41,638 nucleotides of DNA from Caldisericia bacterium (GCA_028700655.1 JAQVSG010000011.1:1-41638); one strand, 5' to 3'. Positions 1-41,638 are shown, counted from the stretch's first letter. Numbers and translations are program-made. Notes: generated from the sequence alone by a model not told the origin.

Positions 1-1529
1 TTTTCTGTATCGGGTTTTTTCTGAAATTCTTCCAATTGTTTTTCACTTTCCATAAATTGTTGAATTTCTTCTTCAGTAAGAGATTTTTTAAACTGCTCCA
101 TTTGTTGCGTAAAGGCTTTTTGTTTTTCTTCATTCATTCCTGGTTTTGGTTCTAATATGATGAGGGAAGAATGCGGATTGGAAAGGATGTGATCTCGGAT
201 AAAGTCTTCTAAATAGGAAGAGCTCATTGCTTTTTTAATTTCTTTCAGTGTCTCTTCGTAATGAAGACTTATAAAAGGATCGTGGTCATATAGCCAGCTA
301 GGGAGAACATAATAAATGCTATATACCAAACCCTTGGGGAATCCTCCAAAGTCAGCTTCTCGAACGGCAAACTCCTTCGAATTAATAGCTGCTTGAATGA
401 GTTCTTTGTCAATGCCGTTTTTAACAAGGTTCTGAAGAGTGGTCTGTATAACATTTTGAAAGGCTTCTTTTTGATCTATGTTGGCATGTTTTGCAAAAAT
501 GGAGAAAACGGGTTGTTGAATATCCGTTTCTGCAGACCCAAAAATATCTTTTCCTATCCCAGCATCAAGAAGTGCTTTTTTAAGAATAGCTGCTTCCGAG
601 TCTACCAAGATGTAGTTGAGAATATCAAGAGTGAGGTTTGTAAGAGGGTCGGACGATTCCCCAATGGCATAGTTTTGAGAAAAATAGGTTTTGTTTTCGA
701 TGGAGTCATCTGCTGAGATGGGATAAGAATGAGTTTTCTCAACAGGAGCAGAGAACGGTTTTTGCATCGCAATAGTAGACGTAGGTGCTAGATAGTCAAA
801 GTCTTGCAGATATTCGTTGTGAAGGAAGTGTAGATGCTCTTCGATATCGCCATCTCCATAGAGAAGGATGTAGCTGTTGGAAGGATGATAGTATTGCTTG
901 TGGAAAGCAAGAAAGTCTTCTTGGGTCAGGTCAGGGATAAAGTCTGGGATTCCGCCTGATTCATTTTTGTAAGAGGTATCAGGGAACATAGTGTGCAAAA
1001 TTTCTCGAAAGAGAATCGATTCAGGTGAAGAGAATGCCCCCTTCATTTCATTGTACACTACTCCGCTTATGGTGGGCGTTGACTCTTTGGATTCGAATTG
1101 ATAATGCCATCCTTCTTGTTGTAAAATTTCTGGATATTCATAAATGCGAGGGTAAAGAACGGCATCCATATAGACATTCATTAGATTAAGAAAATCTTTT
1201 TGATTTCGACTCGCGACAGGGTATATTGTTTTGTCAGGGAAAGTCATGGCGTTGATAAAAGTTTGCAGAGAGCTCTTTACCAATTCCATAAAAGGATCTT
1301 TGATAGGGAATTTACGGCTTCCACACAAGACAGAATGCTCCAGAATATGAGGAACACCGGTATTGTTAGAAGCAGGGGTACGGAAACCAACAAGAAACAC
1401 TTTGTTGTCGTCATTGTTGCTTAAATAGATAACCTTTGCCTTTGTTTTCGTGTGTTCAAAAAGGTACCCTGTTGTTTTGATTTCATCGATATATTCTTTT
1501 TTTACAAATGTATAATTCTCTATGTTCAT
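1..1529 (-). CDS. M16C-family zinc metallopeptidase (presequence protease/PreP-like), C-terminus truncated by window edge
   Basis: Minus-strand frame open to the left edge; start ATG at 1529-1527 with SD aaggag (complement of ctcctt 1535-1540). Translation begins MNIENYTFVKKEYIDEIKTTGYLFEHTKTKAKVIYLSNNDDNKVFLVGFRTPASNNTGVPHILEHSVLCGS and contains the inverted zinc motif HxxEH (HILEH). Not in the ORF track because it lacks a stop in the window. Confidence 0.9.
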   Translation of the reverse strand, partial: MNIENYTFVKKEYIDEIKTTGYLFEHTKTKAKVIYLSNNDDNKVFLVGFRTPASNNTGVPHILEHSVLCGSRKFPIKDPFMELVKSSLQTFINAMTFPDKTIYPVASRNQKDFLNLMNVYMDAVLYPRIYEYPEILQQEGWHYQFESKESTPTISGVVYNEMKGAFSSPESILFREILHTMFPDTSYKNESGGIPDFIPDLTQEDFLAFHKQYYHPSNSYILLYGDGDIEEHLHFLHNEYLQDFDYLAPTSTIAMQKPFSAPVEKTHSYPISADDSIENKTYFSQNYAIGESSDPLTNLTLDILNYILVDSEAAILKKALLDAGIGKDIFGSAETDIQQPVFSIFAKHANIDQKEAFQNVIQTTLQNLVKNGIDKELIQAAINSKEFAVREADFGGFPKGLVYSIYYVLPSWLYDHDPFISLHYEETLKEIKKAMSSSYLEDFIRDHILSNPHSSLIILEPKPGMNEEKQKAFTQQMEQFKKSLTEEEIQQFMESEKQLEEFQKKPDTE

Positions 1530-1643
1530 ACATACTCCTTAAAAAAAATGTTCGATTACTATTGTAATGCTTCTTTCTTGAATTGCAGTTACGAATGAGG
1601 TAAACTTTGCAAATTTGACCAAAATCTTAGGTATACTTTTACT

Positions 1644-2774
1644 ATGAAACATCGTTTTTTATTTGCTGATGCTGATATGTTTTTTGTTTCTGTGGAATTG
1701 GCGATGCAGCCTACCATGAGAGGATTGCCAGTGGTTGTTGGTGGCTCCAGTGGAAGAGGAGTGATCACTGCTGCTTCGTATGAGGCCAGAAAATTTGGCA
1801 TTCATGCTGGAATGTCTGGGTATAGGGCTCATCAACTTTGTCCGAATGGGATATTTTTAAAGGGTAATTACCGAGCCTATTCTAGCTATTCTGATCGAAT
1901 GTTTGCTATTTTTCGACAGTTTTCTCCTGATGTGCACGTACGCTCCATAGACGAAGGTTTCGCTGAAATCTCTTCCTGTCTGAGCCTTTTTGGAGGAGAA
2001 GAACAATTGGCACTGCAGTTAAAGGATAGCATTTTTGAACAACTAGGGATTACGGTTTCTATTGGCATTGCAAGCACGATCACGTTGGCAAAAATCTGTT
2101 TAGAAGATGGAAAACCGGACGGCTTAACCATCGTTCCCGAGGGAGGTCAAAGAGACTATTTAAAAGAACTTCCCATTGGGCGTATCCCTGGAATTGGTCC
2201 AAAAACAAAACTGTATTTTACTAAAAAAGGCATTCTTCACATCGGAGATTTGTATCGGTATACAACAAAAGAAGAACTGACTCGCCAAGTAGGCAGTTAT
2301 GGGCATTCCCTTTGGAATCTTCTGCAAGGAGTATCCACATACAATGAGGCTAGCGTCCATGAACGTAAATCAATCAGCAACGAAAATACTTTTTATGAAG
2401 CCTTAACCGATCGAAATGCAATTGAGAAAGAGGTTATGCGATTGTCAGAAAAAGTAGGATTTCGACTTCGAAAACAAGGATTGAAAGCAAAAACCATTGC
2501 TGTGAAAATTCGTTATCAAAATTTTACAACGATTACGAGAAGGACAACTGTGCAAAAGTATGTAGAAATGGACAAAGAGATCTTTCAAGAAGCATGGCGA
2601 CTTCTTCAAAAGGAATTGCGTTCCCCTGTTCGATTGATTGGTATCGGGCTTTCCTCTTTCATGGACAATGAGGATTTGTTTTCTTCCCTCTATGAAAAAG
2701 ATCGGAAACTCCATAAAGCAGTTGATTTTGTACGAGAAAAATATGGAAGAAAGACGATCTTTCATGCTCGATAG
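1644..2774 (+). CDS. dinB: DNA polymerase IV (Y-family translesion polymerase)
   Basis: MKHRFLFADADMFFVSVEL, SIDEGFAEIS, GIASTITLAKICLEDGKPDGLT and LPIGRIPGIGPKT motifs of Y-family polymerases. Confidence 0.93.
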   Translation: MKHRFLFADADMFFVSVELAMQPTMRGLPVVVGGSSGRGVITAASYEARKFGIHAGMSGYRAHQLCPNGIFLKGNYRAYSSYSDRMFAIFRQFSPDVHVRSIDEGFAEISSCLSLFGGEEQLALQLKDSIFEQLGITVSIGIASTITLAKICLEDGKPDGLTIVPEGGQRDYLKELPIGRIPGIGPKTKLYFTKKGILHIGDLYRYTTKEELTRQVGSYGHSLWNLLQGVSTYNEASVHERKSISNENTFYEALTDRNAIEKEVMRLSEKVGFRLRKQGLKAKTIAVKIRYQNFTTITRRTTVQKYVEMDKEIFQEAWRLLQKELRSPVRLIGIGLSSFMDNEDLFSSLYEKDRKLHKAVDFVREKYGRKTIFHAR

Positions 2775-2825
2775 TCTACGTACCGTTTGTTCTCCACAAA
2801 TTTCTTGGAATACTAGGAGAGAGAT

Positions 2826-4346
2826 ATGAAAAAAATTATTTGTGTTGTATGCATTTTTTGTTTGTTTTTTGTTTCTTGCACAAACGAACAAAAACAGGAT
2901 TCCGAAGCCTGGGCACCTTCGACTGGTTCTACCATTGCGCAACAATTGCATGCCTTCCTTGGCAAGCAGATATCTGAACAACAATTACCAGGCGCTTCCA
3001 TTTGCATGATTGATCAAGACAAAACAATGCTATTAAAGGGTTATGGGAAAACTCGAACAGAGGGTGACTCCATTACTAAGAATACACTTTTCCAAATTGG
3101 GACTGCTTCCCGATTGTTTACTTCTGCCCTTGCTGGGCTCATGGTGGAATACCGTCAATTTGAATGGGATTCTTCCGTACGTGAGTATCTAGGAGATTTT
3201 TCCCTGCAGAATCCTTGGGTCACGCAATCCTTTTCTTTTGATGACATTGTATTAGAACGATCTGGATGGACTCCTCAGGCGGGACAGTTTTTACCTATTT
3301 TGGGATTTGATGAAAACTATATCATGCAACATACAAAAGACTTTACAGTACATTCTTCCTTCCGAGATTCCTATTCCCCTCAAAATAGCATGCGACTATT
3401 CTTAACCAAAACAATTTCGGACACTACTGGGAAAAACTGGGAAGAACTACTAAAAACAGAAATAACAAGCAAGAATAATATGGATATTGTTATTGGTGCA
3501 TCGGAGTATTATCAGAAAGAGTTGTTTGCCTATCCTCACTATATTGACTCTGAGGGTACCGTACACTTATTTCCTGTAGGCAGTCATGCAATGATGGAAA
3601 TACCAGAAACCATGAAAGCAGCCTTGGGTATCTCCATGGATATAGACGATGCTGTTCAATGGCTTCAGTTGTTTTTACAGCAGTGGGCTCAACCCTCAAA
3701 TAGCGATAACCTGTATGGCCAAAATGTCTTTGCAGAGCTTATGCAGCCAGTCTATAGAAGAGGTACAGGGCTCTTTTCTGAGCATTCATTTTGCACACGA
3801 AGTGGGTGGGTGTATGAGAGAGTACAAACTGAAGATGTCTATTGGTGTGTGGGAACGGGTTATGGATTTTCCTCTTTGTTTCTGATGATCCCATCTCACC
3901 ATGCAGGACTTGTACTCTTAACCAATGCAAGCAATCACAATCTTCATCATGAGGTGGCTTCTATTTTTGGAAAGGGTTATTTTGATCCTGCAGGCATATA
4001 CACTCCTTCTATTGAAGAGCTTGAATCGTCAGGTCAAGTTCCATTAAAGCTCATTGTTGATCCCTTGAAGCCAGAAGCCTACCAAGGTGTTTATAGGCAC
4101 CCGATATATGGAGATATTGAAGTGGTAAACAATCTTGACAATCTTGGAATATTGCTGGGCCAAACAAAGGAGTTTCGTGAGTTAACCCATTACAGTGGAG
4201 ATGTATATTATTTTGAAGATTTGAAGATACTTCCTCATAAAATATATGTTTCTTTTCAACAAGAAGACTCTGAAACTATTGTTTCTTGTACCATTGATTA
4301 TATGAAAGATACAAACGATCCCTTTTTTATGAAAGAGAACGATTAG
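2826..4346 (+). CDS. Beta-lactamase/DD-peptidase-fold (PF00144-like) lipoprotein with degenerate catalytic motifs
   Basis: Lipoprotein signal MKKIICVVCIFCLFFVSC; class C beta-lactamase-like layout (GYGKTRTEGDSITKNTLFQIGTASRLFTSALAGLMVEY; GYGFSSLFLMIPSHHAGLVLLTNASN). The usual SxxK appears as TASR. Confidence 0.75.
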   Translation: MKKIICVVCIFCLFFVSCTNEQKQDSEAWAPSTGSTIAQQLHAFLGKQISEQQLPGASICMIDQDKTMLLKGYGKTRTEGDSITKNTLFQIGTASRLFTSALAGLMVEYRQFEWDSSVREYLGDFSLQNPWVTQSFSFDDIVLERSGWTPQAGQFLPILGFDENYIMQHTKDFTVHSSFRDSYSPQNSMRLFLTKTISDTTGKNWEELLKTEITSKNNMDIVIGASEYYQKELFAYPHYIDSEGTVHLFPVGSHAMMEIPETMKAALGISMDIDDAVQWLQLFLQQWAQPSNSDNLYGQNVFAELMQPVYRRGTGLFSEHSFCTRSGWVYERVQTEDVYWCVGTGYGFSSLFLMIPSHHAGLVLLTNASNHNLHHEVASIFGKGYFDPAGIYTPSIEELESSGQVPLKLIVDPLKPEAYQGVYRHPIYGDIEVVNNLDNLGILLGQTKEFRELTHYSGDVYYFEDLKILPHKIYVSFQQEDSETIVSCTIDYMKDTNDPFFMKEND

Positions 4347-6725
4347 ATGTCCATAGATCTAAACGAACCTGTTGTTATTTCTATTTCGATTCGAGAATTT
4401 GTAGAGTCTATTTTTAGGCAGGGGGATTTGTGTTATACAAATTCCTTGCAAAACGTAATGCAAGAAGGTATTCAAGTCCATAAAAACTGGCAAAGTATTC
4501 AGAAAAAGCAAGATGGTACCTATTCTTCTGAAATTCCCTTGTACTACGAATACCACCATGATGATATTGTATTTCAGTTCACTGGTAGAATGGACGGACT
4601 GGTTGTTCGAGAAAACCAATATTATGTGGAAGAAATTAAAAGTACGGTTCTCCCTCTGGATTCTATTTCTGAAGAGTCGTTTCCAACCCATTGGGCGCAA
4701 GCTAAATGCTATGCATTTATGTACGCGCATGAAAAAAAGTATTCCAAAATGAATGTCATCGTTACCTATTATCAAAAAGAAACAGGAGATATTCGGCAGT
4801 TTACCAAGGCTTATCTATATGAAACTCTGCATACGTTTTTTCATTCCTTGGTGCAGGTATATGAAAAATGTGTTATGCAGGATCTGCAATGGGAATGGAG
4901 CCGAAATGCTTCTATTGAGCAACTTGCATTTCCATTTTCTTCGTATCGAAAAGGCCAAGAAGAGTTGATTGAATCGGTGCAAGATGCCACTTCTAATGGA
5001 GATGTCCTTTTTGCACAAGCTCCCACAGGAATCGGCAAAACCATGGCTGTGTTGTATGCAACCTTGAAAAATGTTCCGTCCGTGGGGATTGCCAAGATTT
5101 TCTATTTGACAGCTCGAACACCGACTAGGAAAGTGGCCGAAAAAGCAGTCCAATTGTTACATCAGAAGGGGTTGCAGTATCGGAGCATTTCGTTAACTGC
5201 CAAAGAAAAAGTGTGCCTTATGGGAGTAACCCATTGTATTGGTGATGAATGTCCCTATGCAAAAGGGTATTATGACCGGGTGACTGAGGCCGTGGATACT
5301 CTTCTGAAGCAAACTCATTTTTATTCGACCGAAGAAATTGTGTATACCGCACAGAAGTTTACGATTTGTCCTTTTGAACTTTCGCTGGATCTGTCCCTTA
5401 AGTGCGATTGTATTATATGCGACTACAATTATGTATTTGATCCAAAAGTGTCTTTGAAGCGGTACTTTTTTGGACATACCGGCAATGGAAAGTTTGCCTT
5501 TTTAATAGATGAAGCTCATAATATGGTGAAGAGAGCACAGGAAATGTTTTCGTCCGAAATTGCTCAGTACAAGATACAGAAGGTAATGCAAGAAGCAAGA
5601 TCGATGGAAGATCTAACCGAGCCACTGAACAAACTTATGGATGCGTTTCAATTGATAAAAAACAAAATGGATGCCGAGGAAACGATGAACTACTATTATG
5701 CAACGACCGTTCCCGAAGAATTCTTGATAGAAATTGAAACGTCGTATGAAACTTTAAAATCTGTTTTGGAAGAAAAACATTTCAAGGATGTGCCCTATTC
5801 ATTGGTAGTGTTGTTCTATGATTTAAAACATTTTATGAAAATCCATGATTTGTTTGATTCCCATTATTGCTTTTTAAGCACTGTTGAAAAGAATGGGATT
5901 CGATGCAAGTTGTTTTGTATGGATCCTTCGAGTATCTTGCAGAATGTTCTTCAAAGAAGCTATACATCGGTTTTCTTTTCAGCGACACTCTCCCCTATTC
6001 AATACTTTGTTCGTATGCTTGGAGGAGGAAGAGAGTCGGTACAGTTTCGAACGGACTCTCCATTTCCTAAAGAAAACTTACAGGTGATGATTGAAAACGA
6101 AATTTCTACGAAATACAAAGAACGTCAACAATCTTATGAAAAAATTTCTTTATACATTCAATCGATGGTAGAGTCCAAAATAGGAAATTATCTTGTTTTC
6201 TTTCCTTCTTATGATTACATGAACAAAGTTTACGATACCTTTCAAATGGTGAAAGGGAAAACCTCTTGTATTCTACAAAAACCCTTTATGAACGAAAAAG
6301 AACGCTCTTCCTTTTTAGCTTCTTTTTCCTACCAACATGGTAGATCTTTGGCCGGATTTGCTGTAATGGGGGGCATTTTTGGGGAAGGCATTGACTTGGT
6401 GGGAGATCAGCTTTCGGGAGCCATAATTGTGGGTGTGGGTCTACCTAGTATCAATTTAGAAAATATGATTTTGAAAAAATATTTTGATGAGAACGAAGAA
6501 TCTGGCTTTGGATATGCTTTTGTGTACCCTGGTATCAATCGAGTATTACAAGCGGTGGGAAGAGTGATTCGAACAGAAGAAGATCGAGGAGTTGTATTGC
6601 TCATTGACAGCCGATTTGATCACCCAAACTATCGAAAACTGCTCCCCGAAGAATGGGGCTATGTTCCAGGTATCCACAATCCCAATCTTTATGCAAGCTT
6701 ACTGAAAGAATTCTGGAAAGGGTAA
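4347..6725 (+). CDS. XPD/DinG-type Fe-S superfamily 2 DNA helicase with N-terminal RecB/Cas4-like PD-(D/E)XK nuclease domain
   Basis: Walker A AQAPTGIGKT, DEAH box LIDEAHN, Cys cluster (KVCLMGVTHCIGDECPYAKGYY...ICPFELSLDLSLKCDCIICDYNYVFDP), motif VI-like VLQAVGRVIRTEEDRG. N-terminus has GIQVH...GRMDG...VEEIKST...QAKCYAFMY, resembling RecB-family nuclease motifs. Confidence 0.85.
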   Translation: MSIDLNEPVVISISIREFVESIFRQGDLCYTNSLQNVMQEGIQVHKNWQSIQKKQDGTYSSEIPLYYEYHHDDIVFQFTGRMDGLVVRENQYYVEEIKSTVLPLDSISEESFPTHWAQAKCYAFMYAHEKKYSKMNVIVTYYQKETGDIRQFTKAYLYETLHTFFHSLVQVYEKCVMQDLQWEWSRNASIEQLAFPFSSYRKGQEELIESVQDATSNGDVLFAQAPTGIGKTMAVLYATLKNVPSVGIAKIFYLTARTPTRKVAEKAVQLLHQKGLQYRSISLTAKEKVCLMGVTHCIGDECPYAKGYYDRVTEAVDTLLKQTHFYSTEEIVYTAQKFTICPFELSLDLSLKCDCIICDYNYVFDPKVSLKRYFFGHTGNGKFAFLIDEAHNMVKRAQEMFSSEIAQYKIQKVMQEARSMEDLTEPLNKLMDAFQLIKNKMDAEETMNYYYATTVPEEFLIEIETSYETLKSVLEEKHFKDVPYSLVVLFYDLKHFMKIHDLFDSHYCFLSTVEKNGIRCKLFCMDPSSILQNVLQRSYTSVFFSATLSPIQYFVRMLGGGRESVQFRTDSPFPKENLQVMIENEISTKYKERQQSYEKISLYIQSMVESKIGNYLVFFPSYDYMNKVYDTFQMVKGKTSCILQKPFMNEKERSSFLASFSYQHGRSLAGFAVMGGIFGEGIDLVGDQLSGAIIVGVGLPSINLENMILKKYFDENEESGFGYAFVYPGINRVLQAVGRVIRTEEDRGVVLLIDSRFDHPNYRKLLPEEWGYVPGIHNPNLYASLLKEFWKG

Positions 6726-6736
6726 CCTTTTTCTTT

Positions 6737-8458
6737 TTAGGGTTTTACTCCCTCTATTTGAATGAAGTTGGAGGGGGAGCTGTAAAGGCGCTCTTTCTTG
6801 GAAGATGACTTTGAGACTGTGATATAGGAACAAACAAAAAATAGGTGGTCGCTGGCAGAATCATGTTCTTCCAGGATAATGGTATAGATGTTTTCATTCT
6901 CTGGATCAAAGTCTTCAAAAGAAATACTCTGCAATGGTCTCTTTTCACCATTGTCCCATTCAAACAAGGTAAACCCTTCTGCTTTGTAGGAATATGAGAA
7001 GAAGAATCGCAAAGAATTCTCTTCTTTTTCATACTGGACGTTTTCGGGAGCAAGGGGTGGGTAGGATGGAATCGTGGCCCGTACTGCATACGATCGAATA
7101 GTCCCCCCTAGTCCCTGTATGGCTATTTGATACCAATATGTTTCCCCGATGGTTACATTGGGATCTGTCCATACTGAGACATCTCTAAGGTCTGTCTGGT
7201 GGATGATTTCATAGTCTTTTTTTAATGTTTTCCGATAGATCAACAATGCGCCAGGTTCGGTTGTATTGTCTTTCCATGCAATTTGAACCCCATTCTCGGA
7301 GACATTTTCGACAGAAACCATGGTGGGAATTAAGGGACATTCACATAATTGGCGAATGGAATTGAATATGACAGGGTAAAATTTCTCAAAATTGGAGTAT
7401 ACATTTCTGTGATTCTCGTACATTCGTAACCATTCTCCAATATAGTCAATGTACACATAGAAACTTTGAATATCTTGGTTTCTCTGGTTAATATGTTCTT
7501 CAGGCCCATATTCTTGAAGAGTAAAGCTTTGTGAGACTCCTCTTACGATATGCTCTGTTAAACAGCTTTGCCAATCTACAATTTTCTGATATCTCATTTG
7601 CGTTGAAATTGGTTTAAAAAGCTTTGCAGTAGTGAGAATATCGGTTTTGCGATCGAACAATAATGGATTTATATACGCATAGCTGAAGCTTTTGAGAAGC
7701 TGTTTGTGTAGGTCGTCAGGACCAGCCCAATACGGGTTTTTATCCCCTTTCTTTTCTTCTACATCATAGGGTCCAACGAGGGCGAAGTAATTTTTATCTA
7801 CATGGGTTCCATAGCCAATTTCACTAAACAAGGGTACTAAAATCATACCATGCGATCGATCCGAAAACCCAAAATAGTCCTCTAACATGGGAATTGTATT
7901 CTTGGTTCCTAGTTTCTTTTCAACCTGCTCAACACACTCTTGATAAAAACCTTGATGCTGGTGATAAAAACCAATGAAATTGGTTTGTTTGGCAAAATCA
8001 CGAAGAAGGACTAAAAAATCATTTAGATTTCTGTCACCTCCTCCTTTATCAGTAATTTCTTTTGTAAAAGGAGTGAGAATTTTGAGCTCCGGGGGGTTGG
8101 AAAGATGTAGCATAAAGGTGGATGGAATTTCTTGCGAAAAGCCATAGTTGTACCACATAAAACTAAACATTTCGATGGCGGGGTGACCGTAATATTGGAA
8201 AAAAGTACCTTGGACATCGTGTAAATAATCAAATTCCAACTCTGTCATAGGCCAAGCACCAATCATCATTTGCATAATGGAGATTAATTCAATACGAGGA
8301 TCCGACGAAATGGAAACTTGTTTTTTTGTTGTGTAAGAATAATCCAGAGATTGGTGAGTGGATGTTGTTGCATAGGTAGAGTGGAACTGAAATCCAGAAA
8401 CGAGGATACAAGCCACGCAAAACATCACTATGAAAAGGTTTTTACTCTTTCGATGCAT
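6737..8458 (-). CDS. Secreted protein with DUF4932-like region and a C-terminal fibronectin type III-like domain
   Basis: Signal peptide MHRKSKNLFIVMFCVACILVSGF; DPRIELISIMQMM...YFQYYGHPAIEM...TEHIVRGV resembles DUF4932; FnIII-like segment VENVSENGVQIAWKDNTTEPGALLIYRK...YWYQIAIQ. The ORF track starts at a GTG at 8464; the ATG at 8458 is an alternative. Confidence 0.6.
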   Translation of the reverse strand: MHRKSKNLFIVMFCVACILVSGFQFHSTYATTSTHQSLDYSYTTKKQVSISSDPRIELISIMQMMIGAWPMTELEFDYLHDVQGTFFQYYGHPAIEMFSFMWYNYGFSQEIPSTFMLHLSNPPELKILTPFTKEITDKGGGDRNLNDFLVLLRDFAKQTNFIGFYHQHQGFYQECVEQVEKKLGTKNTIPMLEDYFGFSDRSHGMILVPLFSEIGYGTHVDKNYFALVGPYDVEEKKGDKNPYWAGPDDLHKQLLKSFSYAYINPLLFDRKTDILTTAKLFKPISTQMRYQKIVDWQSCLTEHIVRGVSQSFTLQEYGPEEHINQRNQDIQSFYVYIDYIGEWLRMYENHRNVYSNFEKFYPVIFNSIRQLCECPLIPTMVSVENVSENGVQIAWKDNTTEPGALLIYRKTLKKDYEIIHQTDLRDVSVWTDPNVTIGETYWYQIAIQGLGGTIRSYAVRATIPSYPPLAPENVQYEKEENSLRFFFSYSYKAEGFTLFEWDNGEKRPLQSISFEDFDPENENIYTIILEEHDSASDHLFFVCSYITVSKSSSKKERLYSSPSNFIQIEGVKP

Positions 8459-8510
8459 GTTCACCTCTACTGAGAAATTTACCTATAATATCGAATGACA
8501 GGGAAAAAGT

Positions 8511-9038
8511 TCATGGGTTTTCTCTATTTTCTATTTTTCTAGCTTCTTCTATACGCTTTTCAATTTTTTGTTGTAACAGTTCTTTTGCATACACAGGATC
8601 TTCGTCAGCAGCTAAAAAGAGATCTCTCCATATTTCGATGTGCTGATGTTTTCCTTTGATGTAGATAGAACTACAAAGATCCTCTTCCATGACAGAAAAT
8701 TCTTGTTTAATGGGGGTGTTTTCGGCATAATTGGTCATAATGCTGTGATAAATGATGATTCCTTCTTCAGCTTCCTGTGCATAGGTCGTATTTAACAATT
8801 CAATAATGGAGTTTTGTAGAAATGTGCATGTATCACATTTGTCTTCATGATGAAATTGAACGATTTCTAGATGGTAGTCGGGGAAATTGTCCGTTTCCCA
8901 TTTTTCAGGGTAATACGTCTGGGTTTTGTAGCTTGTGGATTGCTTTGAGGAATTCTGGGAGCAATTGGCTACAAAGAGTGAAAGCGTTATCAAAATCATA
9001 CTACATATCATGGTTGCAGACTTGTTTCTTTTTTTCAT
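8511..9038 (-). CDS. Small lipoprotein with a CxxC motif, possibly thioredoxin-fold (ArsF-family-like)
   Basis: ATG at 9038 has an SD ggagg just upstream; MKKRNKSATMICSMILITLSLFVANC lipoprotein-type signal; EIVQFHHEDKCDTCTFLQNSI after a predicted beta strand. Confidence 0.55.
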   Translation of the reverse strand: MKKRNKSATMICSMILITLSLFVANCSQNSSKQSTSYKTQTYYPEKWETDNFPDYHLEIVQFHHEDKCDTCTFLQNSIIELLNTTYAQEAEEGIIIYHSIMTNYAENTPIKQEFSVMEEDLCSSIYIKGKHQHIEIWRDLFLAADEDPVYAKELLQQKIEKRIEEARKIENRENP

Positions 9039-9163
9039 ACAAACCTCCAAAAAAATTATATCACATCCTTTTTTTGAAAGGTTACGAAGTGTTCGTTTCA
9101 TTGAATTTTTCAAGTAGGATCATACAATTGAGGTAGAATCTAAAGAACCATGGGGGGACCACT

Positions 9164-10168
9164 ATGAATGTTGGTATTAATGGCTTTGGTCGAGTTGGAA
9201 AACAGATATGTAAAGTATTGCTTACGGAGTATCCAGAAGTAAATGTAGTTCAAATCAACGAACTAGCGCCTTTGGAAACCTCTGCTTTTTTACTGAAACA
9301 TGATTCTGTGTATGGATCGTATCCTGAAAATGTGGCATTCGACAAAGAGTTTTTAATCGTGGGGGAAAAACGGATCAAAATGACGCACGAGAAGGACATT
9401 GGGAGTCTTTCCTGGGACCCTTCTATCGAATTGATCATAGAAGCAACGGGAGTATTTACAAAGAGAGAAATGGCTTCAAAACACCTGCGGGGAAATATCC
9501 GACAAGTTGTTATTACAGCGCCTTCTTCGAATGCTGATTTAATGATTGTCATGGGTGTTAATGAAACCGATTTTGATTTCTCGAAACATCAGGTTATATC
9601 TAACGCATCTTGTACCACTAACAGTTTAGCTCCTATTGCAAAAGTACTCCATTCCCATTTTCAAATTCAGTATGGTTTTATGACCACAGTGCATTCGTAT
9701 ACAGCAGATCAAAAGTTGGTAGATGCACCTCATAAAGATCTTCGCAGAGCGAGAGCAGCGGCAGAAAGTATTATCCCTACAACCACAGGGGCTGCTGCAG
9801 CCGTAGGAATTGTGATTCCTGCATTGAAGGGAAAGCTTACGGGAATTTCTTTACGTGTACCAACTCCCACCGTATCTATTACCGATTTAGTCTGCCAAGT
9901 AGAAAAACCCGTTACAAAAGAACAAGTAAATCGTGCTTTGAAAGAAGCTTCAGAGAATGATTTGAAAGGGATATTAGGATATTCTGAAGAACCTCTTGTT
10001 TCGAAAGATTATGTACAAAATCCCTATTCGGGTATTGTTGACAGTCTTTCGACAGATGTCATCGGAGAACATTTGGTAAAAATACTAAGCTGGTATGACA
10101 ATGAATGGGGTTATTCTTCAAGAATTGCTCAATTGGTTGATTATGTACGTCTACAGATGAACAAATGA
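9164..10168 (+). CDS. gap: Glyceraldehyde-3-phosphate dehydrogenase, type I
   Basis: MNVGINGFGRVGKQ, active site NASCTTNSLAP, WYDNEWGYSSR. Confidence 0.96.
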   Translation: MNVGINGFGRVGKQICKVLLTEYPEVNVVQINELAPLETSAFLLKHDSVYGSYPENVAFDKEFLIVGEKRIKMTHEKDIGSLSWDPSIELIIEATGVFTKREMASKHLRGNIRQVVITAPSSNADLMIVMGVNETDFDFSKHQVISNASCTTNSLAPIAKVLHSHFQIQYGFMTTVHSYTADQKLVDAPHKDLRRARAAAESIIPTTTGAAAAVGIVIPALKGKLTGISLRVPTPTVSITDLVCQVEKPVTKEQVNRALKEASENDLKGILGYSEEPLVSKDYVQNPYSGIVDSLSTDVIGEHLVKILSWYDNEWGYSSRIAQLVDYVRLQMNK

Positions 10169-11346
10169 AATCTATCCGAGACCATTATTTTTCAAACACA
10201 ACAGTACTTGTTCGCGTCGATATGAATGTACCCTTGGATAAACAAGGAAACATTACCTCAGAGTCCAGGATTTTAGCAGCCGTTCCTACTCTTAATTTCT
10301 TACTTTCTCAAAAAGCAAAACTTGTTTTAATCACTCATTTAGGACGCCCTAAAGATCACGAAGCTATTTTTCAGACTGAGAAATTGGCTCTTCGAGTGGG
10401 TCAAATTTTAGGACCGGAAGTAATTGTGAAAAGCACCCAGGACATTGTGGGTCCAAGTGTAAAAAAACAACTTCAAGAAATCCCTTATGGGGGCATTTTG
10501 ATGTTGGAAAACATCCGTTTCCACCCAGGAGAAGTTAAGGGAGATATAGAATTGGCAAGGGCTTTATCTGAGCTTGGGGATACCTACGTAAACGATGCAT
10601 TCAGTTGTTGTCACAGGGATCATGCTTCCGTTACAGGAATCCCTGATTTTCTTCCCTCTTATGCTGGATTTCAATTGGAGAAAGAGATAGCAGAATTAAC
10701 ACATTTGAATACAGACCCGCAAAGTCCGTTTGTTCTTCTACAAGGAGGAGCAAAAGTTTCATCCAAACTAGGATTGTTAAAAGCACTACTTGGTAAACTA
10801 GACAAATTGATTATTGGAGGAGGAATGGCATTTACTTTTTTAAAAGCCATGGGCTATTCTGTAGGGCAATCCTTAGTGGAAGAAGATAAAATTGACGTAG
10901 CAGAGGGCATTTTGCAACTCGCCAAAAAAACAAACACAAAAGTTGTTTTACCTACAGACTTTGTTGTTACCGATGATGCACATCAACCAACCTACACGGC
11001 GACAGTACCTTTGGGAGAAATACCCAACGATCTGATGGGGGTAGATATTGGCCCAAAAACCGTACAGCTCTTTGTTGAAGAGCTATCTCCTGCCGCTACA
11101 ATTCTTTTTAATGGACCTATGGGAATCTTTGAAGTGCCTGCTTTCAACAAAGGAACCAAAGAATTGTATGCACTTGCTGGCACTCTCAAAAATGCATATA
11201 AAGTGGCTGCTGGTGGAGATACGGCGGCAGCGATCGAAACCTTTGGATATGTGAATTATTTTACTTATATATCGATGGGTGGAGGAGCTACCCTAGCTTA
11301 TATAGAGGGAAAACAATTGCCAGGTATACTTACATTGATGGACTAG
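10165..11346 (+). CDS. pgk: Phosphoglycerate kinase
   Basis: VLVRVDMNVPLD, LITHLGRPK, MLENIRFHPGE, VNDAFSCCHRDHASV, GGDTAAAIE. ATGA overlap with gap. Confidence 0.96.
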   Translation: MKSIRDHYFSNTTVLVRVDMNVPLDKQGNITSESRILAAVPTLNFLLSQKAKLVLITHLGRPKDHEAIFQTEKLALRVGQILGPEVIVKSTQDIVGPSVKKQLQEIPYGGILMLENIRFHPGEVKGDIELARALSELGDTYVNDAFSCCHRDHASVTGIPDFLPSYAGFQLEKEIAELTHLNTDPQSPFVLLQGGAKVSSKLGLLKALLGKLDKLIIGGGMAFTFLKAMGYSVGQSLVEEDKIDVAEGILQLAKKTNTKVVLPTDFVVTDDAHQPTYTATVPLGEIPNDLMGVDIGPKTVQLFVEELSPAATILFNGPMGIFEVPAFNKGTKELYALAGTLKNAYKVAAGGDTAAAIETFGYVNYFTYISMGGGATLAYIEGKQLPGILTLMD

Positions 11347-11356
11347 GAGTTCAACT

Positions 11357-13942
11357 ATGAATACAAATGAAATTCGAAAAGCGTTTCTACAATTTTTTAA
11401 AGAAAAGGATCATAGGATTCTAGATCCTTCTCCCTTGCCCATTGATGACCCAACTCTTCTCTTTACAGTGGCAGGAATGGTTCCATTAAAGAAGTATTAC
11501 TTGGGGGAATCTTCTCCTATTTCACCTCGAATGACATCTTCTCAGCCCTGTCTTCGCACGAACGATATAGAGAATGTTGGTAAAACACCTAGACATCATA
11601 CTTTTTTTGAAATGCTTGGCAACTTTTCCATTGGGGATTACTTTAAGAAAGAAGCCATCGAATTAAGCTGGGATTTGCTTACAAATGTGTATAAAATTGA
11701 CCCTGCTTTGATTTGGGTCACAGTCTTTCCGGACGATACGGAATCCAAAGAGATTTGGAAAACTCTGCTACCGGCTGTGAAAATTATTGAATCCAAAGAT
11801 AATTTCTGGCAAATGGCCGCCGTAGGCCCTTGTGGGTTTGATTCCGAAATACATATTGACTTGGGTTCTTCGATTGGATGTAAAAAGGAGAATTGTAATC
11901 CTTTGTGCGATTGTGGCCGTTTCTTAGAAGTATGGAATTTGGTTTTTATGGAATTCACAATGGATGAAAAAGGAGAGAGATTGCCTCTCCCCAAAAAGAA
12001 TATTGATACCGGTATGGGCTTGGAACGGATTTCTTGTGTGCTCAATCATGTGCAGTCCAACTATGATACCGATCTATTCCTTCCCGTGATTCAATCGATT
12101 GAAAAAATATCGGGTATAAGCAAAGAAGAAAAACGATTTCGTTTTAATATAATAGCGGACCATGTTCGGGCCATTCCTTTTCTAATTTCCGATGGAGTAT
12201 TTCCTGAGAATAGCAAACACGGGTATGTGTTAAGGAGGTTGATTCGAAGAGCGAAATTGTCTGGACATTTACTCGGCATTGAAGAAACCTTTTTGGCCCC
12301 GCTTTGCGAACAAGTGATTCAGCAGATGGCAGAAAGGTACCCAAAGCTTCTAGCCCATACGGATAATGTGAAAACTGTTGTAACAAACGAAGAAGAGCAG
12401 TTTAGTCAAACGTTGAAAGATGGATATAAAATATTTCAAGAAGCAGCTTCAAAAGTTGCTTCCATGTTTCCTGGAGATATTGCTTTTAAGCTCCACGATA
12501 CCTATGGTTTTCCCGTTGAACTAACCAAAGAGCTGCTGGAGGAAAGAGGGTTATGTCTAGATGAGAAGCAATTTTATTCTCTTTTGGATGAACAGAAACA
12601 AAGAGCGAAAACTGTTCATGCATTTTCGGACACTATTTCTGAAACGGATTACTGGGTGGATCTACGAAATGAAATTGGCAATACTCTTTTTTTGGGGTAT
12701 GAGCGAGATGCTTCTAGTGCCATCATACGAACCATTTTGCACAAGGGCAAGCCAGTAACGGTAGCGAATCAGACCCAAGAAACCTATACAATTCTAGTAA
12801 ATCAAACCCCGCTATATCCCGAAAAAGGCGGCCCCATTGGAGACCAGGGTATGATCCAATCCAATGGAGGTGTTTTTAAGATAACGCGAACATTTTCTCC
12901 TGTCGAAAACCTAATTATTCATGAAGCTGTTCTTGAGAATGGTCAATTCCATCCAGGAGACACCGTTCAGATCACCGTTGATGTGGAATTTCGTAGAGGT
13001 ATTCGAAGAGCCCATACAGCAACGCATTTACTTCATGGTGCTTTAAAGCGCATTATTGGGGAGTATGTGAATCAATCTGGTTCGTATGTGGAGCCTGATT
13101 CTCTACGATTTGATTTTAATGCTTTTGAAGCCTTGTCGGTAGACCAAATACATCAAATTGAAGACGATGTAAATCATTGGATTGCTCGGTCAGAATATGT
13201 CAGAACTGAAGTAAAATCTTTGCAGCAAGCTGTACAAGAAGGTGCAACTGCTTTGTTTAAAGAAAAGTATGGAGAAGAAGTTCGGATTGTGGAGATTTGT
13301 GATATATCAAAAGAACTGTGTGGTGGACTCCACGTTTCTAACACTTCAGAACTACGGTTGTTTAGTATTATCAAAGAATATAGCATTGGGTCTAACCTTC
13401 GAAGAATTGAAGCTGTGGTTGGTATGAAAGCAATTGAAAGGTGTCGAGAAGAATCAAAGTTGGTGAAAGAAGCCAAAAGAATCATTGACAAGCCTGGTAT
13501 TGATCTTATTCCTGCGATCCAATCTTTACAGATTGAGCTGAAAGAAAAAGACAAAGAGATACGTTCTTTACGATCCTCCTTACAGTCTTCTTCCGCCTGT
13601 GATGTTATTCAACAAGCACAAGATATTGGAGGGTATTCATTGCTAGTGCATTCATTGGATAACAGCGACATGAATATGTTAAGAGGGTATGCAGATCAAC
13701 TCCGGTCTCGGACCAAAAAGCCTATTTTAACGTTCATCACATCCAGCTTCGAAGAACAGTACATTGGGGTTCTTGCAAGTTCAGGAGAGATCAATTGCAA
13801 AGATGTATTAAAACACATTCAATCGAAATTCTCCATCCGAGGCGGAGGGAATCCAAAATTAGTCTCTCTTGGTGCGATTCATAAAGAAGACATCCCTCCT
13901 ATTTCTCAAGCTTTGCAAGATTTTTTGAAAAACCGTGAATAA
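11357..13942 (+). CDS. alaS: Alanyl-tRNA synthetase
   Basis: N-terminal EIRKAFLQFFKEKDHRILDPSPLP; editing domain HTATHLLHGAL and CGGLHV motifs; 861 aa. Confidence 0.96.
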   Translation: MNTNEIRKAFLQFFKEKDHRILDPSPLPIDDPTLLFTVAGMVPLKKYYLGESSPISPRMTSSQPCLRTNDIENVGKTPRHHTFFEMLGNFSIGDYFKKEAIELSWDLLTNVYKIDPALIWVTVFPDDTESKEIWKTLLPAVKIIESKDNFWQMAAVGPCGFDSEIHIDLGSSIGCKKENCNPLCDCGRFLEVWNLVFMEFTMDEKGERLPLPKKNIDTGMGLERISCVLNHVQSNYDTDLFLPVIQSIEKISGISKEEKRFRFNIIADHVRAIPFLISDGVFPENSKHGYVLRRLIRRAKLSGHLLGIEETFLAPLCEQVIQQMAERYPKLLAHTDNVKTVVTNEEEQFSQTLKDGYKIFQEAASKVASMFPGDIAFKLHDTYGFPVELTKELLEERGLCLDEKQFYSLLDEQKQRAKTVHAFSDTISETDYWVDLRNEIGNTLFLGYERDASSAIIRTILHKGKPVTVANQTQETYTILVNQTPLYPEKGGPIGDQGMIQSNGGVFKITRTFSPVENLIIHEAVLENGQFHPGDTVQITVDVEFRRGIRRAHTATHLLHGALKRIIGEYVNQSGSYVEPDSLRFDFNAFEALSVDQIHQIEDDVNHWIARSEYVRTEVKSLQQAVQEGATALFKEKYGEEVRIVEICDISKELCGGLHVSNTSELRLFSIIKEYSIGSNLRRIEAVVGMKAIERCREESKLVKEAKRIIDKPGIDLIPAIQSLQIELKEKDKEIRSLRSSLQSSSACDVIQQAQDIGGYSLLVHSLDNSDMNMLRGYADQLRSRTKKPILTFITSSFEEQYIGVLASSGEINCKDVLKHIQSKFSIRGGGNPKLVSLGAIHKEDIPPISQALQDFLKNRE

Positions 13943-14888
13943 GGTATTGCTTGGATCTACACAGATCCTTGTATCTGAAATGGCATTTGGGACACTCGTA
14001 ATAAGTCCTTTGCAAGCCAATATACCGGCTCGTGAAAGTCAATTCTTACTTGAGTATGCGTTTGATCAAGGTGTGAATTTCTTTGATACTGCTCATTTGT
14101 ATCAAACCTATTCTTTTTTTACCCATATTCCCTCTCACAAAAAAAACCAAATGGTTCTTTCTTCGAAATCCTATCAACCTGATTACAAAGGGATGATGGA
14201 AGAAATTGATTATGGATTGCAGCAAATACAGCGAGAGTATTTTGATATTTTTATGTTGCATGAGCAAGAGAGTATATATACATTGAAGGGACATCGAGAG
14301 GCATTAAGAGCCGTTATGGATGCAAAAAAGCAAGGCAAGGTACGAGCTGTTGGAATCTCTACACACTCTGTACAGCTTACAAAACAACTTCTTCTTCACC
14401 CTGAATTTGAGGTAGTCCACCCCATTTTCAATCAGGTGGGTCATGGGCTTATTCATGGGAATCTAGAAGACCAAAAAGAGAACATTAAGCAATTGTATGA
14501 AGCAGGCAAAGGGCTCTTTGTTATGAAACCCTTAGGAGGAGGTCGATTGTACAAAGATTTTTACCCTTCCATCACCTGGGTACGAGATTTTCCCTATAAG
14601 CACTCAGTGGCTATTGGAGTAAAGAATAAACAAGAATTGGACGTCGACATTGCTATTTTTGAAAATACGTATAAAGAGGACATGAAAGAAAAGTTACATT
14701 TGGAAGAAAAAAAATTGTTTTATAATCGTTCCCTTTGTAGTTTGTGTTTAGCGTGTACGAAAACCTGTCAGTTTAATGCACTGCAATACAATGAGAAAAA
14801 AAACTGCATTGAGATCCATTATGACCAATGCGTTACATGCGGTTATTGCGTAGCACATTGTCCGTCTTTGGCGTTACGTATTCTGTAA
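13935..14888 (+). CDS. Aldo/keto reductase with C-terminal 2x[4Fe-4S] ferredoxin domain
   Basis: GTG start overlapping the alaS stop (GTGAATAA); AKR segments FFDTAHLYQTY, SSKSYQPD, VGISTHSVQ; two Cys clusters CSLCLACTKTC and CVTCGYCVAHCP. Confidence 0.88.
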   Translation: MNKVLLGSTQILVSEMAFGTLVISPLQANIPARESQFLLEYAFDQGVNFFDTAHLYQTYSFFTHIPSHKKNQMVLSSKSYQPDYKGMMEEIDYGLQQIQREYFDIFMLHEQESIYTLKGHREALRAVMDAKKQGKVRAVGISTHSVQLTKQLLLHPEFEVVHPIFNQVGHGLIHGNLEDQKENIKQLYEAGKGLFVMKPLGGGRLYKDFYPSITWVRDFPYKHSVAIGVKNKQELDVDIAIFENTYKEDMKEKLHLEEKKLFYNRSLCSLCLACTKTCQFNALQYNEKKNCIEIHYDQCVTCGYCVAHCPSLALRIL

Positions 14889-14906
14889 CTATGGTATACT
14901 ACTTAC

Positions 14907-15341
14907 ATGATAATAGCATTTGATTATGGCACAAAGAATATTGGTATTGCGGCAACCGATGAAAATGAAATTTTTTCGTTTGCAAAGTGTTCTATTCCGA
15001 CATCGGAATACCAAGCAAATCCTGCTATAATTGTTCAGCGCGTTCCCCAAATACGGGAAGCAGATCTTCTTATTGTGGGGCACCCGAAAAATCTTAAAAA
15101 CCTGTCTACACCTTCCACTATAAATGCAGAATTGTTTTCAGAAGAACTTAAAAAGTTGTTTCCTGCTAAGACTATTCTTTTGTATGATGAGCGATTTACT
15201 TCTAAAATTGCGCTCCAATGTTCGCAAAGTTCCCGACCCAAATCCAAAAAGAAAACCCTGCAAGAAAGAGCAAATAAAGACATGATTGAAGCTCAGATTT
15301 TGTTACAGGAATACTTAAAGAGAAGAGATAATGAGATATAA
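14907..15341 (+). CDS. ruvX: RuvX/YqgF family Holliday-junction resolvase/pre-16S rRNA nuclease
   Basis: MIIAFDYGTKNIGIAATDENE, VGHPKNL, LYDERFTSKIA, KDMIEAQILLQEYL. Confidence 0.87.
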   Translation: MIIAFDYGTKNIGIAATDENEIFSFAKCSIPTSEYQANPAIIVQRVPQIREADLLIVGHPKNLKNLSTPSTINAELFSEELKKLFPAKTILLYDERFTSKIALQCSQSSRPKSKKKTLQERANKDMIEAQILLQEYLKRRDNEI

Positions 15342-16383
15342 AAATACAATTGACATCCATTCAAAAAAAAGCCGTTTCAAACGAAATGTTCTTTTAACAA
15401 TCACTATAGCAGGGTTGCTATTCTTTACTGGGTGGATGGGGTTTCAATGGTTCCAAGAAGGGATTCATGTAGCCTATCATGGACCTGTGTCCTTTTCCAT
15501 TGAACAGGGAGAATCGTTGGAGACCATTGCAAACAAGCTCCATGAGTTAGATTTGATTGGAAATCCAGATATATTCATACTGTACCTTCGATTCCATCAG
15601 GTGGATGCGAAAGTAAGAAGTGGTGATTATGAGATTGAAGAAGGTATCCAAACAATTCAAGAACTAGTGAGCTGGCTTCTTCAAGGACAGGAAAAGGTGT
15701 ATACATATACGATTCCAGAAGGGTGGACGATCAATCAAATTGCCATGATGTTGTATCAAGAAGAAATGATTGAAGATCCCTTGGAATTTATTGAACTTGC
15801 GAAATTCAATGGAGGTTGGTTCCCATTTCGATTTCAAGAGGAGGTTCTGGAATCTGATTCTCTAGAAGGATATCTATATCCAGAAACGTATTATATCTCT
15901 AAACTCAGTTCTATAAAACTGATTGAACAAATGCTTCAACAATATGATAGCTTAATTGAAGAAAATCATCTCCTACGAGCTCAAGAGTTGGGAATGACTT
16001 GGACTGAAATCATGACGCTCGCCTCCATTATTGAAAAGGAATCGGTGGGTTCTGGAGAAATGAGTCTAGTATCCTCTGTTTTTCATAATAGGTTACGGGA
16101 TTCATGGCCTTTGCAATCCTGTGCTACCTTGGAGTATGCCATACCCAGAGAAGGGTATGTTTTTACAGAAGAAGAATTGAAAACAGACACTCCTTACAAT
16201 TCCTATATGTACCCTGGTCTCCCACCGACGCCTATTTGCAATCCTAGTCTGGACGCAATAAAGGCAGCATTATGGCCAGCCGATACCGAGTATTATTTTT
16301 TTGTATCAAAAGGGGATGGAACCCACGCTTTTAGCAAATCTTTAGAGGAGCATAACCGGAATGTCAGGAAATATATCCCCTAG
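15331..16383 (+). CDS. mltG: Endolytic murein transglycosylase MltG (YceG-like)
   Basis: Single N-terminal TM, then SGDYEIEEGIQTIQELVSWLLQGQ, IPEGWTINQIA, LEGYLYPETYYI, LASIIEKES, NTPYNSYMYPGLPPTPICNPSLDAIKAALWP-like signature, YYFFVSKGDGTHAFSKSLEEHNRNV. Confidence 0.93.
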   Translation: MRYKNTIDIHSKKSRFKRNVLLTITIAGLLFFTGWMGFQWFQEGIHVAYHGPVSFSIEQGESLETIANKLHELDLIGNPDIFILYLRFHQVDAKVRSGDYEIEEGIQTIQELVSWLLQGQEKVYTYTIPEGWTINQIAMMLYQEEMIEDPLEFIELAKFNGGWFPFRFQEEVLESDSLEGYLYPETYYISKLSSIKLIEQMLQQYDSLIEENHLLRAQELGMTWTEIMTLASIIEKESVGSGEMSLVSSVFHNRLRDSWPLQSCATLEYAIPREGYVFTEEELKTDTPYNSYMYPGLPPTPICNPSLDAIKAALWPADTEYYFFVSKGDGTHAFSKSLEEHNRNVRKYIP

Positions 16384-16615
16384 TTGGAAAGAAAAAGAGT
16401 ATCAAGTACAACTGCCCAAAGAAGATATTTGGTATGTCCAACATTTACTGCATACAAGCGAAGGAGTTGCTCTGGTAACCCTAGCTTCTATGAAGGACGA
16501 AGTAGGAGAATTTGTTGTTATTACCAACACAGACCAAGAAGCTTTTTTCATTGCCTTGATGAAGGAAATACAAAGCCAATTGCCCACTGTACTTTTTCAA
16601 CCAAAGAATGAATAA
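16361..16615 (+). CDS. Small DUF4911-like protein
   Basis: 84 aa ORF nested between mltG and yqeG, overlapping both; length and pattern (EYQVQLPKEDIWYVQHLLHTSEGVALVTL) resemble DUF4911. Confidence 0.6.
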   Translation: MSGNISPSWKEKEYQVQLPKEDIWYVQHLLHTSEGVALVTLASMKDEVGEFVVITNTDQEAFFIALMKEIQSQLPTVLFQPKNE

Positions 16616-17129
16616 AATGCTCCGCATTCCAATGAAACCAGATAAAATTGCAGAAAGTCTCGAATCCATTCCTTTGTCTATGTTGGAAACATGGGGCATC
16701 GAAGGGATCATATTGGATGTTGATAATACCATTCTTCCAAGAACTTCTGATACAATAGCCCAAAGTGTTGAGAACTGGATTCTGGAAGCAAAAAAACAGT
16801 TTCAAATCATCATTGTGTCCAACAATTCTAGGAAAAAAATAAAAAGAGCTTCTCAGCCACTTCAATTGGCTTACATCCCATGGGCGCTAAAGCCGATTCG
16901 ATATTATTTCCTTAAAGCATCTCGGAGGATTCACGTTGAACCTTCCAAGATTTGTGTCATTGGAGATCAGCTGTTTACGGATGTTAAAGGTGCGAAGGCA
17001 TGTAAAATGAAGGCGATTTGGGTACAACCATTAGAACCGGGAAAAGATATGATTTGGACAAAAAAAAGAAGAAAGAAGGAACAGTTTTGGATACAAAAAT
17101 GGAGTTGCGATTTTTCTCTAAAGATTTGA
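16608..17129 (+). CDS. YqeG-family HAD IIIA-type phosphatase
   Basis: IEGIILDVDNTILP (HAD motif I), IIVSNNSRKK, CVIGDQLFTDVKGAKACKMKAIWVQPL. Confidence 0.88.
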   Translation: MNKMLRIPMKPDKIAESLESIPLSMLETWGIEGIILDVDNTILPRTSDTIAQSVENWILEAKKQFQIIIVSNNSRKKIKRASQPLQLAYIPWALKPIRYYFLKASRRIHVEPSKICVIGDQLFTDVKGAKACKMKAIWVQPLEPGKDMIWTKKRRKKEQFWIQKWSCDFSLKI

Positions 17130-18424
17130 TTCCTCACCATTACCGAAAAAAATACCAAATCCATACCGTGGATTGGGATGGTACATCTCTTCATTTCGAC
17201 TCAATGATTCCTGTCCCCATCGAAGTACAGAATGATATTTTACAAGAACTTGGCTTGGAGATTCCCTACAAAAAAGGGGAGCATACCACTTTACAAGGTG
17301 ATGAAACATTGGAATGCTTTTTTTCATATGCATTTCAGCGGCGTACAACGGATATCCATTTTGAACCGCAGGAAAAAATGGTAAGTATTCGATATCGAAT
17401 TGATGGTCTTTTGCATCCTGTTGATTCGATCTCCCATGAAGAGTACCAGAAAATGACGCGCGTTATCAAATTGAAAGGGGGTATGGATATTACGGAAAAT
17501 AGGCTTCCTCAAGAAGGTGGTTTTCGTCATGAGAGTTGTCAATTTGATATTCGAGCGTCCATTGTACCTTCTCTATATGGAGAAAAAGCAGTATTACGAA
17601 TTCTTCCTGTTTGCAATCAATTGCAAAAGTTAGAGTTGTTAGGAATGACAGAATTCCAAATGAAATTCGTTCAAAATGCTGTTCGTAAAAGAAGTGGGTC
17701 AATTATTGTCAATGGTCCTACGGGGTCGGGTAAATCCACAACCCTTCATGCAATTCTCCAAGAACTTGATTGTACGTCTAAGTCTGTTTTGTCCATAGAA
17801 GATCCCATAGAAATTGTAGATCCCATTATAAGTCAATTTCAGGTTGATGAAGCTCTTGGATTGACTTATGCTGAGTACTTAAAGCGTGTTTTAAGACAAG
17901 ATCCCGATGTTATTCTATTGGGAGAAATACGAGATAAAGAAACAGCTCGATTGGCTTGTGAGGCATCACTAACGGGTCATTATGTACTCTCAACCATTCA
18001 TACAAAAACAACCGCTGATGTTGTTTTGCGCCTTCTTGAAATGCAATTGGAACCTTTTTTAATTGCAGATGCTCTCCAACTTATTATTAATCAACGACTG
18101 ATTCGCAAATCTTGTCCCTATTGTTCTGTAGAAGAAAAGATTTCACCTATGTACCAAAAAGTTTTCCATGTGGAAACCCAAAAAAAAGGACGGGGATGTC
18201 ATTATTGTAACAATACTGGTTATTTGGGAAGAGTGGGGTTGTTTGAGATCAACCAAATTAGCGAAAAGGCCCGTGATTTTGTTTTTTCTTTCTTATCACA
18301 TGCCAATGTGAATCAGTGTATGCAGCTTTTAAATGAGGGCATTGCTTTTACGATGAAAGATCACGCGACAGATCTCATTAAGAGAGGATTGACAACTTAC
18401 CAGGAAGTGCTTCCATGTTTATGA
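17087..18424 (+). CDS. GspE/PilB-type secretion/pilus assembly ATPase
   Basis: Walker A GPTGSGKST, Asp/His boxes (RTTDIHFEPQEKMVSIRYRIDGLL; SIEDPIEI), LLGEIRDKETARLACEASLTGHYVLSTIHT, zinc-binding CPYC...GCHYCNNTGYLGRVGLFEI. Start uncertain: a TTG at 17087 sits downstream of an SD-like gaagga; ATG at 17099 is the alternative; the ORF track start at 17018 is deep inside yqeG. Confidence 0.9.
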   Translation: MDTKMELRFFSKDLIPHHYRKKYQIHTVDWDGTSLHFDSMIPVPIEVQNDILQELGLEIPYKKGEHTTLQGDETLECFFSYAFQRRTTDIHFEPQEKMVSIRYRIDGLLHPVDSISHEEYQKMTRVIKLKGGMDITENRLPQEGGFRHESCQFDIRASIVPSLYGEKAVLRILPVCNQLQKLELLGMTEFQMKFVQNAVRKRSGSIIVNGPTGSGKSTTLHAILQELDCTSKSVLSIEDPIEIVDPIISQFQVDEALGLTYAEYLKRVLRQDPDVILLGEIRDKETARLACEASLTGHYVLSTIHTKTTADVVLRLLEMQLEPFLIADALQLIINQRLIRKSCPYCSVEEKISPMYQKVFHVETQKKGRGCHYCNNTGYLGRVGLFEINQISEKARDFVFSFLSHANVNQCMQLLNEGIAFTMKDHATDLIKRGLTTYQEVLPCL

Positions 18425-19491
18425 AAAAGAAACCATCCTCCAAAGTAATTGTTCTTTCAGCTTCAGAAAAACTACAGTTTCTTTTTCAAGTGAGCCTAAT
18501 GCTGTGTCAAAGAATTTCTGTTGCTAAAACTCTTGAAATTCTTGTACAAACACAAAAATCAAGAAAAATCAAAAAAGTATGTCAAACCATTCTTGAAGAA
18601 ATATCTCATGGAAATTCTATTGCTGTATCGGTGGACGCCATTTTACAACCCCCTGCCTTTTTTCTTGCAATCATTCGTAGTGGAGAAAAAACAGGGCACT
18701 TGGGTACATATCTACTCAAAGCGTATACATTTTCAAAAAAACAGTACGACGCAAAGAAAGATCGTAGATCCCAAGCTTTTTATCCTTTGTTTGTGTTTGT
18801 GTCCACTTTTTTTCTTTCTTGTGGGATAGTTGCGTTTGCGATTCCTAATATGGTTTCCATGGCAGAATCATTGCAACTAGTGTTGCCCGGTACCATTCTG
18901 TCACTACTTTCTTTTTTTACTTGGGTAGAAATGAATTGGGGATATTTGGTGTTTGGTTTTTTACTTCTGATCGCGTTGTTTTGGTGGTTTTTACGAAGAA
19001 ATCGATATTGGATTGACTGGCTTTTGTTACGATTGCCCTTTTATAATTCGTATATTCGGAAAAAGGAGTTATTGTCATTGTTTACTCTTTTATCGATGCT
19101 CCTAAAAGATCAAATACCACTGGAGAAGGCTTTGGAATTATCTTTGGAAACAATCCAAAAGGAACCCTTACGCGATGAACTGTCCTTTATATTTCAGCAG
19201 ATATATACCGGCAATATGGATTTGACAAAATTTGCTTCGGCATTTGGAAAACAGGGTTCTTTTATTGCCTTTTTAAAATCTAGCGTAAACAAAGAACAGT
19301 TTATTGAAAATACCGATTTTCTGATATCGGTTATTTCACAAGAAATAGACGACAGCAAGAAAAAAGTAACAAAATTGATTGAACCAGTATCCTTGGGATT
19401 CATTGGATTGATGGTATTGTTTGTTATTACAAAAGTCTATTTGCCCATGTTCGAAATGTTTAGTTCTATGGAATGGATGAGTGGATTCTAA
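18415..19491 (+). CDS. GspF/PilC-type inner-membrane platform protein
   Basis: Two repeats with FFLAIIRSGEKTGHL-type signature and multiple TM segments; C-terminal KLIEPVSLGFIGLMVLFVITKVYLPMFEM; directly follows the ATPase. Confidence 0.88.
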   Translation: MFMKKKPSSKVIVLSASEKLQFLFQVSLMLCQRISVAKTLEILVQTQKSRKIKKVCQTILEEISHGNSIAVSVDAILQPPAFFLAIIRSGEKTGHLGTYLLKAYTFSKKQYDAKKDRRSQAFYPLFVFVSTFFLSCGIVAFAIPNMVSMAESLQLVLPGTILSLLSFFTWVEMNWGYLVFGFLLLIALFWWFLRRNRYWIDWLLLRLPFYNSYIRKKELLSLFTLLSMLLKDQIPLEKALELSLETIQKEPLRDELSFIFQQIYTGNMDLTKFASAFGKQGSFIAFLKSSVNKEQFIENTDFLISVISQEIDDSKKKVTKLIEPVSLGFIGLMVLFVITKVYLPMFEMFSSMEWMSGF

Positions 19492-19538
19492 GAGAAATAT
19501 TGATAGACTGATATACAACGATCTTCAATCTTTTCATC

Positions 19539-20138
19539 ATGGAGGATACCGTGAAACAAGTAGAAACGCCTTATGAAACTACAGATATCGAGGATTTAGA
19601 TATATCTGAATCAGGATCATGGAGACCGAGACCGAAAACAAAAAAATCCACCAGTACTAAATTCGTCTCTATTGTAGTTGTTTGTATTATTGTTCTAGGA
19701 CTTCTTTCTTACTATGTTTACTCCCAAACGAACTTCTTTTCTTCCATTGCACCCGATAATCCATCTCAACAAACAGAGGAAGAAGGAATGGTAGAAGAAT
19801 CCCAACCCATTGTCGTGGGGGAGTACTCTGATTCCGCAGAGTTAACTGCTTTAAAAGAAGAAGCATTTACTCTTTTTGGGGAACAAATTCAGGCTTATTT
19901 TTACCAAGATCCAGAGGTTGAAACAAAAATTAATGAATTTGAGGAAAAGCTCAATGAAATTGTACAAAAAACATATGATTACTACGTTGCGGAAAACAAT
20001 GGAGGATGGAGTAATGCTGAGAACAGCTTTATTGACTTTTTACAGAATCTTGACTATGAGGGTGTCCGTTTAAAACAGTCTTCTGTTCCCTATTATCTTG
20101 AACGATTGCAAGCATTAGAAGGTACGAATGAAGAATAA
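19539..20138 (+). CDS. Hypothetical single-TM membrane-anchored protein
   Basis: One TM segment (FVSIVVVCIIVLGLLSYYVYS) after a charged cytoplasmic segment; helical extracytoplasmic part. A GTG at 19551 preceded by ggagg is an alternative start. Confidence 0.7.
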   Translation: MEDTVKQVETPYETTDIEDLDISESGSWRPRPKTKKSTSTKFVSIVVVCIIVLGLLSYYVYSQTNFFSSIAPDNPSQQTEEEGMVEESQPIVVGEYSDSAELTALKEEAFTLFGEQIQAYFYQDPEVETKINEFEEKLNEIVQKTYDYYVAENNGGWSNAENSFIDFLQNLDYEGVRLKQSSVPYYLERLQALEGTNEE

Positions 20139-21570
20139 ACTTATCTCCTATATAGAACTTGCAAAGTCATATCATGTGCAATATGCCGATATTCGGTTTG
20201 AAGAAATCCACTCCCATGATCTTCGCGTACGCAATGAATCTGTGGATTCCAGCCGTACTTCTGTCCAAATTGGATATGGGATTCGTGTTTTAAAAAATGG
20301 ATCTTGGGGCTTTGCCTCTACCAACGATACCCATTGGAAAAGTATAGAAGAAGCTATACGGCAAGCAGTTCAATTGGCTGAAATCGCGGCACAAGTATCG
20401 TCTCAAAACATTCAACTGGCAGTTATACCTGTTGTAGACGATTGTGTACAATCCGTGGCGGTTATTGACCCCTTTAGGGTATCTTTACAAGAAAAAATTG
20501 AATATCTAAAAGAAGCTTCTTCCGCCATGAAGATTCCCTCTATTTTTTTACGGGAAGCGTCCATGTCGTTTCGGAAACTGCATCGTTTTTTTCTCTCTAC
20601 AGAAGGCTCTTTTATCGAACAAACCAGACATGAGTCAGGGTGTGGAATCACTGCTTTTGCGAGAAACGAAAAAGGGGAAATGCAAAGTCGAAGCTACCCC
20701 AATGCGTTTGGTGGAGATTATTCAACCTTTGGGTATGAGTTTGTTCAAAAAACAGACTTGACTGGACATGCTTTACAATGCGCGCAAGAGGCTGTAGCGT
20801 TGGCAAATGCCCCTCTGTGTCCATCGGGAACAAAGGATATCATTATCATGGGCAATCAAATGGCATTGCAGATTCATGAATCGATTGGACATCCAGCAGA
20901 ATTGGATCGGGTGATGGGAAGCGAAGCTGCGTATGCGGGCACATCGTACATGACTCAAGATAAAGTGAGAATTGCTCAGTTGGCATCTACAATTGTTGAT
21001 ATTACAGCAGACGCAACAGTTCCTGGGGCTTTTGGTTTCTTTGCCTATGATGATGAAGGTGTCAAGGCACAGAAAGTCTATCTCATCAAAAACGGTCTAC
21101 TGGAAGGGTATTTGAATTCTCGTGAAACTGCCTTTAAGACCGGCGAAAGGCCTATGGGGGCAATGCGAGCGGATGGATATTGGAATTATCCTTTAATCCG
21201 TATGACATCCATTAACTTATTACCAGGGAATCAAACTCTTGAACAAATGATTCGCGATATTGATGACGGACTTCTATTCGACGGTATCAAAAGTTGGTCG
21301 ATTGATGACCGAAGAATGAATTTCCAATTTGGGTCCCAATATGGCCGAGTGATTCGAAAAGGGAGATTGGAAGAAGTCGTTAAAAATCCAACTTATATGG
21401 GAGAGTCACCTTCGTTTTGGAATGCCTGCGATGCAATCGGAGACGAATCTCAATATCATATCTATGGAGTCCCGAATTGTGGCAAAGGAGAGCCGGGTCA
21501 GATGATGAAGCTTTCTCACGGTACTTCTCCCGCACGATTCCGAAATCAAAAAGTAGGAGTGATCCAATGA
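20128..21570 (+). CDS. tldD: TldD-like metallopeptidase
   Basis: HExxxH motif in QIHESIGHPAELDRVMG; GYLNSRETA, GERPMGAMRADGYWNYPLIRMTSINLLPGN. Confidence 0.93.
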   Translation: MKNKLISYIELAKSYHVQYADIRFEEIHSHDLRVRNESVDSSRTSVQIGYGIRVLKNGSWGFASTNDTHWKSIEEAIRQAVQLAEIAAQVSSQNIQLAVIPVVDDCVQSVAVIDPFRVSLQEKIEYLKEASSAMKIPSIFLREASMSFRKLHRFFLSTEGSFIEQTRHESGCGITAFARNEKGEMQSRSYPNAFGGDYSTFGYEFVQKTDLTGHALQCAQEAVALANAPLCPSGTKDIIIMGNQMALQIHESIGHPAELDRVMGSEAAYAGTSYMTQDKVRIAQLASTIVDITADATVPGAFGFFAYDDEGVKAQKVYLIKNGLLEGYLNSRETAFKTGERPMGAMRADGYWNYPLIRMTSINLLPGNQTLEQMIRDIDDGLLFDGIKSWSIDDRRMNFQFGSQYGRVIRKGRLEEVVKNPTYMGESPSFWNACDAIGDESQYHIYGVPNCGKGEPGQMMKLSHGTSPARFRNQKVGVIQ

Positions 21571-22910
21571 AGATAATGGACTCAGAACTTGCACAACAAA
21601 CCGTACAATATTTAGAAGAAAACTTTTCTGGTTGGGAATATCAAGTATCCTTTCACCAGAAAGAATCCACGATGCTCCGATTTGCACAATCCAATGTTCA
21701 TCAAAATAACCGATCCATTCAAACTTCAACGGACATAGAGTTAGCGCAAGGTAAACGTGTGGCAAAAACAAGTCTTGATACTAGGAATATTGACGAAGTG
21801 ATCCGCTCTATACAGTCTTTACAAGGTATTTGCGAAACCATAGCCGAGAACAATGAGTTTTCTGGGTACCCACTACCGCCCTTACAGATAGACTCCGGTA
21901 AGGAAAACCCTGTGGTTGATGCAAAGGAATTTTATGAAAAAAGTCTGTCCTTCTTTCCGTCGTATTTTCAAAAAATTAAGAATGCCTCATTAGAAGCGTA
22001 CGGAAGTTTTTTATATGAGAACTTTGGGACTGCTTGTGTCAATTCCAATGGACTCCAAAATGAATCTCATTCTTCTTTTGTCCAGTTTCAGTCTCAAATT
22101 ATGAAGGATCGAGTATCGGGGTATTCTCAAACAACAGCCAAAACCATACAGGATCTTTCGATTGATAGAGTGATAGAGGAATCATTGGAAACGTGTTTAA
22201 AAGGCACTTCTCCTTCTATCATAGAGCCTGGATATTATCCTGTTTTTCTGAAACCGGAAGCTGTTTCGGACATTCTTCGAATGATGGCTTTTATCTCGAT
22301 GGGGACAAAATCTATTGACGAAAAAAGGTCGTATCTTTCTGAAAAACTCAATACCCAAGTGCTAGATTCTTGTTTGGATATAACAGAAAACCCTCTTCAT
22401 CCGGAGCAAATATCCATGTATATGGATCATCAGGGGTACCCCCATATTCATCCAGTGCAGTTGATTCAAAAGGGAGTATTCCGAGACATGGTGTTTGATG
22501 ATAAATTTGCAAAAAAATACCACAAACCAAATACAGGGAACGCTTTGCCTGGTAATATGGGACCGATACCCACAAATCTTGTATTGGAGTCTGCGACTAC
22601 ACAAGACCCTGGAGCAATGATATCGCAAGTTGAAAAAGGTATATACGTTACTCGATTTTGGTATGCAAACCCCGTTAGTCCTATTGACGGAGAAGTAACT
22701 GCGCTGACGAGGGACGGTACTTTTTTGATTGAGAAGGGTCAATTGAAACCGATTAAGAATCTTCGATACTCCGACAATATCTTTGAAGTTCTATCAAATA
22801 TTGTTGCTGTTGGTAGTGACTCTCGATTTAATGGTTCTTTTTATGGCGGTACTGTAGCACCTTCTTTACTATGTAAAAAAATGCGATTTACAGAAGTATT
22901 GCCCGAATAG
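21567..22910 (+). CDS. pmbA: TldE/PmbA-like subunit
   Basis: ATGA overlap with tldD stop (ATG at 21567); PmbA-like FENFGTACVNSNGL, SDILRMMAFISM, NALPGNMGPIPTNLVLE, FWYANPVSPIDGEVTALTRDGTFLIEKG. The ORF track start 21417 lies inside tldD. Confidence 0.88.
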   Translation: MKIMDSELAQQTVQYLEENFSGWEYQVSFHQKESTMLRFAQSNVHQNNRSIQTSTDIELAQGKRVAKTSLDTRNIDEVIRSIQSLQGICETIAENNEFSGYPLPPLQIDSGKENPVVDAKEFYEKSLSFFPSYFQKIKNASLEAYGSFLYENFGTACVNSNGLQNESHSSFVQFQSQIMKDRVSGYSQTTAKTIQDLSIDRVIEESLETCLKGTSPSIIEPGYYPVFLKPEAVSDILRMMAFISMGTKSIDEKRSYLSEKLNTQVLDSCLDITENPLHPEQISMYMDHQGYPHIHPVQLIQKGVFRDMVFDDKFAKKYHKPNTGNALPGNMGPIPTNLVLESATTQDPGAMISQVEKGIYVTRFWYANPVSPIDGEVTALTRDGTFLIEKGQLKPIKNLRYSDNIFEVLSNIVAVGSDSRFNGSFYGGTVAPSLLCKKMRFTEVLPE

Positions 22911-22934
22911 ATTGTGGCAAGTTTTTACATATTA

Positions 22935-22967
22935 CAAGCTCTCAATGAATTTGTTCATGGGAGCTTG
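22935..22967. terminator. Candidate bidirectional hairpin between convergent pmbA and dehydrogenase genes
   Basis: Near-perfect inverted repeat CAAGCTCTCAATGAA-tttg-TTCATGGGAGCTTG followed by TTT; overlaps the last codons of the minus-strand gene. T-tracts are weak. Confidence 0.45.
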
Positions 22968-23818
22968 TTTACATTTTGAATGTATTGGTAAAGGGAGGAA
23001 AAATCCTTGTCTTCCATGTTTTCGTTGCATAGAATTGTATACAGATTTTTTGCAGCTGTAGCTGTAAACAATGTGTGATTTAGTTCTTGGGATAATTGTG
23101 TAACCAAATTTAAATCTTTTTTCATACAAGCATTTGAAAATTGAGCTTCAAAATTCCCTTTTTCGATACTTTCCGCCTTGGCTCTTAATACCAAGGAATC
23201 GCCTCCACCATTCCCCAAAATTTCAAGAACTTTCGACAAGGGCAATCCTATGGATTCCCCCAAATGAATAGATTCGGCTAAAGTAGCCATGAAGGAACCT
23301 AAGCATAGATTGTTAATGATTTTCATTTTTGAAGCAAGGCCCGGTTCGGCAAGATAATAGATATGCCTAGAAAGAATAGAAAGAAGGGGTCGAATCGTTT
23401 CATATGCATCCTCGTTACCACTTACTAAAGTCGTTAGCATCCCTTTAGAAGCAGGTATGACACTCCCAAGCACAGGAGATTCTAGATAGTCTACTTTTCT
23501 TTCTTTACACATCGCAAAGAAAGGAAGCACTTCTGTAAAGTGATTGGTGGTTGTGTCAATGATGATGTGGCCTTGTTTGCAAGCGGGTAAGAGCTCTTGC
23601 AAGATGTCCCTTACAGCCGAACTGTCAAATACATTAATAAATATGTGTTGGCATTGTTTTCCTAGAGCGGATAATTTGTTTGTGTAAGGTAAAGAACTGT
23701 TTTCTAAAGCATCTATTGAACGATTCCATAGTAGAAGAGGTGTTTTCTTTTCTGAAAGCCTCTGGATCATCGCTTTCCCTAAGTTGCCATATCCAATAAA
23801 ACCAACTTGATTGTTCAT
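22955..23818 (-). CDS. NAD(P)-dependent beta-hydroxyacid dehydrogenase (3-hydroxyisobutyrate dehydrogenase family)
   Basis: VGFIGYGNLGKAMIQRL Rossmann start; IIDTTTNHF; APVLGS-like ESPVLGSVIPASKGMLTTLVSG; KIINNLCLGSFMATLAESIHLGESIGL. Confidence 0.85.
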   Translation of the reverse strand: MNNQVGFIGYGNLGKAMIQRLSEKKTPLLLWNRSIDALENSSLPYTNKLSALGKQCQHIFINVFDSSAVRDILQELLPACKQGHIIIDTTTNHFTEVLPFFAMCKERKVDYLESPVLGSVIPASKGMLTTLVSGNEDAYETIRPLLSILSRHIYYLAEPGLASKMKIINNLCLGSFMATLAESIHLGESIGLPLSKVLEILGNGGGDSLVLRAKAESIEKGNFEAQFSNACMKKDLNLVTQLSQELNHTLFTATAAKNLYTILCNENMEDKDFSSLYQYIQNVNKLP

Positions 23819-23848
23819 ATATCCTCCTAGATCATTTTAAAAAAGGGT

Positions 23849-25048
23849 TCAAGCTTTTTCTAACGTTGCTTCCCCCATTTGAAACAATGCATATTTTGCA
23901 AGCAGGGGTCCAACAATCTGGCTATAAATTACATTTGCTATAACAATTGTAAGAATAAAATCAAATTCTGGGAAGATACTTTTGACAGTTAAGGCAAACC
24001 CTATGGGTACCCCTGCTTGTGGTAACATTGCATAACCAAGGTATTTGCTAATTTTGGGGGGTATTTTGGCTATTTTACCTGCCCATTGAGGACTCCATAT
24101 CTTTCCGATAGAACGAAGAATAATAGTAGCAAGGCCGATCCATCCAACCGATGGAAGAGTAGTAATATCAAGATTTGCTCCCGAAACAATGAAAAACATA
24201 AGCATAATGGGGGGGGAAAAGTTTTCGATAGCAGAAAATACTTCTGATGATTTTTGAGAGAAATTAGACATTGCTCCACCAAGGGCCATACAACATAAGA
24301 GGTAGGACAATTTGAATGTCAAACAAAGACCCGTTGCGAATAAGAGCATTACCAATGTGAACAAGAGATAGCTAGAATTTCCATGAATGCGCTGGCATGC
24401 ATATGCCAAGAGAAGCCCTAAAATGAGACCCAAGCTAACCGATACAACAATGTCAATCAGAGGATAAAGGATGGAGAAGCCAATGTTAACCGGGGTGCCT
24501 CCCAACATGAATCCGCTCACTACGATTATGGTGTTGAATAAGATGATACCCACTACATCATCGATAGAAACAGCAGCTAATAATAAATTTGTGAAAGGTC
24601 CTTTCGCTCTGTATTCACGGATTACCATAAAGGTACTAGCTGGACCAGTAGCGGCTGCAATAGTGCCTAGTATAAGGATGGCAGGAATGGGCAAACGAAA
24701 CCAAGGATTGAGAAGAAGCAATCCGGCTGCAACAATCACGGCTGTAAACACAGATTGCAGGATAGACAGAATAGCTCCTGGTTTACCAACTAGTTTTAAG
24801 TTTTTTGCGGAGAATGTTTCGCCAATAGAAAACGCAATGAAAGAAAGACCAATTTGTGCAATAATCGAGTCGTAGGACATAAGAGTTGGGCTTATAAGAT
24901 TTAACAGGGATGGACTAACGATCATCCCAAGTACGATATATACTAAAACGGCTGGGTAGTTGTATTTCTTTAAAAGCATCGATCCAGCTAATGCAATGCT
25001 ACCGATGATGCCAATGTTTAAAAAAATATTGGAGGATATTATTTCCAT
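23849..25048 (-). CDS. CPA2-type cation:proton antiporter (copy B)
   Basis: Multiple TM segments; PAVLVYIVLGMIVSPSLL, AAATGPASTFMVIREYRAKGPFTNLLLAAVSIDDVVGIILF with the DD ion-site motif; no C-terminal RCK domain. Confidence 0.88.
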   Translation of the reverse strand: MEIISSNIFLNIGIIGSIALAGSMLLKKYNYPAVLVYIVLGMIVSPSLLNLISPTLMSYDSIIAQIGLSFIAFSIGETFSAKNLKLVGKPGAILSILQSVFTAVIVAAGLLLLNPWFRLPIPAILILGTIAAATGPASTFMVIREYRAKGPFTNLLLAAVSIDDVVGIILFNTIIVVSGFMLGGTPVNIGFSILYPLIDIVVSVSLGLILGLLLAYACQRIHGNSSYLLFTLVMLLFATGLCLTFKLSYLLCCMALGGAMSNFSQKSSEVFSAIENFSPPIMLMFFIVSGANLDITTLPSVGWIGLATIILRSIGKIWSPQWAGKIAKIPPKISKYLGYAMLPQAGVPIGFALTVKSIFPEFDFILTIVIANVIYSQIVGPLLAKYALFQMGEATLEKA

Positions 25049-25058
25049 AGCAGGGTTT

Positions 25059-26255
25059 TCAATTTTCTAAAGAGGCTTCCCCGGTTTGGAACAGTGCATA
25101 TTTAGCGAGAAGAGGACCGACAATTTGGCTATACACAACATTTGCTACCACAATGGTGGTAATAAACTCAAATTCTGGAAATGCAGTTTTTACCGACAAT
25201 GCAAAACCGATTGCTACTCCTGCCTGTGGTAACATGGCATAACCAAGATATTTACTGAATTTGGGGGGGAGTTTAGCGATTTTCCCAGCAAGTTCTGTTC
25301 CCCATAGCTTTCCAATTGTTCGAAGAACAATGGTTGCCAAACCGATCCATCCAACGCTTGGGAGAATTGTGACATCAAGGTTAGCTCCCGAAACAATGAA
25401 GAACATTAACATGATAGGCGGGGAAAAATTTTCAACAATAGAAAATACTTCTGTGGACTTGTTAGAGAAATTTGAAAATGCACCCCCCAATGCCATACAA
25501 CACAGAAGAGGAGAGAGATGAAACGAGGTGCAGAGTCCAGTAGCAAAAAGAATCATACCAAGAGTAAAGATGAGATAGGAGGAACTGCCATGAATTCTTT
25601 GTGTAGAATAGGCTAAAAGAAGACCTAAAACAACCCCCAACCCCAATGAAAGTACAATGTCAATTACAGGCACTAGAATGGAAAAACCTATGTTGACCAT
25701 ACTTTTCCCTAACATGAGCTTACTAACAACAATCATGATATCAAACAACAAGATACCCACAGCGTCGTCGATGGAAACAGCCGCTAACAAGAAATTGGTA
25801 AAAGGCCCCTTGGCTTTATACTCACGAATGACCATAAAAGTGCTTGCTGGAGCTGTAGCTGCTGCAATTGTACCTAGAAGAAGAATCGAAGGAATTGAGA
25901 GCTTGAGCCATGTATTGAAAAGAAGAAGACCTCCTGCTACAACTATGGTTGTAAAAACTGCTTGTAGTATGGAAAGAATAGCACCAGGCTTTCCAACAAA
26001 CTTAAGGTTCTTGATTAGAAACGTTTCTCCAATAGAGAAGGCGATTATTGAAAGGGTTACTTGGGTGATGATAGAGTCATACGATAGCAGTGTGGGGTTG
26101 ATTAAGTTTAACACAGATGGACTGATAAGCATTCCAATAACGATGTATACCAGAACCGCAGGAAAGCTATACTTTTTTAACACAACAGCACCGAGTAGTG
26201 AAATAACAGTAATAAGACCAAGATTTAACAATACATTTGATGTTATCAATTCCAT
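25059..26255 (-). CDS. CPA2-type cation:proton antiporter (copy A, paralog of adjacent gene)
   Basis: Same length and near-collinear sequence to the 23849-25048 product, including AAVSIDDAVGILLF; no RCK domain. Confidence 0.88.
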   Translation of the reverse strand: MELITSNVLLNLGLITVISLLGAVVLKKYSFPAVLVYIVIGMLISPSVLNLINPTLLSYDSIITQVTLSIIAFSIGETFLIKNLKFVGKPGAILSILQAVFTTIVVAGGLLLFNTWLKLSIPSILLLGTIAAATAPASTFMVIREYKAKGPFTNFLLAAVSIDDAVGILLFDIMIVVSKLMLGKSMVNIGFSILVPVIDIVLSLGLGVVLGLLLAYSTQRIHGSSSYLIFTLGMILFATGLCTSFHLSPLLCCMALGGAFSNFSNKSTEVFSIVENFSPPIMLMFFIVSGANLDVTILPSVGWIGLATIVLRTIGKLWGTELAGKIAKLPPKFSKYLGYAMLPQAGVAIGFALSVKTAFPEFEFITTIVVANVVYSQIVGPLLAKYALFQTGEASLEN

Positions 26256-26295
26256 AGGTGTCCCTTGATATGGTTTTTCATATGTTCTTGCGAAA

Positions 26296-26658
26296 TCATG
26301 ACGGGTTTTCTTCTTTTTTCAATGGATTTGCAAGCCCATGAATCTGCAAGACAGGAAGAACAAACATGATGCCAGAACCTTCCTGGTTTAGGTTTAACTC
26401 ATTCTGTATCTCTTTGATGGCCCTATTCAGTGTTTCTTCTGTTCGGATTACAGACATAATCATATGGTTTTCCTGGGTGTGATCGGCTCCTGAAATGAAA
26501 CGTCTAAGGGGATAAAACATGGGCATATCGTCGCTTAGCAATTGTCCCATTCCGTGAGAGTTAATAACAGTAGCACCTCGAACATCAATTTCTAGAAATT
26601 TGGACAATACTAAATTTACGTTTCCACGGCTGTTTAATACAATTACTAAAAGAAACAT
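26296..26658 (-). CDS. Small PII-like signalling protein (antiporter-associated)
   Basis: MFLLVIVLNSRGNVNLVLSKFLEIDVRGATVINSHGMGQLL...MIMSVIRTEETLNRAIKEIQNELN...GSGIMFVLPVLQIHGLA: ferredoxin-like PII-type pattern; directly upstream of the antiporters. Confidence 0.7.
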   Translation of the reverse strand: MFLLVIVLNSRGNVNLVLSKFLEIDVRGATVINSHGMGQLLSDDMPMFYPLRRFISGADHTQENHMIMSVIRTEETLNRAIKEIQNELNLNQEGSGIMFVLPVLQIHGLANPLKKEENPS

Positions 26659-26672
26659 TTGACCCTCTTTTC

Positions 26673-29360
26673 TTATAAAGTTACATAGGAAATAGATATG
26701 TGTTTAAAAGTAGGATTCCATTCTACAGTTGTGCGAAATACTTCAGAAAGGAACCGCAAAGGAACTAGAGTACGGGAATTCATAATCATCGGGGGAGCGT
26801 CAAGGGTAACTGTAGTGGAAATACCATTCTGTTCGACAATGGCTTCTTTTTTACCGATGTATAGAATGACCTTACTATCACCTTGATAAAGTGTAATTTT
26901 ACGTGTTTTTGCATCCCAATCAATACTAACTTTCAGTGAATCTGCTAAGAATCGCAAGGGAACCATTGTTCGATTGTTGTAGATAATAGGAGGACTTTCT
27001 AGAGACATTGCTTCGTCGTTGATAAAAGCCCAGTAATTGTCAATCCAAAGATGAACTTCTGTAATGTTAGTAAATGTGATAAAACTTCGAATTTGTGCAA
27101 ATTGATTGTCTTTTTGGACAAGCCAGGCTAGGTTGTTGTTTCTACGATGGGATGAAAAATGACTGATGAAGCTATTCTTGCCAGTTTTGTCCAGAAGAAT
27201 TTCTTTCTGGTCTTCTATGAACCATATTTTATTTCCATTGGTTTGCCCTTGGCTAAAGTATGATCTTTTGGTAGTTTTTTCGTACAAAGGGATGTCCGGT
27301 CGGATATATAGGCCTAGATCTGATATTGTGATTCGACTATTGTTGGTTTCAAGAGAATAAGAATTTTGATGTGGGTTCATATATATTGCCTTGTTGAGGT
27401 AGAGTGTTGAAAACCCATTTTTTAACGTTTTGAAAGTGACAGAAGCAAGAACTCCTGTTCCATTCATACCTATTCGCTTACGCTCTCGAGAAATAGTAAT
27501 GGAGAGAACGTTGTCTTGCAAAGATGTTCGTATTTTGGGTATAACACCATCTTGAGAGAAGAACGAACCATATTGGTACTGATTTGGCTGTATTTCCAAA
27601 AAGGTTGGATCAAAAAGCAATTCTAGAAAAACAGAATCGGCATTAAGAAGGTTTTTCCCAATAACATCCACCGTAAAATGGGTATTTTTTTGCAAATGCC
27701 ATTGAGAAAAATTCAAAAAAGCTTTTTGGTTTTCTCCATACGGTAAAATCGTAAATCTAGGACAAAGAAAAACAGATTTAAAAGGACTCATTAAATGAAA
27801 TGAAATAGTATACGTGCTTGGGTATATGGAAGGTTTTGGCGTGATTTTAACAATGAATTCACCAGGAGTGGGTATTGTTTCAGGATATACAGATACTTGA
27901 AACAAATCTGTGTTGTAGTTACCAGGGTAGAGAGAAACTGAATCGGCAAAGCCAGCACTTTCCACAGAAATTGTAAAGTAGATATTTTCACCAAGGATCG
28001 CTGTTTTGTAGGGCTCATCCAAGGATGCTGAAAAGTTTCTACCAAAAGAAGAATTAAGCCTAGATGCTGGATCACCGTATAAATTGAAGGAATAGAAGTT
28101 TGCATAATCAAAACTACCCAGCTGTGAATACTTTTTCCAACATTCTTCAATAGCATTGTACAAAGCATCTCCGTAGCTTTGATTGCGAAGTGTGATATTA
28201 CGCACAATTAAATATAGTAATGTTTGATTTCCCCCATTTTGTAAAGACCGCCAGTCTATAGAATACCAGTTTACAGAAGTACCCCCAATGAAGCAACTAA
28301 AGCCATTTAATAAGGCCATTTTTCCCAAATTGGAGTCATGGGGGTATAAGTTTGAACAACACCCAGAAATAAACAAGCCATGATCTTGCGATATGGTATT
28401 GAATGAATTGATATCAAGGACGGTTTCTTCAACCAGCTCTTTTCTTTCGACTTTCCGATTGCTGTTCTTATCTTTGTCCCAAATTTTGGATATCAACTCT
28501 GTATGGGATCCGTGTCCTTCCCACAGAACCATATCAAAAGAGTTCTTTTCCAATAGAAATTCAAAATTTTTTTTCTTCAACGCATATTCTGCAGGGTATG
28601 TGGAGGGTTGTAGACCTCCTTTTTCTCCCATTCGATATGTGTTGTAATTAAGGGGTTTTAAGAGATCTTGAACAATGGATTCCGTCAAAGATGCCCCATC
28701 TGTTCTTTGGTCAATGAAATCCATTTGTTCTGTTTCTTCCATTGCATAGTTCAATATGGTAGAGCTTAACAAAGCTTTTTTCTGAGGGGGCTTGTTTTCA
28801 GTACGAATCATTCGATTGATAATGGTGGACACTTCTTGAGGAGTTTGAAATGGGATTCTCCCAACGCGAACTTCCGCATGAAAAGATATATTTTTATCTC
28901 CGATAAATTCTCCGGTGTAACCGTTTTGATTAACATCAAGATCGGAGTCTAGAGAGCAAAAGAAAAAATCGCTTTGAATGGTGTTGTATTTATATACACC
29001 TGAGTCTCTTGGATAGAAGGGATAGAAGGTTTCATAAGGAATGGTTTTTTCATCTCCTACAAGTACAACATAGCGGAGATTCCACGATTCGAATTTACTG
29101 ATTAAAAAATTGCGTATCTGATCTTGTTTTGTGGTACCTACATATTGATTAAAAATCTCTCCCGTTTCATAGTAGGCTGTTAGCAACCCTTGCTTTTGGC
29201 GGTGCTTGATGAGGGGGTGTAAAACGGTTGTTAATCCAGGAGGGGCAATGATTAAATAATCAACTTGTTCTTTTATGGCTCCTTTTGTTGGGGGGATAAG
29301 AAAAAACACATGGGCAACAAGAAGTCCACAAAGACATAATAATAGAAATTTATTTTTCAT
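26673..29360 (-). CDS. Secreted C25 (gingipain)-like cysteine protease with cohesin-like domain and C-terminal copper amine oxidase N-like domains
   Basis: Signal peptide; C25-like LRYVVLVGDEKTIPYE, VRVGRIPFQTPQEVSTIINRM, VLWEGHGSH (catalytic His region), GLFISGCCSNLYPH (catalytic Cys region), GFSCFIGGTSVNWYS; cohesin-like block HFTVDVIGKNLLNADSVFLELLFDPTFLEIQ...GTGVLASVTFKTLKNGFSTLYL; two CuAO-N-like repeats (NRTMVPLRFLADSLKVSIDWDAKTRKITL and SRTLVPLRFLSEVFRTTVEWNPTFKHISI). Confidence 0.8.
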   Translation of the reverse strand: MKNKFLLLCLCGLLVAHVFFLIPPTKGAIKEQVDYLIIAPPGLTTVLHPLIKHRQKQGLLTAYYETGEIFNQYVGTTKQDQIRNFLISKFESWNLRYVVLVGDEKTIPYETFYPFYPRDSGVYKYNTIQSDFFFCSLDSDLDVNQNGYTGEFIGDKNISFHAEVRVGRIPFQTPQEVSTIINRMIRTENKPPQKKALLSSTILNYAMEETEQMDFIDQRTDGASLTESIVQDLLKPLNYNTYRMGEKGGLQPSTYPAEYALKKKNFEFLLEKNSFDMVLWEGHGSHTELISKIWDKDKNSNRKVERKELVEETVLDINSFNTISQDHGLFISGCCSNLYPHDSNLGKMALLNGFSCFIGGTSVNWYSIDWRSLQNGGNQTLLYLIVRNITLRNQSYGDALYNAIEECWKKYSQLGSFDYANFYSFNLYGDPASRLNSSFGRNFSASLDEPYKTAILGENIYFTISVESAGFADSVSLYPGNYNTDLFQVSVYPETIPTPGEFIVKITPKPSIYPSTYTISFHLMSPFKSVFLCPRFTILPYGENQKAFLNFSQWHLQKNTHFTVDVIGKNLLNADSVFLELLFDPTFLEIQPNQYQYGSFFSQDGVIPKIRTSLQDNVLSITISRERKRIGMNGTGVLASVTFKTLKNGFSTLYLNKAIYMNPHQNSYSLETNNSRITISDLGLYIRPDIPLYEKTTKRSYFSQGQTNGNKIWFIEDQKEILLDKTGKNSFISHFSSHRRNNNLAWLVQKDNQFAQIRSFITFTNITEVHLWIDNYWAFINDEAMSLESPPIIYNNRTMVPLRFLADSLKVSIDWDAKTRKITLYQGDSKVILYIGKKEAIVEQNGISTTVTLDAPPMIMNSRTLVPLRFLSEVFRTTVEWNPTFKHISISYVTL

Positions 29361-29381
29361 GAATAGTATTATCCATTGGAT

Positions 29382-30545
29382 TTAGCTGGATACAATAAAG
29401 ACTTCAAGAACTCGCTTATATTGCTCGCCGTATAATCTGAATCCTGTGTTTACAAAAATGTTATCGAATTGGACATAGGGTAATTTCGCTTTGGAAACAG
29501 TTTTAGCAACCCACTCCGAAGCTTTTACAGGGTCGCTCTCTGTGCGGAAAAGGGTGGAAGCAAAGCTTAGATAATTGGAGGAAAGTTTGTCAAACGAATA
29601 GTCTTGAGGTAATGTTTGGGATTTCGTAGCGTCTGTTTGAAAGATTACCCGATAGACTTCATGAGGGTTTTTTAAGTACAAACGACAGGTCAGCTCAGAT
29701 TGAGTGTCATCATCAAACATCCGACCATCGATCACCCAGTTTCCGGTGGAAACCATTTTGGGTTCTTCAAAGGTAAGATAGTAGGATTCACGTAACTGAT
29801 TCTGGAATTCCTGTACCTCTATTCCAGGAAGGGTGCTTGAGTGAGTAATTTTCATTTGGTCAATCATGTTCTGGGCTTTGGGAGTCAGGACAAGCATTTT
29901 TTCAAAATCTCGCATTGCTTTTTCAAACTCATTGTTTTGGAAGAAGTATTCTCCCCGTTCAAAATAAGCTTCGTTGAGAATTGTATCAATTTCAGGGGTA
30001 GGATTTAACTGTTTTGCTTGTAGAAGAATTTGAATTCCCTCGGTTAAATGGTTTTCTTCAATTAACAGTAGTCCCTCTTTATACAGATTTTCAAACTCTG
30101 AAAGATGGTTGCTTGTTTCACTATGGATGGGTTGTGAAGGTGGTTTTGAGAATAGTACTCTCCCAACCACAATGATTGCAATGATCAGCAACAAAGAAAG
30201 GACAATTGTAAAAATGGGATTTCTTTGGACTCTTTTTTTCCGTTGAAGTTGTTTTGGACAAGCAGATACGATGGTGGAAATAGTGGGTATTGATAGCAAC
30301 CATCGGTGAAGAGAAGTTACATCAGAAGGATGTACAGGCAAAGAAAGAAACTCTTTTTGTGTTCCTTCAAAATGAATCGTGATCGTTCTATGGTTTTCTC
30401 GTAGAATTTCTGAAAAGAAGATAGCCTGTGTTTCTTGTAAAGGGATGGAGTATTGTTTTTTTCCAATCCATGCAATGAGTGTTTCAGCCGTGGCCAACTG
30501 CAATCTACATTTTCTTTTCTGCGATCGAAAGGTAAACGTTTTCAT
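29382..30545 (-). CDS. Membrane-anchored TPR-containing protein of unknown function
   Basis: Cytoplasmic N-terminal domain, one TM (IFTIVLSLLLIIAIIVVGRVLF), then TPR-like repeats (FENLYKEGLLLIEENHLTEGIQILLQAKQLNP; AYFERGEYFFQNNEFEKAMRDFEKMLVLTP). Confidence 0.65.
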   Translation of the reverse strand: MKTFTFRSQKRKCRLQLATAETLIAWIGKKQYSIPLQETQAIFFSEILRENHRTITIHFEGTQKEFLSLPVHPSDVTSLHRWLLSIPTISTIVSACPKQLQRKKRVQRNPIFTIVLSLLLIIAIIVVGRVLFSKPPSQPIHSETSNHLSEFENLYKEGLLLIEENHLTEGIQILLQAKQLNPTPEIDTILNEAYFERGEYFFQNNEFEKAMRDFEKMLVLTPKAQNMIDQMKITHSSTLPGIEVQEFQNQLRESYYLTFEEPKMVSTGNWVIDGRMFDDDTQSELTCRLYLKNPHEVYRVIFQTDATKSQTLPQDYSFDKLSSNYLSFASTLFRTESDPVKASEWVAKTVSKAKLPYVQFDNIFVNTGFRLYGEQYKRVLEVFIVSS

Positions 30546-30638
30546 AGGTATTCTCTTTCATGGTATTGAAACATCTTCATTATACTCTAACATAGAGGTG
30601 TGCAAAATAAAAGTCCATGAATACTTGAGAGGTATATT

Positions 30639-31379
30639 ATGAAAGGCATTGTACTAGCTGGCGGGATAGGATCAAGACTTTTTCCTTTAACAAAGGCAAC
30701 AAACAAGACATTATTACCGATTGGTAGATTTCCAATGATCTATTATCCTATTATGAATATGAAGCAATGTGGTATTACAGAAATCATGATCGTGACAAAT
30801 CAACTGCATATAGGTGATTTTGCTTCTGTTTTTGGCTCTGGTTCTGAGTATGGAGTTCATATTGTATACGCGGTTCAGGAGAAAGCATTGGGAATTGTGG
30901 ATGCACTCAAGGAAGCAAGAGATTTTTCTTATGGAGACTCCATGATGCTTTTTCTGGGAGACTGTATATTTGAAAAACCTATTCATTATTTCCATACGGC
31001 GTATGTACAAAAGCAGAATGGAAAAGGGGCTCGAGTACTATTATACGAAGTGCCCGATCCAGAAAGATTCGGGGTTGCAACCATAGAGGGTGATTTAATC
31101 ACTGAGATTGAAGAGAAGCCAAAGTATCCAAAAAGTAATTTTGCAGTTGTGGGGGCTTACTTATATGATCAGACCGCATGGGATAAGATTCCCCACATCA
31201 CTCCTTCTGCACGCGGAGAATATGAGATTACTAGCTTGAACAATATGTACATCCAAGAGCGATCCATGCAATACGATGTAGTTCAGGGGAAATGGTTTGA
31301 TGCCGGTACATTTCAAACTTTACTAGATGCAGGGAGCGTTATGATGGAAGTTTATGACAATTCGCAAAAGGACCTTTGA
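30639..31379 (+). CDS. Short sugar-phosphate nucleotidyltransferase (RmlA-like)
   Basis: [84 protein letters not shown]; 246 aa. Confidence 0.9.
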   Translation: MKGIVLAGGIGSRLFPLTKATNKTLLPIGRFPMIYYPIMNMKQCGITEIMIVTNQLHIGDFASVFGSGSEYGVHIVYAVQEKALGIVDALKEARDFSYGDSMMLFLGDCIFEKPIHYFHTAYVQKQNGKGARVLLYEVPDPERFGVATIEGDLITEIEEKPKYPKSNFAVVGAYLYDQTAWDKIPHITPSARGEYEITSLNNMYIQERSMQYDVVQGKWFDAGTFQTLLDAGSVMMEVYDNSQKDL

Positions 31380-31452
31380 TTCAATATACTCATCGCCGAA
31401 AAGTTGTGTGGAATGCAGAGAAACGACACATTACGATGGATTATTGAACAGC

Positions 31453-33021
31453 ATGTTGAATCCAATTAAAAACACCTTCAATGCGCATAAATGGCAGGCC
31501 ACTTTTTTTATTGTTGCCTTTGTATTGTTCCTTGTTCTGGTAACCTATGCTTCTTCTGGTCCTTATATTGATGATCACTACTGGTATTTAGCAGACATTG
31601 AATCCATTCTTCAAGGGCGAGGTGTGCAATCCAACAATATATTTCCCATTGAAGCAATACAAGGCAAAGTAATCAACAACCCTCCTTTTGTGCACAATTC
31701 TCCATTTATCTATATAGCGGCTGTTTTAGGGATCTTTTTTGGGGCTTACAGTGGTTGGATCCTCTTGTCAATTCTTTGCAGTCTTCTTGCTGCATGGTTG
31801 ATATACAAAACCGTTTCATTGGTTGCCAATACTTCCAAAGCGCTGCTTGCAGGTGGTTTCTATTTGCTTTTACCAAGCACTATTTGGGTTTCTTCTGAGC
31901 TTATCGTAGAGGCTATGATAGCGCCCTTTATGGTTTGGATTGTGTATTTGTATCTATCTTCAAAAGATCGTTTTTTGCCTTGGATTTGGATGATTCTGAT
32001 GGCTGTTTTTGTTTCGATCACCAAGGCCAATTTTGTTTTGCTTCTAGCTATTATTCCTGGCGCCTACCTTGTTCATCACTGGCGTAAGAAGTTCTATATA
32101 TTGCGAACATTTGCTCTTGTTTTTGTCGCGATTATCACTTTTTTCGTTATAACCCCTTTGTTTCCCAACAATGCTGCTTCTTCGGAGAATGCCTTACAAT
32201 CTTATTTGAACATCATTCATGTGGGCGTACCCGGTAAAACAAGCAATATGGAATCGTATTTCAACATACATCCAACCAATTATAGCTTTGATGAATATGT
32301 AGAGAATTTGGTTCTGAAAACAAAAAAGAGCCTGCGCCTTCAATTATTGAATGTCAATCTGGACGGTATTGCCTTTTATATTCCCTTCAATATATTGTAT
32401 TTATTGTGTATCACAGGACTTTTTTTTTCAATCCGACGAAAGAAAAAGCTTGAAAAGAAATTGTATGGAGCAGCCATCGTCCTTTTTTTTGTTTATTTAC
32501 TTACGATCTGTCTCATGCAAAATCAGTTTCGATACATGCAAATGTTCTATCCCATCCCCCTAATTGGTGCTTTTGGTTATGCTTATCATAGGCATAAAGA
32601 GTTTCCAAAACATCAAAAGAAACAGTTATTCAATACAGTTCTCTTTTCCATTGTAACTCTGTTTCTTGTTTATATCAGCTTCACTCTTATTCAGCAACAA
32701 CGCGCATATGGGATTTCGGCAGCAGAACGATATCAGACATTTTCTGAATCGATACATTCTGTGCCTGCAACGGATGCTATTATGGTAGAGGGTATTAAGT
32801 ACTATACTTTGTATGGCTATGTGCTACAACCCAGGCGTGTTTTATATGTTATCGATTCGTATACCCAAAAGGACCTTGAAACGATAATGCGAAACGGAAG
32901 TGCTACGTGGCTTTTGTGCGAAGACTCTTCTCCCATTATTGATACATTGCATCTTCTTGGTACACCAAGGACACGACTACTTTCTCCTTTGGAAAATCTT
33001 GTACTAGTCAAACTTGAATAG
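31453..33021 (+). CDS. GT-C fold membrane glycosyltransferase-like protein (GT39/ArnT-like)
   Basis: About 10 hydrophobic segments; acidic motif in the first extracytoplasmic loop (ASSGPYIDDHYWYLADIESILQGRG). The ORF track start is 31354, overlapping the upstream gene; internal ATG 31453 judged more likely. Confidence 0.7.
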   Translation: MLNPIKNTFNAHKWQATFFIVAFVLFLVLVTYASSGPYIDDHYWYLADIESILQGRGVQSNNIFPIEAIQGKVINNPPFVHNSPFIYIAAVLGIFFGAYSGWILLSILCSLLAAWLIYKTVSLVANTSKALLAGGFYLLLPSTIWVSSELIVEAMIAPFMVWIVYLYLSSKDRFLPWIWMILMAVFVSITKANFVLLLAIIPGAYLVHHWRKKFYILRTFALVFVAIITFFVITPLFPNNAASSENALQSYLNIIHVGVPGKTSNMESYFNIHPTNYSFDEYVENLVLKTKKSLRLQLLNVNLDGIAFYIPFNILYLLCITGLFFSIRRKKKLEKKLYGAAIVLFFVYLLTICLMQNQFRYMQMFYPIPLIGAFGYAYHRHKEFPKHQKKQLFNTVLFSIVTLFLVYISFTLIQQQRAYGISAAERYQTFSESIHSVPATDAIMVEGIKYYTLYGYVLQPRRVLYVIDSYTQKDLETIMRNGSATWLLCEDSSPIIDTLHLLGTPRTRLLSPLENLVLVKLE

Positions 33022-33024
33022 GAT

Positions 33025-34761
33025 TTATGGAGTGGATAGATAGAAAAACACCCATCCTTCCTCTTTTCCTGCATGATTAAAATAGCGGAAGTCATGCACA
33101 ATTTCTACATGAACTGTTTGGTTGCCAAGTAATGGTGAGTAGTGATTGGTGAAGTGTTTTTCAAAATTGTTTTTAAAATGAGAAAACGATCCCTTTGGAT
33201 GCACAAAAAAGAAACAAACATACTCTTTGTTGTTAACCATTTTCAAGCACAATTCCCGACCGTTTTGTATTCCAAGCGAATGTAAGTGTTCATAGTAGTA
33301 AGGAGAATGTACCATCCAACCCTCGGGAAGAAGATGCAAATGGGGGAAGAAACTTGTTCTTGTCCAAGGAGAAACTGCTATATTCAATGTGGGAATTTGA
33401 GCAAAGTTTGTGTTAGCAGGGAAATGGTATATCATTGTGTTGGCAATTCTCTGATTGTATTGGGCTATTCTTTGTGTTTTATTGGTTTGAACAACACTTA
33501 AGTAACATATTCCCCCCAGCATGAAAACAATAATGATCACTGGGAAAGATTTGGGAATCCATGTAACCGATTGTTTTTTTTGAGGAAACAAAGAAAAAGA
33601 GAAAATCACGATGTAGAGAAAAGTTAATAAGGGATAGAAAACCCTTATTTGGTAGCGGATAAAAAGTAATCCTAAAGTGCAAAACAAGATATAAAGAACA
33701 AACATGGAGATAACAAAAGACTCATGTTTTGTTGAAGAACTCACAAGTATATTATTGTTCCGTTTTTCAGGCACACTGGAAGTAGTTTGAAAAAGAAAAA
33801 AGAGAAGAAGAATGAAAATCCAATGAAACAATGTAAATGGGAACTCTTTCCATCCATTTTCCCAATTCCAGAGTTTGAAAATGTCAAAATGTTGCTTGAT
33901 GAAGCTGCTCATTGTTGAATGATTATAGATTGTCTCATCGTGAGTCCACCAAGAGCCTAAAATATACATATCTTCTTCTGGAAATGACTGGACAACAGTA
34001 CTCTTTGGTATGTTTTTAAGGAAAGGTGTGTCAATAAGAAGACTTCTGTCTTTTTGTATTTTTTGATATTTGGTGGAAACTTCGTTATAAAAAGGTTCTG
34101 TGAATCCAATACAGAAAGAGAATGCAAGCAAGGGAATCATAACAAAAAGCAGCTTTTTTTTTGCTACGGTGGAACTTTTGAGAATAAAAAATACGATACC
34201 GGGCAGACTGATGATGAATGCAATCGGAAAAATGCTAGGCCTTGCAAGGATACTGGTTGCTAGGAGGAGTCCTATGAACTGAAAAGAAACCACATTCGTA
34301 TTGGGATGAAAAGAATTCCACACTAAGGAAGTGACTCCAATAAACCACAAAAAAAGGCTTAAGGAGGTGAAGCTTATCTGGAAAAAGAAAAAATTACAAA
34401 TGACAATAAAACCTGATATGGAAATGATTCTTGATGCATTGTTACGAGACATACAATAGAGAATTTTTATGCCTACAAATAGACCTATCGACTGAAACAC
34501 TAGAATGAATGAAAAAAGCCATGGGAAAGAAGGTATTTTTTGATAAAGGAAATAGAGAATGCTACTGAGAAGTGGCGATAAGAAAATACTATTTGGATGA
34601 GATATCCCATCAAATCCTCCCCGAAGGATTTCAACAATAGCTGCATCATCAGAGAAGAAGTATAAAAATGAATGGAAACATAGAAGAAGGCATAGGATAA
34701 AGATCGCAGTAATTAGAAAAGGAACTGTGTTCTCTTTGACGAGAAGTAGCTTTCTTTTCAT
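33025..34761 (-). CDS. GT-C fold multi-spanning membrane protein, putative lipid-sugar-dependent glycosyltransferase
   Basis: Multiple TM segments with early acidic loop YFFSDDAAIVEILRGGFDGISHPN, and a C-terminal extracytoplasmic domain; ATG at 34761 overlaps the aminotransferase stop as ATGA. Confidence 0.65.
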   Translation of the reverse strand: MKRKLLLVKENTVPFLITAIFILCLLLCFHSFLYFFSDDAAIVEILRGGFDGISHPNSIFLSPLLSSILYFLYQKIPSFPWLFSFILVFQSIGLFVGIKILYCMSRNNASRIISISGFIVICNFFFFQISFTSLSLFLWFIGVTSLVWNSFHPNTNVVSFQFIGLLLATSILARPSIFPIAFIISLPGIVFFILKSSTVAKKKLLFVMIPLLAFSFCIGFTEPFYNEVSTKYQKIQKDRSLLIDTPFLKNIPKSTVVQSFPEEDMYILGSWWTHDETIYNHSTMSSFIKQHFDIFKLWNWENGWKEFPFTLFHWIFILLLFFLFQTTSSVPEKRNNNILVSSSTKHESFVISMFVLYILFCTLGLLFIRYQIRVFYPLLTFLYIVIFSFSLFPQKKQSVTWIPKSFPVIIIVFMLGGICYLSVVQTNKTQRIAQYNQRIANTMIYHFPANTNFAQIPTLNIAVSPWTRTSFFPHLHLLPEGWMVHSPYYYEHLHSLGIQNGRELCLKMVNNKEYVCFFFVHPKGSFSHFKNNFEKHFTNHYSPLLGNQTVHVEIVHDFRYFNHAGKEEGWVFFYLSTP

Positions 34762-35894
34762 GAAGGATTGAAAAACATCTTGATATGGGAGCAAATATAC
34801 AGAATTTCTGTTTTAGTAAGGCCATAAAACATGGGAAGTCTCAGCAATCGAGAACTTTCTTTGGATGTGAAGTGGTCTTGTCCATGAAATCGTCCATATT
34901 TTTTTCCCGCGGGAGAAGAATGCAGCGGGATGTAATGAAAAACGGAATGGATTCCTTGTTTTTTTAGATAGTCCATGAGGGAGTTGCGTGTGTTTTCGTC
35001 CTTTGTTTTGACATAGAACATGTGGGCATTGTGCCGACATTCTTTAGGTACCGATGGTAAGGTCAGAAAACCTTTTTCTTGCAGCAACATTAGTTGGCTG
35101 TAATACAGATTCCAAGAATTCATGCGATCCGTAAGAATGGTTTTTTCTTCCATAAATTGACCAAAAAGATAGGCTGCACTCATCTCATTCAATAGATACG
35201 AGGAACCAAGATCGATCCATGTATATTTGTCAACTTCTCCACGAAAGAATTTTTCTCGATTGGTGCCTTTTTCGCGAATAATCTCAGCCTTCTCAATAAG
35301 AATGGGGTTGTTAAGTAGTATAGCTCCTCCTTCCCCGCAAGAATAGTTTTTGGTTTCATGAAAACTAAAACAACCGATGCTTCCTACAGTGCCTACATAG
35401 TTTCCATTGTAGGAAGATCCTACTCCTTGTGCAGCATCTTCAATGATGGGAATGTTGTATTTGTCACCGATTCGTATTATTTCATCCATATGGCAGGATA
35501 CACCTGCATAATGCACCACAACAATTGCTTTGGTTTTATCGGTGATAGCCGATTCAATGCATTGTTCGTTGATGTTCATTGTGTCTGGCCGAATATCAAC
35601 AAAAACCAACCGAACTCCCCACAGGGCAAAAGCATTCGCTGTGGAGGTGAAAGTGTAGGATGGAAGAACAACCTCGTCTCCTGGTTTTAGCTGAAGAATC
35701 AAGGAAGCCATTTCCAATGCATGCGTACCCGAAGGAGTGAGAAATGCTTTTTTGCATTGATACCGATCTTCGATCCATTGACAACATTTTTTGTTAAAGG
35801 GTCCATCACCAGAAAACTTTTGGTTTTGAAATACGACCTCTATGTATTTTTTTTCTTTTCCTGTTATGCAAGGTTTGTTGAATGGAATGTTCAT
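34758..35894 (-). CDS. wecE: dTDP-4-amino-4,6-dideoxygalactose transaminase (DegT/DnrJ/EryC1 family, WecE/RffA-like)
   Basis: IPFNKPCITGKEKKYIEVVFQNQKFSGDGPFNKKCCQWIEDRYQCKKAFLTPSGTHALEMASLIL..PGDEVVLPSYTFTSTANAFALWGVRLVFVDIRPDTMNI closely follows the WecE/RffA pattern as I recall it; PLP-Lys region FHETKNYSCGEGGAI. Confidence 0.85.
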   Translation of the reverse strand: MNIPFNKPCITGKEKKYIEVVFQNQKFSGDGPFNKKCCQWIEDRYQCKKAFLTPSGTHALEMASLILQLKPGDEVVLPSYTFTSTANAFALWGVRLVFVDIRPDTMNINEQCIESAITDKTKAIVVVHYAGVSCHMDEIIRIGDKYNIPIIEDAAQGVGSSYNGNYVGTVGSIGCFSFHETKNYSCGEGGAILLNNPILIEKAEIIREKGTNREKFFRGEVDKYTWIDLGSSYLLNEMSAAYLFGQFMEEKTILTDRMNSWNLYYSQLMLLQEKGFLTLPSVPKECRHNAHMFYVKTKDENTRNSLMDYLKKQGIHSVFHYIPLHSSPAGKKYGRFHGQDHFTSKESSRLLRLPMFYGLTKTEILYICSHIKMFFNPS

Positions 35895-35914
35895 AGAATC
35901 CGTCCAATCTATTT

Positions 35915-36250
35915 TTAAAGCGTGAAAATAAAAATTCCTATTACAATGACAATAGTTCCCAAAAGGGTTTTTTTTGAGACTCTTTCTTTAAGAATAACAG
36001 TGCTTAAAAACAATACAATGATATATCCCAGTGACTGAATAACCGGTCCTTCTTTAAGGGGAATACTTTTGTACGCAAGGATGGTTAGAAAGGAAGATAA
36101 AAAAAGGAAAATATAGGCTACCATCACAAGTGGATTAACATATTCTTTGAATTTGGATGCATGATGTTTGTTGGCACTCATTTTTAGCAATATCTGGCAA
36201 TGAGCAGCAATAATGACGGCACATGTGAAAAGAATATATGGATTAATCAT
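35915..36250 (-). CDS. Four-TM EamA/SMR-like half transporter (ArnE/ArnF-like), subunit 2
   Basis: 111 aa, four hydrophobic segments; AYKSIPLKEGPVIQSLGYIIVLFLSTVILKERVSKKTLLGTIVIVIGIFIF; start overlaps previous stop (ATGATTAA). Confidence 0.72.
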   Translation of the reverse strand: MINPYILFTCAVIIAAHCQILLKMSANKHHASKFKEYVNPLVMVAYIFLFLSSFLTILAYKSIPLKEGPVIQSLGYIIVLFLSTVILKERVSKKTLLGTIVIVIGIFIFTL

Positions 36251-36611
36251 GGTTTTGAAACACTATATAGATGCCTATGCTTATAACCACAGCACCTACG
36301 ATATTATAGAGGGAGATTGTTTCATCAAAAAGGAAAAGGGAACCCATAAATGTCCATAAAAAAATAGCTCCTCTATTGGCATAAGCTATAGAAAGATCCA
36401 TTTTTTTCAAGACTTGTTGCCACAGCACTGCATATACAATGAGAAGTACAAATTCAATACCGTACAAGAGATAGAAATGAAAGGAAGAAAGGGAATGATT
36501 TGATGCCAGTTTTGCAAATATACCAGAAAGAGAAAATAGAAAAAGAGAAAAATGCAGGAAGAAAAAATCGTGAGAAAACCTTTTAACTGAAAATTTGTGA
36601 TGCCTTATCAT
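36243..36611 (-). CDS. Four-TM EamA/SMR-like half transporter (ArnE/ArnF-like), subunit 1
   Basis: About 122 aa from ATG 36611 (ATGA overlap with upstream stop); WQQVLKKMDLSIAYANRGAIFLWTFMGSLFLFDETISLYNIVGAVVISIGIYIV. Confidence 0.72.
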   Translation of the reverse strand: MIRHHKFSVKRFSHDFFFLHFSLFLFSLSGIFAKLASNHSLSSFHFYLLYGIEFVLLIVYAVLWQQVLKKMDLSIAYANRGAIFLWTFMGSLFLFDETISLYNIVGAVVISIGIYIVFQNHD

Positions 36612-37504
36612 GATAGATTGTGAAAGTGGTAAAGGTCGAATACATGGAAGGGTTGAAAATGAAGTTTTTGCCATACTTTTTGGACAGACAGGTTATGAAT
36701 TTGTGTGGATACTGTCACAACAGAAACAGACTTTTGGAAAGAATCATGCAATACATGTTTGCACAACACCTCATATATACCTCTTTGGCGGAAATGAGGA
36801 GAAACTGCATTTAACACAATGTCTGTAGAAGAAAGTGAATCCACGGTTGCAATAAAACCTGTTACAGTAGAAGAATCCATGTGCGTGTAAATAGCACTGT
36901 TGTCTGCCCGGGATAAGGTATCAATCCATTCGATGTATACTTCAGCCGAGAGAGGCCGTAGTAAAGGAGATAGAGAGTAGTGGCTTTCATAGTTCTGAAA
37001 GGATTCTTCGGTTATTTTTCGTAACATTGTTTTCGTAGCAGGAGTACTATTGTTTTTTGATACATTCTTTTGAGGAAGATGCGAAGCCTGGGGAATGATG
37101 CCGTAACATATGGTTGAATCCATGTAAGTATATTCAGGCCCTTTTTCTATAAGGGCACTTTTGATGAAAGGAAATTCCTTGGGAACTCGCAATATGTAAT
37201 ATCCTTTTTGGTTTTTTGCTAGGGTTTGAATGTAGGCGATGGCATCTTGATAAAAAGGATATAGAGACTCGTCAAAAGGATCCACATGATCAAAACAAAA
37301 GCTGATTCCAAAAATAGGAAATTGGTAAAGAATGGAAAGATTTTCAATGTTGTACCACCGTACCCCAATTTTATGAGTATTGGAAGATGTTAGAAAATGG
37401 TAGGAAGAGCTCTTCTTTTCAATTTCTTGAGAAACGATGGAAGGTGAATGTAAAAAAATGTTTTCTGCAAGGCGGTTTTTTTGATCTATATAGGATCGTT
37501 TCAC
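36608..37504 (-). CDS. GNAT-family N-acetyltransferase, WecD/RffC-like (putative dTDP-4-amino-4,6-dideoxygalactose N-acetyltransferase)
   Basis: C-terminal GNAT block DIVLNAVSPHFRQRGIYEVLCKHVLHDSFQKSVSVVTVSTQIHNLSVQKVWQKLHFQPFHVFDLYHFH; operonic with wecE, rmlA and rmlB. Confidence 0.75.
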   Translation of the reverse strand: MKRSYIDQKNRLAENIFLHSPSIVSQEIEKKSSSYHFLTSSNTHKIGVRWYNIENLSILYQFPIFGISFCFDHVDPFDESLYPFYQDAIAYIQTLAKNQKGYYILRVPKEFPFIKSALIEKGPEYTYMDSTICYGIIPQASHLPQKNVSKNNSTPATKTMLRKITEESFQNYESHYSLSPLLRPLSAEVYIEWIDTLSRADNSAIYTHMDSSTVTGFIATVDSLSSTDIVLNAVSPHFRQRGIYEVLCKHVLHDSFQKSVSVVTVSTQIHNLSVQKVWQKLHFQPFHVFDLYHFHNLS

Positions 37505-38439
37505 TTGGAATCATCTTTTTTAAGGGAGGTATATTTTTTTTTAACGATAGTGAAGGGGCGATCTTTTGTTTCTGTAAAAACCTTGGAAAGATATATTCCG
37601 ATCACTCCTACAAACAATATTATAATGCCCCCTAAGAGCCATACAGAGGCAATGAGAGATGTCCATCCTTCCACGCTACGTCCAAAAAGAAAATAATTGA
37701 ATACAAGTAAGGCTACGTATAAAAAAGAAAAAAAGGTAATGAATAAGCCTGTGTTAAAAATGAAAAGAAGGGGTCTACTGCTGAACGATGTAATAGAATT
37801 AATGGCCAGCTGGAGTTTTTTCTTCAAGGAGTACGTAGAGCTTCCTTTTGAGTGCTTCTGTGCAAGAAAGGGAGTTTGCTTATACCCGGTATAATAAAAA
37901 ACGTTGTCAAGAGAAAGTTCTTGTTCCCGGAATTGTAGAAGTCCTTCAACGTAGTCTCTTTTCATTAATCGGGCAATAAAAATATTTTCTGGAATTCTTT
38001 CTTGAATGATGTAATTTCGAAAGTTGTAAAAAAATTGTCCGGAACATCTCTCAAAGTAGTTTCCTTTTCTTTTCTTTTGAACACCATAGACAACATCACT
38101 GTCTGTTTCTAGCATTTTGGTATAAAAAGGAAATAGAAGTTCTGGTTCTTCTTCTAAATCGCAATCGATTAAAAAAACCAAATCGCCTGAGGATTCCTTT
38201 AAACCTGTCATGATAGCTTTGTGATGCCCAAAGTTGCGAGATAAATCTAACACAATAATAGAAGGATCTTGTTGCATCAAAGTTTTTGCAACTGCAAGAG
38301 AGGAATCTGGCGAACCATCGTTTACAAAAACAATTTCATAGTCATTCGTTATCTGACAGATTTGAGGGTGGATTCGAGAATAAAATTCTTGCATGTAGCT
38401 ACTGGAATAATAAAGAGTTGTTACTACAGATAATTTCAT
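37501..38439 (-). CDS. GT2 family polyprenyl-phosphate glycosyltransferase (ArnC/GtrB/DPM1-like) with two C-terminal TM segments
   Basis: [76 protein letters not shown]; two C-terminal TM helices then FTETKDRPFTIVKKKY. Confidence 0.88.
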   Translation of the reverse strand: MKLSVVTTLYYSSSYMQEFYSRIHPQICQITNDYEIVFVNDGSPDSSLAVAKTLMQQDPSIIVLDLSRNFGHHKAIMTGLKESSGDLVFLIDCDLEEEPELLFPFYTKMLETDSDVVYGVQKKRKGNYFERCSGQFFYNFRNYIIQERIPENIFIARLMKRDYVEGLLQFREQELSLDNVFYYTGYKQTPFLAQKHSKGSSTYSLKKKLQLAINSITSFSSRPLLFIFNTGLFITFFSFLYVALLVFNYFLFGRSVEGWTSLIASVWLLGGIIILFVGVIGIYLSKVFTETKDRPFTIVKKKYTSLKKDDSK

Positions 38440-39488
38440 AATTCACCATGAAAGGAGGACCATTTGGAGTATTTTTGAAGGTACCATTTGATAGTAGCCA
38501 TAAGGCCTTTTTCAAACGATGTCTCTGAGCGCCATAACAAGTCTTTTTCCATTTTGCTTGCATCAATGGAGTATCTTGTGTCATGGCCTGGGCGATCAGG
38601 AACGAACTGTATATGAGTGCTTTCTTGAAAAGAAAAGCGTTTTTCTGGGTCGAACGAATCGACGAGACGACATATGGAGCGAACCATTTCGAGATTGGTT
38701 TTTTCGTTTCGACCACCTATGAGATACGAATGACCCAGCTGCCCTTTGTGAAAGGCTACATCGATACCCTTGCAGTGGTCTATTACATAAAGCCAATCCC
38801 GGATGTTGTTTCCAGCTCCATAAATAGGGATTGGTTTTCTGTCAAGATAATGCCGGATGATGGTGGGAATAAGTTTTTCATCATGTTGCTTCGGACCATA
38901 GTTGTTGGAGCAATTGGTGATAATGATAGGCAAACCATAGGTTTTGTAATAACTTCTTACAATCATGTCCGCACTAGCTTTGGAAGCACTATAGGGGTTG
39001 TTAGGTTTGTACGGAGAGTTTTCTGTGAAATAGCCTTCGGGCCCCAAACTACCAAATACTTCATCGGTTGAAATGTGATGAAATCGACAAGATGTATACT
39101 GCGTGCGAAGCTGAAAAGGCGCTTGTAACCAAAACCTTCTTGCTACTTCTAGCAAGGCATGAGTTCCGTTGATGTTGGTACCAATAAACGAGCTAGAATC
39201 GTCAATAGATCTATCAACATGAGACTCTGCTGCAAAGTGAATAACATATTGAATTTGAAATTTTTCGAAAAGGGATTTTACCAACGAAACATCTTGAATA
39301 TCTCCTTGAAAGAATCGATAGCGAGGGTGATTGTGGACTTCTTTTAAATTCTCTTGGTTTGCTGCATAGGTTAGTAAGTCAAGATTTACCACTGTATAAA
39401 AAGGATATTTATCAAGGAAGTACGGAATAAAGTTGGAGCCAATAAAACCGCATCCCCCTGTAACTAGAACCGTAGAAGGTTTCTTCAT
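38436..39488 (-). CDS. rmlB: dTDP-glucose 4,6-dehydratase
   Basis: [99 protein letters not shown]. Confidence 0.95.
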
Positions 39489-40405
39489 AACAGGAAGGAC
39501 TCTTCGGTAGTAGGCATAGGATGAAAAGATGAAGATTTTGGGGTGGTAGCGGTAGCTACTAAATATTCTCCATAGGAGCTGTTTTTCATGGAGTTGGCAA
39601 TATCCAATAAAGAGGCTTTATCTATATAGTTCATGTAGTAAGCAATTTCTTCAAGGCAGGCAATTTTAAATCCTTGGCGCTTTTGTATGGTTTCAACAAA
39701 TAAAGAAGCCTGCAAAAGAGAATCAAAAGTGCCTGTATCTAACCACGCAAAACCACGTCCTAAAACCTTCACTTGTAGTTGATTACGGGAAAGATAAATA
39801 CGGTTGATGTCGGTAATCTCTAGCTCTCCCCTTAGAGAAGGCTTGAGTGATTTCGCCAAGGATACCACCTGAGGGTCATAAAAATACAAGCCAGTGATAG
39901 CAAGGTTGGATTTTGGTACCGATGGTTTTTCTTCAATAGAAATAGGCTGGTGAGAACTATTTAGTGCAACAATCCCAAATTGAGAAGGATTTCCCACCTG
40001 ATACGCAAAAACCAGTGCTCCCGTATGCAATTGAGAAGCTTTTTGGAGGATTGGAGTAAAGGATTGACCATAAAAAAGATTGTCTCCTAAAATCAAGCAT
40101 ACTGTGTCATTGCCTATAAAGTCCTCAGCTATCAAAAAGGCCTGAGCGATGCCTTTTGCAGATTCTTGCATTGCATAAGAAAGGCGGATTCCCCATTTTT
40201 CTCCGCTTCCGAGTAATTGTTGGAATTGAGGGGTGTCTTGTGGAGTGGAAATAATTAAAATGTCTCGAATACCTGCAAGCATAAGTACAGAGAGGGGATA
40301 GTAAACCATGGGCTTGTCGTATATGGGAAGCAGTTGCTTTGATACTGCCGGAGTAATCGGTTGTAATCTTGTCCCACTTCCTCCTGCAAGAACAATGCCT
40401 TTCAT
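39485..40405 (-). CDS. rmlA: Glucose-1-phosphate thymidylyltransferase
   Basis: [101 protein letters not shown] at 40405 has SD aggag; the ORF track start 40450 is too far upstream. Confidence 0.94.
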
Positions 40406-40445
40406 GCGAATGCTCCTTAAATATAGGAATAAAGAATCAGGAACT

Positions 40446-40473
40446 ATCATAGGAATAATTGTGCTTTCGTAAA
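40446..40473 (-). promoter_or_regulatory. Candidate sigma-70-type promoter for the rmlA operon
   Basis: On the minus strand: TTTACG-16 bp-TATGAT (-35 at 40473-40468, -10 at 40451-40446), about 40 bp upstream of the rmlA ATG. Confidence 0.35.
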
Positions 40474-40528
40474 GGAAAAAAAGGAAACAACGATACAGAA
40501 AAAAAATTGTTTAACGTTTGGAAAATTC

Positions 40529-40556
40529 TTGACATTTTCATAATTGATACTACAGT
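40529..40556 (+). promoter_or_regulatory. Candidate sigma-70-type promoter for the Flp-like pilin gene
   Basis: TTGACA (40529-40534)-16 bp-TACAGT (40551-40556), about 43 bp upstream of the pilin ATG. Confidence 0.4.
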
Positions 40557-40598
40557 GAAAATAACGTAGATTTTATATATTTCCGAAGGAGGCCTTTT

Positions 40599-40772
40599 AT
40601 GAATTTTTTTAAAGATGAATCTGGACAGACGATTTTAGAGTATGCATTGATTATTGCGGTACTAGTGTTAGTTATTATTGCGGCTGTTCCTAGTCTCAGA
40701 AATTCTGTGACAGGTGTATTTTCCAAGACACAAAGCGGATTGGATAGTGCACCAACGATTCCTACTACCTAA
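40599..40772 (+). CDS. Flp/Fap-type class III pilin (57 aa)
   Basis: Strong SD gaaggagg (40585-40592). Translation MNFFKDESGQTILEYALIIAVLVLVIIAAVPSLRNSVTGVFSKTQSGLDSAPTIPTT. Prepilin cleavage signature G/QTILEY with E at +5 and Y at +6, followed by a hydrophobic helix. Missing from the ORF track because it is under 60 aa. Confidence 0.88.
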   Translation: MNFFKDESGQTILEYALIIAVLVLVIIAAVPSLRNSVTGVFSKTQSGLDSAPTIPTT

Positions 40773-40816
40773 ATTCTTCTTCTTATAAGCATTTGATATT
40801 AATACAAATGCAGTTT

Positions 40817-40847
40817 CCGGGGAGGTTTCGATCTCCCCGGTTTTTTT
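40817..40847 (+). terminator. Rho-independent terminator after the Flp-like pilin gene
   Basis: Perfect 8-bp GC-rich stem CCGGGGAG-gtttcgat-CTCCCCGG followed by TTTTTTT. Confidence 0.9.
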
Positions 40848-40866
40848 ATGAAAAACAGGGGTTTGT

Positions 40867-41625
40867 ATGCGTATTTTTTCATGGAATGTGAATGGTATTC
40901 GTGCGGTTATAAAAAAGGGATTTTTCCAGTGGATGGACAAAGAAAACCCTGATATTGTCTGTTTGCAAGAAATCAAAATACATGGTGATCAGGTAACTCC
41001 CGAAATTAAAGACAAAGAAGGGTATCAATCCTATTTCTTCTCTGCCCAAAGAAAAGGGTATAGCGGAGTGGCTGTGTACTCGAAAGTACCTCCCCAGGAA
41101 GTTCACTATGGATTTGGAGAGCCTGCTTTTGACGAAGAAGGACGCGTTTTGCACTTACAATACCCCGATTTTCACCTTGTCAATGTATATTTCCCCAATG
41201 GCAAAAGAGATGATATACGACTGCAATACAAATATGATTTTTATCAGTCATTGCTCGACTATTTACGTCCGTTTCTACAAAACAATGAAAAAATGATTGT
41301 TTGTGGAGATTACAATACAGCTCACCAAGAAATTGACCTGGCGAGACCAAAGGAAAATAAAAACATCTCTGGGTTTTTACCCGAAGAACGAAAATGGCTT
41401 GATCGGTATTTATCCGAAGGCTTTATTGATACATTCCGATCGCTGCATCCAACAAAAATTCAATATTCATGGTGGAGTCATTTTGCACGGGCAAGAGATC
41501 GAAATATTGGGTGGAGAATTGATTATCATTTCGCCTCCTTGGCTTTACAGAAAAAGATAAAAAAAGCGGAAATTCATGACATGGTGCAAGGGTCAGATCA
41601 CTGCCCTATTTTGCTGGAGATCTGA
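40867..41625 (+). CDS. Exodeoxyribonuclease III (AP endonuclease, Xth family)
   Basis: MRIFSWNVNGIRAVIKKGF, DIVCLQEIKI, VYFPNGKRDDIRLQYKYDF, CGDYNTAHQEIDLARP, GWRIDYHFAS, GSDHCPILLEI. Confidence 0.94.
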   Translation: MRIFSWNVNGIRAVIKKGFFQWMDKENPDIVCLQEIKIHGDQVTPEIKDKEGYQSYFFSAQRKGYSGVAVYSKVPPQEVHYGFGEPAFDEEGRVLHLQYPDFHLVNVYFPNGKRDDIRLQYKYDFYQSLLDYLRPFLQNNEKMIVCGDYNTAHQEIDLARPKENKNISGFLPEERKWLDRYLSEGFIDTFRSLHPTKIQYSWWSHFARARDRNIGWRIDYHFASLALQKKIKKAEIHDMVQGSDHCPILLEI

Positions 41626-41638
41626 ACAAAGGAGCTTG

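Follow-up and report, generated by a model that had tools for sequence, protein, structure and literature searches.

What does an operon make when it joins the genes for a nucleotide sugar to the genes for a lipid-linked one, and where would that sugar be placed? The question is raised by eight genes in a 41,638-nucleotide stretch of DNA from a Caldisericia bacterium, the whole of which is referred to as the window. Their products point to Fuc4NAc or a near relative. Fuc4NAc is best known from enterobacterial common antigen (ECA), in whose synthesis it is joined, within the cell, to an undecaprenyl-pyrophosphate oligosaccharide. The operon probably encodes a glycosylation system complete in itself, in which the donor sugar, of Fuc4N type, is carried on undecaprenyl phosphate, flipped by a split EamA pair and transferred by a GT-C enzyme. 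If this is true, a single Fuc4NAc carried on undecaprenyl phosphate and attached outside the cell would be a new use of Fuc4NAc.

Organization of the operon

Positions 33025-40405 of the window contain eight open reading frames, all on the minus strand and tightly packed. These and three neighbouring genes are as follows.

39485..40405, minus strand: RmlA, glucose-1-phosphate thymidylyltransferase, 306 aa (TIGR01207)
38436..39488, minus strand: RmlB, dTDP-glucose 4,6-dehydratase, 350 aa (TIGR01181)
37501..38439, minus strand: predicted GT2 polyprenyl-phosphate glycosyltransferase, 312 aa, two C-terminal TM helices (PF00535)
36608..37504, minus strand: GNAT N-acyltransferase, distantly WecD-like, 298 aa, GTG start (PF00583)
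36243..36611, minus strand: EamA/SMR half a, putative ArnE-like half flippase, 122 aa (sub-threshold PF00892 and ArnE matches)
35915..36250, minus strand: EamA/SMR half b, putative partner half flippase, 111 aa, 4 TM (PF00892)
34758..35894, minus strand: WecE/RffA, dTDP-4-keto-6-deoxyglucose 4-aminotransferase, 378 aa (TIGR02379, NF008687)
33025..34761, minus strand: polytopic membrane protein, predicted GT-C of an unnamed family, 578 aa, at least 9 TM (homologues beside wecE)
40599..40772, plus strand: Flp/Fap-type (Tad) pilin, 57 aa, Ser/Thr-rich tail, candidate acceptor (PF04964)
31354..33021, plus strand: second predicted GT-C-like membrane protein, 555 aa, convergent with the operon (sub-threshold PMT_2)
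30639..31379, plus strand: RmlA-like nucleotidyltransferase paralogue, 246 aa, adjoining the second GT-C-like gene (PF00483)

The eight-gene minus-strand operon of the preliminary description is thereby confirmed. Four ATGA overlaps are read in the sequence at 39485-39488, 38436-38439, 36608-36611 and 34758-34761, the two EamA/SMR halves overlap by ATGATTAA at 36243-36250, and wecE is preceded by a 20-bp gap (35895-35914), all as previously claimed. The fifth supposed ATGA, at 37501-37504, is in fact GTGA, the GNAT gene starting with GTG. The arrangement is more than chance, because the same order is found in three Bacillaceae genomes and the genes for GT2 and WecE show a same-strand bias of 34 to 1 (see below).

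The nucleotide-sugar enzymes

RmlA and RmlB both pass their NCBIfam models, with 459.8 bits for TIGR01207 (cut-off 360.65) and 444.9 bits for TIGR01181 (cut-off 365.1), and are 61% and 47% identical to E. coli RffH and RffG, respectively. The aminotransferase passes two WecE models, TIGR02379 (583.6 bits, cut-off 434.85) and NF008687 (584.1 bits, cut-off 375), and the PDB structures nearest to it are the WecE proteins 4piw/4zah. It also contains the SFHETKN lysine motif, which it shares with E. coli WecE; of 82 WecE rows 78 carry the motif exactly and the remaining four with one change, and it is absent from all 29 other DegT loci. Curated scores, nearest PDB structures and this motif all mark the enzyme as WecE-type, and the possibility raised earlier that it might group with 3-aminotransferases or VioA-type enzymes is not realized. 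In the tree it groups with the copies from the Bacillaceae operons L031, L074 and L109 (SH-aLRT 86), on a long branch. Synthesis of dTDP-Fuc4N by this module, as first proposed, is well supported because all three enzymes exceed the curated family cut-offs. RmlC was not found in the assembly, which makes it unlikely that the dTDP-keto-sugar would feed rhamnose. The operon copy and the shorter paralogue at 30639 are the only close RmlA proteins in the assembly.

The acyltransferase had been identified as WecD/RffC. This does not hold as worded, since the protein scores 25.8 bits against the WecD model NF008212, far from the cut-off of 219, and is better described as WecD-like. The sole Pfam or NCBIfam threshold that it passes is that of Acetyltransf_1 (PF00583, E=5.5e-5). 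With the GNAT as query, no relatives were found in genome contigs or plasmids. Its profile drifted into RimJ/PseH-type GNATs after several rounds, and first-round matches alone were taken as evidence of homology.

The glycosyltransferase and the split EamA/SMR pair

The GT2 contains the Pfam Glycos_transf_2 domain (PF00535), and its best NCBIfam models, PgfS (184 bits) and ArnC (115 bits), both score below their cut-offs. The closest PDB structure is GtrB (sll0501, E=3e-43), followed by ArnC. The protein is 49% identical to a GT2 encoded near wecE in a Melainabacteria locus (L108), and no other significant GT2 of this type was found in the assembly. These matches identify it, at the level of sequence, as a GtrB/ArnC-type polyprenyl-phosphate glycosyltransferase, in agreement with the earlier assignment as ArnC-type.

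EamA half b scores 37.9 bits for PF00892, above the cut-off, and half a lies below the Pfam EamA cut-off; against the NCBIfam ArnE and ArnF models the halves reach at most 27.1 bits (cut-off 92). A hydropathy scan gives three TM helices in half a and four in half b. The column of EmrE E14 is occupied by Phe in half a and by Ala in half b, and the pair is without the EmrE central glutamate. Genes for homologues of half a adjoin the GT2 gene or wecE in many loci, and the 8-bp overlap between the halves recurs in four (L036, L056, L106 and L107). The two predicted four-helix proteins are best read as a split EamA/SMR pair like ArnE/ArnF, as had been suggested, with weak ArnE/ArnF matches and no E14 equivalent.

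The terminal membrane protein

The last protein of the operon has no Pfam or NCBIfam match. It had been called an ArnT GT-C, and the ArnT part of that description failed every sequence and profile test: no PMT/ArnT family match is found, and the hhalign probability with ArnT is 0.1%. DUF6044 and the second GT-C-like protein were likewise rejected, together with ArnT, as profile relatives. The GT-C part fares better. The protein has at least nine TM helices, and D38-D39, after TM1, is invariant in 16 homologues; R373 is another invariant residue. Numerous TM helices and a first outer loop containing conserved acidic residues are features of the GT-C fold class. A Foldseek search with the predicted model, a modest one (pLDDT 65), gave DPY19 with a probability of 0.87 but E=0.13, and ALG12 and Pmt4 with TM scores of about 0.4, none of them significant. 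Homologues adjoin wecE in 11 of 80 wecE loci, Lachnospiraceae among them. The protein thus represents an unnamed membrane family that is probably GT-C.

Conservation of the gene linkage

The order RmlA-RmlB-GT2-GNAT-EamA-WecE-membrane protein is common to the operons of three Bacillaceae, Alteribacillus, Virgibacillus and Ornithinibacillus (loci L031, L074 and L109). Two differences speak against the pathway proposed below: these operons have one EamA half where the window operon has two, and their last gene encodes DUF6044 (L031 and L109; L074 looks the same) in place of the membrane protein of the window. Among 80 wecE loci, 34 have an ArnC-like GT2 gene on the strand of wecE and no more than 2.5 kb from it, as against one with such a gene on the opposite strand; the loci are not independent (many are from Lachnospiraceae) and vary in flank length. 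Linkage is therefore kept in homologous loci, where its loss would have counted against the preliminary description. No description of such a system was found in the literature searched, the coverage of which is incomplete. The earlier remark that this exact set had not been described as one system is consistent with this, but close variants in Bacillaceae and many Clostridia indicate that it does not stand alone. That the linkage is conserved in Bacillota, Actinomycetota, Myxococcota, Melainabacteria and Chloroflexota, as well as in the lineage of the window, suggests a common but unrecognised route. Such a route would provide a provisional function for a membrane family that lacks a Pfam model, and would suggest a role for DUF6044.

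Proposed pathway and comparison with known systems

In the proposed pathway RmlA would form dTDP-glucose, which RmlB would convert to dTDP-4-keto-6-deoxyglucose, and WecE would aminate this to dTDP-Fuc4N. The GNAT would then acylate the amino sugar, most likely giving dTDP-Fuc4NAc, and the GT2 would transfer the sugar onto undecaprenyl phosphate, the presumed carrier. The split EamA/SMR pair would flip the lipid-linked sugar, presumably outwards, in the manner of ArnE/ArnF. Finally, an acceptor outside the membrane may receive the sugar from the polytopic predicted GT-C.

The operon resembles the ArnC-ArnE/ArnF-ArnT system, which places L-Ara4N on lipid A in E. coli, in that a single operon encodes a GT2 that loads undecaprenyl phosphate with a 4-amino sugar (predicted here), two small SMR-type half flippases from adjoining genes and a polytopic final enzyme. 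Unlike Arn, the sugar would be dTDP-Fuc4N(Ac) rather than UDP-Ara4FN, ArnA and ArnD are absent from the operon, the last enzyme has no similarity to ArnT, and LpxC was not found in the genome. The ECA module (RffH, RffG, RffC/WecD and WecE) is a similar four-enzyme route to dTDP-Fuc4NAc (PMC7439462), with 47-61% identity to the window operon for three of the enzymes and a GNAT here that is WecD-like. GtrB/GtrA/Gtr and related three-component systems comprise a polyprenyl-phosphate sugar synthase, a flippase and a membrane glycosyltransferase (PMC11127046, PMC7389260). Genes for a GtrB-type GT2, a flippase and a membrane glycosyltransferase are linked here also, the GT-C nature of the last being a prediction; what sets the operon apart is that a split EamA pair takes the place of GtrA or MATE as flippase and that the sugar would be made within the operon. 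The proposed system is a variant of this three-component type with the ECA sugar and an Arn-type flippase. The overall interpretation put forward earlier stands as far as it placed in one operon a polyprenyl-phosphate GT2, the dTDP-Fuc4N(Ac) enzymes, an ArnE/ArnF-like pair of halves and, at the end, a polytopic enzyme with GT-C features; ArnT and a true WecD have to be removed from it.

The acyl group added by the GNAT, or even its substrate, could differ from that of WecD because the score lies so far below the WecD cut-off and because Trp stands where GNATs usually have their general-acid Tyr (Y208 in the E. coli WecD sequence). The acyltransferase slot near wecE also varies widely between loci, being filled by a GNAT, a PseH-like GNAT, a hexapeptide protein or WbqC. 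A final sugar that is unacylated Fuc4N, or Fuc4N with another acyl group, is nevertheless somewhat unlikely. WecD (2fs5) ranks second in a Foldseek search with the low-confidence GNAT model (pLDDT 62), with a TM score of 0.69 by target length and the best target coverage, although WecD sequences were included in the input alignment, and the Ornithinibacillus counterpart aligns along nearly the whole WecD model (E=6e-8). It is improbable that nucleotide-sugar synthesis and the lipid-sugar steps lead to separate products, with the GT2, EamA pair and GT-C using UDP-glucose or UDP-GalNAc and merely sharing an operon with dTDP-Fuc4NAc synthesis. The donor specificity of a GT2 cannot be read from its sequence, and the best NCBIfam model, PgfS, is below cut-off; against this, wecE and ArnC-like GT2 genes are neighbours in many lineages with the strand bias given above, and no WecF, WzxE or WzyE homologue is labelled in the window. 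More improbable still is that the operon belongs to an undecaprenyl-pyrophosphate-linked repeat-unit pathway such as that of ECA, in which WecF adds Fuc4NAc to a lipid-linked disaccharide and WzxE flips the product (PMC7439462). RmlA, RmlB, WecE and a WecD-like protein are indeed common to both, but none of WecA, WecB, WecC, WecF, WecG, WzxE and WzyE is labelled near the wecE of the window, and the operon encodes instead a GT2 of the GtrB/ArnC type together with a split EamA pair.

The pilin gene and the possible acceptor

A Flp/Tad pilin gene lies 193 bp from rmlA and is divergent from it. This gene and its island context are new here and were missed by the preliminary description. The pilin matches PF04964 with E=3.4e-7 (30.4 bits, cut-off 32.2), and a Tad operon is present in the genome. 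It is 73% identical to a short Flp of genome G003, which there adjoins a C25 peptidase gene. In two related genomes the pilin and C25 peptidase genes are separated by 0.2 kb; in the window about 11 kb of glycosylation genes lie between them. The tail of the window pilin has 7 Ser/Thr in 16 residues, compared with 2-3 in the short Flp pilins of the relatives. A Pfam search had suggested that this was the only Flp pilin of the genome, which was rejected when a protein search gave four other, larger ORFs with Flp-like N-termini.

The pilin is the leading candidate for the acceptor. A similar juxtaposition of a polytopic GT-C (predicted here) and a pilin gene is seen in the TfpW pilin arabinosyltransferase cassette of Pseudomonas (PMC11841053, PMC12369383), which involves a type IVa pilin and D-arabinofuranose; here it would be a Flp/Tad-type pilin and a Fuc4NAc-type sugar. 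Lipid A is an unlikely acceptor, given that LpxC was not found. A cell-wall polymer or some other secreted polysaccharide is an alternative with not quite an even chance of being correct, as for the three-component systems that modify teichoic acids and O-antigens. Known systems of this type mostly modify polysaccharides (PMC11127046, PMC7389260), and the homologous loci of Lachnospiraceae and Olsenella lie amid other glycosyltransferase-like and membrane genes. The position of the island between the C25 peptidase gene and the Flp pilin gene, where the annotated flanks hold no recognised cluster for polymer assembly, argues against this alternative. The fullest reading is doubtful when taken as a whole: a lipid-phosphate-linked Fuc4NAc system would glycosylate the Flp/Tad pilin by means of a GT-C family absent from Pfam, and its genes would form a mobile sugar-tag island that was inserted between the Flp gene and the gene formerly next to it. 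Absence of WecE from the sister genome G001 was rejected as proof of lateral gain because the operon region is not assembled there: the contig sequence breaks off within the second GT-C-like gene and resumes within the exonuclease gene.

This second GT-C-like protein has a sub-threshold PMT_2 match (E=6e-4) and eight TM helices by hydropathy, and a fragment of a homologue occupies the same syntenic place in G001. The adjoining RmlA-like paralogue matches PF00483, is below the TIGR01207 cut-off, and has a syntenic copy in G001 that is 72% identical.

Operon structure and conservation

The operon is real, conserved and mechanistically coherent. All eight minus-strand genes that the preliminary description had placed between 33025 and 40405 are present, and direct reading of the sequence confirmed both the 8 bp overlap ATGATTAA and the 20 bp gap. 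Four of the ATGA overlaps claimed there are read as such, whereas the one at 37501–37504 is GTGA. For RmlA, a start at 40405 (MKGIVLAGG) agrees with RffH and is preferred to that of the longer ORF.

The expectation that homologous loci keep this neighbourhood held. With WecE as the query 80 loci were retrieved, and the order RmlA–RmlB–GT2–GNAT–EamA–WecE–membrane protein occurs in three Bacillaceae, Alteribacillus (L031), Virgibacillus (L074) and Ornithinibacillus (L109). A quick WecE tree groups the window protein, on a long branch, with exactly these three (support 86). In 34 of the 80 loci wecE has an ArnC-like GT2 with two transmembrane (TM) helices on its own strand and no more than 2.5 kb away, compared with 1 locus where such a GT2 is on the opposite strand. 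EamA halves occur in 17 loci, 13 of the loci combine them with the GT2, and 11 have a homologue of the last protein within 2.5 kb of wecE, these counts being non-independent because the loci are phylogenetically clustered. True enterobacterial common antigen (ECA) loci (L077, L099) look quite different from those of the window type. At L107:10001–11812 the WecE ORF is approximately 600 residues long, which suggests fusion to a second domain of approximately 220 residues.

The system is a variation of an already known type and not a new category; ECA, Arn and three-component systems are its known relatives (PMC7439462, PMC11127046, PMC9574504). The open-access papers searched describe no system that combines Fuc4NAc on undecaprenyl phosphate with a split EamA pair. 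The least secure points are the acyl group, the last gene as a GT-C and, above all, the acceptor.

Sugar synthesis and predicted lipid linkage

RmlA, RmlB and WecE all exceed NCBIfam equivalog or subfamily cut-offs, with identities to the E. coli proteins of 61% (RffH), 47% (RffG) and 55% (WecE), respectively. The aminotransferase could instead have been a 3-aminotransferase or of the VioA type. In a PDB search its best structures are those of WecE (4piw/4zah and 6blg), far above ArnB and other DegT proteins. The SFHETKN motif around the PLP lysine is exact in 78 of 82 WecE rows, differs by a single residue in the remaining 4, and occurs in 0 of 29 other DegT loci of related genomes; this distribution, like the structural placement, argues against both identities. 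RmlC was absent from a search of the assembled genome (positive controls were detected in 11 of 14 genomes), and the sole other RmlA-like protein of the assembly is a shorter paralogue at 30639; as the assembly is 88.6% complete, absences are provisional.

Two TM helices lie at the C terminus of the GT2, and its PDB matches are to GtrB, a polyprenyl-phosphate glycosyltransferase (sll0501, E = 3e-43), and to ArnC. The two EamA half types recur in many loci (half a, WQQ..K....AYAN; half b, SQ.LLK.SA.K) and repeatedly overlap by 8 bp. In alignment E14 of EmrE is missing from both halves and from ArnE/ArnF; lipid SMRs reportedly often lack the EmrE-type glutamate (PMC9574504).

The acyltransferase

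The preliminary description had assigned this gene to WecD/RffC. The 298-residue GNAT passes the Pfam Acetyltransf_1 cut-off, but scores only 25.8 bits against the WecD model (cut-off 219). GNATs also occupy this operon position in Bacillaceae, and that of Ornithinibacillus aligns over nearly the whole WecD model. At the position that aligns with Y208, the general acid of E. coli WecD, the window protein and the Anaerocolumna homologue both have Trp, and those of Bacillaceae have Phe or Val. A predicted structure of modest confidence (pLDDT 62) places WecD (2fs5) second, with a target TM-score of 0.69, the best among the top matches, WecD sequences having been in the input alignment. Other loci have PseH-like GNATs, hexapeptide proteins or WbqC here. 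From the scores, alignment, model and varied occupants together, the sugar is likely N-acylated, N-acetyl being the best guess. A WbqC-family protein adjoins the GT2 near wecE at L081:2809–3492, possibly in the acyltransferase role, and L108:8366–9070 is a similar ORF.

The last protein

The final gene had been described as an ArnT GT-C; hhalign finds nothing common to its product and ArnT. Neither Pfam nor NCBIfam matches this protein, and Pfam likewise recognises none of the 15 homologues. At least nine TM helices are present; D38–D39, in the first loop, and R373 are invariant. DPY19, ALG12 and Pmt4, all GT-C enzymes, are among the top matches of its model (pLDDT 65), none significant, and GT-C is the best assignment as a prediction. 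At L031:11122–12840 and L109:11070–12782 a DUF6044 protein, which may transfer a lipid-linked sugar, stands where the window operon has the predicted GT-C. The open-access papers searched contain no mention of DUF6044.

The Flp locus

Two flanking features are conserved in relatives:

40599–40772, plus strand: Flp/Fap-type pilin, 57 residues, just below the Pfam cut-off
26673–29360, minus strand: C25 (gingipain-type) peptidase that carries, towards its C terminus, a copper amine oxidase N-terminal domain

The Flp gene, absent from the preliminary description, is divergent from rmlA at a distance of 193 bp. In two relatives of the same family (G003, G004) a short Flp, 73–74% identical, is divergent from the C25 gene with approximately 225–240 bp between them; a PmbA/TldD pair follows, its relative orientation matching that seen in the window. 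The window has 11.2 kb between C25 and Flp, comprising a TPR gene, the RmlA paralogue, a second GT-C-like gene and the operon. Approximately 11 kb of glycosylation-type genes (29382–40405) stand where G003 and G004 have approximately 0.2 kb. The simplest reading is that these genes were inserted at the Flp locus, the alternative being their loss from G003 and G004. The sister species (G001) has the left part of the island up to a contig end inside the second GT-C-like gene and resumes inside the exonuclease gene, so that the operon stretch falls between contigs. The end of contig C42 of the same genome repeats the last 37 residues of the window's exonuclease (41512–41622) at 100% identity; C42 therefore probably continues the window's contig.

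The closest functional parallel to GT-C-like genes beside a pilin is TfpW of Pseudomonas, a GT-C encoded together with a pilin gene (PMC11841053, PMC12369383); in the window the Flp pilin is a candidate acceptor. The Flp tail has Ser/Thr at 7 of 16 positions, compared with 2–3 in 16–17 in three short Flp proteins of G003 and G004, a difference that is only suggestive with so few sequences. A Tad operon on another contig encodes a ParA-type ATPase, a T2SSE ATPase, two T2SSF proteins and TadE. Four further Flp-like N-termini occur in the genome on larger ORFs; those of approximately 240–375 residues on contigs C120, C102 and C45 (L150, L153, L157) may represent minor pilins or else secreted proteins that belong to the Tad system.
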